From positions 1 to 40,356 of IMG/VR virus record IMGVR_UViG_3300034073_001277: 40,356 bases of DNA. One strand, written 5' to 3'. Below, piece after piece: positions 1 to 40,356 of the stretch. The notes beneath the pieces were generated by a model that saw only the letters and a program-made list of their open reading frames with translations, did no database searches and was not told the origin of the DNA. Source of the DNA: a virus. Both the position numbers and the translations under genes were made by a program. Numbering within the stretch: the stretch's first letter is position 1; every line of letters begins with the position of its first letter.

Positions 1-127
1 GTGGACGAAATACTTTGAAAGCATATCCTCACGATCGCACACTCCAAGGAACTCGGCATGGCTGCCAAGCTCCGTGTGATCGTTCGGCGATGGTGTCGCG
101 GTACACGCTAGCCGGTATGGTGTCCGT
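1..127. repeat. Terminal direct repeat, copy 1 (circular contig overlap)
   Basis: Bases 1-127 are identical to 40230-40356. The helicase reading frame runs through the joint without a break, so the molecule closes into a circle of 40,229 bp. A 127-bp overlap is also a common assembler k-mer size, so this is more likely an assembly overlap of a circular or circularly permuted genome than a biological terminal repeat. Confidence 0.95.
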
Positions 128-591
128 GCGTAACTGTCAACCAGTAGCCGCTTGGTCTTGCCGGTGTAGTTCTTGAGAACCGAACTTTCATCCAGCACCA
201 CCCCAGCGAACACGCTTGGGTCGAAGTGATGGAGCTTTTCGTAGTTGACGAGGTTGATGCCAACAATCACCTCGTTGGCTTCGTTGACAACCTTGACCTC
301 GCAATCAATGCCAAACTTATCGGCCTCACGCTTGGTCTGCCGCCTTACGCCCACTGGACAATGCAAAACGACTGGCTTGTTTGTGTGCTTGACGACTTGC
401 TCAGCCCATGCCAATTGCTGAAGCGTCTTGCCGAGTCCGCACTCTTCAAAGAGTGCCGCACGACCACGACGTACAGCCCAATCTACCACCGTCGCCTGCC
501 AATCAAACAGATTGCCGTTTAGCTTCCCTGGCATAAATCCCATCGGCTGCAACTTACGACGCTTTGACGCAATAAAATCCTGGTAGCTCAC
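1..591 (-). CDS. SNF2-type DEXH helicase, N-terminal part (continues at 40229)
   Basis: This is the N-terminal half of a 462-residue superfamily 2 helicase whose gene spans the contig ends; the rest lies at 39432-40229. Visible motifs are a Walker A CGLGKT at about residues 51-56, a DEAH-box variant LDESS, and motif III TATPS. Such ATPases translocate on DNA and in phages help replication or recombination. The GTG start at 591 is chosen because GGGAGG lies 7 nt upstream and because it overlaps the TGA of the preceding gene (GTGA). An in-frame ATG at 606 has a weaker ribosome site. The DNA methyltransferase gene follows. Confidence 0.85.
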   Translation of the reverse strand, partial: MSYQDFIASKRRKLQPMGFMPGKLNGNLFDWQATVVDWAVRRGRAALFEECGLGKTLQQLAWAEQVVKHTNKPVVLHCPVGVRRQTKREADKFGIDCEVKVVNEANEVIVGINLVNYEKLHHFDPSVFAGVVLDESSVLKNYTGKTKRLLVDSYARTPYRLACTATPSPNDHTELGSHAEFLGVCDREDMLSKYFVH

Positions 592-782
592 CGAATCGCC
601 TCCCATCGCTCTTGGATCGTATCGACCAGCTCTTGACCGCCGACCGCTCCGAAGTCGTCCCACGTAGCCTCGCCGGTCTCAATCATGCCGACGAAGCATG
701 TCACCGTGTAATCGCTCAGATGGTTGCACGTTCCCGCACTGCGTAGCACGTAGTTGGCGATCGTCTTTTGGATCTCGCTCAC
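588..782 (-). CDS. Small hypothetical protein (64 aa)
   Basis: I do not recognise the family. It is a 64-residue, mildly acidic protein without a membrane segment or cysteine motif. It overlaps the preceding gene by 4 nt and the helicase start by 4 nt, so it sits in a tightly coupled early operon that runs into the helicase and methyltransferase genes. A role in early DNA metabolism is guessed only from position. Confidence 0.7.
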   Translation of the reverse strand: MSEIQKTIANYVLRSAGTCNHLSDYTVTCFVGMIETGEATWDDFGAVGGQELVDTIQERWEAIR

Positions 783-988
783 GCTTCACCTCCGACGTTA
801 TCCAGATGTAGCCGCACTTCCCGCAGCATGTGGACGATGTACCGCAGCGAACCCACATCCGCCCATGTGATGCCATTGCCGTCTGCCGGCATGTCCTGGA
901 GCCGATCGCCGATCAATGCCAGCTCCATTTCTGCCTCGCAGTGTGCCGACTCGTAGTGTTCGAGCTTGTCGTCTTGCTTGGTTGTCAC
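779..988 (-). CDS. Small hypothetical protein (69 aa), helical and acidic
   Basis: The 69-residue protein starts with GTG at 988, with AAAGG about 10 nt upstream. It is predicted by eye to be mostly helical (Glu/Leu/His-rich) and has no recognisable domain. It overlaps the next gene by 4 nt (ATGA) and lies 3 nt after the stop of the preceding small gene, consistent with translational coupling in the early operon. Confidence 0.7.
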   Translation of the reverse strand: MTTKQDDKLEHYESAHCEAEMELALIGDRLQDMPADGNGITWADVGSLRYIVHMLREVRLHLDNVGGEA

Positions 989-991
989 TTG

Positions 992-1147
992 TTAGTACCT
1001 TTCAATTTCGTTTTCGCTAAAACATCCGCCACGCGATAACCAGAACAACCGCGTACCAAACACGTTGACTGTGATTGCCGCAATTACATCAATGCGTCCG
1101 ATATCTTTTTTGACTCGAACGCGAGCACCCACGATTAAACCGCTCAT
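992..1147 (-). CDS. Small basic hypothetical protein (51 aa)
   Basis: This short gene begins with ATG overlapping the stop of the upstream gene (ATGA). It encodes 51 residues beginning MSGLIVGARVRVKKDIGRI. The pattern of a short beta-rich basic protein with 'GARVRVKK' near the start resembles small SH3/KOW-like phage proteins, but this is only an impression. Coupled overlaps on one side and a 3-nt gap on the other support it as a real gene. Confidence 0.6.
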   Translation of the reverse strand: MSGLIVGARVRVKKDIGRIDVIAAITVNVFGTRLFWLSRGGCFSENEIERY

Positions 1148-1296
1148 CGCTCGACCACGTAGCATGATCGGCCATCGATCGAGATAACACCATGACCGCC
1201 GTCATACTGTGCAGCGTCAACGCTTGCATCGTATTCAGCCTGTGTTACTTCGCGGATAACGTCGCCAGTGTGATAATCGATTAGTTCGTATGCCAT
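1144..1296 (-). CDS. Small hypothetical protein (50 aa)
   Basis: The gene encodes 50 residues from ATG at 1296, with AAAGG 9 nt upstream. The sequence is acidic and rich in Tyr/Asp/Gly, ending SIDGRSCYVVER. No known domain was recognised. It is the first of four overlapping small genes leading to the helicase, and it begins just downstream of a terminator-like hairpin at 1323-1346. Confidence 0.65.
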   Translation of the reverse strand: MAYELIDYHTGDVIREVTQAEYDASVDAAQYDGGHGVISIDGRSCYVVER

Positions 1297-1322
1297 CGTC
1301 TTAACCTTTCGTGTGTGAAAGT

Positions 1323-1346
1323 AAAAAAGCCGGAGCCCATCCCGGC
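1323..1346 (-). terminator. Terminator-like hairpin with competing hairpin
   Basis: On the minus strand a GCCGG/CCGGC stem with an 8-nt loop is followed directly by T6. An overlapping alternative pairing, AGCCCCAT with ATGGGCT (bases 1334-1340 and 1347-1354), uses the terminator loop and cannot easily coexist with it. The element lies 27 nt after the stop at 1374 and before the gene at 1296. It could be an attenuator between two blocks of the early operon. Confidence 0.6.
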
Positions 1347-1373
1347 ATGGGGCTTTGTTGTTGTTCGTCGGAC

Positions 1374-1817
1374 CTAACGACGCCTATCGTGAACGTCAAC
1401 GATCCAAAAATCCTCGTTCGGCTTGAGCCGCTTCTGAAAATCCTCCAGCGTCAAATGCGACTGCTCGCCGCCATGCTGCCGAATCTCTTGCAGCATCCAA
1501 CGCTCTGCGTCGTCAACGCTGCTAAACAGGTGAACGCCATCTGTGAAACCTACGGTTTCAACGTAGACGACCACTGCGACAGTGCCCGTTGGGCACATCG
1601 CCTTGCACAACGCATCAATGCGTCGTCGGTCCTGATCTGACAATTCAATCGTAAACGTGTTTGCTGCCATCTTCGCCTCTGGAACGATCTCGTAGCCTGC
1701 CATTTGCAACCGTTTGATGACCGCTTTGGCGTTGTTGAAAATATCCTGCGGAACCAACGTTTCGTGGTATAGCTTCATGTCCACTATCGCGTTGTGAATT
1801 ATGTCTACTGGTTCCAT
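1374..1817 (-). CDS. Hypothetical early protein (147 aa)
   Basis: The 147-residue ORF overlaps the upstream stop by 1 nt. It may contain two parts: residues 1-49, and a part starting at an internal ATG (MAANTFTIEL) preceded by AGAGG. The internal start is a plausible second translation start giving about 98 residues. The C-terminal part ends DFWIVDVHDRRR. I recognise no domain. It is the last gene before a terminator-like hairpin. Confidence 0.65.
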   Translation of the reverse strand: MEPVDIIHNAIVDMKLYHETLVPQDIFNNAKAVIKRLQMAGYEIVPEAKMAANTFTIELSDQDRRRIDALCKAMCPTGTVAVVVYVETVGFTDGVHLFSSVDDAERWMLQEIRQHGGEQSHLTLEDFQKRLKPNEDFWIVDVHDRRR

Positions 1818-2143
1818 TATGATTGCTCCCGTTGCTCTGACTCATAATCTTCGCGGCGTTCAATCCAGCGTTCTAAGTCTGCCAGCCGTTTCTCCAGATG
1901 CTCAATCGTCATCCTACCCGCTTGGATTCGTCGGTACGGTTTGCACCTCTCCAAAATCTCATCGCACGCGGTTTGGTATCCCCGCGAAAATTCGCCCATG
2001 TCTGGGCAAAACGACTGGCTGCGAACGTACTTCACTTCGGAAACAATGCGTCCCAGCTCCTCAACGAGGAGCGAAATCTGCTTCGATCCGTTACCGACCA
2101 CGCAACCTTCAATTGCTCTCGCAATGTATTCTTCATCTTTCAT
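1817..2143 (-). CDS. Hypothetical early protein with C-terminal coiled coil (108 aa)
   Basis: The protein has 108 residues. The C-terminal third (MTIEHLEKRLADLERWIERR) has a heptad pattern typical of a coiled coil, and the protein ends in a highly charged tail. No family recognised. It is part of the leftward early operon that begins at the promoter near 2970. Confidence 0.7.
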   Translation of the reverse strand: MKDEEYIARAIEGCVVGNGSKQISLLVEELGRIVSEVKYVRSQSFCPDMGEFSRGYQTACDEILERCKPYRRIQAGRMTIEHLEKRLADLERWIERREDYESEQREQS

Positions 2144-2172
2144 GTTCGACTCACTTGTAAAGAAATCCTTGA

Positions 2173-2682
2173 CTACTCACCAACCACTTGCACGGCACCG
2201 CGACCCGTCTCTGACGCAATTCGCAACGCAGAAACGACCGCATCGCGTTGGTTGTTTCTTGCGCAAACTGTTTTGCCGTTTTCGTCCACCACTTTGTATT
2301 CCACCAATCGCTGCGATCCTCTCGCGAACACTTCCCGCTTTAGCGTCCATGTCTTCATCGCCTTATCCTTGCCGAAAAACTTTCTCATTTGGTGATCCTC
2401 TTCAATGAATACCTTGCAAACTTCATCGAAGCTCTTGCAATTGGCGTATGGGTTTTCCGTCGGTATCGTCTCAATCATGTTGTCCACGAGGTCAATGACC
2501 TCTCTTAGCGTGTTGGCTTTCACAATCCATTGGCTGCGAATAACGCCTTCCATGTTGTCCGCTCGTGCTCTTGCGGTCGTCTCGGACTTCTCCAATCCGT
2601 TCCGCAGCAACTCCAAAACCTTAATGGCCGTGGAACAATTGGATGCATCGAAGCACCCGTCAACGTCTTTCGGTTTTTTCAT
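2173..2682 (-). CDS. Hypothetical early protein (169 aa)
   Basis: The start is placed at ATG 2682 because GAGGAAAA lies just upstream; a start 10 codons earlier has no comparable ribosome site. The 169-residue product is charged, with a basic segment MRKFFGKDKAMKTWTLKREV and a C-terminal beta-rich segment. No domain recognised. It is the second gene of the operon driven by the promoter at 2961-2989. Confidence 0.7.
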   Translation of the reverse strand: MKKPKDVDGCFDASNCSTAIKVLELLRNGLEKSETTARARADNMEGVIRSQWIVKANTLREVIDLVDNMIETIPTENPYANCKSFDEVCKVFIEEDHQMRKFFGKDKAMKTWTLKREVFARGSQRLVEYKVVDENGKTVCARNNQRDAVVSALRIASETGRGAVQVVGE

Positions 2683-2715
2683 AATTTTTCCTCGGGTGCT
2701 CGATGATCCCAAACG

Positions 2716-2913
2716 TTATTTAGCCCAGCCATAAAAACGATTTCGAGCTTCCATTTGTGCCGCTTCATCGAAGCTCATGTATCTTCCCGATTTGTTCCAT
2801 TTCTGAATCAAGCTAGCTTGGCCCTTGCTTGTGTTTCCAGATTCTTTTTTTACAACGCAAGCAATTTCTTGGACTGCGTTAAATTCTTGCGTGAGTATTT
2901 GTGCTGCCGTCAT
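2716..2913 (-). CDS. Small hypothetical protein (65 aa), first gene of early operon
   Basis: The gene encodes 65 residues from ATG 2913, with AAAGGG upstream. It is the first gene after the promoter-like sequence at 2961-2989, so it should be among the first products made from that promoter. The family is not recognised; the sequence is soluble and basic at its centre (QKWNKSGRYMSFDEAAQ). Confidence 0.7.
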   Translation of the reverse strand: MTAAQILTQEFNAVQEIACVVKKESGNTSKGQASLIQKWNKSGRYMSFDEAAQMEARNRFYGWAK

Positions 2914-2960
2914 CGTTTCGCCCTTTCGTGTTGAGTGTTGTTCGTTTGCCTGACTCTTGA

Positions 2961-2989
2961 AGTCTACTCCCTTGAATCGACTTATTCAA
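2961..2989 (-). promoter_or_regulatory. Sigma70-like promoter with inverted repeat over the -35
   Basis: On the minus strand TTGAAT (2984-2989) and TAGACT (2961-2966) are separated by exactly 17 nt. The -35 box is the left half of a perfect inverted repeat, TTGAAT-N6-ATTCAA, which is operator-like. A second pairing, AAGTC with GACTT, encloses the spacer. Transcription would run left into the early operon beginning at 2913. Confidence 0.6.
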
Positions 2990-3005
2990 CCCCAGTACAA
3001 CAACA

Positions 3006-3027
3006 ATTCCAAAACTTTTTTCGGAAT
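3006..3027 (-). terminator. Possible terminator after the late operon
   Basis: ATTCC pairs with GGAAT around an A-rich/T-rich arm that can extend the stem by four A-T pairs. It lies at the stop codon of the last late gene (glycosyltransferase) and before the early promoter. The downstream minus-strand sequence is TG-repeats rather than a clean T-tract, so termination strength is uncertain. Confidence 0.35.
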
Positions 3028-4238
3028 CAAAAACGCGGCTCAGAATCCACGCATCGCGTAGCCGGATGATTCAGCAAGTACGACACCTTGCCCGGCCTGC
3101 CTTTCGCAGTGATTAGCCCACAAGCGTCCTGGCCCGCGTCGTAGTGCCCGCAAGCATTTGACCGGCATATTTCAGCCTTACGCTCTCCAAGAGGCCGCAG
3201 CGAGTCCAGCAACGCCTGCCACTGGCTTACCCAGTCATCAACGCGGTCGAGATCGTCAATCGACTTACGCTCTGCCGTCCGGATTGCCTCAGCCCACTCC
3301 CACGGTTCCGCGTCATGCTGGACGATGGTTGCCAAGTGTGGCTTGTCGGCAAACAACCCCACCGGCGTCGATACCACCGGGACACCAGCAAACAACGCCT
3401 CGGCACTCGACAACCCATAGCCCTCGTACTCGCTAGCCGACAGCACCACATCAGCTATCGCGTAATAATCACCCGGCGTCGCTGTCGGAGGAAGAATGCG
3501 TACGTTGTGCCGTGGCTCAATCTGCACCGATCCAACGCCCGTACCGCTGCCAATGATCCACAGCTCCCAGTCGCGAAGATACTCCTCGAACAGGTCCGCC
3601 AAGAACTCCAGACGCTTTTCTTTCGAGAACCTCGCGATCACCACCGCGAGCGGCTTCGTTGGCTTCTCGATCTCATTCGCCACCGCGATCCGCAGTGGGT
3701 CCGGTGCATTCGGTATCAGCGTATGCGGAATGCCCTCCGGCACGATCCGCCGCGAGTCCTTGCAGATGGTTACAACGTGATCGGTCCACGGTGCTTGAGC
3801 TTGCAAGAGGTTACTTGTCCAATCGCTGCTTGAGTCCGTATGCGACACACTGACAACCCGACACCCACGGCTTGCAATCTGCCCTAGTGCATCGCCGATA
3901 TTCCAAATGACGATTGCCTTCGATGCCTTCGCCAGCTTCCTGGCTGCGTCGATCCCTACGCCGACCTCGCAGCCGAGCTGCTCGAGCGGTCCCGATGCCA
4001 GCGAAGGATTCAGCACAACCAGCCCCGACACATCGCGGAGCCTTGGCAGTAGCGAGAGATGCCACGACTCCGTACCACCGATCGGCATGAAGCATGGCAC
4101 AATGAAGCCGTACTTGCCTTTACCGTAGAACGGATTCACCGCGTCGTAATCGTCGGCGTACAGCTTGTAGCCGCACGGGCAATGGACCGGCCACGCCGTG
4201 ATGTTTCGGTAGGTGCGTCCGCAATCACAAGAGATCAT
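3027..4238 (-). CDS. GT4-like glycosyltransferase with terminal zinc knuckles
   Basis: This 403-residue protein has a GT-B-type glycosyltransferase core: the C-terminal domain holds SASEYEGYGLSSAEALFAG, an E-x7-E motif seen in GT4 enzymes, and a phosphate-binding-like PLAVVIARFSKEKRLEF. Unusually, the core is flanked by cysteine clusters: C4, C6, C20, C22 at the N-terminus and C358, C363, C373, C396 at the C-terminus, both likely zinc-binding. It starts with ATGA overlap at the end of the tail operon. It probably transfers a sugar from a nucleotide-sugar donor to a virion protein, a host surface glycan or DNA; the acceptor is unknown. Confidence 0.8.
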   Translation of the reverse strand: MISCDCGRTYRNITAWPVHCPCGYKLYADDYDAVNPFYGKGKYGFIVPCFMPIGGTESWHLSLLPRLRDVSGLVVLNPSLASGPLEQLGCEVGVGIDAARKLAKASKAIVIWNIGDALGQIASRGCRVVSVSHTDSSSDWTSNLLQAQAPWTDHVVTICKDSRRIVPEGIPHTLIPNAPDPLRIAVANEIEKPTKPLAVVIARFSKEKRLEFLADLFEEYLRDWELWIIGSGTGVGSVQIEPRHNVRILPPTATPGDYYAIADVVLSASEYEGYGLSSAEALFAGVPVVSTPVGLFADKPHLATIVQHDAEPWEWAEAIRTAERKSIDDLDRVDDWVSQWQALLDSLRPLGERKAEICRSNACGHYDAGQDACGLITAKGRPGKVSYLLNHPATRCVDSEPRF

Positions 4239-5266
4239 GGTGGATTAAGTGTGTAGTTCCAATTGATGTCGTACGTCATGCCCGATAGGTCATAATCGTA
4301 GCTTGCTGTTTGTGTCCATCCAAACCCAAAAACACCAGGAGGCGGAGGAGCGATTGACTCTGTTTCTGTCCCTGATCCTTGACAACGAGGAAAGCTAAAT
4401 GAAGCACTTGAATTCGATTGATCATTGCACCAATAGGCGTTTTGTGTGACCTGTCCGCTTGGTTCATTGCAAAATAAAAAACCTCTTTTCTCATACAAAT
4501 TCAGAATGCTTTCAGGGAACCCGCCTTGAATAATCGAAGGACCGACAGAGATTGGGAAAGATTCCTGACAATCAATTCGAACTACGTTGTTTATTATCGT
4601 TTGAGTTTCTTGAATTGATGTAGTCGGGAAAGAAGCGGATTGTATACGAAACGTACGCTTTACATCCCCTGTGTATGAACCTTCACGTAAGCACAGTATA
4701 AGCAAAATTGAACCTGTATTTTGAATCGTCCCCGGCGGTGTGCCCATTGCCCATCCGGTTATGAAAAAACTTTCGCTTACTTCTATTTGCGTATTTGATC
4801 GCTGTAGATTTGTAAATTCATAATTACTAAACGATCCAGTCAATGGAACTACTGGTAAGCCTCTGGTCCAATGGCAATCCATATTTGCATCGAATGCACA
4901 CGCAGGAAATGGATCGGGCTGAACGCAAGCCATTTCTGGATTACTTATGCTCTCAAGAGAAAGCGGCCAAGTTCCGTTCAAAGCCGATATTCCACTTACA
5001 TCAAATCGCCTTCGACGAATGTACTTATCGATCTTTGCGTCTGACCATTGAACGTCAACTTGGTAATTTGTTTCTGCAAAGTACGTGTCCGCAAGATTTG
5101 AGATAGAAAACGACACATCCTCGACATACTTAGGCACCGCATAATCCGCATCCGGCGGACACTCACACAGCCCAGGACAGCATCGGCAAGAGTCCGGATC
5201 GTCGGAGAAAACGAGCTGGTCGATGTCGTTGATAACCAGCTTTCCGTTTTTGAATAGTAGCGGCAT
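4235..5266 (-). CDS. Putative tail-tip or receptor-binding protein, Cys-rich (343 aa)
   Basis: The start is placed at ATG 5266, 2 nt after the stop of the preceding gene. The 343-residue product has a CRCCPGLCEC cluster at about residues 27-36 and is otherwise beta-rich (Ser/Thr/Asn/Gln), like secreted or virion surface proteins. Its central part is visibly lower in GC than neighbouring tail genes, which suggests recent acquisition. Position at the end of the tail module supports a host-recognition role; no domain was recognised. Confidence 0.6.
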   Translation of the reverse strand: MPLLFKNGKLVINDIDQLVFSDDPDSCRCCPGLCECPPDADYAVPKYVEDVSFSISNLADTYFAETNYQVDVQWSDAKIDKYIRRRRFDVSGISALNGTWPLSLESISNPEMACVQPDPFPACAFDANMDCHWTRGLPVVPLTGSFSNYEFTNLQRSNTQIEVSESFFITGWAMGTPPGTIQNTGSILLILCLREGSYTGDVKRTFRIQSASFPTTSIQETQTIINNVVRIDCQESFPISVGPSIIQGGFPESILNLYEKRGFLFCNEPSGQVTQNAYWCNDQSNSSASFSFPRCQGSGTETESIAPPPPGVFGFGWTQTASYDYDLSGMTYDINWNYTLNPP

Positions 5267-5268
5267 GA

Positions 5269-5916
5269 TTACGTCGTTGGACAGCTCTCGCCGGTGTGCC
5301 ACGTCGTCCAACCAGACTCGGCACCCGTTGGAATACAGATTACGTCTCGCGTCTTTTTTTGGACCGTCACACCATCAACGCGAAGATCGGTAACCACCGT
5401 TATCACCTCGCCGTTGTCGATTGTAAAGATGCGAGCTGTGTCGTCTGCAACACTGTCCGCACCAATCGCCCGAAACCAGTGCCCGCCTTCGGTCAGGTCC
5501 GCCTTGGTCTCGATGTACCACTGACCCGATGCCGGTCCCCACGGAGCACCAGCCGTGACCGTCGAGCCATCGGTGAGAGCCGTAACGATCGGACCAGGAT
5601 GACCAACCCCAAATCCATCCGCCTCGATTGCCCTTGGTCCGTTGAACAGATAGCCGCCAGTCGAGCCGTCCACGTTCGCAGGCTTGCCCACCGAAATGAA
5701 TGTTCGACCGCCTACGTCTTCAGTCCCCGTGGCTTGCATGCACGCATATGCCGGAATCTCCTCGCCGCTGTTGTTCTTCACGTACCACGGCGTGGGATTC
5801 GTATTCGCCTGGATGTTGGTACCGGCTTTCAGAGCGAACCCCATCGCTTTCATCTGCCGCATAAATGCGACAAGCTCACGAGCCAGCTCTGGCGTGAATG
5901 CCGCAAAGTCTGCCAT
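5269..5916 (-). CDS. Putative tail-tip/virion protein (215 aa)
   Basis: The 215-residue product starts with a short helix (residues 1-30), then a beta-rich region with GAPWGPASGQWYIE and aromatic/Gly patches similar to small virion decoration or tail-tip proteins. It lies between two other tail proteins, 3 nt after the upstream stop. Exact function cannot be assigned. Confidence 0.6.
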   Translation of the reverse strand: MADFAAFTPELARELVAFMRQMKAMGFALKAGTNIQANTNPTPWYVKNNSGEEIPAYACMQATGTEDVGGRTFISVGKPANVDGSTGGYLFNGPRAIEADGFGVGHPGPIVTALTDGSTVTAGAPWGPASGQWYIETKADLTEGGHWFRAIGADSVADDTARIFTIDNGEVITVVTDLRVDGVTVQKKTRDVICIPTGAESGWTTWHTGESCPTT

Positions 5917-5919
5917 GGA

Positions 5920-6555
5920 TTAGCCTCGCGTATCGCAGCGAAGAACCACTGAGTAAACCGCCGCAATCACTGCTGTTGCCGTTGCCGAGTCCTCAACGCT
6001 CAGGCTCAGTACGCACATGATATGATCGCCCGGATCAATCGACCCAGCCGATAGAACAAAATCACAATCCGCAGGCGTTAAACTGTTCATCGCAATCTGT
6101 GCCGTTGTGACAAGGTCCGAGCCCACAAGTCCCGAGCCGTTGACGATGTACGCCGACAGGTCCACATACGCGGCCACATCCGCGACCGTCGTCTCCATCG
6201 CCGCTCGCACTCTCACCTCGATCGTCTGGCCATCGTCGTAGTTGTGAGGCACAGGAATCTCGAAGCCGATCTTCCTGGTCGTTACCCCTGCCGCCTTCAC
6301 ATCGCCGGTCGTGATCGTCGGCCCGTCAGTTCCTGGCGTTCCGATCTGAATTCCTAGATCGTCAGAGCTTGCCGTCGCTGGCGGTAAGCTTGTGATCGCA
6401 TCCCACACCCGAAACGCAAAGAACCCTATCGGGAACTCCTGTACGGTCTGTTGTGCAAGCTTGCTTTTGTCGATCGCTGCCGTCGAGCTAATAGAATCAT
6501 TTGTGATAAAGCCATCGGGCACAACCAGCGTTGTGTTTGTAATCGTTGTCGTCAT
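5920..6555 (-). CDS. Putative virion protein (211 aa)
   Basis: The 211-residue, Thr/Val/Asp-rich beta protein overlaps the upstream gene by ATGA. The N-terminus (VVPDGFITNDSISSTAAIDKSKL) resembles segments of tail fibre and tip proteins in other phages. It probably belongs to the tail tip; no enzymatic motif is visible. Confidence 0.6.
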   Translation of the reverse strand: MTTTITNTTLVVPDGFITNDSISSTAAIDKSKLAQQTVQEFPIGFFAFRVWDAITSLPPATASSDDLGIQIGTPGTDGPTITTGDVKAAGVTTRKIGFEIPVPHNYDDGQTIEVRVRAAMETTVADVAAYVDLSAYIVNGSGLVGSDLVTTAQIAMNSLTPADCDFVLSAGSIDPGDHIMCVLSLSVEDSATATAVIAAVYSVVLRCDTRG

Positions 6556-7424
6556 TCAAGGGCTCCGATTAAAGAGTTGTAGGGCAGTGTATTGTAGAGT
6601 TGCCAGTAGAGCCAAACGGCATTGTCTGGGTTGCCCTCACGGCTCCCGTCGAGCTTTAGTAATACGGGTTGCGTTACGTCGTTGCCGTTGCCGTCAAACG
6701 CGATCGATGGCTTTGTCGCTTGTGGTGTCGGGTACTCATAAAACCCTTGATGCAATGTCCGAGCTGCCCACGACAAGTTTGGCGTGATGTTGTACGGCGT
6801 CCGAACGATCACATCCCACGTTACCCGTTGATAAAACGACTTGCCGAATTGTGTTTGATATTCGATCTCTTCCGCTGAATACCCAACCAGCTTCGCACGT
6901 CCCGGAGCGTACCCAAACCACACGTCCGAGTTGACCGCGTCCAGGTATTGCGTCACCAACTCATCGACCACCAGCAAGTAGTTTTTGGTAATCGTGTATT
7001 GCATGTCGAAAATCTTCTTGGTCACGCCGTTGATCGGTTCACCACATACCGTAGCAATCGGCTTCCCGAAGTAATCCTGATCGACAGGCTCCTCGCTCAT
7101 CAACGCACGTCGTCGAATGATTGCTTTCTGTAGTAACGGGTTGTCGCTGCTTTCGCCCGTGTCACCACTGGCCTGAACGTCCACGATCCAAAAGATCGGA
7201 GATATTTTATCAGGCACAACACTGCGAACCATCACAGTCGTACCAACGATAATTTGCCCAGCCTTCGGTATATCCGGATGCGAAAGTATTTCCGCCCCCA
7301 GCGTGTCAGGTGTCGTTGTGACCTGATACCCTTCGGAAACGCTGAGCGTGAATTTCTTACCGTCGCTCGTCTCGTTCTTCACACCAGACCGCGACCACAT
7401 CCGAGTAACTTCTAAAACCGGCAT
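6552..7424 (-). CDS. Putative tail protein downstream of tape measure (290 aa)
   Basis: The gene directly follows the tape measure gene, the usual place of distal tail or hub proteins. GGGGAG lies 8 nt upstream of ATG 7424, preferred over GTG 7433. The product has 290 residues, beta-rich, with no motif I can name. It is likely a structural component of the tail tip. Confidence 0.6.
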   Translation of the reverse strand: MPVLEVTRMWSRSGVKNETSDGKKFTLSVSEGYQVTTTPDTLGAEILSHPDIPKAGQIIVGTTVMVRSVVPDKISPIFWIVDVQASGDTGESSDNPLLQKAIIRRRALMSEEPVDQDYFGKPIATVCGEPINGVTKKIFDMQYTITKNYLLVVDELVTQYLDAVNSDVWFGYAPGRAKLVGYSAEEIEYQTQFGKSFYQRVTWDVIVRTPYNITPNLSWAARTLHQGFYEYPTPQATKPSIAFDGNGNDVTQPVLLKLDGSREGNPDNAVWLYWQLYNTLPYNSLIGALE

Positions 7425-7425
7425 C

Positions 7426-9240
7426 TTAGACACTCCCCGCTATTACTTGGATGTTCATCGGATCGGCAAGCGGTTTTTTGTTGATTACGTTTCCAACCTC
7501 AAGCCCCATTTCGCGAGCCATTCGCTTTGACATTTGATCTAGGACGATTGCCGACTGCCGTGTGTACTCCATGATGCGAGCCTGCACTACATCGCCACTT
7601 CCTCGCGTCAACAAGCGGCCCGAAACTGCCGTCCCTTGTTGCACACTCTTTTCTACCTTCTCCATCGAATCCTTAATCGTGTTGACTGCTTCAGGGTCCG
7701 CCTGCCCGAGTTGCCCGAGCCCCTTCAGTTCTGGTGCATCGACGCGTAGTTTCAGATTCATTGATTCCTTAAGCCTATCGGTTCGATCTCTCACCTTGCG
7801 ATCGTACTCATCGGCTAGCTTCAGTGCCGACTCCCCAACATTGCGAGCAAGTAGCTTTTCCGTATCGGTCGCTGTCCGCAGTGCCATCTTTGGTAGTTCT
7901 TTTGTCGATGCCTCGAAGCCGTCCGTAAGCCCTGCGTAAATTCCATTCCCGAGCTTCTCAATCAACCCATCAAATCCGCCTTCCATACCCGAGCTGATCC
8001 AGCCCATGATGGTTCCCCAGAACTCGCCGATATTACGTCCGAAGTTCTTCAACGCCGTCCACGAGCTAACGAGTGCGTCACGAATCAGGTTGAAAAAGTT
8101 ATCTTTAAACCACGTCATGTACTGCGGAATGATGACCGTGAAGATATGTGCGATGTTGTTTGCAAACTGTGTCAGCGTCAGTGCCGCCGAGTCAATTGCC
8201 AACTGAATCACAGTTGGGAACTCTACCCATGCGACCTCCATCATCGTCAACGCTTTGATGACATAAGTCGCCATGTTGTCAATGGTCCGCGTCAACATCT
8301 CGCTCGTATATTCGCCTCTGCCGAATGACTCTGTAAAGTAATTCGACAAACTCGCGAGCATCGATATCATCGCCTCAACGGTTGTTCCAACAACAACCGC
8401 AGTCGCTTGCATCGCCTCCATGAACGCATCGATATAGGGTTGCAGCCCCTCGAATCCGTTGTTCACCAAGTCGATTGCCGGACCTAATGCCGATTGCAGC
8501 GTTTCAGCGAATACCGCAAGCCCCGTATGAACCACCTTGTAAATCGGTGCGAACAACGCCCCAATCTTCTCCGACAGGTCACCAAACGCACCCGCCGAGC
8601 GTTCCATTGCTCCCTTGGTTGTGTCCGCGTCCGCTTGTAGCTTCTGAAGCCCCGTCGATGCCGCTTGCGTAATCAATGCAAGCTTTTCTTCTTCAGTCGT
8701 CGCGGTCCTGATTCCAGGAATCAACTCTTGCAACGCATTGGCGTTCCCATTGGTCGCCTGCATTACCTTCTTGAGTGCTTCAGCCTGATTGATGCCGAAA
8801 GCTTCAGCCAACCCGACCGCAGCCGTCACAAGCTCATCGCTCGTATCTTTTGAGGCTCCCATTGCCTCAGCTTGCCTGAGCAGTGCCAGCGTCGTCTCAT
8901 CGCCTACGTTAGTCGCAATCTGAAGCGATGCGGCATAGTCAAGCTGTGCTTGCGTCATGCCCCTCGCGGCTTCTTCTTGCGTGTTGAACGCCGCGACGCT
9001 GGCTTCCATTCCCTTGAATGCCGCCGTGATCCCAGCCATCGCAGCCTGTGCCGCCATCGTCGCGGCTTTGAGCGCGATGAATCCCTTAATCGCAAAGTCA
9101 AACGTCTTTTGCGTCCTATTGGTCTGCTCCGACGCTTTGCCCATCGTCTGTGCAAGCTTCTCGGTGTTCTTGCCGATCGACTTCAAGACCTCGGAGGCCT
9201 GATCCTGTGCCGCGATTACGATGCTCACATCATCAGCCAC
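7426..9240 (-). CDS. Tail tape measure protein
   Basis: This 604-residue protein sets tail length and is carried in the tail tube lumen. It begins with a long helical, Ala/Gln-rich region and has hydrophobic helices around residues 50-80 and 280-400 (for example TMAAQAAMAGITAAF), typical of tape measures. It follows the tail chaperone pair, as in most siphoviruses. At roughly 1.5 angstrom per residue the tail would be about 90 nm. The gene overlaps the chaperone extension by 8 nt. Confidence 0.88.
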   Translation of the reverse strand: MADDVSIVIAAQDQASEVLKSIGKNTEKLAQTMGKASEQTNRTQKTFDFAIKGFIALKAATMAAQAAMAGITAAFKGMEASVAAFNTQEEAARGMTQAQLDYAASLQIATNVGDETTLALLRQAEAMGASKDTSDELVTAAVGLAEAFGINQAEALKKVMQATNGNANALQELIPGIRTATTEEEKLALITQAASTGLQKLQADADTTKGAMERSAGAFGDLSEKIGALFAPIYKVVHTGLAVFAETLQSALGPAIDLVNNGFEGLQPYIDAFMEAMQATAVVVGTTVEAMISMLASLSNYFTESFGRGEYTSEMLTRTIDNMATYVIKALTMMEVAWVEFPTVIQLAIDSAALTLTQFANNIAHIFTVIIPQYMTWFKDNFFNLIRDALVSSWTALKNFGRNIGEFWGTIMGWISSGMEGGFDGLIEKLGNGIYAGLTDGFEASTKELPKMALRTATDTEKLLARNVGESALKLADEYDRKVRDRTDRLKESMNLKLRVDAPELKGLGQLGQADPEAVNTIKDSMEKVEKSVQQGTAVSGRLLTRGSGDVVQARIMEYTRQSAIVLDQMSKRMAREMGLEVGNVINKKPLADPMNIQVIAGSV

Positions 9241-9580
9241 GATACCGCTCCTTTGCCGACTCTGACTCGATCCTGTTTACGTCTGAAGTAAAGCGGCTGT
9301 AAAGCTCCAGGAACCACCACGACTGATCCAGCAACCCACCAGCAACCGGCCACTGGCCTTTGTCCGCATGGATTGCATAGCTCACCGCGTCGCTCATATC
9401 CCACCCGACGTATTCCCTCGGGCAACGGTCGATCACAATGGTTCCCTCGCCACCGCATACCGCACAATCGCCGCCCAGCTCCTCGCACTCTGGGCAAGCG
9501 ATCTCAATCGTCTCTGCCTCCGTGGGCTGATCAAAGCACGATCCCCCGCACGCTCGGCAGAGCTTGCCGCATCTCATCAA
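9233..9580 (-). CDS. Tail assembly chaperone C-terminal extension, zinc-ribbon (gpT-like)
   Basis: This ORF lies in the -1 frame relative to the upstream chaperone and is open through the slippery site, so it is probably made mainly as a fusion of 221 residues. It encodes four paired cysteine motifs (CRACGG, CPEC, CAVCGG), a zinc-ribbon arrangement. Its apparent start is TTG 9580/ATG 9577 within the overlap. Fusion proteins of this kind bind the tape measure during tail assembly. Confidence 0.75.
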   Translation of the reverse strand: MMRCGKLCRACGGSCFDQPTEAETIEIACPECEELGGDCAVCGGEGTIVIDRCPREYVGWDMSDAVSYAIHADKGQWPVAGGLLDQSWWFLELYSRFTSDVNRIESESAKERYRG

Positions 9581-9897
9581 TGCGGCGACTCTGACTTTTT
9601 TTTGTCGTCCTCCGATAGCATCTGCTCCGCAATCGTTGCCGACACTACCTCGAACTGTTGCCGCTCGTTGAGCCTGTCGAGTAGCTCATCGGTTGCATCT
9701 GGTACGCAAATCAGAAACGCCTCCTCTGCGATGTCGTAGACTCTCGCAGCACTCTCCGGCGTTTTGTCCAACTGCTTAACCTCGTTCATCAGGCTCACGA
9801 TCCGTCGCTTCTGCCTGCCATTCAGTGCTACGACCTCGATCTCATGACCGTTGCCGTAGCCTACCTTAAAACGCTCACCCGGTTCGATTGCTCTCAT
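9577..9897 (-). CDS. Tail assembly chaperone (gpG-like)
   Basis: The 106-residue protein lies between the tail tube and tape measure genes and ends SEDDKKKSESPH at an A8 run. The zero frame reads A AAA AAG near the end, the slippery heptamer used by E. coli dnaX. A -1 shift joins it to the following zinc-ribbon ORF. The gene order and frame relationship match the lambda G/GT arrangement. Confidence 0.82.
   Translation of the reverse strand: MRAIEPGERFKVGYGNGHEIEVVALNGRQKRRIVSLMNEVKQLDKTPESAARVYDIAEEAFLICVPDATDELLDRLNERQQFEVVSATIAEQMLSEDDKKKSESPH
9596..9603 (-). promoter_or_regulatory. Programmed -1 frameshift slippery site
   Basis: Eight consecutive A residues on the minus strand give the heptamer A AAA AAG in the zero frame. 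The -1 frame has no stop from here to 9233. The shift site is 18 nt before the zero-frame stop. Confidence 0.75.
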
Positions 9898-9916
9898 GCT
9901 GACTCTGCCTCGCTGA

Positions 9917-10855
9917 CTAGGCTGTAGGAGTAAAGATAAAACGGAGTTCCTGGTCCGTCGTCGTGCTGTTTTTCAGGCAAGCCCACTCGATGTCATGGAT
10001 CACCATCCCGTTGCGGTCGCCTTCCTGAGCGTTGAGAATCTGAGCTACCGGAGCCTCGATCTCTAGCGTCGATGTGTTCGGTCCATCAAGCACTACCGAG
10101 AACTCTCCAGTACCCGCAGCAATCCAGTCCGCGAACGTCGTCGTTGGTACGCTCAGCGAAGTAAACTCTGGGTTCGCAGTGATACGAGGGTTGCGGTTTG
10201 TAATCAGGGCGGTCGAGTACCCTGCCGCCGTGCTTGCATCCTCGCGAAGGATGACGTTGTTGCCCGCGTCGATTGTCACTTGCTCGACTTTCAGATTGTC
10301 GCTTGTGTAGGCAACCGTTGCCGATGCGAACCTGAGCGGTGCCGCCGTCGGGTATGTCGGTGCGATCATCGGCGTCGATGTCGGGTCTTGCCACACGCCG
10401 GTAAACGTCCAGTCGATGTAGCCCATGCGTCCAGCCGGCAATACCATTTGGAACGTACCCGCAGCTCCCGCAAGGAACTTCTTTACGCCGTCCATGAAGC
10501 AAGCGATCGTCACCGTCTTGACGTTGCTCCCTGGTGCTTCAGTCACCGGGTTGAACGTGCCAGAGGTATCGACCCAACCACATGCTGGCAACAACACCGA
10601 CGCCCATGTAGGCTCTGTCGATGTTCCATCCCAGCCTAGATCGGTTCGGAAGCTCAGCGTCCCACCATACGCACCAGGGACTGCCGACAGGTAATTGAAT
10701 CCGCCTTGTCCCTCGCGTTCTTCCATCGTGATGTTCGCCTGAGCCATCACGTTGTAAGCGTTGAATGCTCCTTCGCTATTGGTAAGCGATTCCGCAGTTC
10801 CGGGAGTCGCTTCGATCTTGGCTGCGAATACTCGCTTTCGTTTTAGCATCGTCAT
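9917..10855 (-). CDS. Major tail tube protein
   Basis: The 312-residue protein is positioned directly before the tail chaperone genes. It has the composition of tail tube proteins: an N-terminal KIEATPGTAES segment, many beta strands and a C-terminal immunoglobulin-like rich region ending ELRFIFTPTA. GGGAG lies 9 nt upstream of ATG 10855. It should polymerise into the tail tube around the tape measure protein. Confidence 0.82.
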   Translation of the reverse strand: MTMLKRKRVFAAKIEATPGTAESLTNSEGAFNAYNVMAQANITMEEREGQGGFNYLSAVPGAYGGTLSFRTDLGWDGTSTEPTWASVLLPACGWVDTSGTFNPVTEAPGSNVKTVTIACFMDGVKKFLAGAAGTFQMVLPAGRMGYIDWTFTGVWQDPTSTPMIAPTYPTAAPLRFASATVAYTSDNLKVEQVTIDAGNNVILREDASTAAGYSTALITNRNPRITANPEFTSLSVPTTTFADWIAAGTGEFSVVLDGPNTSTLEIEAPVAQILNAQEGDRNGMVIHDIEWACLKNSTTTDQELRFIFTPTA

Positions 10856-10856
10856 C

Positions 10857-11435
10857 TTAAATCGCTCCCGATTGCTTTAGTTTCTGGAATCTGATTCGTC
10901 GCTCGATCTGCTTCCGCAGTTCCTTCTCAGCATCCTTGCGAATGCCTTTGTCTTTATTGCTTCTGACGTACACGCCCCACACCGACGGCCCGCTCTTTTT
11001 GTGGATCGGTAGTCTCGATTTACCTTCGCGTTTGAATACGTTCCCACGCCAAGATATTTTCATTACTCCGGGCTTTGGACCCTGGAACGCACTCGGTATA
11101 AACTTCCGGCCTTGCGTTTTGCTGATCTTATAAACGACGCCCTTCTTGTTCTGCTTTGCACCAAAGTGTCGCAGTGATAGCCTCGCGGTCTTGACCACCG
11201 TTACCGATGCTCGTAGCTCTTTCCTCTTCGACCTCTGGCCCCTGATCGATGGCTTGATAATCTTTTGAGCGACCGCAAGTTCTCCGGCCACCGGCTTCAC
11301 TACCTTGCGTAGCGTTTTCTTCTGTGTCTCATTGATCGCAGTCGTAACCTCTCTCACGACCTTCACGGGGCTTGCGTTCATTACCTTGCGGAGCTTCTCA
11401 ATCTGCCGCTTGTCAATCTTGATCGCTGCAACCAC
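10857..11435 (-). CDS. Minor tail protein Z-like
   Basis: The product has 192 residues and is very basic (Lys/Arg-rich throughout), as in the gpZ family of prophage minor tail proteins, which act at the head-proximal end of the tail in lambda. It starts at GTG 11435 with GAGG 9 nt upstream. It sits between the tail completion and tail tube genes, matching the lambda order. Confidence 0.72.
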   Translation of the reverse strand: MVAAIKIDKRQIEKLRKVMNASPVKVVREVTTAINETQKKTLRKVVKPVAGELAVAQKIIKPSIRGQRSKRKELRASVTVVKTARLSLRHFGAKQNKKGVVYKISKTQGRKFIPSAFQGPKPGVMKISWRGNVFKREGKSRLPIHKKSGPSVWGVYVRSNKDKGIRKDAEKELRKQIERRIRFQKLKQSGAI

Positions 11436-11438
11436 CGA

Positions 11439-11942
11439 CTACATCCTCACGTTGTAAGGATTGTTTTCGTCGGTCCTGTACCGCACCAGCAAAGGTAGGT
11501 TCGCACCATCGATCCCAGTACCGTCATCCTCGATCGGCTCAGTCGAATCGAACTCAGCATCGATCGCCAAGTTGTCGAAGTTGTGCCATGTTGCCTGGTT
11601 ATTTGTGATCGCCTTCATCGCCTCGAACACCATCAAATTTACATAGGTATCCGATGGCGTTTCGTCGAACTCACTAGGTATCACATGGCAACGAATGTTG
11701 AACGCCTGTTGCCGACACACCGCAGGCGGGTTGCCCTCATGGTCAAGCTCCGGAACTCTCTCGTTTGCTCCCATCGTCAACACGATCTGCTTGTCCGTCG
11801 GTGTGTAGGTGTCCTTGCGGTTGTACCTCACCACCTCTGAAACGTAGATGTACGACGACACTCCAGCGGTCAACAGCATCAGGCGATCGTAGATCACCTG
11901 AGCAATGCGTTCGACGACTGGACTCGCAGCACTTAACGACAT
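11439..11942 (-). CDS. Tail terminator / completion protein (gpU-like)
   Basis: The 167-residue protein begins with a helix containing VERIAQVIYDRLMLL, a pattern seen in phage tail completion proteins. It lies between the head-tail joining protein and the gpZ-like protein. It overlaps the upstream gene by 10 nt. The assignment rests on position and general pattern. Confidence 0.62.
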   Translation of the reverse strand: MSLSAASPVVERIAQVIYDRLMLLTAGVSSYIYVSEVVRYNRKDTYTPTDKQIVLTMGANERVPELDHEGNPPAVCRQQAFNIRCHVIPSEFDETPSDTYVNLMVFEAMKAITNNQATWHNFDNLAIDAEFDSTEPIEDDGTGIDGANLPLLVRYRTDENNPYNVRM

Positions 11943-12298
11943 TCGAGTTGTAGCATTCCGTTATCGTGTTCCTGCATCCGAGTGATCCGGCGTGTTGTTG
12001 CCGTCTCACCCTCACGCTCTGGGAAAGCCAACGAATCTCGACTCACATCAATCTCCGAACTAGCTATCCCGAGCGTCGAACTATTCGCCACGTACACCGT
12101 AAAGATCGGTATCGCGTGTTCTCCATCCTGGTTCAGCACCTCAACAATGGGCCGCTCAATCACTGCCGCGATGCTCCTGTTGGCACGGTACGCACGACCC
12201 ACGTACTGGTACGGGATGTACGTCACCGTCTCCGCAAAGTCGGAGGTGTTCAAGAACACCACCGACGCATCGTTAGCTATCTGATCTCGCAGCGTCAT
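11933..12298 (-). CDS. Head-tail joining protein (gpFII-like)
   Basis: The 121-residue, beta-rich protein begins MTLRDQIANDASVVFLNTSDFAE, which resembles head-tail adaptor proteins of the lambda FII type. It follows the capsid and decoration genes. It probably forms the interface to which a finished tail attaches. Confidence 0.65.
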   Translation of the reverse strand: MTLRDQIANDASVVFLNTSDFAETVTYIPYQYVGRAYRANRSIAAVIERPIVEVLNQDGEHAIPIFTVYVANSSTLGIASSEIDVSRDSLAFPEREGETATTRRITRMQEHDNGMLQLECR

Positions 12299-12301
12299 TG
12301 C

Positions 12302-12961
12302 TTAGACTCGCTTCGAAACGATCTTCACGTAGTCGATGACTACCGAGTCCGTGTTGGTGTCGGAGGTCTTTTGCAACTGAACGTAAGGCTGCAAGCCTGC
12401 CGAGTAGTTGCTCATGTCGAACGTGGTTGACGATGCAACGCGAACGCCATCGACATAGAACTTCACATTTGACTTGCCGCCAGTGAAGTCAATCACGAAT
12501 CGCTTGTAGGTTGCAACCAAGGTTGCACCTGTCGCGATGTCGTCTTTGTCGTTGGTGCCGTCGTCGGTCTCAACGACCAGCGAGTTCGACCCGATTAGCC
12601 GGAACGAGGCGTGAGCTGCCAGCGAGTCAATCGCATCGTTGCGAGCCGAGCAAAGGCCAAACGCCAAGCTGGTCGCACTGTCCAGCGTTGCCACGGTCTT
12701 CACGCGAAGCTCGATTGAATGCAGAAGATCGATGTCGAAGTTCAGGACGTCACTTTTGAACAAGCACACGTTTTGAATTTCTTCGGTGCTGCTAAGAGCC
12801 AAAGTTGCTTCGCCATTGATGCCGCCTACTGTGTAGGTAGGCGTACCGCTGGAACTGGTGTCGGCGATGTCCCACTGATCTGAACCACCGGGGCTCGCGG
12901 TCAGCGTTTGAGGTCCGAGAAAGTCCTCGATGTACTCGACAAAATCTTGAATACCTGCCAT
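12302..12961 (-). CDS. Putative capsid decoration protein, jelly-roll fold
   Basis: The 219-residue protein follows the capsid gene, with GGAG before ATG 12961. It has the pattern of a concanavalin/LamG-like beta sandwich: alternating hydrophobic strands, YKRFVIDFTGGKSNVKFYVDG, and a long Ser/Thr-rich loop. Decoration or capsid surface binding is inferred from its place between capsid and head-tail genes. Confidence 0.6.
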   Translation of the reverse strand: MAGIQDFVEYIEDFLGPQTLTASPGGSDQWDIADTSSSGTPTYTVGGINGEATLALSSTEEIQNVCLFKSDVLNFDIDLLHSIELRVKTVATLDSATSLAFGLCSARNDAIDSLAAHASFRLIGSNSLVVETDDGTNDKDDIATGATLVATYKRFVIDFTGGKSNVKFYVDGVRVASSTTFDMSNYSAGLQPYVQLQKTSDTNTDSVVIDYVKIVSKRV

Positions 12962-13012
12962 CTGATAATCTCCGTTAGCTGATTGATAATTGGAAAAACT
13001 TACCGGCTACAA

Positions 13013-15586
13013 TCAGCCAGCGTTCTTGAACAGGCCTCGGAAGTCGATCGCTGCGACGCCCCAGGTCTGACGCACCTTGTACTTGTAGCAGTCCTTATCG
13101 AAGTCCCATTCGTTCTCAAGGACGGGGCTCTCCTCGCCTTGAAGGAACGTGATCTCGACGGTATCGACTTGCGTTGGGCTTGCTGCCAAGTACCAAGCCG
13201 TGGCACTGTTTGCATCGAGTACTGGCTCGATAACAACAGCCAGCGGACGCGATCCATTCGGCCCGTAGATGTTGAGGGTGTTGCTGTTACCCGTCGTCGA
13301 TGAACCACCAGCGAGTGGATCGCTGAACGATCCCACCAACTGCAACGCCGTTGCACCCAATGCAGCCGGAACGATCAACGTCGCGGGAACGATGTTGAGG
13401 ATCGCATCGCTGTTCAGGCCCTTCTTTGTCATCATCGAAAGGAACCCAGCGTTCAGAGTTGTAACGCTCGGGGCTCCGGTCGAGCCTGCAAGGTTCGCGT
13501 GACCGCCTGCCGATGTCTGAGCTGTCGAATTAAACAACGCCCCGCCATCGCTCAGGTTCGCGTTGGCAGTCAGCACCCCGTAAACGGTTGCGTTCTGCTT
13601 GCGTCGACACGCTGCACCCTGCATCGACGGGATGCGAGAGATAGCATCGAGGTCATCATTGACGACCGTTTCCCACGACACCGTGAAAACCGAGCCGTAC
13701 TTCTCGACCTGGTAGCTTTCCTTGGAGTCGCTCATGCGGCTCTCGGGATAGTCGCCCTTCTCGGGAACCATCTCGGGGTTGCCAACTTCGCTGAAGCGGA
13801 TGCGGTTGATTGCCTTGAAGTCTGCCACGCTGGTTCCCTGTCGAGCCCACTGACTCCAGGTGTACGGGGCTTCTTCGTAGCCTGCCAACAATGTTTTGTT
13901 TGCAGCATCCAAAAGGAGGTTCGCAAAGCTTCCAGTGGTATGGTAAGCATCTCGCTGGATGTTGTGACGGTTGATCGTTGGTTGATGACCCAACGCAATC
14001 AAGGCAACGTCCTTCGGTGCTAGCCGTCGGGTGTTGACACCCATTCTCTCAACGAAGCTCTCGGCCAGTTGACGCAACCCAGCGTACCGAAACTCATCGG
14101 ATCCCGGTGCTTGGTCAACCTTCATGCGGATACCCGCACTCGTCGCGGCTCGCTGAATCAATCCAGCCTTGGCCGCTGCGTAAAACTTGTCTGCTTCCGA
14201 CTCTGTTACTCGCACTTGTGTAGCTCCTTGTCCGAGCGGTTTGTTTGCAGCTCGCTCGATAATCAGCTTGCGAGCATCTGAAATAGAAACACCCTCATCG
14301 CAGAGCTTCTCCGCAAAGCTCCTCTCGATCTTCAACTGGTCACACGCTGCCGTAATCTCGCGGCGACGCTCTCTGTCAATCTTCATCGCACGATCGACAG
14401 CCATCTTCAGTTCTTCCTCTTTGTCCATGCCTTCAGCCTTCTCAACTTCCTCGTCCATGGCTTGGCTCATTTCTTCCTTCGGCTCCTCATCCATCGCACT
14501 CTCGATCTCCTCCATCTCTGGCTCGCTCTTGCTTGCCATGTAGCCCGCCATCCATTGCAACGCAGCTTCGGCGTCTGCGATCTCTGCGGGCATTCCGAGA
14601 GCCTGTAGTTGTTTTGCTAGTCCTTCGTCCATTCGCTTGATCTCCTCTGGTAGATCGGTATAGCTGCGTCGCACCACCGACCGCTCGTCGGCTCCAGTTG
14701 CGACCAAGGAAGCGTCAGTCGGCGTCCACCGCGTAACGATGTCAGCCGGTCCATCGACGACGCCTCCTCGGCGTGTCGTGTACGTTTTGCCTCGCTCCAC
14801 AAACGCCACCTCTCTCGGTGTCGCCGTGATCGAGAAGTCTGTTAGGTGTCCATCAAGTAGCTTTTGGTATGCCCGTTGGCTTTCCTCGTCGCTCGCGAAA
14901 TAAGCCTCGCCCACAAGCTCATCACCATCGACGCGAAGGTTACGGACCGAGCCCAGCACATTGGCCACTGTTGAGCGGTCGTGGCTGTCAACGATCGGCA
15001 ACTGGTTACGCCCACCGCGTAGCTCGATGCCGTCCATCTCTAGAACCTCGCGAAGAACGATCCCGCGTGATCTGTCGTAGCGTTCCACCGGATTCTCAGT
15101 TGCCACAACCACACCGACGCTTCGATTCTCTGGCTGTGCAGTCTCGCTGCGAATCTCCGCAAAACGCATCACCATCCGTGACTCGGGTACGGTGTCGATT
15201 CTCGTTCGCTTGATCTTGCCTTTGTCCATTCCTGCTCGCTCCTTAGAGTCCGCCGCGTCCATCTGCTTTGCTAGCTTTGAAGCCCACGCCTTCCCAGCAT
15301 CACCACCCCACAATGCCCAGGCGATTCGCCCAGCACTCGGGAAGCCCTCCTCGCCCGGTTCCCAGCCTTCGCCCTTCTCGTCTACCGCGTGCCTCGCGAA
15401 GTAGCTATTCATTCGCCTCGCCGTCTCTGGCGAGATGTTCTTGCCGTTCGACAAGTCACGAGCCCTTGCAACACCGACCTCGGTTCCACCGCGTCCATAC
15501 TCACGACGCCACTCCAAGCCCTTTGCGGCTTCTTCGCGGACGCCCTTCGGAGGCTTAAAATCGATATGGTCGTACTTAGCCACCAT
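13013..15586 (-). CDS. Prohead protease-scaffold-major capsid fusion
   Basis: A single 857-residue polypeptide contains at least three parts. Residues 1-115 carry a small domain known at the start of other phage proteins (GLEWRREYGRGGTEVGVARA; PSAGRIAWALWGGD). Residues 130-270 are an S78/U35-type prohead protease with H202 in SHD and S252 in TDFSITATP. Residues 310-430 are acidic and helical, like a scaffold. About 470-857 is a major capsid domain (PYTWSQWARQGTSVADFKA; SWETVVNDDLDAI; ITFLQGEESPVLENEWDF). Self-cleavage should release the capsid protein. ATG 15586 is preferred because GAGG lies 9 nt upstream. Confidence 0.85.
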   Translation of the reverse strand: MVAKYDHIDFKPPKGVREEAAKGLEWRREYGRGGTEVGVARARDLSNGKNISPETARRMNSYFARHAVDEKGEGWEPGEEGFPSAGRIAWALWGGDAGKAWASKLAKQMDAADSKERAGMDKGKIKRTRIDTVPESRMVMRFAEIRSETAQPENRSVGVVVATENPVERYDRSRGIVLREVLEMDGIELRGGRNQLPIVDSHDRSTVANVLGSVRNLRVDGDELVGEAYFASDEESQRAYQKLLDGHLTDFSITATPREVAFVERGKTYTTRRGGVVDGPADIVTRWTPTDASLVATGADERSVVRRSYTDLPEEIKRMDEGLAKQLQALGMPAEIADAEAALQWMAGYMASKSEPEMEEIESAMDEEPKEEMSQAMDEEVEKAEGMDKEEELKMAVDRAMKIDRERRREITAACDQLKIERSFAEKLCDEGVSISDARKLIIERAANKPLGQGATQVRVTESEADKFYAAAKAGLIQRAATSAGIRMKVDQAPGSDEFRYAGLRQLAESFVERMGVNTRRLAPKDVALIALGHQPTINRHNIQRDAYHTTGSFANLLLDAANKTLLAGYEEAPYTWSQWARQGTSVADFKAINRIRFSEVGNPEMVPEKGDYPESRMSDSKESYQVEKYGSVFTVSWETVVNDDLDAISRIPSMQGAACRRKQNATVYGVLTANANLSDGGALFNSTAQTSAGGHANLAGSTGAPSVTTLNAGFLSMMTKKGLNSDAILNIVPATLIVPAALGATALQLVGSFSDPLAGGSSTTGNSNTLNIYGPNGSRPLAVVIEPVLDANSATAWYLAASPTQVDTVEITFLQGEESPVLENEWDFDKDCYKYKVRQTWGVAAIDFRGLFKNAG

Positions 15587-17564
15587 CCGGTAACGCCTCA
15601 TCCCTTACACCGTCGAGAGCATCATCAACAAGCATGTCAATCGATTGCTGAGCCATTCCGATCGACGCTAGGAACACTCTCGCCTTTGTCTCGCTGATGT
15701 CACCCGATGCCAGTTGATTAAGCGTCTCATCGATCGCCTTTCGGTTCCGCCGAAACTGCAAAGTCGAAAGCCCCATCATCTCGCCGCTTGGCTGTACTTC
15801 GTTGTTTTGAATTGGGATGCCATCTTCGCTAACTGAACCTGGCTCTACAGGATCAACAATCGCACTGACGGATTGCTGGCTTAATAATGGGAACGCCGCT
15901 GCAATTAGTGCTTTTGCTGTATCCTTCGGAAGTGCACCAGCACCGACCTGCGTAATAATGTCCACAAGGCTCGTTACCTGAGCTCCGTTTAATGCTTCGC
16001 CTTGAATGTCTGTCGAACCACCAGAGCTAGCGTCACCGCCCTGGCTTGCTGCTTGTGCATCGATCTGCTTTTCGTCGATTGTCGAGAGACCTAGCTGTCG
16101 CTTGAGCTGTTCTTCCTTAGCTCGCTGGTAGAACACCTGACGCCAGTTGCGTCCACGGTTCCCAAGCTCAACTTGGTAGGTTGATTGCAACGCATCGATT
16201 GACGCTTGGCTTGCTGCCTGCTCGGCCTGCGGATCAACCCATTCCCATTCCTGCGTCTGCCACTCGACTGCCGCGTACTTGCGTCGATTCTCAAGTAGCT
16301 CAGCCATCGTTGGGAACTCTTCACGACCGGCAAGAGCTGCCGCCTCGCAGAACCGATCCCAAATCGGTTGGCACATGTGATTGAGCAGATACTGTTGCCA
16401 GCATCGGAACCGCCTACGGTCCTCTAGCTGGCTCGTACGGCTCGAGCTGTAGTTGGTCTTGCTGTAGTCGCGTGCGACGACCTCGTAGCTTAGCCCCGTG
16501 CCAACCGCGATCCCGCGAAGCATCAAGGCAATCCAAGGCTCGCTCGCACTGTTTGGCCTGCCTGGATTGATCGATTCGACCGACTCACCTGGATTCAGCC
16601 GAACCACCATTGCCGGTTCCAGGTAGTCAAACGAGTTGCCAGCACTGTCTACGCTGTCTTCGCCGCTCGGTGGCAACAGCCCACCAATCGGCCCCTCGGT
16701 CTTGATCGCGACGCCAAAGCAACTTGCGACCGCACTAGCTTGAATCTCGTTATCGACGTACACGCCCAGGTCACGCATCCAGCTCATTACCGGAGCGAAC
16801 CACGACACCCCACGGCTCTGACCGATACGGTCACGCCTAAAGAGGTGTATGACGTTCCTAGCCTCAATCCTTACCGGCGTTCGATTCCACGCATACGGTG
16901 CGTTGGGATGGTCTTGGTAGATGTAGTACGCAACCGGCTTCCCAAGCTCGTCAAGCTCCACGCCGCGAACAATACGCAAATCGCCTTCCCTGGCGATCGC
17001 GTACGCGTCCTTATCGCCGGCTAATCGGTCAGCTTCGATCAACTCTAAGGCGAATGGGACGGGACGGGATACTCCTCTGTATTCGTTGCTTGGCGTAGTA
17101 ACCAAGTGAATCAGCACCTCGCCAGCTTCGACGATCTCTCTTTGTGCGATCCTCTGCATTTCCTCGAACGTATACTGGCCGTTGATGTCCGCGACCTCGC
17201 ACCACGCCTGCCAAGTCTCATCACGCATCCAATTAACGTCTTCGATGTCCTCGCCTTCCGGCGTCTCGAACATGCTTTGAGCTGTGATGCCGCAGCCAAC
17301 CACCGACGAAACGATAGTATCGACCACACCCCAGGCGTAGGCGTTGTCGCGAACAAGCTTGCGAGCCCATGCCCGCATCGCATCGGCACCGAACGGACCG
17401 CCTAGCTCGGTGTCCGCTGCAAGGTTCCTAGGCTTCGCGTAGTTCGTCAGCCGATTCGCTTCAGCCCCAGCGTACGCACGGAGTAGCCTCCGGGCTTGTT
17501 GCCTTTGGAGTCCTCGCTTCGGGTTGACCGCTGCAACGATCGAGTCTAAGACGCGGTCCAGCAT
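15576..17564 (-). CDS. Portal protein, lambda type
   Basis: The 662-residue protein forms the dodecameric vertex through which DNA is packaged. It matches lambda-type portals in NAYAWGVVDTIVSSVVGCGI and in the central ARNVIHLFRRDRIGQSRGVSWF. It is longer than lambda gpB (533 residues), with the extra length at the C-terminus. The start is ATG 17564, overlapping the TGA of the gpW-like gene. A TTG one codon earlier is less likely. Confidence 0.9.
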   Translation of the reverse strand: MLDRVLDSIVAAVNPKRGLQRQQARRLLRAYAGAEANRLTNYAKPRNLAADTELGGPFGADAMRAWARKLVRDNAYAWGVVDTIVSSVVGCGITAQSMFETPEGEDIEDVNWMRDETWQAWCEVADINGQYTFEEMQRIAQREIVEAGEVLIHLVTTPSNEYRGVSRPVPFALELIEADRLAGDKDAYAIAREGDLRIVRGVELDELGKPVAYYIYQDHPNAPYAWNRTPVRIEARNVIHLFRRDRIGQSRGVSWFAPVMSWMRDLGVYVDNEIQASAVASCFGVAIKTEGPIGGLLPPSGEDSVDSAGNSFDYLEPAMVVRLNPGESVESINPGRPNSASEPWIALMLRGIAVGTGLSYEVVARDYSKTNYSSSRTSQLEDRRRFRCWQQYLLNHMCQPIWDRFCEAAALAGREEFPTMAELLENRRKYAAVEWQTQEWEWVDPQAEQAASQASIDALQSTYQVELGNRGRNWRQVFYQRAKEEQLKRQLGLSTIDEKQIDAQAASQGGDASSGGSTDIQGEALNGAQVTSLVDIITQVGAGALPKDTAKALIAAAFPLLSQQSVSAIVDPVEPGSVSEDGIPIQNNEVQPSGEMMGLSTLQFRRNRKAIDETLNQLASGDISETKARVFLASIGMAQQSIDMLVDDALDGVRDEALPDGG

Positions 17565-17773
17565 CAACGCGGCCTCTGCATCTTGGCGAGTCGGAACGCT
17601 CCGTTCTGCTCACGGTCTAGTTGCCGCCTGAGCCGGTCGCGTTGGTCAAAGAGAGAATTGAGGTCGAGCCGAGTAACTGACCTCGAACCAATCGAATACG
17701 ACGAATGCTGACCACTCAAAAGAGCTTCGATCGCCGCGTCGATCTGATTCAATAGCGATTGTGTGCTTGCCAT
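17564..17773 (-). CDS. Head-tail connector, gpW-like
   Basis: The 69-residue protein lies between large terminase and portal, the lambda A-W-B order. Residues GQHSSYSIGSRSVTRLDLNS follow the gpW-like pattern of a helix, short turn and second helix. No good ribosome site precedes ATG 17773. A 19-codon ORF at 17749-17808 with AAGGA upstream overlaps this start and may supply coupled translation. Confidence 0.75.
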   Translation of the reverse strand: MASTQSLLNQIDAAIEALLSGQHSSYSIGSRSVTRLDLNSLFDQRDRLRRQLDREQNGAFRLAKMQRPR

Positions 17774-17818
17774 ACGTCAAGCATGGCAACAAGCACACCG
17801 ATTGCCATAGTTTCCTTG

Positions 17819-18040
17819 CTACGCTGTAGCAACGACCTTGAATGTATGCCCGCAGTATTCGCACTTGCAATATCGATACACGGCTTGCGTCGTCCGCGTC
17901 GTATTGTACACCCGAGAGTAATTCGACCCCGGTTCCCGAATCGACTCACAAGCCGGGCACCCTGGAGCTGTAAACTCGGTCTGTCTCGGCTTCGGTGCTT
18001 CCTGCTCTTTTGCCGCCGGTCTCTGTCGTCGCTTTGCCAT
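17819..18040 (-). CDS. Zinc-ribbon protein, Com-like
   Basis: The 73-residue basic protein has CPAC and CKCEYCGHTF, a four-cysteine zinc ribbon resembling small phage regulators such as Com or Ogr, but I cannot place it in one of those families. ATG 18040 is chosen, immediately after the terminase stop (18046) and with AGGA upstream. A role as an RNA or DNA binding regulator is inference. Confidence 0.65.
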   Translation of the reverse strand: MAKRRQRPAAKEQEAPKPRQTEFTAPGCPACESIREPGSNYSRVYNTTRTTQAVYRYCKCEYCGHTFKVVATA

Positions 18041-18045
18041 GCGTC

Positions 18046-20253
18046 CTATCTCCGTAATCCCTTGACCCATCCGCCGCTCCTCGTCCTAAATCGGTTGCCG
18101 TGCTGTTTCGGCTTTGCTGACTGCTGACCCTTTGGCACCGGCCGCACTTCCGGTGCCGTCTCTCCACGTACGTCTATTAGACTGATCCCCAGGCACTCTG
18201 TACACGCTGCCGCCATATACGTCGCATCGAGCCAGTGGTTATTCGGGTTCCGCCGATCCCAGAATACCCGCGTACCCTTGCCCTCTTTGAACTCGCTCAC
18301 GAGCTCCTCGGCCACGATGTGCTGTGCGTAGCTCTGGTGCTTCCGGTTCCCGTCCGGCTCGAACAGCGACAGGCTTCCACGCCTGAGCATGTTGTTTTCA
18401 TCGAACGTCGGCGTAAGGTAGCGTTCATGAACCCAGGTCTTCCAGTAATCGGTATCGAGCTCGTACAGCCACACCGCGGGAGCCGCTTGATACGCTGCGT
18501 GCATGTGCATTCCTGGCTTTACGGTCTTGCTCGGTTGCTTTGGCTTGTAGTGCCCGATCCCCTTACTCACACCAAACACGCCGCCCACCTGCTTGACGAA
18601 CTGATACGCCGCGTTGGTAAACGTCCCAGAGTCCACTAGTGCCATGTCGATCGAACGCCGCTCGCCGGTCGCGTCCACGTACTCTTGCTGTAGCAAGTAG
18701 TCTCGCCAGTCCAAGAGAGCCCTGTAGATGTGCGGTTCGCTTGCCTCGTTGTCAATGCTGCGATCCGTATTTGTGACCTCCGTCACGCCGTAATCGACCA
18801 CCACGCCACCGGCACCTCTCCACCATGCCGTCACCACCCAGTGGCAAGCGTACTTTCCCAAGTCAATCGCAGCCGTGAGAGCCATTGCGTTCGCCGGTAA
18901 TTGCCGCCTCGCTAGCCCCGAGATGCGACTCGCTACGATGTCCCAGCTCAATCCCGCTCCCTGCGGTCCGTCCTCCTCCGGTGGATCGTTGTCGATCTCG
19001 GTTGCCACGGCTTTACTGCCCCAGTCCGCGACACGGTTGTAGTACGCTTGTATCGCGGACAGCTCCAGTGGCTCACCGTCCTGATATAGCTTTTTCGAAT
19101 AGCTTTGCGGGTTGCTGATCTCGCACCCCTCTTCAATCTCCCTTTGGTTATCTCGCCAAAAAGCATAAGCCACCCGAGCGTCCGGATCATCGTCGGCCCT
19201 CTCTCTGCGTAGGTCGATGTACTGCTCCACCAAGTCCATCCGGCTCGGCGGTAGTATCATCTTTCGATACCGCTTCCCACGCCACGATGGCTTGCCTTTT
19301 GCGTCTGTGTACTGGTACGCGATGCACTTCCTGTTTTGAATCGTGCAGAGCATCACCCGCGAAACCCTCTCAGCACCCGAACCAAGCCCCGCAATGTCCT
19401 GCTCGATGATCTCCTCGTTCTTCGTAACCAGCGTTTCCGATGCCGCCGCCTCTCTGTCCTCGATGTCATCGATTAACGCCAGCGTCGGACGCTTGCCCCT
19501 GAACTTGGTTCCTCGAATCGGTCCATCGATCCCGAGAGAATAGATCACTTGACCCTTGCTAGCCGGTTCTACATCATCCGGCCACGATGACGGAAGCTGT
19601 TCGCGAGTAATGGTTGGGAACGCTAGATGGTCCGCAGCCATCTCAATGTTCGTCAGCGTCCCTCCCACCGTTTGCATCCTCGCACGGCTAGACCATCCAC
19701 CGACTGCCTGAAACGGTACGCCTATCTCCGGATAGTCCGAAATGAACTGCTCCGATTGCTGTAGCTTTTCCTTAATTGCTTTCAACTCGACTTGTGCCTT
19801 GCCCTGGCTCTTGCCAATCACAACCGGGAAGTCGCACAAGCCTACGACCATTAGATACAGTGCCCCGTGCATCGCGAGCGATGTCTTGCCTTCACCCCGA
19901 GGTGCTGCGATAGCTTGATCGCCGCCGTACTTGGCCGCTTCGATGATCGATTGGAGCATCGCTCGGCGGTCTTGTGTGAATGCTTCGTAGAAGTCTGTCG
20001 GGAAGTAGGTCCGCAGCCATAGCTCGGGATCGGCTTCGGCTTCGATGCGTCGCTCAATGTCCCTTGGCAACGGAATCTTTAGGTCACGCTCTGCGGCTCG
20101 CTTTGCTGCCTTGCGTTTTTGGTCCGCAACCCGCTCATCGCTAGGGTTGGCTGTCGGAATCAATGATGCCGTTTTCGGATGCGAGCTTAGCAAGCTCTCC
20201 AACTGGGATACGCTGAGCGAGTTCAAGAAGTTGGAGCCGTCTATCTTCGTCAT
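18046..20253 (-). CDS. Terminase large subunit
   Basis: The 735-residue packaging motor has a Walker A APRGEGKTS at residues 117-125, a Walker B LALIDDIED at 258-266, and a C-terminal nuclease domain with AIDLGK, LVDSGTF and NNHWLDATYMAAA carrying the metal-binding aspartates. It cuts concatemeric DNA and pumps it into the prohead through the portal. Its ATG overlaps the small terminase-like gene by 113 nt, with GAAGG directly against the ATG; the true start may therefore differ. Confidence 0.92.
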   Translation of the reverse strand: MTKIDGSNFLNSLSVSQLESLLSSHPKTASLIPTANPSDERVADQKRKAAKRAAERDLKIPLPRDIERRIEAEADPELWLRTYFPTDFYEAFTQDRRAMLQSIIEAAKYGGDQAIAAPRGEGKTSLAMHGALYLMVVGLCDFPVVIGKSQGKAQVELKAIKEKLQQSEQFISDYPEIGVPFQAVGGWSSRARMQTVGGTLTNIEMAADHLAFPTITREQLPSSWPDDVEPASKGQVIYSLGIDGPIRGTKFRGKRPTLALIDDIEDREAAASETLVTKNEEIIEQDIAGLGSGAERVSRVMLCTIQNRKCIAYQYTDAKGKPSWRGKRYRKMILPPSRMDLVEQYIDLRRERADDDPDARVAYAFWRDNQREIEEGCEISNPQSYSKKLYQDGEPLELSAIQAYYNRVADWGSKAVATEIDNDPPEEDGPQGAGLSWDIVASRISGLARRQLPANAMALTAAIDLGKYACHWVVTAWWRGAGGVVVDYGVTEVTNTDRSIDNEASEPHIYRALLDWRDYLLQQEYVDATGERRSIDMALVDSGTFTNAAYQFVKQVGGVFGVSKGIGHYKPKQPSKTVKPGMHMHAAYQAAPAVWLYELDTDYWKTWVHERYLTPTFDENNMLRRGSLSLFEPDGNRKHQSYAQHIVAEELVSEFKEGKGTRVFWDRRNPNNHWLDATYMAAACTECLGISLIDVRGETAPEVRPVPKGQQSAKPKQHGNRFRTRSGGWVKGLRR

Positions 20254-20470
20254 CCTTCGATTGCTTTTGCTGGAGTGATTCGCGGTCTACGTTGAGCTTG
20301 TCCGCTTTCTGTAGCCGGTCAATTGCTTCGAGCATCAAATCAGGGTCACGGCTGTCTACGATCTCCACCAACGCCGCGACGACCTTGGCTTTGATCTCCT
20401 CAGTTACCGGCCAACCCTCGCGGATTGCACGACCGACAAGGCGGATGTCGCGTTTGTTTGTAATCTCCAA
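20141..20470 (-). CDS. Putative small terminase subunit (109 aa)
   Basis: The 109-residue protein starts with TTG 20470 preceded by GGGGGGAG. It is largely helical, with charged repeats at MLEAIDRLQKADKLNVDRESL. Immediate position before the large terminase suggests the DNA-recognition subunit, although no helix-turn-helix is obvious. The long overlap with the large terminase is unusual for this genome, where most overlaps are 1-10 nt. Confidence 0.55.
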   Translation of the reverse strand: MEITNKRDIRLVGRAIREGWPVTEEIKAKVVAALVEIVDSRDPDLMLEAIDRLQKADKLNVDRESLQQKQSKDDEDRRLQLLELAQRIPVGELAKLASENGIIDSDSQP

Positions 20471-20733
20471 CGGCTCCCCCCTACCCCAAAACTAAAAAAG
20501 ACGGTCGGACTTTTTGGCGAGCGCCCGGGACTCGGGTGACCGCGACGCCTCCTGGTAAGAAAAAAAGAACCTACTTACCCCGGGGGGGGTGTTTATGGAT
20601 TGTGCTTTGCCACGGCCTTGCATAGCTCAATAAACTAACGATTCTGTATCATGTACGCTTCTCATTCGTTGACCTCCACAACGCAATGGGATGAAGCCAG
20701 AGAGGTTACAGCCTCCTGGCTTCTTTTGTTTTA
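20471..20733 (-). other. GC-rich intergenic gap, candidate packaging site
   Basis: This 263-nt region between the tail-fibre genes and the terminase holds no convincing gene. It contains a C8 tract next to CCCGGGG (about 20577-20589), a CCCGGGCGC palindromic patch (20522-20530), a GGTAAG/CTTACC hairpin (20554-20580) and a CGGTC/GACCG stem followed by T6 (20494-20542) that may terminate transcription. A 12-codon ORF (20636-20674) has GGAGG 7 nt upstream and might be a leader peptide. Location before the terminase genes fits a cos or pac site. Confidence 0.4.
20693..20723. terminator. 12-bp hairpin after the tail-fibre genes
   Basis: GAAGCCAG and CTGGCTTC enclose an inner GAGG/CCTC stem with a 6-nt loop and one bulged base. 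It lies 10 nt after the stop of the 20734-22131 gene. The T-tract (TTTTGTTTT) is on the plus-strand side, so it is a canonical terminator for rightward transcripts only. For leftward transcripts it may act as a 3' stabiliser or a weak terminator. Confidence 0.55.
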
Positions 20734-22131
20734 TCACGGGTCATTGACCGCCGCTCTCAGCACCTCTACCTCGCCGTTTAGGTACACCTGGCTCGGTGCC
20801 GCGTCATCCCTTAGCGACCAGTAATATCTCCCCACTGTTGCTGTCACAGCCGACGGATACGCGAACGTGACCACGTTGTTATCATCGCCGCTTACCGTGA
20901 TGTTAGCCGTTGCGATCACCGCTAGATCGGTTCCCAGATAGCCCTCGAACACGATCTCCAAGGTCTTGCCCGAAAGGTCAACCGGCGTCGTTCCATCGCT
21001 TTCTACCACACTGACGATCTGATCGACTGTCTCGCCACGGTACACACGCAAGAGCGTCTCCACCGAACGCGGTGGAACCTCTGCCTGGATCGGTGCGATG
21101 ACCACTGTTCCACCTCCGCCACCGCTTGCATCCCTAATCGCTTCCAGTGTGTCAGTGCTGCTCGACCATGTAGCTCCCTTGATCTCGGTCAGCTCTGCCG
21201 ATGTTGCCAGTCCCGACTGCACCTGTGCCAAGGTGTAAACAAAGGATGGAATCGAGATAGTGAATTCATCGCCTGCCACCGGTGGAGTCGGCAATGCCGG
21301 TGTGATTGTCACTTGGCCGTTGACTTGCAGGTATCCAGATACCACGCCTCTGAAGTCTGCGTTTGTCGATCCATTTATGAATACCAGCACCGCATTGTCA
21401 AACGCCGTGTCGGCATAGCCTGTGATGTCGGTCGAAAATGTCGTGGTCGTTGGCGTAACCGCCGATGTAACCTCGCCTGTGACCGCTGGGTTGCTTTTAC
21501 GCCACTTGTCCCATAGAAATCCGTATGTCCCCGGTGTCGTGTGTCCCGCGTAGGGTTCGTCGTAAACTGCATCGGCAATTTCGCCGAGTGCAGACGGCCA
21601 ACTATAAGAGCCGTCCACAATGTTAATTGCGATTCTGGATGAGATACTATCAGCACCACCGCTGGATGAACCAACGACGTAGGCTTGCATAAATCCGCCG
21701 GTCAGTGTTGCCGGTAGCCTGCTCTGGATATCCTGCGTGTCGGTCTCGATGTCTGCCGCCTTGGTGGCCGATGCGTAATTAACCGCCGGATCATAGGCAA
21801 CAATCGGATGTTCCAGCCCTTCGACAACCCCGCCGGTGTAGCTTCCACGCACCACAATTGAAGGAACCTGCGTTGCCGTCGCTGCATCAGGAATGTCAAT
21901 CGTGTAAAGGTTGCCTCCGACATTGCGAATCGCACCATCCGCATGTGTTGAGTCGTCCGCTGCTTTTGCCGACAGCGATGCAATCGACACGCTTGATGCA
22001 CCGACCCTAAACACGGAAAGCGTAAGTCCCGCTGTTGACGATGTGAGATCGGTCTTCGCTGTGCCGTCTGTATCGTATGCCCGAAAGTAGGCAATCTGAT
22101 CAGCTACGTTATGCTTTAAAACGTGGCTCAT
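20734..22131 (-). CDS. Putative baseplate or tail-fibre protein (465 aa)
   Basis: The 465-residue protein has a beta-rich N-terminal domain, a flexible Gly/Thr-rich middle (GGGGGTVVIAP), and a C-terminal region with VYRGETVDQIVSVVESDGTT and DLSGKTLEIVFEG. The latter resembles N-terminal upper-baseplate (BppU-like) domains. The preceding gene overlaps by ATGA. It is probably part of the host-binding apparatus. Confidence 0.65.
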   Translation of the reverse strand: MSHVLKHNVADQIAYFRAYDTDGTAKTDLTSSTAGLTLSVFRVGASSVSIASLSAKAADDSTHADGAIRNVGGNLYTIDIPDAATATQVPSIVVRGSYTGGVVEGLEHPIVAYDPAVNYASATKAADIETDTQDIQSRLPATLTGGFMQAYVVGSSSGGADSISSRIAINIVDGSYSWPSALGEIADAVYDEPYAGHTTPGTYGFLWDKWRKSNPAVTGEVTSAVTPTTTTFSTDITGYADTAFDNAVLVFINGSTNADFRGVVSGYLQVNGQVTITPALPTPPVAGDEFTISIPSFVYTLAQVQSGLATSAELTEIKGATWSSSTDTLEAIRDASGGGGGTVVIAPIQAEVPPRSVETLLRVYRGETVDQIVSVVESDGTTPVDLSGKTLEIVFEGYLGTDLAVIATANITVSGDDNNVVTFAYPSAVTATVGRYYWSLRDDAAPSQVYLNGEVEVLRAAVNDP

Positions 22132-22937
22132 AGTCCGTAGCCTCCTGCGTATCTGCGACGGCGTGTGCTAGGTGATGGTATTGTTGGAGCTGCGTTCTCG
22201 TATGGATGGCCTGCTGGCAAATCGCCTTCGAGTCCCCATTTCCAAGCTAGGTATCCTTCTACTTTTTGCCTGTCTGCATCTACGATTGCGGTTGGACAAA
22301 TAATAATTTCAGCAATGTCACCAATATGTGGATTTACAATCGTATCAGAAACACCTGCTATCAAACCGCCTACTGAAGTTCTTTCTGGAACTGCCGTCGA
22401 TGTTTGCGTTTGCGGCGTCCCTGCTGTTCCGTTTAGCCATGCTTCATGTGAATTGCTTCCATGTCTAAACGATCTCATGTGCCAGTTTAGCGTTTTTGTA
22501 AATGCGACCGTCGTCGTTGTGTCTCCAATAGCAGTTAGTGTTTCTGTAGAGGTTCCAGCAAAATATAATCTTTTACTAGTTCCTACGCCGCTATTTCTCA
22601 TAGCAAATTGAAACGTCGTGACAGTGTCGTCATCTGTTTTGCTCACAACAAAAACTGCAACAGAATTGAGTGTTACAAATCCACCAGATCGAAAAAGGAA
22701 ATGATTGCTAAATCTAATGACATCATTTCCATTTTGTATAGATGTTTTTCTTGTGGGCCTGCTTCCGGCAGTTGCTTGCGTATAGTGCCGATCGTTTCCG
22801 CTTTTATCTTCCCATCTTGCAACAGTCCCGTCAGAAGCAACTAAACTTCCGCCTGACGTTGCATCATATAGCGTTGACGCATCAGATGCGTCTAGCCATA
22901 GCGATGTAGTTATCTCCGCCGGTGTCCATAGTGCCAT
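22128..22937 (-). CDS. LamG/concanavalin-like receptor-binding protein
   Basis: The 269-residue protein starts SLWLDASDASTLYD and continues with GTVARWEDKSGNDRHYTQ, the start of the LamG-like jelly-roll found in many phage and environmental adhesins. It ends with a small basic tail. The central stretch (about 22500-22780) is clearly lower in GC than its neighbours, suggesting exchange of a receptor-binding domain. It is placed between two other tail proteins with overlaps or zero gaps. Confidence 0.72.
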   Translation of the reverse strand: MALWTPAEITTSLWLDASDASTLYDATSGGSLVASDGTVARWEDKSGNDRHYTQATAGSRPTRKTSIQNGNDVIRFSNHFLFRSGGFVTLNSVAVFVVSKTDDDTVTTFQFAMRNSGVGTSKRLYFAGTSTETLTAIGDTTTTVAFTKTLNWHMRSFRHGSNSHEAWLNGTAGTPQTQTSTAVPERTSVGGLIAGVSDTIVNPHIGDIAEIIICPTAIVDADRQKVEGYLAWKWGLEGDLPAGHPYENAAPTIPSPSTRRRRYAGGYGL

Positions 22938-23591
22938 TTACGGATTTCCATCTTCACTTGCCAGCAACGAAGCACAATACGCCTCGACCTCTGCCACGGT
23001 CATTCCGCTGGTATCCAGTGCGTCCAGCCACGCATTGACCGCACTTGACTTTGCCTGCACTGGCTGAAGAATCGAAGCCATATCGGTACGGCACTGGTCG
23101 ATGGCGGCAATCTTTTCCTGCTGTGCCTTGCACGCCGCAACATCTTCCGCAATCACATCTACAAAACGCCAACCGCCACCGAGTGCCGCGATTGCATCGA
23201 AGTCCTCGACCGATGGCATTCCTGGTTGACCACCAAACTGGTTCCGCATCTCCCAAAGAGGCTTGGCATATGAAACGACGGTCGTGTCATAGTAGCTATT
23301 GCGGTCGTTGGTGATGTGCGAGAACCACTGATTGACTGCTGTGACCTGCTCCGGTGTGCCGTTCTCGTTGATGTAGAGAATCATGTTGACAACGGTGCCA
23401 GACCACTTCTCTCCGGTGTCCGCTGGTCGAATCAAGCGGATCAGCATTGCACGGTTATTGAGCTCGAAGAGTAGCTCAGCAATGGCAATGCGTCTCGGTG
23501 TGATCCCACTGGCTTGTAATGCTGCCGCAATCTCTGCGTCAGTCAGTCCAGCGTCAACGTAGCTTTGGATGTCGGTGTAGTTCAGCATCAT
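22938..23591 (-). CDS. Putative tail-associated protein (217 aa)
   Basis: The 217-residue product begins with a short helical domain containing SYVDAGLTDAEIAAALQASG, a peptide-repeat-like start. It is helical and acidic overall, ending ASEDGNP. It abuts the LamG-like gene and overlaps the small upstream gene. Probably a linker or chaperone for the fibre; no enzymatic motif. Confidence 0.6.
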   Translation of the reverse strand: MMLNYTDIQSYVDAGLTDAEIAAALQASGITPRRIAIAELLFELNNRAMLIRLIRPADTGEKWSGTVVNMILYINENGTPEQVTAVNQWFSHITNDRNSYYDTTVVSYAKPLWEMRNQFGGQPGMPSVEDFDAIAALGGGWRFVDVIAEDVAACKAQQEKIAAIDQCRTDMASILQPVQAKSSAVNAWLDALDTSGMTVAEVEAYCASLLASEDGNP

Positions 23592-23737
23592 TTACTCGGC
23601 TTGATTTGTTCGACTGCGTTTACCAAAGCACTTTCGAGAATGGCAATCTTTGCTGCCAGTGCCTCAATCTGTGTTTGCATCTTGCGGATCACGTCCGCTG
23701 TGGCTACTTCGACGACAGTGATTTCGGAGGTTTTCAT
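23588..23737 (-). CDS. Small coiled-coil protein (49 aa)
   Basis: The gene encodes 49 residues from ATG 23737 with AAAGG upstream, and its stop overlaps the next start (ATGATG). Residues 15-45 (DVIRKMQTQIEALAAKIAIL) form a clear heptad coiled coil. It is 3 nt after the membrane protein at 23741-23977. It could oligomerise with that protein or be a fibre chaperone. Confidence 0.65.
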   Translation of the reverse strand: MKTSEITVVEVATADVIRKMQTQIEALAAKIAILESALVNAVEQIKPSK

Positions 23738-23740
23738 CGT

Positions 23741-23977
23741 TTACCTTTGTGTATGGTTTTCCATGCGAGCAAACTTCAGCTCGTGGTCTTGCTGCTTGGC
23801 CTCGATCCTCTCGATCGTTTTCCCGAGCGTCTCAATCGACCGGCTCAGATGGTCAATCGTGGTTCGCAGCTCTGCCGTCGTGATCTTCACCGACGTTACG
23901 AACCAAATACCAGCCGACAACATGCCGACCAGTTGGACGAGAAACGCCCCGAGTAAAAAAAACTGATCGTAGTTCAC
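23741..23977 (-). CDS. Putative holin or spanin-like membrane protein (78 aa)
   Basis: The 78-residue protein has one N-terminal hydrophobic segment (FFLLGAFLVQLVGMLSAGIW, about residues 6-25) followed by a long coiled coil (AELRTTIDHLSRSIETLGKT). Such an arrangement is found in phage holin-associated and DUF-type membrane proteins. Its place in a cassette with a lipase and protease suggests a role in lysis. Confidence 0.6.
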   Translation of the reverse strand: MNYDQFFLLGAFLVQLVGMLSAGIWFVTSVKITTAELRTTIDHLSRSIETLGKTIERIEAKQQDHELKFARMENHTQR

Positions 23978-24432
23978 GGCTTTAGGCTTTCGTAGTTCTC
24001 CAAGCGACCCAGCCCGATTCGCACCGTCGAATCTTCAAAGGACGCTTGCTGTTGTGGCTGTTGTGGCTGAACCAGTTCACTGGCCTTCTGACCCAAAAAC
24101 TGGCTCCCGAGTATCCCGCCCGTCGCCATTGCCGCTACGATTGCCGCGATTGCTCCTAAGCTGTTCGATTGCTGCGGAGGTTGCTGGATGATCACCGGCG
24201 GCTGTGGTGTGATGTCGCCAAGAATGGTCGTTCCCATTTCACTCTCCACCGCTCCATCGTCACCGCTCACCGTTTTTCGATACCAACGATTCTCCGCTTC
24301 TTCATTCGCCGCTTGCCGCTTCTGAGCGTCCCGCACCCAGTTAAACGCCTCCAGCGTCATCCACTGGCTGATCCGTCCCTGACGATCCAGGTGCTTTTGT
24401 AACGTCTCCTTCGGCGGTTCGCTCGAACTCAT
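23974..24432 (-). CDS. Small protein with one membrane segment and Gln-rich tail (152 aa)
   Basis: The 152-residue protein has an N-terminal helical part, then a proline-rich PPQQ segment, a hydrophobic segment NSLGAIAAIVAAMATGGILG (about residues 91-110) and a Pro/Gln-rich C-terminus. A second start at residue 25 (MTLEAFNWV) would reduce the 92-nt overlap with the previous gene. One membrane span and position suggest a holin-type or membrane-lysis partner. Confidence 0.55.
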   Translation of the reverse strand: MSSSEPPKETLQKHLDRQGRISQWMTLEAFNWVRDAQKRQAANEEAENRWYRKTVSGDDGAVESEMGTTILGDITPQPPVIIQQPPQQSNSLGAIAAIVAAMATGGILGSQFLGQKASELVQPQQPQQQASFEDSTVRIGLGRLENYESLKP

Positions 24433-24565
24433 TGATTATCCCGTTAAGCAGTTCGCTACTCTCGCTCGTTATCGCCTTCGTTATCCTGCTCGACCACTCT
24501 CTCGCAAGTGATCGAGCCTTAGCATTATCCCTGACGATCCGAGTCGCCAGCTCCTCTAGGCTCAC
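24341..24565 (-). CDS. Small hypothetical protein (74 aa)
   Basis: The 74-residue ORF starts at GTG 24565, overlapping the TAG of the preceding gene. It is helical with Arg/Glu pairs (IVRDNAKARSLAREWSSRI) and a Gly/Asp-rich tail. It overlaps the following gene by 92 nt in a different frame, so one of the two starts may be wrong. Confidence 0.5.
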   Translation of the reverse strand: MSLEELATRIVRDNAKARSLAREWSSRITKAITSESSELLNGIINEFERTAEGDVTKAPGSSGTDQPVDDAGGV

Positions 24566-24858
24566 TAGTTACCGCCTTGCTGAACCGTTGGCGATGCGAT
24601 CGGCGTAGCAAGCACACCACTCACGGCCCGGCTACCGAGTACCGAAGGCTCAGTTGGAATCCGAGTCACGACCGCTGCCAGCACGCCCGCGGCTTGCCGG
24701 AACACTTCGCGGCTGTTGTTGTTTGTGGACTGGATATTGGCCGCTGTCTCGCTAGCCATCATCGCCGCCATCCCTTCCGGTAAATCAAACGCCATTTTTT
24801 TACACTCCGATTTGTTTGGAATTGTTACTACCCCGTCACCGCTGACCGGATCACTCAT
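24565..24858 (-). CDS. Small hypothetical protein (97 aa)
   Basis: The 97-residue protein begins at ATG 24858, overlapping the protease stop by ATGA. Residues 28-65 are Ala/Met-rich and may form amphipathic helices. The tail is Pro/Ser/Gly-rich. Function unknown; it belongs to the lysis-associated operon. Confidence 0.6.
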   Translation of the reverse strand: MSDPVSGDGVVTIPNKSECKKMAFDLPEGMAAMMASETAANIQSTNNNSREVFRQAAGVLAAVVTRIPTEPSVLGSRAVSGVLATPIASPTVQQGGN

Positions 24859-26042
24859 TTCAGGATCGCCCTTACGTCAAGAACGATCGGCTCGTCAATC
24901 CCGTAGCTCTCGTCATCAATCACTCTACCCGACTCCCCGTCAATTAGCAAGAAACGCCGCTTCGGAAGATTCGCGACGATATCCGCTTTGATTCTCTCGA
25001 TCTCCTCAGGAGCCATCACACCCGGCGGTCCCGGCTCACCTTGTGGCCCTCGCATCGCTGGATCATTGCGTATCTGGCTTGATATTGCCATCACGATCGC
25101 CGTGATATGCTCCTCGGTCACCTGACCATCTTTCCCTGGCGGTCCTTGCGGTCCCGATGGCCCTTGTAGCTCCGGCTTATCTTTAATCCTGTTCCAGACT
25201 TCCGCCGCGATCGTGTCGTAATCTGGCTTGGCTGGTGGCTGTTCGATTGGTCTGAGCGTACTTGCTGGATCAAGGCTCGGCGGTGTTACCGGCGTCCCCG
25301 GATCGATCTCAACCTGGACGCTTCCGCCATCCATCGAAGGCGGCTGGTAGTAAGCTCCCTGATTCGACGGCGGACACACGCCACCAAAGCACCCTCGGCC
25401 CTGTGTGTGCCAAGCTCGCAGCCGCTCGCGGAACCTTTGCAGAAACCGCTGCGTACGTCCACAATTGACGCCTGTCGTTTCGCCATTGCTACCACCCCAC
25501 AGGTTGCCGATGATGCAACCACGCTCATCAAAGATCGGTCCACCTGAATCGCCTGGAATCGATTGACCGCTAGTGATAATCCAGTCCGCAGACTGTCCAA
25601 ATTTCGGCGAGCATACCCCACGCATCACCGAAGGCCAGAACAATAGCGGTCCCTGGCTGTAGCCTCCGATATAGAGATTATCCCCGCGTTCCGCATTGGA
25701 ATTCGCCAGCGGCACACCGCCTTCTGGCTTTTCACTGCACTCAAGCAACGCTTGGTCGTACTGCGGATCGTTCGCCACTAGCCTCGTTTGATAGCTTCGG
25801 CCATCCGGAAACGTCACCGCTGCCACTGGTGCCTCTCCACGCATCACATGGGATGCCGTTAGAAAAAGGCCATCACCCAGGTAACAGCCCGAGCCCTTTG
25901 ATGAACCGGCCCTGACGACGACGGCATTTTTTGCTGCCCTCTGCATCGCCTGGTCTATATTTTCAAATGGCACCCGCTGACCATTCGCGACGCTCGCCAA
26001 GAACATCGCACCGATAAACAAACCGATCCTAATTGCTGACAT
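24855..26042 (-). CDS. Secreted trypsin-like serine protease with collagen-like repeats
   Basis: The 395-residue protein has a signal peptide (residues 1-22, MSAIRIGLFIGAMFLASVAN) and a trypsin-like domain with an intact triad: H65 in TASHV, D96 in QYDQALL and S166 in GDSGGP. A proline-rich linker (about 225-290) leads to two collagen-like Gly-X-Y segments (294-305 and 332-341) separated by a helix, and a C-terminal strand region. It would act outside the cytoplasm. Placement after a lipase suggests host envelope breakdown at lysis rather than virion assembly. A virion role cannot be excluded. Confidence 0.85.
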   Translation of the reverse strand: MSAIRIGLFIGAMFLASVANGQRVPFENIDQAMQRAAKNAVVVRAGSSKGSGCYLGDGLFLTASHVMRGEAPVAAVTFPDGRSYQTRLVANDPQYDQALLECSEKPEGGVPLANSNAERGDNLYIGGYSQGPLLFWPSVMRGVCSPKFGQSADWIITSGQSIPGDSGGPIFDERGCIIGNLWGGSNGETTGVNCGRTQRFLQRFRERLRAWHTQGRGCFGGVCPPSNQGAYYQPPSMDGGSVQVEIDPGTPVTPPSLDPASTLRPIEQPPAKPDYDTIAAEVWNRIKDKPELQGPSGPQGPPGKDGQVTEEHITAIVMAISSQIRNDPAMRGPQGEPGPPGVMAPEEIERIKADIVANLPKRRFLLIDGESGRVIDDESYGIDEPIVLDVRAILK

Positions 26043-26835
26043 TTTCGAGCCCTGCTTTGATCGCCTCGCAGTAGCGATCTATCGAGTGACTGTCGGATAC
26101 CCTGCGACCGACGAACCATGTCATTGCTGCCGAGCCTAGATGAGACGCTTGTTTCAACCCCGCGACGGCTCTCCTGAAGATGCCGAGTTCATCGACCGAA
26201 AGTTTGCCATCTTTCGAGAGCCGGATCGCGGAAGTTGCTTGTGTGTAGAGCGGACGCCCGAGAAGATAGGAACCCATCGAGAACGGAAGATACGGCACGA
26301 TGTCGCCCTCGTTCACAAACCGATAGACTTCCCATGGGTAGGCGTAGTACGTGGCCGCTGAGCTGCGTTCCCAAACCTTAGGAGAACCGAACGTGATAAC
26401 CTCTCTCGGTGCAAACCTACCCTCGACCGATAGCAGCTGAGCGATCGCACCGCCAGCACTGTGACCACCCAGCACTATCGGCAAGTCATGCCCTTCGATG
26501 ATCGCCATCAGGTCCGATCGAAACATCTCGCGACGAAGCCAATCAGCCGCCTCGATGTAGCCACGGTGTGCAACGAGGCTCCCAATACTGCCTCGCCCAG
26601 TTTTCGCGTTCTGGAGCCAGTCCGTCGCGTCATTGGAGCCACAGATGGAGATATGGCAATGATCGGCGAACACCAAGGCCGCTGCCCGATTGTTCGCGAT
26701 CTCAAAGTATCGGTAACGAGCTTTCTGGTTTGCGGCGTACATCATGACCGCATCACGACCGCCGTAGAGAGCCCTAGCAAGCCCTGCTTGCTGCATTGCT
26801 GTCAAGAGTAGATTCCGCAGTGCGTCAGTCGTCAC
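26029..26835 (-). CDS. Class 3 lipase-like alpha/beta hydrolase
   Basis: The 268-residue enzyme has the class 3 lipase nucleophile elbow GGHSAGG with S126, followed by NEGDIVPYLP (D178) and DSHSIDRYCEAI (H250), giving a complete Ser-Asp-His triad. It lacks an obvious signal peptide. It starts with GTG 26835, overlapping the nuclease stop (GTGA), with GGAG 8 nt upstream. It probably attacks host membrane lipids once the cytoplasmic barrier is breached. Confidence 0.82.
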   Translation of the reverse strand: MTTDALRNLLLTAMQQAGLARALYGGRDAVMMYAANQKARYRYFEIANNRAAALVFADHCHISICGSNDATDWLQNAKTGRGSIGSLVAHRGYIEAADWLRREMFRSDLMAIIEGHDLPIVLGGHSAGGAIAQLLSVEGRFAPREVITFGSPKVWERSSAATYYAYPWEVYRFVNEGDIVPYLPFSMGSYLLGRPLYTQATSAIRLSKDGKLSVDELGIFRRAVAGLKQASHLGSAAMTWFVGRRVSDSHSIDRYCEAIKAGLENVSN

Positions 26836-27185
26836 GACTGCTTCTCCCGCGTCGCGTGACCCATAGCAACGAGGTGCTCGTTTAGGCTCTCCTCATCCTC
26901 GCCGATCCACACATCACCGAGAACGCGGTCAAAGGTCATCACGCCGCCAACCGAAGAAGCTTCATCCGTTGGTATCCAAACCGTTAGAAACGTGCCCGAT
27001 GGTGCCATCATTTCGACGGCTTCCTTTGCACGTTGGCCGGCAATCTTGTCATCGCCATGAAGCTCCGGAGCCCAGCAATTCCGAAGTCTGATCTTGACCG
27101 GATACTGAACGATGACCTCGACAGTATCCCCGTCGATGACTCTCAGCATCCGAGCCCGAGCCTTGATTCCATGTTCGTGCCGCAT
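26832..27185 (-). CDS. Staphylococcal nuclease-like (SNase) protein
   Basis: The 117-residue protein carries the SNase signature: VIDGDTVEV (metal-binding Asp), IRLRNCWAPEL (catalytic Arg and Glu) and FDRVLGDVWI (the third catalytic Arg). It hydrolyses DNA or RNA with calcium in known members. ATG 27185 is chosen because AAAGGAG lies 10 nt upstream. It is the first gene of the lysis operon, so it may degrade host nucleic acid released at lysis or reduce lysate viscosity. No signal peptide is seen. Confidence 0.83.
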   Translation of the reverse strand: MRHEHGIKARARMLRVIDGDTVEVIVQYPVKIRLRNCWAPELHGDDKIAGQRAKEAVEMMAPSGTFLTVWIPTDEASSVGGVMTFDRVLGDVWIGEDEESLNEHLVAMGHATREKQS

Positions 27186-27188
27186 AGT

Positions 27189-27208
27189 CGTTGCACTCCT
27201 TTGCAACG
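27189..27208 (-). promoter_or_regulatory. Hairpin with ribosome-binding site in an ANGGAN hexaloop
   Basis: CGTTGCA and TGCAACG form a perfect 7-bp stem whose 6-nt loop, AAGGAG, is the Shine-Dalgarno sequence of the nuclease gene. The loop fits the ANGGAN hexaloop preferred by CsrA/RsmE. The left arm lies at the predicted start of transcription from the adjacent promoter. At the DNA level the same repeat could be an operator. Confidence 0.65.
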
Positions 27209-27238
27209 ATTATGCCGACCGCCCTGGCTGTTTGTCAA
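27209..27238 (-). promoter_or_regulatory. Strong sigma70-like promoter of the lysis operon
   Basis: A perfect -35 TTGACA (27233-27238) and -10 CATAAT (27209-27214) are separated by 18 nt on the minus strand. The predicted start is near 27202, inside the left arm of the hairpin at 27189-27208. This is the best promoter match I found in the genome and lies directly before the nuclease-lipase-protease operon. Confidence 0.75.
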
Positions 27239-27239
27239 A

Positions 27240-27473
27240 CTATTCACAAACAAACGGCAGAGTTCGCTCCGTGGCTCCGCATCCTTCGCATGTCACATCA
27301 TCCGGAATCCGCACCGACCAGTACGTTTTTCCGACAGTCCTTTTCTTCCGGCGGATACGCTCTAGATACTTGGAGCTTATTTCCTCGGCAATCCAGTGTG
27401 CGTAGTTGCGATGACCGCATTCGCAATCCCAGTAGAGACACTCGCTCAGCACGATCCCGGACTCTTTGCTCAT
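27240..27473 (-). CDS. Small zinc-ribbon protein (77 aa)
   Basis: The 77-residue protein contains CECGHRNYAH and CEGCGAT, a probable four-cysteine zinc ribbon with an intervening basic stretch (ERIRRKKRTVGKTYWSV). GGGAGA lies upstream of ATG 27473. Its stop adjoins the -35 box of the lysis promoter. It could be a transcription regulator of that promoter, but this is only positional inference. Confidence 0.65.
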   Translation of the reverse strand: MSKESGIVLSECLYWDCECGHRNYAHWIAEEISSKYLERIRRKKRTVGKTYWSVRIPDDVTCEGCGATERTLPFVCE

Positions 27474-27502
27474 CCATCGATCTCCCGAGCTGTGTAAAAG
27501 CC

Positions 27503-27520
27503 GGACGCCTCCCTGCGTCC
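27503..27520 (-). promoter_or_regulatory. Hairpin with AGGGAG hexaloop
   Basis: GGACGC and GCGTCC form a perfect 6-bp stem closing the loop AGGGAG, which again matches ANGGAN. It is followed by GGCTTTT, so weak termination is an alternative explanation. It lies in the 59-nt gap between two genes upstream of the lysis operon. Confidence 0.6.
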
Positions 27521-27532
27521 AAGAAGTGTTCG

Positions 27533-28009
27533 CTATTCAGCTTGTACCGATTCGGCCTGGCTGTCAAGTTTCGCGGCGTACTTCGCCCTCAGCTTCGCCG
27601 TCTCCTCGGCCCAGATAGCCCCGCTGCATGTCTTCGTGATTGTCACCGGGTCAACCCCGAGCCGCTTTGCTACGAGGTTCGCGTTCATGCCATTCCCGAG
27701 TACTTGCTCGACAACCCACTTTGCACGGTCTGCATTCATTCGTTTTGCTTTCGTCCAGCTTGTTGCCTTTTGCATCGGTGGAGGCTCCTTAAGAAACATC
27801 TCGATCGTCGCCTCCGCGAGTGCGAGTCTCTTTGTCAGTTGCTCCTCTCTTTGCTCGCTCTCCCTCATCGCCTCGCACATTGCTGCCGCGATCCATCGCA
27901 TGTGAGTTTCCGAGTCGAGCGATCTTGCATTGTCTCGCACATAGCCCCACACTTTCCACGCCAGAGCATCGCATCGATTCGCACTGTGCTTGTCTTTGTT
28001 AGGTGTCAT
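27533..28009 (-). CDS. Helix-turn-helix DNA-binding protein (158 aa)
   Basis: The 158-residue protein has a helical N-terminal half and a C-terminal helix-turn-helix-like segment (NANLVAKRLGVDPVTITKTC, about residues 107-126). The organisation suits a regulator or terminase-like DNA-binding protein. It is the second gene upstream of the lysis promoter and is a candidate to bind the inverted repeat there. Start ATG 28009 has GAAAGGA upstream. Confidence 0.65.
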   Translation of the reverse strand: MTPNKDKHSANRCDALAWKVWGYVRDNARSLDSETHMRWIAAAMCEAMRESEQREEQLTKRLALAEATIEMFLKEPPPMQKATSWTKAKRMNADRAKWVVEQVLGNGMNANLVAKRLGVDPVTITKTCSGAIWAEETAKLRAKYAAKLDSQAESVQAE

Positions 28010-28032
28010 TGCATTCCTTTCGTGTTTGTGTC

Positions 28033-28320
28033 TTATTCCAACGGTCCAAACTTAAAAATCTTGCTACGTCCTGCCTCGCACAGAACGGCAACTTTTACCC
28101 GATGGCACAATCGTTCGTTCAATGCTGTGCCGAACTCAATCTCCATCGCGATCGCCTCTTCGTTTGCATATAGCCCACCGATCTTTCCAGCGACGATCGG
28201 TTGGTTTTTAATCGGCATTGAATCAAGATACTTGTCGTCATCGACAAGAACGTCTTTGACGATCTCAAAACATCTTGGGCAATAGATGTACTGAGTCACA
28301 AACGAACCACGCTCGCTCAT
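28033..28320 (-). CDS. Small hypothetical protein with CPRC motif (95 aa)
   Basis: The 95-residue protein has a single CPRC knuckle at residues 14-17 and a Cys pair later (RLCHRVKVAVLCEAG), so a zinc site is possible. It overlaps the upstream gene by ATGA. No known domain. Part of the accessory cluster of small genes. Confidence 0.6.
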   Translation of the reverse strand: MSERGSFVTQYIYCPRCFEIVKDVLVDDDKYLDSMPIKNQPIVAGKIGGLYANEEAIAMEIEFGTALNERLCHRVKVAVLCEAGRSKIFKFGPLE

Positions 28321-28658
28321 TCCAGCCCCTCCCCATGTTCGCAGTCGATAGTGACCTTGACGCAGGCAAGGCGCCCATGGGACGCTTTTTCGTCTGCCTG
28401 ATTCTTGTTTTCGTGTGCTCCACCTATGCCACTTTCATACACATTGAACCACGCTTCTAGCACAATTCGCGGCTTGACTTCGATAAGGTCGTATTGAGTC
28501 TGTTGCTCATGCTCGCCTAAATTTGTCCAGCGAGCGATAAATTGGCATTCGCCAAAATCTATCATGCCATGCACCGGATAAAAACCTTTTCCATCCGTCG
28601 CATAAATCCGAACTGGACGACCGCCTCGTGTGCGGTATGTTTTTGTGATGTCAATCAT
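28317..28658 (-). CDS. Hypothetical protein (113 aa)
   Basis: The 113-residue protein begins MIDITKTYRTRGGRPVRIYATDGKG, a pattern common in small phage and plasmid proteins of unknown function (a short beta-barrel-like start followed by YPVHGMI). GGAGGAG lies 4 nt before the ATG. It immediately follows the tRNA-like element. Confidence 0.68.
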   Translation of the reverse strand: MIDITKTYRTRGGRPVRIYATDGKGFYPVHGMIDFGECQFIARWTNLGEHEQQTQYDLIEVKPRIVLEAWFNVYESGIGGAHENKNQADEKASHGRLACVKVTIDCEHGEGLE

Positions 28659-28696
28659 TGCTCTCCTCCGTTTGTGTATCGCCGATAATTCAAAAT

Positions 28697-28767
28697 TGCA
28701 TCAGGCAGGATTTGAACCTGCTCGCAAGGCACGGCCATGCCTTTCGTTTGATCCACGTACTGACTGC
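28697..28767 (-). tRNA. tRNA-like element with 8-nt anticodon loop (degenerate)
   Basis: A 71-nt minus-strand segment folds as a cloverleaf. The acceptor stem GCA(G)TCAG/CTGATGC is 7 bp with one bulged G, the D-arm is CGT-GGATCAA-ACG, the anticodon stem AAGGC/GCCTT has an 8-nt loop ATGGCCGT, the variable region has 4 nt, and the T-arm GCAGG-TTCAAAT-CCTGC is perfect. CCA is not encoded. The bulge, the short D-stem and the 8-nt loop make it atypical. It may be a decayed tRNA, a frameshift-type tRNA or a tRNA mimic. Reading GGC at 34-36 would suggest alanine. Confidence 0.45.
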
Positions 28768-28800
28768 TAGCGGTCGATACGCTTCGCGTGTACCCATCAC

Positions 28801-28818
28801 GCCGCCGATGCGGTTGTT
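28801..28818 (-). repeat. Intergenic hairpin repeat, copy 1 (core only)
   Basis: The minus strand reads AACAACCGCATCGGCGGC, with CCGC and GCGG able to pair. It lies between the stop at 28838 and the tRNA-like element. The same core recurs at 29077, 31083 and 31743. Confidence 0.7.
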
Positions 28819-28837
28819 GTTAGTAACGGTTGTTTGA

Positions 28838-29050
28838 CTAGCTTAAAGTCTGCCATGGCAAACTAGCGGCAGTTGCAGCACACTCCACACCTGTCATTTT
28901 AGAAATTAATTGCACCCAGTCATCTGCCTTGTCCGCTGGAAACTGAAGTGCCTTTTCCTTATGTCGCTCTGATACCCACGTAACAAATACGGCTCCACGC
29001 AGCTCATGCACATACATCAAACCGTCCGTACTCATAATATAAACGTGCAT
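28838..29050 (-). CDS. Small hypothetical protein (70 aa)
   Basis: The 70-residue product starts at ATG 29050; an alternative ATG at residue 6 (MSTDGLMYVHE) is possible. It is soluble, mixed alpha/beta, with no motif. It begins just downstream of the repeat copy at 29077-29120 and ends just upstream of the copy at 28801-28818. Confidence 0.55.
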   Translation of the reverse strand: MHVYIMSTDGLMYVHELRGAVFVTWVSERHKEKALQFPADKADDWVQLISKMTGVECAATAASLPWQTLS

Positions 29051-29076
29051 AATTTTCTCGTTTTTTTAGTTCCCAC

Positions 29077-29120
29077 GCCGCCGATGCGGTTGTTATTTGG
29101 GGTAATTGTTGTTCATCGGA
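29077..29120 (-). repeat. Intergenic hairpin repeat, copy 2 (full length)
   Basis: This copy shares 37 identical nt with the copy at 31083-31125. On the minus strand CCGATG can pair with the CATCGG at its 3' end across a 27-nt A-rich loop, and CCG/CGG flanks overlap the second arm. It is placed between two small genes. Confidence 0.75.
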
Positions 29121-29125
29121 CGGAA

Positions 29126-29386
29126 TCACCTTTTCCCGGTAAGCGATTCTCGCACGTCAAACCAGTTGCTACCGTTCACGCTCGCAAACGTTGGTCGGTC
29201 GTGCTCCGGCACTTCTACGCCGTCGACAAGATCAATGAGTGTTCGCATGGCTGACGCAGCTTCGCGTAACTCTGTTAGCCCTTCGCTCCCAATGTCTCGT
29301 CGATCTTCCAGATATTGCGCATTTCCTTCTGACCAATAGTCGCACCATTCTTGGAGGGTCAGGAGGCTGACCGTTTTTCGATTCAT
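29126..29386 (-). CDS. Small hypothetical protein (86 aa)
   Basis: The real start is taken as ATG 29386, sharing one base with the TGA of the preceding 59-residue gene. A longer in-frame ORF to 29596 merely overlaps that gene in another frame. The 86-residue product has a helical part (LLTLQEWCDYWSEGNAQYL) and a beta C-terminus with DGVEVPEHDRPTF. No domain recognised. Confidence 0.62.
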   Translation of the reverse strand: MNRKTVSLLTLQEWCDYWSEGNAQYLEDRRDIGSEGLTELREAASAMRTLIDLVDGVEVPEHDRPTFASVNGSNWFDVRESLTGKR

Positions 29387-29565
29387 CACAACCCCAACTC
29401 CGTCACGACTTCTTCCGCCACAAGCAACGCTTGATCCTTTGTCATATGCTTTTGCAACACACACTGCACTTTGGCTTTGACATGACACCGACGTTCTCCT
29501 TTCGGTCGCTCGATTGTGTGTCCGTAGGCTCGTTCTAATTCCCAATCTTCTCTTTCGTTTGGCAT
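29386..29565 (-). CDS. Small hypothetical protein (59 aa)
   Basis: Starting at ATG 29565, it encodes 59 residues beginning MPNEREDWELERAYGHTIE and ending LLVAEEVVTELGL. The frame has good codon composition and its TGA shares a base with the next ATG. The protein looks like a helical hairpin with two cysteines. Confidence 0.6.
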   Translation of the reverse strand: MPNEREDWELERAYGHTIERPKGERRCHVKAKVQCVLQKHMTKDQALLVAEEVVTELGL

Positions 29566-29702
29566 GGCTCAACCCAACCGTCCGCACGATGAACAAAAAA
29601 TTGCATCGGAGCGGGCGGTGACGCTCTTTTGCAATGGCAGGCTTCTATCTCGCCCGCCCGATGAATTTCACAGTTATTGGGGATGGTTGTTGTTCGTCGG
29701 GC
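29566..29702 (-). other. Structured intergenic region
   Basis: No gene seen in these 137 nt. On the minus strand a 10-bp stem with one C-A mismatch (GCCCGACGAA with TTCATCGGGC, 29661-29699) begins right after the stop codon at 29703 and encloses a 19-nt loop containing AACAACAACC and CCCC. Additional GAGCG/CGCTC and GGCGGGC/GCCTGCC pairings follow. It resembles a diverged version of the repeat family at 29077 and 31083. Confidence 0.5.
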
Positions 29703-29912
29703 TTACTTCACATCCAAAGCTGCGTTCAACTTTTCCAATTTCGCAAACAGCTTTTCTGTTGGCCTCTTGCCGGTCTTGTAGCACGCTGTGTATTCGTCTT
29801 TCGCCTTAACGAGATCGCGTAGCATGTCGCACTCCATGCAGAGCAAACGGCCTTGCTCGCTGTCGTTTGCAATTTCCGCGCGTTCTAGCTGACTGATGAT
29901 CCTAAACTGCAT
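29703..29912 (-). CDS. Small helical protein (69 aa)
   Basis: The 69-residue, mostly helical protein contains one CMEC motif and a Lys-rich C-terminus (GKRPTEKLFAKLEKL). It overlaps the upstream Lar-like gene by 11 nt. No family recognised. Confidence 0.6.
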   Translation of the reverse strand: MQFRIISQLERAEIANDSEQGRLLCMECDMLRDLVKAKDEYTACYKTGKRPTEKLFAKLEKLNAALDVK

Positions 29913-30135
29913 TGTCTAACTCCCAGTTCTGAATTGCTTCCTCCATCGTCGCTGCATCTGTTGCATCGTTCTGGCACATAAAACAACGAATCCAATGACG
30001 ATTTGCGTCTTTCATTCGCACTGGTGCCAGATTGCCGCATTCGATGCACGGCTGGCTGATTCCATTGCGAGTGCATCGTGACAAAGCCGACGAACAATCG
30101 GATGTACCGAAGTGCTCGTTACTGTCTTTTTCCAT
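29902..30135 (-). CDS. Lar-like zinc-finger protein (77 aa)
   Basis: The 77-residue protein has CIECGNLAPV followed by CFMCQNDATD and then AATMEEAIQNWE, the layout of Lar/restriction-alleviation-type small zinc proteins. Start ATG 30135 has AAAGGA upstream. Its N-terminus, HFGTSDCSSAL, is encoded by a DNA segment (30081-30113) repeated at 31648-31680. Anti-restriction function is possible but not shown. Confidence 0.65.
   Translation of the reverse strand: MEKDSNEHFGTSDCSSALSRCTRNGISQPCIECGNLAPVRMKDANRHWIRCFMCQNDATDAATMEEAIQNWELDNAV
30081..30113 (-). repeat. 33-nt coding repeat (FG-SDCSSAL), copy 1
   Basis: 32 of 33 nt are identical to 31648-31680. Each copy lies near the start of a different small gene and encodes the same peptide, FG(T/S)SDCSSAL. 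Within it, TTGTTCGTCGG is complementary to CCGACGAACAA in the intergenic elements at 29690-29700 and 1358-1371. Confidence 0.8.
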
Positions 30136-30172
30136 TGTTGATTTCCTTTCTCGCACCGTGTTATCCTTTGCG

Positions 30173-30508
30173 CTATCCTAAATACCCGCCCGCTAAAACT
30201 TCCTCACTCGAATGCAGCTTTTCGCCCGTCCTGGCGGCCCATTCTTCGGACGATTCCTCTCGTGATCGTTTGACGCACTCCAGTACCACAAACCCATGCT
30301 TTTTCAGGAAGTCTGGAAAATGCTTGGCCGCCAGCGTTTTTCGTAACGCTTCCTCTGCATGGGATTTTTCCCAAAACAAACCAACTCGGCCACGACGCAA
30401 CAATAAATGCGGATCAGGCTCTTTGCCTTGACCATAATCTAACGGATCAAGACACGGTCCATCACTCGCTCGATGCTTGCCTTTTGGTATACAAAACACT
30501 GCGTACAT
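30173..30508 (-). CDS. Hypothetical protein (111 aa)
   Basis: ATG 30508 is selected because AGGAG lies 5 nt upstream. The 111-residue product contains RVGLFWEKSHAEEALRKTLAA and ends SSEEVLAGGYLG. Composition suggests a soluble alpha/beta protein. No domain recognised. Confidence 0.65.
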   Translation of the reverse strand: MYAVFCIPKGKHRASDGPCLDPLDYGQGKEPDPHLLLRRGRVGLFWEKSHAEEALRKTLAAKHFPDFLKKHGFVVLECVKRSREESSEEWAARTGEKLHSSEEVLAGGYLG

Positions 30509-30612
30509 GACATCTCCTAAAACTTTGGATAACAAAAGCGGTGCAGCCGAGTTGCGGTAAGGCTGCTTTCTGTACTCTGGGCCAACCGCCGCAACCGGCT
30601 GACCGTTCAGCG

Positions 30613-30762
30613 TTATTTTCTAGCTCCGATGGTTCCATAGCCATAGCCATTGCCATTGCCATTGCCATAGCCATCGCCATCGCCATCGCCATCGCCATAG
30701 CCATAGCCATTGCCATCGCCATCGCCATCGCCATAGCCAGCGGGATATTGCTTATCAGGCAT
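30613..30762 (-). CDS. Gly-X hexanucleotide-repeat protein (49 aa)
   Basis: The 49-residue product begins MPDKQYPAG and continues as 17 Gly-Tyr/Asp/Asn dipeptides before ending GTIGARK. Its ATG overlaps the preceding stop by 8 nt, which supports this frame. In the two other frames the same DNA gives Met-Ala or Trp-containing repeats with no start signal. Such low-complexity Gly/Asp/Asn/Tyr proteins could be disordered, calcium-binding or phase-separating; function unknown. Confidence 0.65.
   Translation of the reverse strand: MPDKQYPAGYGDGDGDGNGYGYGDGDGDGDGYGNGNGNGYGYGTIGARK
30637..30738 (-). repeat. 17-unit GGC-NAT hexanucleotide repeat
   Basis: Seventeen units of GGC followed by GAT, AAT or TAT lie in frame, in the order Y D D D N Y Y D D D D Y N N N Y Y. 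Only one base of six varies, and C is never used. The array is a minisatellite that may expand or contract. Confidence 0.9.
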
Positions 30763-31060
30763 TTTCTAGACCCCACTCACTACCGACTGGGACACAGAAA
30801 ATCTCGCTTGCTTCCGGTAAATCAATATTAGCTATTGGGCGAATATCAGCGTTACTCGGATTTTCAATCACTTTCGAGAATCCACAAGATTCCCATCGAA
30901 ACACCCACACTGCTTTGCTGATATAGATTCGACCATTCTCCCGACGAATATCACCAGCAAAAATCCAGCCACGATCCACCACGACCACAGCACGACCAGA
31001 TGTCGGCTTGCTGTCTTCGCGGACATACTTTACGCCATTGATTTCCATTGCACTTTCCAT
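30755..31060 (-). CDS. Hypothetical protein, DUF6948-like (101 aa)
   Basis: The 101-residue protein has the pattern RAVVVVDRGWIFAGDIRRENG, then YISKAVWVFRWESCGF, typical of a small family of phage and bacterial proteins that I associate with DUF6948 (from memory, unverified). GGAG precedes ATG 31060. Located between a repeat element and the Gly-X gene. Confidence 0.62.
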   Translation of the reverse strand: MESAMEINGVKYVREDSKPTSGRAVVVVDRGWIFAGDIRRENGRIYISKAVWVFRWESCGFSKVIENPSNADIRPIANIDLPEASEIFCVPVGSEWGLENA

Positions 31061-31082
31061 TTTTTATCTCCAAAAGAAAAAA

Positions 31083-31125
31083 GCCGCCGATGCGGTTGTT
31101 ATTTGGGGTAATTGTTGTTATCGGG
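31083..31125 (-). repeat. Intergenic hairpin repeat, copy 3 (ends in T6)
   Basis: Identical over 37 nt to the copy at 29077. On the minus strand the hairpin end CGGC is followed by TTTTTT, so this copy could act as an intrinsic terminator or attenuator before the gene at 30755-31060. Its first arm contains the stop codon of the small membrane protein at 31118-31222. Confidence 0.75.
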
Positions 31126-31222
31126 ACGAGATGTTATTCCACGCCATTACCAAAAGAATCGCGAAGTACAAAATCGAAAACGATACTCCGAATACGATCC
31201 AAAAATTTACTTTCGCTTTCAT
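31118..31222 (-). CDS. Small single-pass membrane protein (34 aa)
   Basis: The 34-residue product is MKAKVNFWIVFGVSF followed by SILYFAILLVMAW and a short polar end. It has a basic N-terminus and one clear transmembrane helix (about residues 7-27), with AGGGG just upstream of ATG 31222. Such a protein could be a superinfection-exclusion or holin/antiholin-like factor; only the membrane location is supported. Confidence 0.6.
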   Translation of the reverse strand: MKAKVNFWIVFGVSFSILYFAILLVMAWNNISSR

Positions 31223-31254
31223 CACACCCCTGTTTATGTAGTTGTTATGCGGAC

Positions 31255-31455
31255 TTATCGCTTCCGCACTTGCGACTTTGGATATGGTGCCGACTGACTG
31301 TGATCGCCGTTCGGAAACTCGACCATGACCGTATCGCCTTCAATCGACCCGATCCGCCCGTGATGGTTTGGCGGCATCCCTGGGCACAATCGCCGCAACA
31401 TTGCCAATCCTTCGTCCAACACTTCAACTTCGTCACCAACCTTAAAATCACTCAT
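31255..31455 (-). CDS. Small SH3/KOW-like protein (66 aa)
   Basis: The 66-residue protein begins MSDFKVGDEVEVLDEG and contains NHHGRIGSIEGDTVMVEF, the typical alternating strand pattern of small SH3/KOW-like beta-barrels. ATG 31455 overlaps the upstream gene by 8 nt. Possible nucleic-acid or protein binding. Confidence 0.62.
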   Translation of the reverse strand: MSDFKVGDEVEVLDEGLAMLRRLCPGMPPNHHGRIGSIEGDTVMVEFPNGDHSQSAPYPKSQVRKR

Positions 31456-31708
31456 CGTCAATCACCTTATTAAAACAACCGCGAACTGTTTGCCGACTGA
31501 CCCAATCAATCAGACCGCCCCCAAAATCCAATAAAACCTTTTTGTTGTACTCGTCGATTTGCAACACTGACACAACCGAGCCTTCTGCCATGTCAAACGA
31601 TGTTTGGCCAACTCGAAACCTTTGGTCGTGAATCAATCGCAACCTGAACAAAGCCGACGAACAATCGGATGAACCGAAGTCGCGGTCAACGTCGTTTGGT
31701 GTTGTCAT
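31448..31708 (-). CDS. Hypothetical protein with FGSSDCSSAL repeat peptide (86 aa)
   Basis: The 86-residue product carries the repeat-derived peptide FGSSDCSSAL at residues 11-20 and then a beta-rich segment similar to the KOW-like neighbour (EGSVVSVLQIDEYNKKVLLDFGG). The first part of the gene was probably copied from, or shares origin with, the Lar-like gene at 29902-30135. Confidence 0.6.
   Translation of the reverse strand: MTTPNDVDRDFGSSDCSSALFRLRLIHDQRFRVGQTSFDMAEGSVVSVLQIDEYNKKVLLDFGGGLIDWVSRQTVRGCFNKVIDDE
31648..31680 (-). repeat. 33-nt coding repeat (FG-SDCSSAL), copy 2
   Basis: Second copy of the segment at 30081-30113, with a single difference. The flanking genes are otherwise unrelated, so it looks like a mobile or exchanged N-terminal module. 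Confidence 0.8.
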
Positions 31709-31742
31709 GTTTGATTTCCAGTTTAAGTATTATCGTTCATGC

Positions 31743-31765
31743 GCCGCCGATGCGGGTTGTTATTT
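31743..31765 (-). repeat. Intergenic hairpin repeat, copy 4 (short, variant)
   Basis: The minus strand reads AAATAACAACCCGCATCGGC and continues GGC, immediately covering the stop codon of the gene at 31760. The core matches the other copies with one extra C. No T-tract follows. Confidence 0.65.
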
Positions 31766-32139
31766 CTTTTCTATTTCAGTTATCGACTCAGCTTGTGGTG
31801 GTCGTGTAATTGGTGCTTTCTGCTCACCAAGCCCATTGCGTAGCTTTTCGAATTGTTGCTTTGCTCTTTCAAGCGAATAATACTGCACCCAGTCATTGCG
31901 AAGTGTTGGCTCGGTCATAAACTTCTTCATCTCCGCATTCAGCCAATTCACAAACCCATCGACTCGGTGTTTGTCCTTCGCCAGTGCCTCGATCTCACGC
32001 CGCTGGTTGCGAATTCGTTTTTGCTGCTTTTCCAGCCTGTCCGCTGCCTCTGCGATTGCAGCATTCGCCACGCCGTCATCGCTTTGAATGTCTCTCGCAA
32101 GAATACGCGCGCTTCGATTATTTTTTTTGTGTCGGTCAC
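31760..32139 (-). CDS. Coiled-coil protein requiring a -1 shift at an A8 run (126 aa)
   Basis: The GTG start at 32139 overlaps the TGA of the preceding gene and has GGAGG upstream, but its frame (MTDTKKI) soon diverges into an unconvincing peptide. At an A8 run (32121-32128) a -1 shift enters the frame encoding ARILARDIQSDDGVANAA, ALAKDKHRVDGFVNWL and the tail to 31760. The joined product would be 126 residues. Either this is programmed frameshifting, a phase-variable homopolymer (A9 would restore the frame), or a sequencing error. An internal GTG start in the second frame is an alternative. Confidence 0.55.
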
Positions 32140-32264
32140 TTCCTGCCCTCCTTCGCCTTGTCCATCGCAATCGCGATTGCCTGTTGCTGCGTGTAGCCTT
32201 CGGCCATGAGTTGTTTAATGTTCGCCTCGATCGTTGCCGGATCGCTGCCTTCTTTCAGTGGCAT
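32136..32264 (-). CDS. Small phage protein of the 'MPLK' family (42 aa)
   Basis: The 42-residue protein begins MPLKEGSDPATIEANIKQLM and then GYTQQQAIAIAMDKAK, a pattern seen in many phages as a short helical protein of unknown function. GGAG lies 7 nt before ATG 32264 and the gene overlaps the next GTG. Confidence 0.75.
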   Translation of the reverse strand: MPLKEGSDPATIEANIKQLMAEGYTQQQAIAIAMDKAKEGRK

Positions 32265-32297
32265 GTCATTGCTCCTCTGGTTCGATTGTTAAAGATG

Positions 32298-32528
32298 CGG
32301 ACACAGCTCACGGTTACGCACCGAGATCGCCTACGCCTCAGCCGGGAAAGGTTGAGAAACCGGCCCCGCTTCGCACTACCGGGAAAGAGTAAGGCCACTG
32401 TGTCCGATTGGCGATGCTGGACTCATCGCCGTATATTAAAAACACCCCACGCCCCACTAAGGCCGCTAACCCAACAACCCCAACCCCCTTCCCTACGAGG
32501 AAAAGAGATAAGAGGCGTGGGAGTGTTT
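32298..32528. ncRNA. Highly structured intergenic region, candidate RNA
   Basis: No convincing gene lies in 32265-32526. Three structures are visible. A 9-bp closing stem CGGACACAG/CTGTGTCCG (32298-32306, 32398-32406) encloses two small hairpins with the same CCGGGAAAG (plus) loop. A 7-bp hairpin GGCGATG/CATCGCC (32410-32430) has CTGGACT in the loop. A 14-bp stem (32440-32453, 32514-32528, one bulge) has a loop that carries, on the minus strand, a G-quadruplex pattern at 32470-32493. On the plus strand GGA lies in three hairpin loops, as in CsrA-binding RNAs. The transcribed strand is unknown. Confidence 0.5.
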
Positions 32529-32622
32529 AGGTTTGTTTGTCTTCAATAGGCAATGCCGAAAATACTATCGGCCCTGGCGGTCTCCTGTTAGCTCTTCTGT
32601 TCCATGTTTGCCTATCATTCAT
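32527..32622 (-). CDS. Possible very small protein (31 aa)
   Basis: A 31-codon ORF starts at an ATG overlapping the upstream stop (ATGA) and ends inside the arm of the 14-bp stem. It reads MNDRQTWNRRANRRPPGPIV and ends DKQT. Position supports it; the weak ribosome site and composition argue against it. Confidence 0.3.
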   Translation of the reverse strand: MNDRQTWNRRANRRPPGPIVFSALPIEDKQT

Positions 32623-32894
32623 ATACGTCCAAGCTGCCCTTTGCATCGCCCTGCAACTTCTTCCAAGCTCATCAGCCAATAACGAACAAGTTTTTTCGCA
32701 TATTGATCCTTTTTTTGTATCGCATACTTAAAAACCGATTCCATTCGGTCGTACTCTTTTTGCGTGTACTTTGCCGAAGGTGCCTTTTTGGTTATTGTCT
32801 TTTCTACTTGCATCAATTGCCAGAACTCAAATATCGATTCCTGTTCCTTTTTGCTTAATGCAAGCAACGCTTTCATTACGTCTAGTGCGTTCAT
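32619..32894 (-). CDS. Hypothetical protein (91 aa)
   Basis: The 91-residue, Lys/Glu-rich helical protein overlaps the HNH gene by ATGA. It contains EQESIFEFWQLMQVEKTITK and a C-terminal SLEEVAGRCKGQL. Its codon use is more A/T-rich than average, like that of the HNH gene; the two may have arrived together. Confidence 0.55.
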   Translation of the reverse strand: MNALDVMKALLALSKKEQESIFEFWQLMQVEKTITKKAPSAKYTQKEYDRMESVFKYAIQKKDQYAKKLVRYWLMSLEEVAGRCKGQLGRI

Positions 32895-33388
32895 CTTTCA
32901 CTCGTCTTTCTTGCTCTGTACACGCCTCGAATTATTTGCCGAACATAATCTCGAGAGATTCCATACCTTGCGGCAATAACCGAGCTTTTTTCAGTAGATT
33001 CCAGGATCTCCTCAATCTGCCTATCAGTCAGTCTTGCTCTTGGGTTCTTCTCTCCGATCTGATCGAACCCAAGTACATCCCTTGCGTGTTTGTTGTTTTC
33101 TCTAATATTCGTGTATTCCAGATTCTCAGCTCGATTGTCGAGCTTGTCCCCATTCTTGTGATTGATATGCGGACGATCATCTGGAGCTTTCCCTAGATAT
33201 GCCTCAGCCACCAGACGGTGAATAAGATAGCTTCGAGGCTTCTTTGGAACCGATCCATCGTAAAGGCTCACGGTCAAATAGCCTTTGCTGTTCCTTCCAC
33301 CTCGTAATGTCTTGTTGGTAATCGTGCTGAAAATCGTCCCATCTCGACGAATCTCATATCGGTCTAAGAATGTCGGAGTTTCACTCAC
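32891..33388 (-). CDS. HNH homing-type endonuclease (NUMOD4/HNH)
   Basis: The 165-residue protein has an N-terminal NUMOD4-like segment (DRYEIRRDGTIFSTITNKTL), the HNH core HRLVAEAYLGKAPDDRPHIN continuing HKNGDKLDNRAENLEY, and a C-terminal helix-turn-helix (SSVIAARYGISRDYVRQI). Such free-standing HNH enzymes move between phage genomes. GTG 33388 is chosen because GAGG is 7 nt upstream. It lies just downstream of the 88-nt pseudoknot RNA. Confidence 0.85.
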   Translation of the reverse strand: MSETPTFLDRYEIRRDGTIFSTITNKTLRGGRNSKGYLTVSLYDGSVPKKPRSYLIHRLVAEAYLGKAPDDRPHINHKNGDKLDNRAENLEYTNIRENNKHARDVLGFDQIGEKNPRARLTDRQIEEILESTEKSSVIAARYGISRDYVRQIIRGVYRARKTSER

Positions 33389-33409
33389 AATCAATCCTCA
33401 AAGCAAAAT

Positions 33410-33497
33410 GCCCCAACGCATTGTCTTGGCAGTCAACCGTGCAAGAACGCACAAAAAGACACAACACGTTGGGGCTTGGATTGTTCGTTGACTGCCA
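33410..33497 (-). ncRNA. 88-nt double-helix pseudoknot RNA, copy A
   Basis: On the minus strand: helix a TGGCAGTCAAC (33487-33497) pairs with 33427-33437 (11 bp, perfect); helix b GCCCCAACG (33467-33475) pairs with 33410-33418 (9 bp, perfect); the order is a-b-a'-b'. An inner GTGC/GCAC hairpin lies at 33439-33452 before a'. Loops are 11, 29 and 8 nt. ATTTT follows the last arm. A promoter-like sequence lies at 33511-33538. A 21-codon ORF (33432-33497) runs through part of it. Confidence 0.7.
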
Positions 33498-33510
33498 TCA
33501 ACTTGCCCAA

Positions 33511-33538
33511 ATCTTAGCGTCTCTCAAGTGTCCGTCAA
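33511..33538 (-). promoter_or_regulatory. Promoter-like sequence for RNA copy A
   Basis: TTGACG (33533-33538) and TAAGAT (33511-33516) are 16 nt apart on the minus strand. The predicted start near 33504 is 7 nt before the first arm of the pseudoknot RNA. The -35 box overlaps the stop codon of the RusA-like gene. Confidence 0.55.
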
Positions 33539-33900
33539 GCCTTTTTGACAACAATCTCGACCGCTGGCCCTTCTTCGCGTCGATCGGCTGTCTGTGCAAA
33601 TATCGTTTGCACGATCCACCTTGGCCCGTCGTCGTAAAACCAGCCCAGCTCCACGAGCGTGTCCTCGACCTCTTTCCAGTTGCCTCTACCAACGCTTGAG
33701 CTATCCCAAAGCCTCTGACCCTTGCCAAGTATCCGCGTGACCTCGACCACCACCGGAACATCGAACGGTTCGCGTCGATACGCTGCAAGCTGTTTCGCGA
33801 GCTTCTTTCGCCGTGACGCTGACCGCTGCCAAGCATAGCCTCGACCGTCGTTGCCGTTGGTCAGTTCAATGGAGAGGACAATCCGTAGTAGCTCGGTCAT
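33535..33900 (-). CDS. RusA-like Holliday junction resolvase
   Basis: The 121-residue protein matches the RusA-type pattern in ILGKGQRLWDSSSVGRGNWK and LVELGWFYDDGPRWI, with conserved acidic residues in the loop around WDSSSVGRGN and in DDGP. RusA family enzymes cleave Holliday junctions in phage recombination. It overlaps the helicase-loader-like gene by ATGA, consistent with a replication-recombination operon. Confidence 0.72.
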   Translation of the reverse strand: MTELLRIVLSIELTNGNDGRGYAWQRSASRRKKLAKQLAAYRREPFDVPVVVEVTRILGKGQRLWDSSSVGRGNWKEVEDTLVELGWFYDDGPRWIVQTIFAQTADRREEGPAVEIVVKKA

Positions 33901-34646
33901 AAAATCTCATCCCCTGCCCAGTCGGCGAAGTCCGAATGTCTCCTGGCCGTCTGATCGACCCAGGCCGTCATCTGCTCTTGCTCCTTCGGTGTGGGCGTTC
34001 CAAATCTGAGCGGAAAATGAAACCGATCATCGAACGTGTCAGGTGCCTTTTTCGCGTTTGGACACCTGCACGATACCGCAGCCCCTAGACGCCGTGGCGT
34101 GCGTTTGAAGCGACGATACCGATCAACCTCACGAGGATGCCAAACCATCACGACGCCGCTGTCATTGCACGTAGGACATGAGTAGCGAGGTTCGGAAGCT
34201 TTTGGATCGCTCCCAGCTCTTTTCAAAATATCGGAAAGCTTTTGTTCGTGTTCCTCGTCGGTAATCTGCCCCTCGCGTTTAGCAAACCCAAGCTCCCGAG
34301 CCTCTCGCAGTAGCGGCCCGATCGGCTGACACTTACCGGATCGGCTCGCCGACTGAAGAATCTCGCGGTCTTTTGCTCTCTGCATTCGTTCCGATCGTCG
34401 CACCTTGCAAAACTTCCGAATCATTCCTGGTAGCCTTTCACGCTCATATGCCTCTGGCGGCTCTGCGTCGCCGCGTAACATTGCCTTCGACGCATCGAAG
34501 CAATCACCCATCTCGCAGTCAGAAAGGGCCTCAAGCCAAGCGTCCAGCGTCTTTTTCGGGTCCGTGTTGGCATCCATCCATCGACGCATTTCCGGAAAGC
34601 ACTCGTAGTGGAACGCTATCCAGTCTCGGAACTCTTTCGTGTTCAT
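33897..34646 (-). CDS. Putative helicase loader / replication protein (P-like)
   Basis: The 249-residue protein follows the initiator-like gene and overlaps it by ATGA. Its N-terminus (DWIAFHYECFPEMRRWMDAN) resembles phage replication P/loader proteins, and the C-terminal half has a zinc site CPTCNDSGVV with SCRCPNAKK. Assignment rests on position and general pattern, not on a clear ATPase motif. Confidence 0.55.
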   Translation of the reverse strand: MNTKEFRDWIAFHYECFPEMRRWMDANTDPKKTLDAWLEALSDCEMGDCFDASKAMLRGDAEPPEAYERERLPGMIRKFCKVRRSERMQRAKDREILQSASRSGKCQPIGPLLREARELGFAKREGQITDEEHEQKLSDILKRAGSDPKASEPRYSCPTCNDSGVVMVWHPREVDRYRRFKRTPRRLGAAVSCRCPNAKKAPDTFDDRFHFPLRFGTPTPKEQEQMTAWVDQTARRHSDFADWAGDEIL

Positions 34647-35434
34647 TCGTCCTCCCAGGTTTCTCGTGGTCCAAATGCTTCTTCTAGCAACTGCTCCGTG
34701 GTCCTGCCTTTGTGTCGCGGACCCTCTCGGCTCTGCCGCTGAGCGGCTCTTTGTTTTTCAAAATCGTTGTCCGAATCGAGTAGGGTCTTCGCATCTTTGA
34801 GAATTGAAAACTCGATGTCTCGGATTGACTTCGCGATTCCACGACGTTCGATGTCCATGAGCATCGTTTCTGCTCGAATCGGATCGACCTTTCGGCCTGT
34901 AATCGACTCCAGCCATCCGCACCATCGTTCCCAGTGAGGCAGTAGCCCTGGATCGATCTTTTCTTTTTGGATTCCGCCCGCTGTGTGTGTGTGTGTATTT
35001 TCTTTCCTTCTTTCTTTCTTTTCTTTCTTTCCTTCTTCTATTGTGTCCACTGGTTGTCCATCCGTTGTCCATCCGTTGTCCACTGGTTGTCCATCCGTTG
35101 TCCATCCGTTGTCCATCTGTTGTTCGCCATTTTGAAAAAACGACCATTTGACTACGGAAATTACGGTAAATCTGTTGTTCGCTTTTACGGAAATAATGCC
35201 TAACTGCTCAAGCTTTTTAATGTGTCGATACCATGACGAAGGAGTCATCCCGAGCTGTTGACTTCCTGCCTCTTTTCCGGTCGCAAAACTGCCTGGCTTG
35301 ATCTGTTCGCCGCCAAACCAGCCAGCTTTCCAGTTGGCTCGCATTAGGCACCAACAGAACACACGCCACAAAACTGCATCGCTGAATACTTGGCTATCGA
35401 GTGCCTGTCTGTGCAGCTTGATCCAGTCACTCAT
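34643..35434 (-). CDS. Replication initiator with winged helix (O-like)
   Basis: The 263-residue protein has an N-terminal winged-helix domain (KLHRQALDSQVFSDAVLWRV; LGMTPSSWYRHIKKLEQLGI), a repetitive middle (MDNGWTTDGQPVDNGWTTDG), a Lys/Glu tract (GKKEKKERRKENTHTH) and a C-terminal helical domain. The repeated middle is encoded by 11-bp iterons, as in the lambda O gene where the origin lies inside the initiator gene. It likely binds those iterons and recruits the loader and helicase. Confidence 0.75.
   Translation of the reverse strand: MSDWIKLHRQALDSQVFSDAVLWRVFCWCLMRANWKAGWFGGEQIKPGSFATGKEAGSQQLGMTPSSWYRHIKKLEQLGIISVKANNRFTVISVVKWSFFQNGEQQMDNGWTTDGQPVDNGWTTDGQPVDTIEEGKKEKKERRKENTHTHTAGGIQKEKIDPGLLPHWERWCGWLESITGRKVDPIRAETMLMDIERRGIAKSIRDIEFSILKDAKTLLDSDNDFEKQRAAQRQSREGPRHKGRTTEQLLEEAFGPRETWEDE
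34983..35044. other. Pyrimidine/purine-asymmetric tract beside the iterons
   Basis: The plus strand is (TG)n followed by a long CT-only run (TTTCTTTCCTTCTTTC and similar), while the minus strand is purine-rich. Within the initiator gene it encodes KKEKKERRKENTHTH. A purine/pyrimidine-skewed, AT-rich tract next to iterons suits a DNA-unwinding element. Confidence 0.5.
35045..35121. repeat. Seven tandem 11-bp iterons, candidate origin
   Basis: Seven contiguous 11-bp units on the plus strand follow the form GTCCA(C/T)(T/C)(G/C/T)GTT. The order is ACTGG, ATCCG, ATCCG, ACTGG, ATCCG, ATCCG, ATCTG in the variable part, so the first six form two 33-bp higher repeats. Spacing by one helical turn is typical of initiator-binding iterons. 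The array lies within the initiator gene. Confidence 0.78.
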
Positions 35435-35470
35435 TGGTCGCCTCTGTAAATTTCAACACTCAAATAAAAA

Positions 35471-35558
35471 AACCACGTCCCCGGCGTTGGCGACCCAAAC
35501 GCACAGGAGATTGCGTGAAGATGCCAGGGACGTGGTTGTGTCTTGTGTAGGTCGCCAA
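35471..35558 (-). ncRNA. 88-nt double-helix pseudoknot RNA, copy B
   Basis: On the minus strand: helix a TTGGCGACC (35550-35558) pairs with 35487-35495 (9 bp); helix b AACCACGTCCC (35527-35537) pairs with 35471-35481 (11 bp); the order is a-b-a'-b'. An inner ACGCA/TGCGT hairpin lies at 35499-35516. Loops are 12, 31 and 5 nt. The last arm runs into T7, an intrinsic terminator. Same 88-nt length and layout as copy A, with different helix sequences. Confidence 0.75.
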
Positions 35559-35566
35559 ACCTGCAA

Positions 35567-35761
35567 TCATTTTACCGGATCGACTCCGGAAAGGAAACTC
35601 CGCTCGATCGCTTCCACGACCTCTTTCGGGAGCCCTCCGTAGAACCGAACCAGGTCCTCTAGTGCGTCCTTTTCGGCTATGTCCCTAGGCTGTCCACCGT
35701 CGTACTCACGGATCGCTGCTCTCTCCTGCCATTCCTCGACCATATTTTCGACGTAGCTCAT
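35567..35761 (-). CDS. Small helical protein (64 aa)
   Basis: ATG 35761 is preferred (GAGG upstream) over GTG 35764. The product is acidic and helical (VENMVEEWQERAAIREYDGG; DLVRFYGGLPKEVVEAIERS). It overlaps the upstream zinc-ribbon gene in a different frame by about 56 nt. Family unknown. Confidence 0.6.
   Translation of the reverse strand: MSYVENMVEEWQERAAIREYDGGQPRDIAEKDALEDLVRFYGGLPKEVVEAIERSFLSGVDPVK
35569..35597 (-). promoter_or_regulatory. Promoter-like sequence for RNA copy B
   Basis: TAAAAT (35569-35574) is a good -10 box; the -35 at 17 nt spacing is the weak TTTCCT (35592-35597). The predicted start near 35562 is 4 nt before the first arm of the pseudoknot RNA, an arrangement parallel to copy A. 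Confidence 0.4.
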
Positions 35762-35885
35762 CACTCGCCTCGGTCCATTTCTTCGTTAGCTTCCACCGCT
35801 TAATAACTTCTTCCCGATCGCAAATCTTGCAACGCCAAACGTCATCGCCTCCGAGTACGGGCTTGTACCGTCCGCACCCGCACAC
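35706..35885 (-). CDS. Small zinc-ribbon protein (about 59 aa, start uncertain)
   Basis: The clear coding part is CGCGRYKPVLGGDDVWRCKI followed by C and a basic helical tail, a four-cysteine zinc ribbon. The frame is open further upstream, inside the RecT gene, but GTG 35885 just after the RecT stop gives a compact 59-residue protein. Ribosome site is weak. Probably binds DNA or an early protein; function unknown. Confidence 0.5.
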   Translation of the reverse strand: MCGCGRYKPVLGGDDVWRCKICDREEVIKRWKLTKKWTEASDELRRKYGRGMAGESSDP

Positions 35886-35917
35886 CGGAGGCTCGGCTTG
35901 CTCCTGGCCTTCGATGG

Positions 35918-36823
35918 CTACTCTCCGCTCAGTACCGCGACTCGGTCCGAGATCTCCTGAGCGAGGATCGTCTCGGTTGCCGCGTTGACCGATTCGTCTG
36001 CAAGAATCCGCTGGTGGAGATCGTCGAAATCCTCCTGTGTCTTGCATTGATCGAGCAGTGCAAAGTAGTCCGTCTCAGGCTTTGAGTTCAGTCTTGGAGC
36101 TTCCAAGACCTCGGCCAGAGAACGAGCGGAAGGACTCGCCGGTATCCGTCCTAGGTCTCTTTGTTGGAAGAGCTGCTCATCTTCTTTTTGAAATAGCTCG
36201 CGTATTTCCGCAGAGATTGAAACCCATTTAGATGCCCGTTTAAAGACGGTTTTTTTCGCCATCTCGTCGAAGTCCGTGACCCAGGGACCAGAGCTTGCGG
36301 CCTTGGATCTTCGCCGAACTGCATCAACCTCGTCGCGCGTCATGACCTCGCACTTGCGCGAGCCATCACGTTTTTCAATGATGCAGTAGTAAGCGTAGGC
36401 CTCTCCGCGTGGCTTCCGGAAATCAATCTTATGATGCTTGATCTCCCCGCAGTCGAACTCGAAATCGTCGTTCTCGCAGACTCGGTCCGCGTGAATCTTC
36501 GATACAAGGCCCGAGCGTTCAATAAGCTCAACCATTCCTTTGTAGTCAATAATAAGTTGGCATTCGACAATGCCTTTTTTGTTGTTGCGGAATGGAATCA
36601 GGTGAGCGTTGCGACCGTCAGGCTCCAACCCGTATTGCGAAAGTAGCATCATTGCTTGGAAAAACGACGCCTGGTCGCACTCGGCAAGCATCGGCGTTCG
36701 CATGAGAGCAGTGGTGGCGGCTCTCGCCATACGCTCCGGCGTAACATGCTTCGGGAGGATCTTTGCGACCTCCTCGCGGAACTCCGGTCCGTTCAATCGA
36801 TCGCGAATAGTTAGCTGTCCCAT
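35918..36823 (-). CDS. recT: RecT-like single-strand annealing protein
   Basis: The 301-residue protein matches RecT: MAECDQASFFQAMMLLSQYG-like core (LAECDQASFFQAMMLLSQYG), GRNAHLIPFRNNKKGIVECQ, LIIDYKGMVELIERSG and a C-terminal acidic tail. It anneals complementary single strands produced by the adjacent exonuclease. ATG 36823 is preferred over GTG 36835; it lies 8 nt after the exonuclease stop. Confidence 0.9.
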   Translation of the reverse strand: MGQLTIRDRLNGPEFREEVAKILPKHVTPERMARAATTALMRTPMLAECDQASFFQAMMLLSQYGLEPDGRNAHLIPFRNNKKGIVECQLIIDYKGMVELIERSGLVSKIHADRVCENDDFEFDCGEIKHHKIDFRKPRGEAYAYYCIIEKRDGSRKCEVMTRDEVDAVRRRSKAASSGPWVTDFDEMAKKTVFKRASKWVSISAEIRELFQKEDEQLFQQRDLGRIPASPSARSLAEVLEAPRLNSKPETDYFALLDQCKTQEDFDDLHQRILADESVNAATETILAQEISDRVAVLSGE

Positions 36824-36831
36824 AGTCAGTC

Positions 36832-37581
36832 TCACTTCAAATAGGAGGGGAGGAAAAGGGTTTGGACTTCGGTCTCGTTTGGCTCCGACCAGTCGTTGGC
36901 CTCTAGCCTGCTTCGGTATTGGATAAGGAGCTCTCGCCTCATCTCGCGAGCATCCGCCAAGTCTGCCTGACAGAGCTCGTAGAGTCTAGCTCGAAACGGC
37001 TCCGTCTTTTCAACCGCGAGAAACAGGAACGTATCGGCTCCAGTTGCCTCCAGGTAATGAACGGCTTGCAAATCATATCGATACATGCCGATCGTTCTTG
37101 CGAATGCTTGTGGCGTCGCGTCTTCAGTAGTCTTTACATCGACAACAACTGACGGCATTGCCTTGTCAACTTTTGCTCTGCAATCGACACCAACTTCGTT
37201 ATGCCAAAAGAATTCGCACTCGACTTGCCCACTTGCTGTTAATATCCTTTCGATTGATGCGTTCGCAATACAAGACTCACAGACCCGATCAATCATAGCT
37301 CGTTCGGAAGTTGTTAAGATAATCCGACCGTCAACGAGAGCCGCCCATTCCTTGTATGCTTTCGTTCTCCTGTCGCTGCATTCGTCTGGACACGTAACGT
37401 ATTCACGAGCAAAAACCCGTGGCTCAAGCAAAGCTGCGTGAATCGCAGTGCCTAGCATAAACGCTGGACTCTCGACACGCTTTGCGGTTCTCGTGATGTA
37501 TTCGGATTCAAAATGTCTCCATCCTTTGGTCATGCTTTTCAGCATACTAGCCGATACTTCCGGCCTATCGTGGTAATTCAT
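36832..37581 (-). CDS. RecE/YqaJ-like PD-(D/E)XK exonuclease
   Basis: The 249-residue protein has the features of the phage exonuclease partner of RecT: AFMLGTAIHAALLEP near the start, CRAKVDKAMPSVVVDVKTTE (PD-(D/E)XK core, with D and VDVKTT), and the following YRYDLQAVHYLEATGAD (QxxxY). It should degrade one strand from double-strand ends for annealing recombination. ATG 37581 lies inside the end of csrA, with AAAGGGAA upstream, overlapping it by 17 nt. Confidence 0.85.
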   Translation of the reverse strand: MNYHDRPEVSASMLKSMTKGWRHFESEYITRTAKRVESPAFMLGTAIHAALLEPRVFAREYVTCPDECSDRRTKAYKEWAALVDGRIILTTSERAMIDRVCESCIANASIERILTASGQVECEFFWHNEVGVDCRAKVDKAMPSVVVDVKTTEDATPQAFARTIGMYRYDLQAVHYLEATGADTFLFLAVEKTEPFRARLYELCQADLADAREMRRELLIQYRSRLEANDWSEPNETEVQTLFLPSYLK

Positions 37582-37759
37582 TGATTCCCTTTTTTTGTGT
37601 GTTATCGAGCAACTCGGCTCGCATAATCCGCACATTGTCCGACGCCTTCACGCCGATCTTGATCATCTTGTGATCAATCCGAGTCACGACGATTTCGATC
37701 GTTTCGCCGTTCGTTTCGATCACAATCTTTTCGCCTAGCTTCCGCCCTAAAATCAGCAT
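37565..37759 (-). CDS. csrA: CsrA/RsmA-like RNA-binding regulator
   Basis: The 64-residue protein begins MLILGRKLGEKIVIETNGET, the CsrA signature, and continues KIGVKASDNVRIMRAELLD; R6 and R47 occupy the positions of the two RNA-binding arginines. CsrA homodimers bind GGA motifs in mRNA leaders. Its own start lies in GTGCAAGGATGC, matching 10 of 12 positions of the known consensus RUACARGGAUGU. A second AAGGA lies just upstream. It is translationally coupled to the exonuclease. Confidence 0.9.
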   Translation of the reverse strand: MLILGRKLGEKIVIETNGETIEIVVTRIDHKMIKIGVKASDNVRIMRAELLDNTQKKGINELPR

Positions 37760-37774
37760 CCTTGCACCCTGTCC

Positions 37775-38020
37775 TTAAATAATGTCGGTCTTCGTTACGT
37801 CAAAATTCCCATCGCTACCCATCTCGACTAGGTAGTAGTCAAAATCAATCTTGGCGATGAACCGCTCGCCTTCATTCAGCTTTTGACGCAGCGATTGACA
37901 TGCTTCCGAAAAATGAACCGATGCGTGTTCAAAGTTTTTTACCGACCGCAGATACCTGCCGATCGCTAGGCTTAATTGCACTCGCCTTTCGATGTCGATC
38001 TTTTCTAGTCCCTCGCTCAT
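37775..38020 (-). CDS. Small hypothetical protein (81 aa)
   Basis: ATG 38020 is chosen because AAAGGGG precedes it and it overlaps the upstream stop. The 81-residue protein is helical (IERRVQLSLAIGRYLRSVKN; CQSLRQKLNEGERF) with a beta end. No family recognised. Located immediately before csrA. Confidence 0.6.
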   Translation of the reverse strand: MSEGLEKIDIERRVQLSLAIGRYLRSVKNFEHASVHFSEACQSLRQKLNEGERFIAKIDFDYYLVEMGSDGNFDVTKTDII

Positions 38021-38304
38021 CGTGTCCCCTTTCTTGAGCCGACAAAACCCGGCTCCGGTGTGTGTGACAAAAAAAACAGACTCCCAACCCGCAACATCCG
38101 AGCCGTCGGCCACGCTTGGAACTCGTCGTACGCCTCGCCCATCATCGCATCGATGCGATCAAACGCCTCGCCTGTGACTCGGCACTCCACAACGATCTCG
38201 TCATCCTCGCACGATGCGACGATTCCTAAAATCTCGCCATCTGCTTTTGCCTGCTTCAGAATCAAAATCAGGTCACAGAGATGACTTACCAGTCTGTTAC
38301 TCAT
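38017..38304 (-). CDS. Small hypothetical protein (95 aa)
   Basis: ATG 38304, with GGAAAGG upstream, gives 95 residues; an earlier in-frame start has no ribosome site. The sequence is helical at first (LVSHLCDLILILKQAKADGE) with a beta-rich centre and overlaps the next gene by ATGA. Function unknown. Confidence 0.6.
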   Translation of the reverse strand: MSNRLVSHLCDLILILKQAKADGEILGIVASCEDDEIVVECRVTGEAFDRIDAMMGEAYDEFQAWPTARMLRVGSLFFLSHTPEPGFVGSRKGTR

Positions 38305-38503
38305 TGCCTTTCCCCTTTGCGTTCGGGTGGTCCTTGTCAAAATACTTGGCAAGCCGCTTGACTTGCTGCAATGTCAGCACCCACGCTCTGCCGTGGTGCT
38401 GCACTTCCATCCCCGAGCGAATAAATGCTCGCCTGGATGTTGACCAAGAGACGCCGTGATACTCAGCGGCCTCTTGTAGCGTGTAGGTTTTTTTGGTTGT
38501 CAT
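38297..38503 (-). CDS. Excisionase/MerR-like helix-turn-helix protein (68 aa)
   Basis: The 68-residue protein reads TLQEAAEYHGVSWSTSRRAF then HGRAWVLTLQQVKRLAKYF, a winged helix-turn-helix typical of small excisionase- or MerR-type DNA-binding proteins. It is the only obvious small phage-type regulator. Without an integrase in the genome an excisionase role is unlikely, so early transcription control is more plausible. Confidence 0.72.
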   Translation of the reverse strand: MTTKKTYTLQEAAEYHGVSWSTSRRAFIRSGMEVQHHGRAWVLTLQQVKRLAKYFDKDHPNAKGKGNE

Positions 38504-38511
38504 TGTCTTTC

Positions 38512-39435
38512 CTAAAATAAGGTCGCGTGTGATTGCTCTTTTTCTTCTGCTTCAAGGAACTTGCAGGCAGCGTCAAAGTAACTTTTCTTTAGCTCGATGC
38601 CGACGAACTTCCTGCCGACTCGAAGCGATCCCACGCCTTCGCTTCCAATGCCAGCAAATGGGGATAGCACCACATCGCCGGGGTTCGTCCAAAGCTGCAA
38701 GCAACGATCTATCACATCAAACTGCAATGGGCAAACGTGCCGCTCGTCATTGTTATCGCGTCCCATCCTTGCGTTCAGCGTGTTTGTCTGGTTGATGTCC
38801 ATCCAAACCGGCGATGCGTAACGCTGCCAAATATCAATTGACAGATTGCCCTTTTCTCGCTTGTCAAACTCCTCTTGATCGCCAGCGAATCGAGTGAACC
38901 CGCCCGATATAGGCTCATCATTTTTGCCTGGCTTTCGGAATGTGCAAAGGTAATCTGGAATCCCCTGACGGCTCATTGACGAATCTTTAACCACTTGCTT
39001 GTGCAGCAATCCAAGTGCTTTGGTTCTCTGCATGGCGACAACTGGATCTTTCCAAATGCAGACTTCGCTGTGATAAATCCAATCGTTGTTTACGAATGTT
39101 CGGATAATATCCCCGCGAAAGTCTCGCAGTCCGATGTATCCGTTGTGCGTAATTGTGCTTGGCAGATTCATGCAATGCACGCTGACAAGCCTACCCGGCT
39201 TAATTACACGATAAAGCTCTGAAACAAGAAACGAGAAATGCTCGAAGAACTGCTCATCGCTTTCGCTGTTTCCCATGTCGCGTTCGCTGTCGCTGTAAAC
39301 GTAGAGAGATGCAAATGGCGGTGAGAATACCGAAAAGTGGATGCTGTCGTCTGGTATCGACTTGATGACCTCGCAGCAATCGCCGTGATAAAGATGCCAC
39401 CCATCGCCGCTTGCTTGATCTATGACTTCATTCAT
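38512..39435 (-). CDS. DNA methyltransferase (N6-adenine or N4-cytosine)
   Basis: The 307-residue enzyme has the catalytic motif SPPF (motif IV, about residues 38-41) before the cofactor-binding motif LSPFAGIGSEG (motif I) near the C-terminus, so it is of the beta-type order. It uses S-adenosylmethionine to methylate adenine N6 or cytosine N4. Phages use such enzymes against restriction or to mark their DNA. Its ATG overlaps the helicase stop by ATGA. Confidence 0.9.
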   Translation of the reverse strand: MNEVIDQASGDGWHLYHGDCCEVIKSIPDDSIHFSVFSPPFASLYVYSDSERDMGNSESDEQFFEHFSFLVSELYRVIKPGRLVSVHCMNLPSTITHNGYIGLRDFRGDIIRTFVNNDWIYHSEVCIWKDPVVAMQRTKALGLLHKQVVKDSSMSRQGIPDYLCTFRKPGKNDEPISGGFTRFAGDQEEFDKREKGNLSIDIWQRYASPVWMDINQTNTLNARMGRDNNDERHVCPLQFDVIDRCLQLWTNPGDVVLSPFAGIGSEGVGSLRVGRKFVGIELKKSYFDAACKFLEAEEKEQSHATLF

Positions 39436-40356
39436 TGCTGACCTCCTAAAAAACTTGGAACACTTAGCTTCACTGAAGTGGTGTAAACCGCCTTCCCTTT
39501 ATCGATCCCGATCTCTTTCATCGTAGCCTCTCGCATTGCCTCAGCCATTCCAGCCTGCATAAGCTGGTGGTCTGTTTCCTTGTTGGCAATCACGGACTGG
39601 ATACCGGATTCACTATCCGCCAGAACGATATCCACATTTACCGAATTGCGTTGACCAAAACGCCAGCACCTGCGAACTGCTTGGTAATATTGCTCGAAGC
39701 TATACGACAATCCCGCGAAAACTTGGTGATCGCAGTGTTGCCAGTTTAATCCGAAACCTGCGACTGTTGGCTTGGTAATTAGGCACCGAGCCTCGCCATT
39801 TTCAAATGCTAGTAGCATCTCCTCCTTTCGTTTTTCTGGATGCGATCCACGAATCTCGACCGCATCGTCGATGCGTTCAATCAACGCGTCCGCCTCGTAA
39901 TCGGTATCGCACCAAACAACTGCAACGCGGCTTTTGTCTGCGACAAGCTCAGCTGAACGCTTGGCCCTTGCCGTGCATGTCAGCCGCTTTTCCTCGTGGA
40001 TGTTTGTTGCGGATAGCCCCGAGATGTTGAATAGCATTCCATCGGGAGCGTCGTCTTGCTCAACCTCGACAACATGCCGCTCGATAGTCAGCTCCGGCAA
40101 TGCGTACCCGTCATCGCTGCCGCCGATGTCGCTTGGCTTCGACAAGCACACAGCCCACGTTGCCACCCATTCCCAAAACTTCTTCTTCGCGTGACCACGC
40201 AAACGCCATTTGCTTGTATCGCCTCCATCGTGGACGAAATACTTTGAAAGCATATCCTCACGATCGCACACTCCAAGGAACTCGGCATGGCTGCCAAGCT
40301 CCGTGTGATCGTTCGGCGATGGTGTCGCGGTACACGCTAGCCGGTATGGTGTCCGT
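39432..40356 (-). CDS. SNF2-type helicase, C-terminal part (joins 1..591)
   Basis: This is the C-terminal part of the helicase whose start lies at 591; the frame is continuous across the contig junction. It contains the second RecA-like domain with VAVVWCDTDYEADALIERID, GEARCLITKPTVAGFGLNWQ (motif V) and YYQAVRRCWRFGQ (motif VI, with the arginine fingers). The stop overlaps the methyltransferase start. Bases 40230-40356 repeat 1-127. Confidence 0.85.
   Translation of the reverse strand, partial: RTPYRLACTATPSPNDHTELGSHAEFLGVCDREDMLSKYFVHDGGDTSKWRLRGHAKKKFWEWVATWAVCLSKPSDIGGSDDGYALPELTIERHVVEVEQDDAPDGMLFNISGLSATNIHEEKRLTCTARAKRSAELVADKSRVAVVWCDTDYEADALIERIDDAVEIRGSHPEKRKEEMLLAFENGEARCLITKPTVAGFGLNWQHCDHQVFAGLSYSFEQYYQAVRRCWRFGQRNSVNVDIVLADSESGIQSVIANKETDHQLMQAGMAEAMREATMKEIGIDKGKAVYTTSVKLSVPSFLGGQQ
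40230..40356. repeat. Terminal direct repeat, copy 2 (circular contig overlap)
   Basis: Exact copy of 1-127. See the first copy; the true genome length is 40,229 bp. Confidence 0.95.

Follow-up and report, generated by a model that had tools for sequence, protein, structure and literature searches.

The OOP RNA of phage lambda is short, terminated and located beside a replication-initiator gene, and HDV-like ribozymes have the strand order a-b-hairpin-a'-b', in which a' adjoins the hairpin. IsrK of the Gifsy-1 prophage is reported to be a short RNA that also acts in trans (PMC4825925). The allele-specific pairing segments of the c4 antisense RNA of P1/P7 (RF01695) underlie heteroimmunity (PMC12197685). 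The STAXI motif is a pseudoknot found near genes for DNA-handling proteins (PMC2864571).

In the 40,356-nt stretch of viral DNA analyzed here (the window), two 88-nt RNAs with the same fold and unrelated arms, copy B (35471..35558) and copy A (33410..33497), are read on the minus strand, which is the coding strand of the region. In copy B, the S1 5' arm UUGGCGACCUA (nt 1-11; 35548..35558, minus) is followed by the loop L1 carrying the family motif ACAA (35538..35547, minus), the 15-nt S2 5' arm (35523..35537, minus), the junction J2/3 with AUCUUC, an instance of the family motif UUCU/UCUU/CUUC (35517..35522, minus), the 5-bp hairpin P3 with the loop AUCUCCUG (35499..35516, minus), the S1 3' arm (35487..35497, minus), and the S2 3' arm (35471..35485, minus). 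In copy A, the S1 5' arm (33487..33497), the 15-nt S2 5' arm (33461..33475), P3 (33438..33453), the S1 3' arm (33427..33437), and the S2 3' arm, followed by ATTTT (33410..33424), are arranged in the same order on the minus strand. In both copies, P3 adjoins S1' and S1' adjoins S2'.

The two 88-nt RNAs had been recognized in the initial annotation, and their shared orientation, helix order and loops (12/31/5 nt in copy B, 11/29/8 nt in copy A) were confirmed on the minus strand. In this unrefined form, copy B reads as 9 nt, 12, 11 nt, 31, 9 nt, 5 and 11 nt. The 20 bp assigned earlier to both copies holds for perfect crossing repeats. After refinement, in which folding of the minus strand extended S2, each copy has an S1 of 11 bp crossing an S2 of 15 bp with P3 inside, so that the copies are more alike than was previously thought. 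The S1 of copy B reaches 11 bp only when its two final pairs, U-G and A-U as taken from the sequence, are counted. The minimum free energy fold includes S2 and P3; since S1 is pseudoknotted, nested folding is unable to show S1 and S2 together. The whole window contains no crossing perfect inverted repeats better than copies A and B, whose 20 bp was equaled in one of 60 Markov-shuffled windows and surpassed in none.

The two RNAs share their strand order with HDV-like ribozymes. However, the family to which they belong lacks P4 and J4/2, has only 0-8 nt (L3) between a' and b', and has helices that are too long. A self-cleaving ribozyme was rejected, as there is no matching anatomy and no P4/J4/2 with a catalytic C between P1' and P2'. 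The layout is compatible with that of IsrK, a precedent for the production from one promoter of a short, terminated RNA and, by read-through, of an mRNA encoding downstream phage genes (PMC4825925). IsrK is linked to antirepressor/antiterminator genes, whereas the present family is linked to replication initiators. Like c4, the family consists of small phage RNAs with allele-specific pairing segments, and c4 is a functional analogue of the self-specific control in trans considered below; however, c4 pairs with a separate target, whereas the family arms pair with each other. The family resembles STAXI in being a pseudoknot near genes for DNA-handling proteins, but occurs as single units per locus, in contrast to the two or three tandem repeats with UUCG tetraloops of STAXI (PMC2864571). 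The RNAs also resemble OOP as short, terminated-type phage RNAs beside a replication-initiator gene, but OOP is antisense to cII (PMC12197685) and the family RNA lies on the sense strand.

No Rfam family matched the window at the gathering threshold. At E ≤ 10, the window segment and six loci gave no match with a meaningful E-value, and none to c4 or isrK; Rfam was assumed to hold an isrK model. When the element regions were used to search the DNA of named phages and plasmids, nothing was found. The element was also absent from 16 regions of named phages that carry a related KilA-N, helicase or initiator gene; the initiator genes of VvAW1 and Bordetella IFTN1 directly adjoin the gene before them. 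No such motif was found in the open-access literature. The RNAs in front of DNA-replication genes thus apparently form an undescribed phage family, as had been proposed initially, with further members found and no match in Rfam.

Members of the family and tests of the fold

As suggested in the initial annotation, related phages were searched by descriptor together with shuffled controls. Phage contigs were drawn from IMG/VR by their shared genes for RecT, exonuclease, helicase or initiator; because the DnaD-like query found no viral contigs, RecT, the helicase and other initiators served as queries. Approximately 4.1 Mb (4.09 Mb) was scanned. The descriptor comprised two crossing helices, loop limits and G-U scoring, favoring long Watson-Crick helices, and did not include P3. 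At a score of at least 22, 27 distinct matches were obtained in 4.09 Mb compared with 0 in shuffled sequence, which supports the proposed family, and 19 of the 27 were followed by a T-run of at least 4. With L1 widened and a score of at least 21.5, there were 43 matches against 5 in shuffled sequence. Some matches scoring at least 22 are not members (L049, L156, L271 and L280), as they resemble coding sequence or repeats without a T-run. The true members, which come from uncultivated or unnamed phage contigs, without exception lie on the gene strand and precede a gene. Two RNAs were present per phage wherever both sites were covered (the window, L076, L077, L079 and L081).

Additional crossing-helix matches in L063, L068 and L223/L224 fit the family only partially. 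At 343-430 of L160, a leader with a hairpin, a T-run and a bulged possible S1 lies directly before a SNF2 helicase gene; it may be a divergent relative. The contig of the window apparently ends within a helicase gene (39432-40356), and a third RNA before the helicase, comparable to s1 in L076, could therefore lie beyond its end.

A second search used the promoter sequence AAAAGTACAATTTAGCGA alone and ignored the fold. The conserved promoter context was found with 17 distinct leaders, every one of which folds into the pseudoknot; they represent four arm sets. The remaining AAAAGTACAATTTAGCGA matches sit in unrelated surroundings, at least one of the contigs being truncated. The descriptor scan and the promoter search together yielded 14 unrelated arm sets of one architecture. 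Over these sets, the eight outer S1 pairs are Watson-Crick in 112 of 112 cases, with 3-4 pair types each, and the eleven S2 pairs are standard in 153 of 154. A conserved fold with covarying arms, as first proposed from the two copies alone, is thereby substantiated. The pairing counts are partly circular for arm sets found by the descriptor, but not for types iii and iv, since these were found by the promoter. G-U pairs are absent from the outer S1 (0/112) but present in S2 (10/154). Their absence might reflect triplex contacts or pairing in trans, although the descriptor scoring disfavors G-U.

Further tests were made on parts outside the arms. P3 is stronger than in shuffled loops (combined p ~7e-10 over 12 families), and in the s1 family two-sided compensatory changes occur in P3 while S1 and S2 are invariant. 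ACAA is found in L1 of 12/14 alleles (p=0.0004), and UUCU, UCUU or CUUC at the start of L2 in 11/14 alleles, compared with 1.7 expected. Nested folding of growing transcripts gave S1 and P3 first, and S2 and P3 once S2' was made. By our own reasoning, P3, S1 and S2 could stack coaxially on the uninterrupted 3' strand, J2/3 then spanning S1 and L1 returning past S1 and S2; this is sterically possible but stretched.

These results demonstrate both the fold and the family. S2 with T7 alone resembles a long-loop terminator, so that copy B could be read as an ordinary terminator with a second helix arising by chance; yet scores of at least 22 are absent from shuffles of 4.09 Mb, and 14 arm sets as well as the P3 and motif tests oppose this explanation. 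Already contradicted by the shuffled-control scan and the fold-blind promoter search, it was rejected and is hardly tenable.

Two pairings suggested by the sequence of copy B were not retained. UCUCCU in the inner loop, previously likened to an anti-Shine-Dalgarno sequence, is confined to copy B, the other loops being AUUC, UUCU, AUCU and GUCU. The S1 3' arm was also considered as an anti-Shine-Dalgarno sequence, in that GGUCGCC of copy B might form pairs with GGCGACC upstream of the DnaD start codon; no corresponding match was present in L094, L097 or L176.

Promoter-like and terminator-like sequences and downstream genes

A -10-like hexamer TAAAAT (35569..35574, minus) is located 10 nt before S1 of copy B and overlaps the upstream stop codon, and an imperfect, operator-like palindrome, TTTCCGGAGTCGATCCGGTAAA (35571..35592, minus), extends across this promoter. 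Copy A is preceded by the promoter-like TTGACG-16-TAAGAT (33511..33538, minus), 13 nt before S1. A -10-like hexamer (TAAGAT, TATAGT, TACAAT or TAAAAT) was observed 6-13 nt before S1 in 11/12 families. Palindromes cover several family promoters; a phage-wide operator was rejected, since neither the window nor the other phage sequence examined contains a second palindrome closely matching any of them.

The last arm of copy B enters a T7 run (35466..35472, minus), and the terminator assigned to it in the initial annotation stands, as a terminator-like sequence, for this copy. The criterion for an intrinsic terminator, a G+C-rich stem with a U-run, is met with U5-U7 in B, the s1 and s2 types, L144 and L263. 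The T-run is not universal, however; it is weak (~U3) in alleles i and ii and in most of iii and iv, which form a four-allele clade.

The end of S2 lies 15-36 nt upstream of a start codon in 12/12 families measured, leaving little room for another promoter. This short distance could be explained by the close packing of phage genes alone. Copy B is followed by a gene for a DnaD-like helicase loader (phrog_2514; 34643..35434, minus), whose start codon is 36 nt after S2, and copy A by an HNH endonuclease gene (32891..33388, minus) with a GTG start 21 nt after S2. Most downstream genes encode replication initiators, which belong to unrelated types (B, s2 alpha, s2 beta, i, ii, L248 and L254); besides the HNH endonuclease of copy A, the remaining products are a SNF2-type helicase (s1), a regulator with KilA-N (L263) and a protein of unknown function (L144).

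In L245, L344, L246 and L346, a small hairpin enclosing an AAGG ribosome-binding site occupies the first ~20 nt after S2'. Its sequence varies between alleles while the pairing is kept (UUAGUAC-AAG-GUGCUAA and UAUCAC-AAG-GUGAUA). Such a Shine-Dalgarno-enclosing hairpin is clear only in some alleles (ii and part of iii).

We favor, with a probability of roughly 0.58 and without expression data, the interpretation that the RNA is a promoter-proximal leader limiting expression of the downstream replication gene through the S2 terminator or a structured ribosome-binding site. Transcription would start at S1 or a few nucleotides before it, the transcript ends being inferred. S1 and P3 would fold first, and S2 would then form across S1 to give a pseudoknot enclosing P3; this order in vivo is likewise an inference. 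S2 followed by U5-U7 is predicted to act as an intrinsic terminator, leaving most transcripts as a stable RNA of ~90 nt, with the replication gene 15-36 nt further on reached by read-through alone; termination itself is deduced. As the alleles of the four-allele clade mostly have U3 or less after S2, termination there is doubtful, and some of them may instead place the ribosome-binding site inside the small hairpin. The leader would hold down the initiator or helicase gene until something favors read-through, a regulation which, with its signal, is also inferred.

The same unit might instead be a stand-alone small RNA acting in trans on host genes, or one recognized by its shape by a host or phage protein, with its location incidental. 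A self-contained promoter-like/terminator-like unit of ~80-96 nt, with a fold and unpaired motifs in common and free arm sequence, would suit this explanation, but a start codon invariably follows 15-36 nt later, in unrelated clades mostly that of a replication initiator, which makes this explanation rather improbable.

Iteron-like 11-bp direct repeats, GTTGTCCATCC, are present in 6.5 copies inside the DnaD-like gene (35044..35123, minus), beside a TTTC-rich tract (34999-35037, minus), and positions 34999-35123 of the window are a putative replication origin, a role that is inferred. The initiators examined, those encoded after B, s2-alpha, type i and L248, all carry internal repeats. Besides the repeats of the window, different short repeats are present in the initiator genes of L076 (11484-11716), L142 (5527-5553 and 5848-5890) and L248 (8135-8161 and 8456-8498) that follow the RNA. 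By analogy with lambda O, these tandem repeats suggest an internal origin. The putative iterons nearby and the strictly Watson-Crick S1 could also fit interleaved inverted repeats acting as DNA, in duplex or single-stranded form, near the origin. However, the layout is strand-specific on the coding strand, with the promoter-like sequence 5', the U-run 3' and G-U pairs in S2, and a DNA feature is very unlikely. A promoter-proximal leader, on the other hand, might also restrain transcription toward the putative origin inside the initiator gene.

Exchange of arm sets between relatives

Four RNA types (i-iv) share one promoter block in the L142 clade, where an RNA type can be followed by different genes and a gene preceded by different RNA types. 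With the promoter conserved on one side of the four types and the initiator genes either conserved or exchanged on the other, it is apparent that the arms were exchanged while the fold stayed. Types i and ii are 83% identical in the upstream block, 59% in the RNA and 88% downstream, against a shuffled RNA baseline of 31%. Between alleles, promoter identity is 0.77-0.95 in 5/6 pairs and downstream gene identity is 0.83-0.88 where the gene is the same, whereas RNA core identity is 0.43-0.62, compared with 0.31 for a shuffled core. Three types of the second RNA follow a single promoter type in the L076 clade, while its first RNA had the same arm set in all 45 records, some of which overlap, with 9 distinct sequences among them. 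Because recombination joins RNA types and downstream genes in varying combinations, the RNA has no fixed gene product as its partner.

Close relatives keep the shape but trade its pairing sequences, which suggests a switch whose specificity can be exchanged. The exchange is not explained by a purely cis-acting device. Drift plus recombination is the dull account of it, and self-specific control in trans the novel one: the terminated RNA would recognize leaders with the same arms, providing copy-number feedback or superinfection immunity among phages that carry the same allele. This account is possible but doubtful. It would explain why the arms are swapped wholesale while the promoter, and often the gene, stay, with four alleles on one promoter type and three on another, and it agrees with arms that are invariant within an allele while P3 drifts and with the lack of G-U among 112 S1 pairs. 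Against it, the arms are already paired intramolecularly, and no second arm target of the c4 type was found in the phage sequences examined, which were partly incomplete; 11-mer arm matches were few and scattered (0-5 versus null means of 0.5-2.4), and trans targets in phage DNA were rejected, as none rose above background. Pairing between the two RNAs of one phage was also rejected: the cross-complementarity of A and B (10 nt, p=0.013) was not repeated in s1-s2 pairs, which had none. That these RNAs are a new phage class in which swapped arms set self/non-self control of replication, so that only phages with the same arms regulate or exclude each other, is put forward only as a speculation, somewhat weaker still.

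Since the primary sequence is almost unconserved, similarity searches are likely to miss this structured RNA family, which was recovered through its geometry and promoter. Because it precedes initiators and helicases of phage replication in several gene contexts that are unrelated, it may show how phages gate replication by RNA, and with arm sets exchanged under an unchanged fold, RNA-based self-recognition becomes directly testable.
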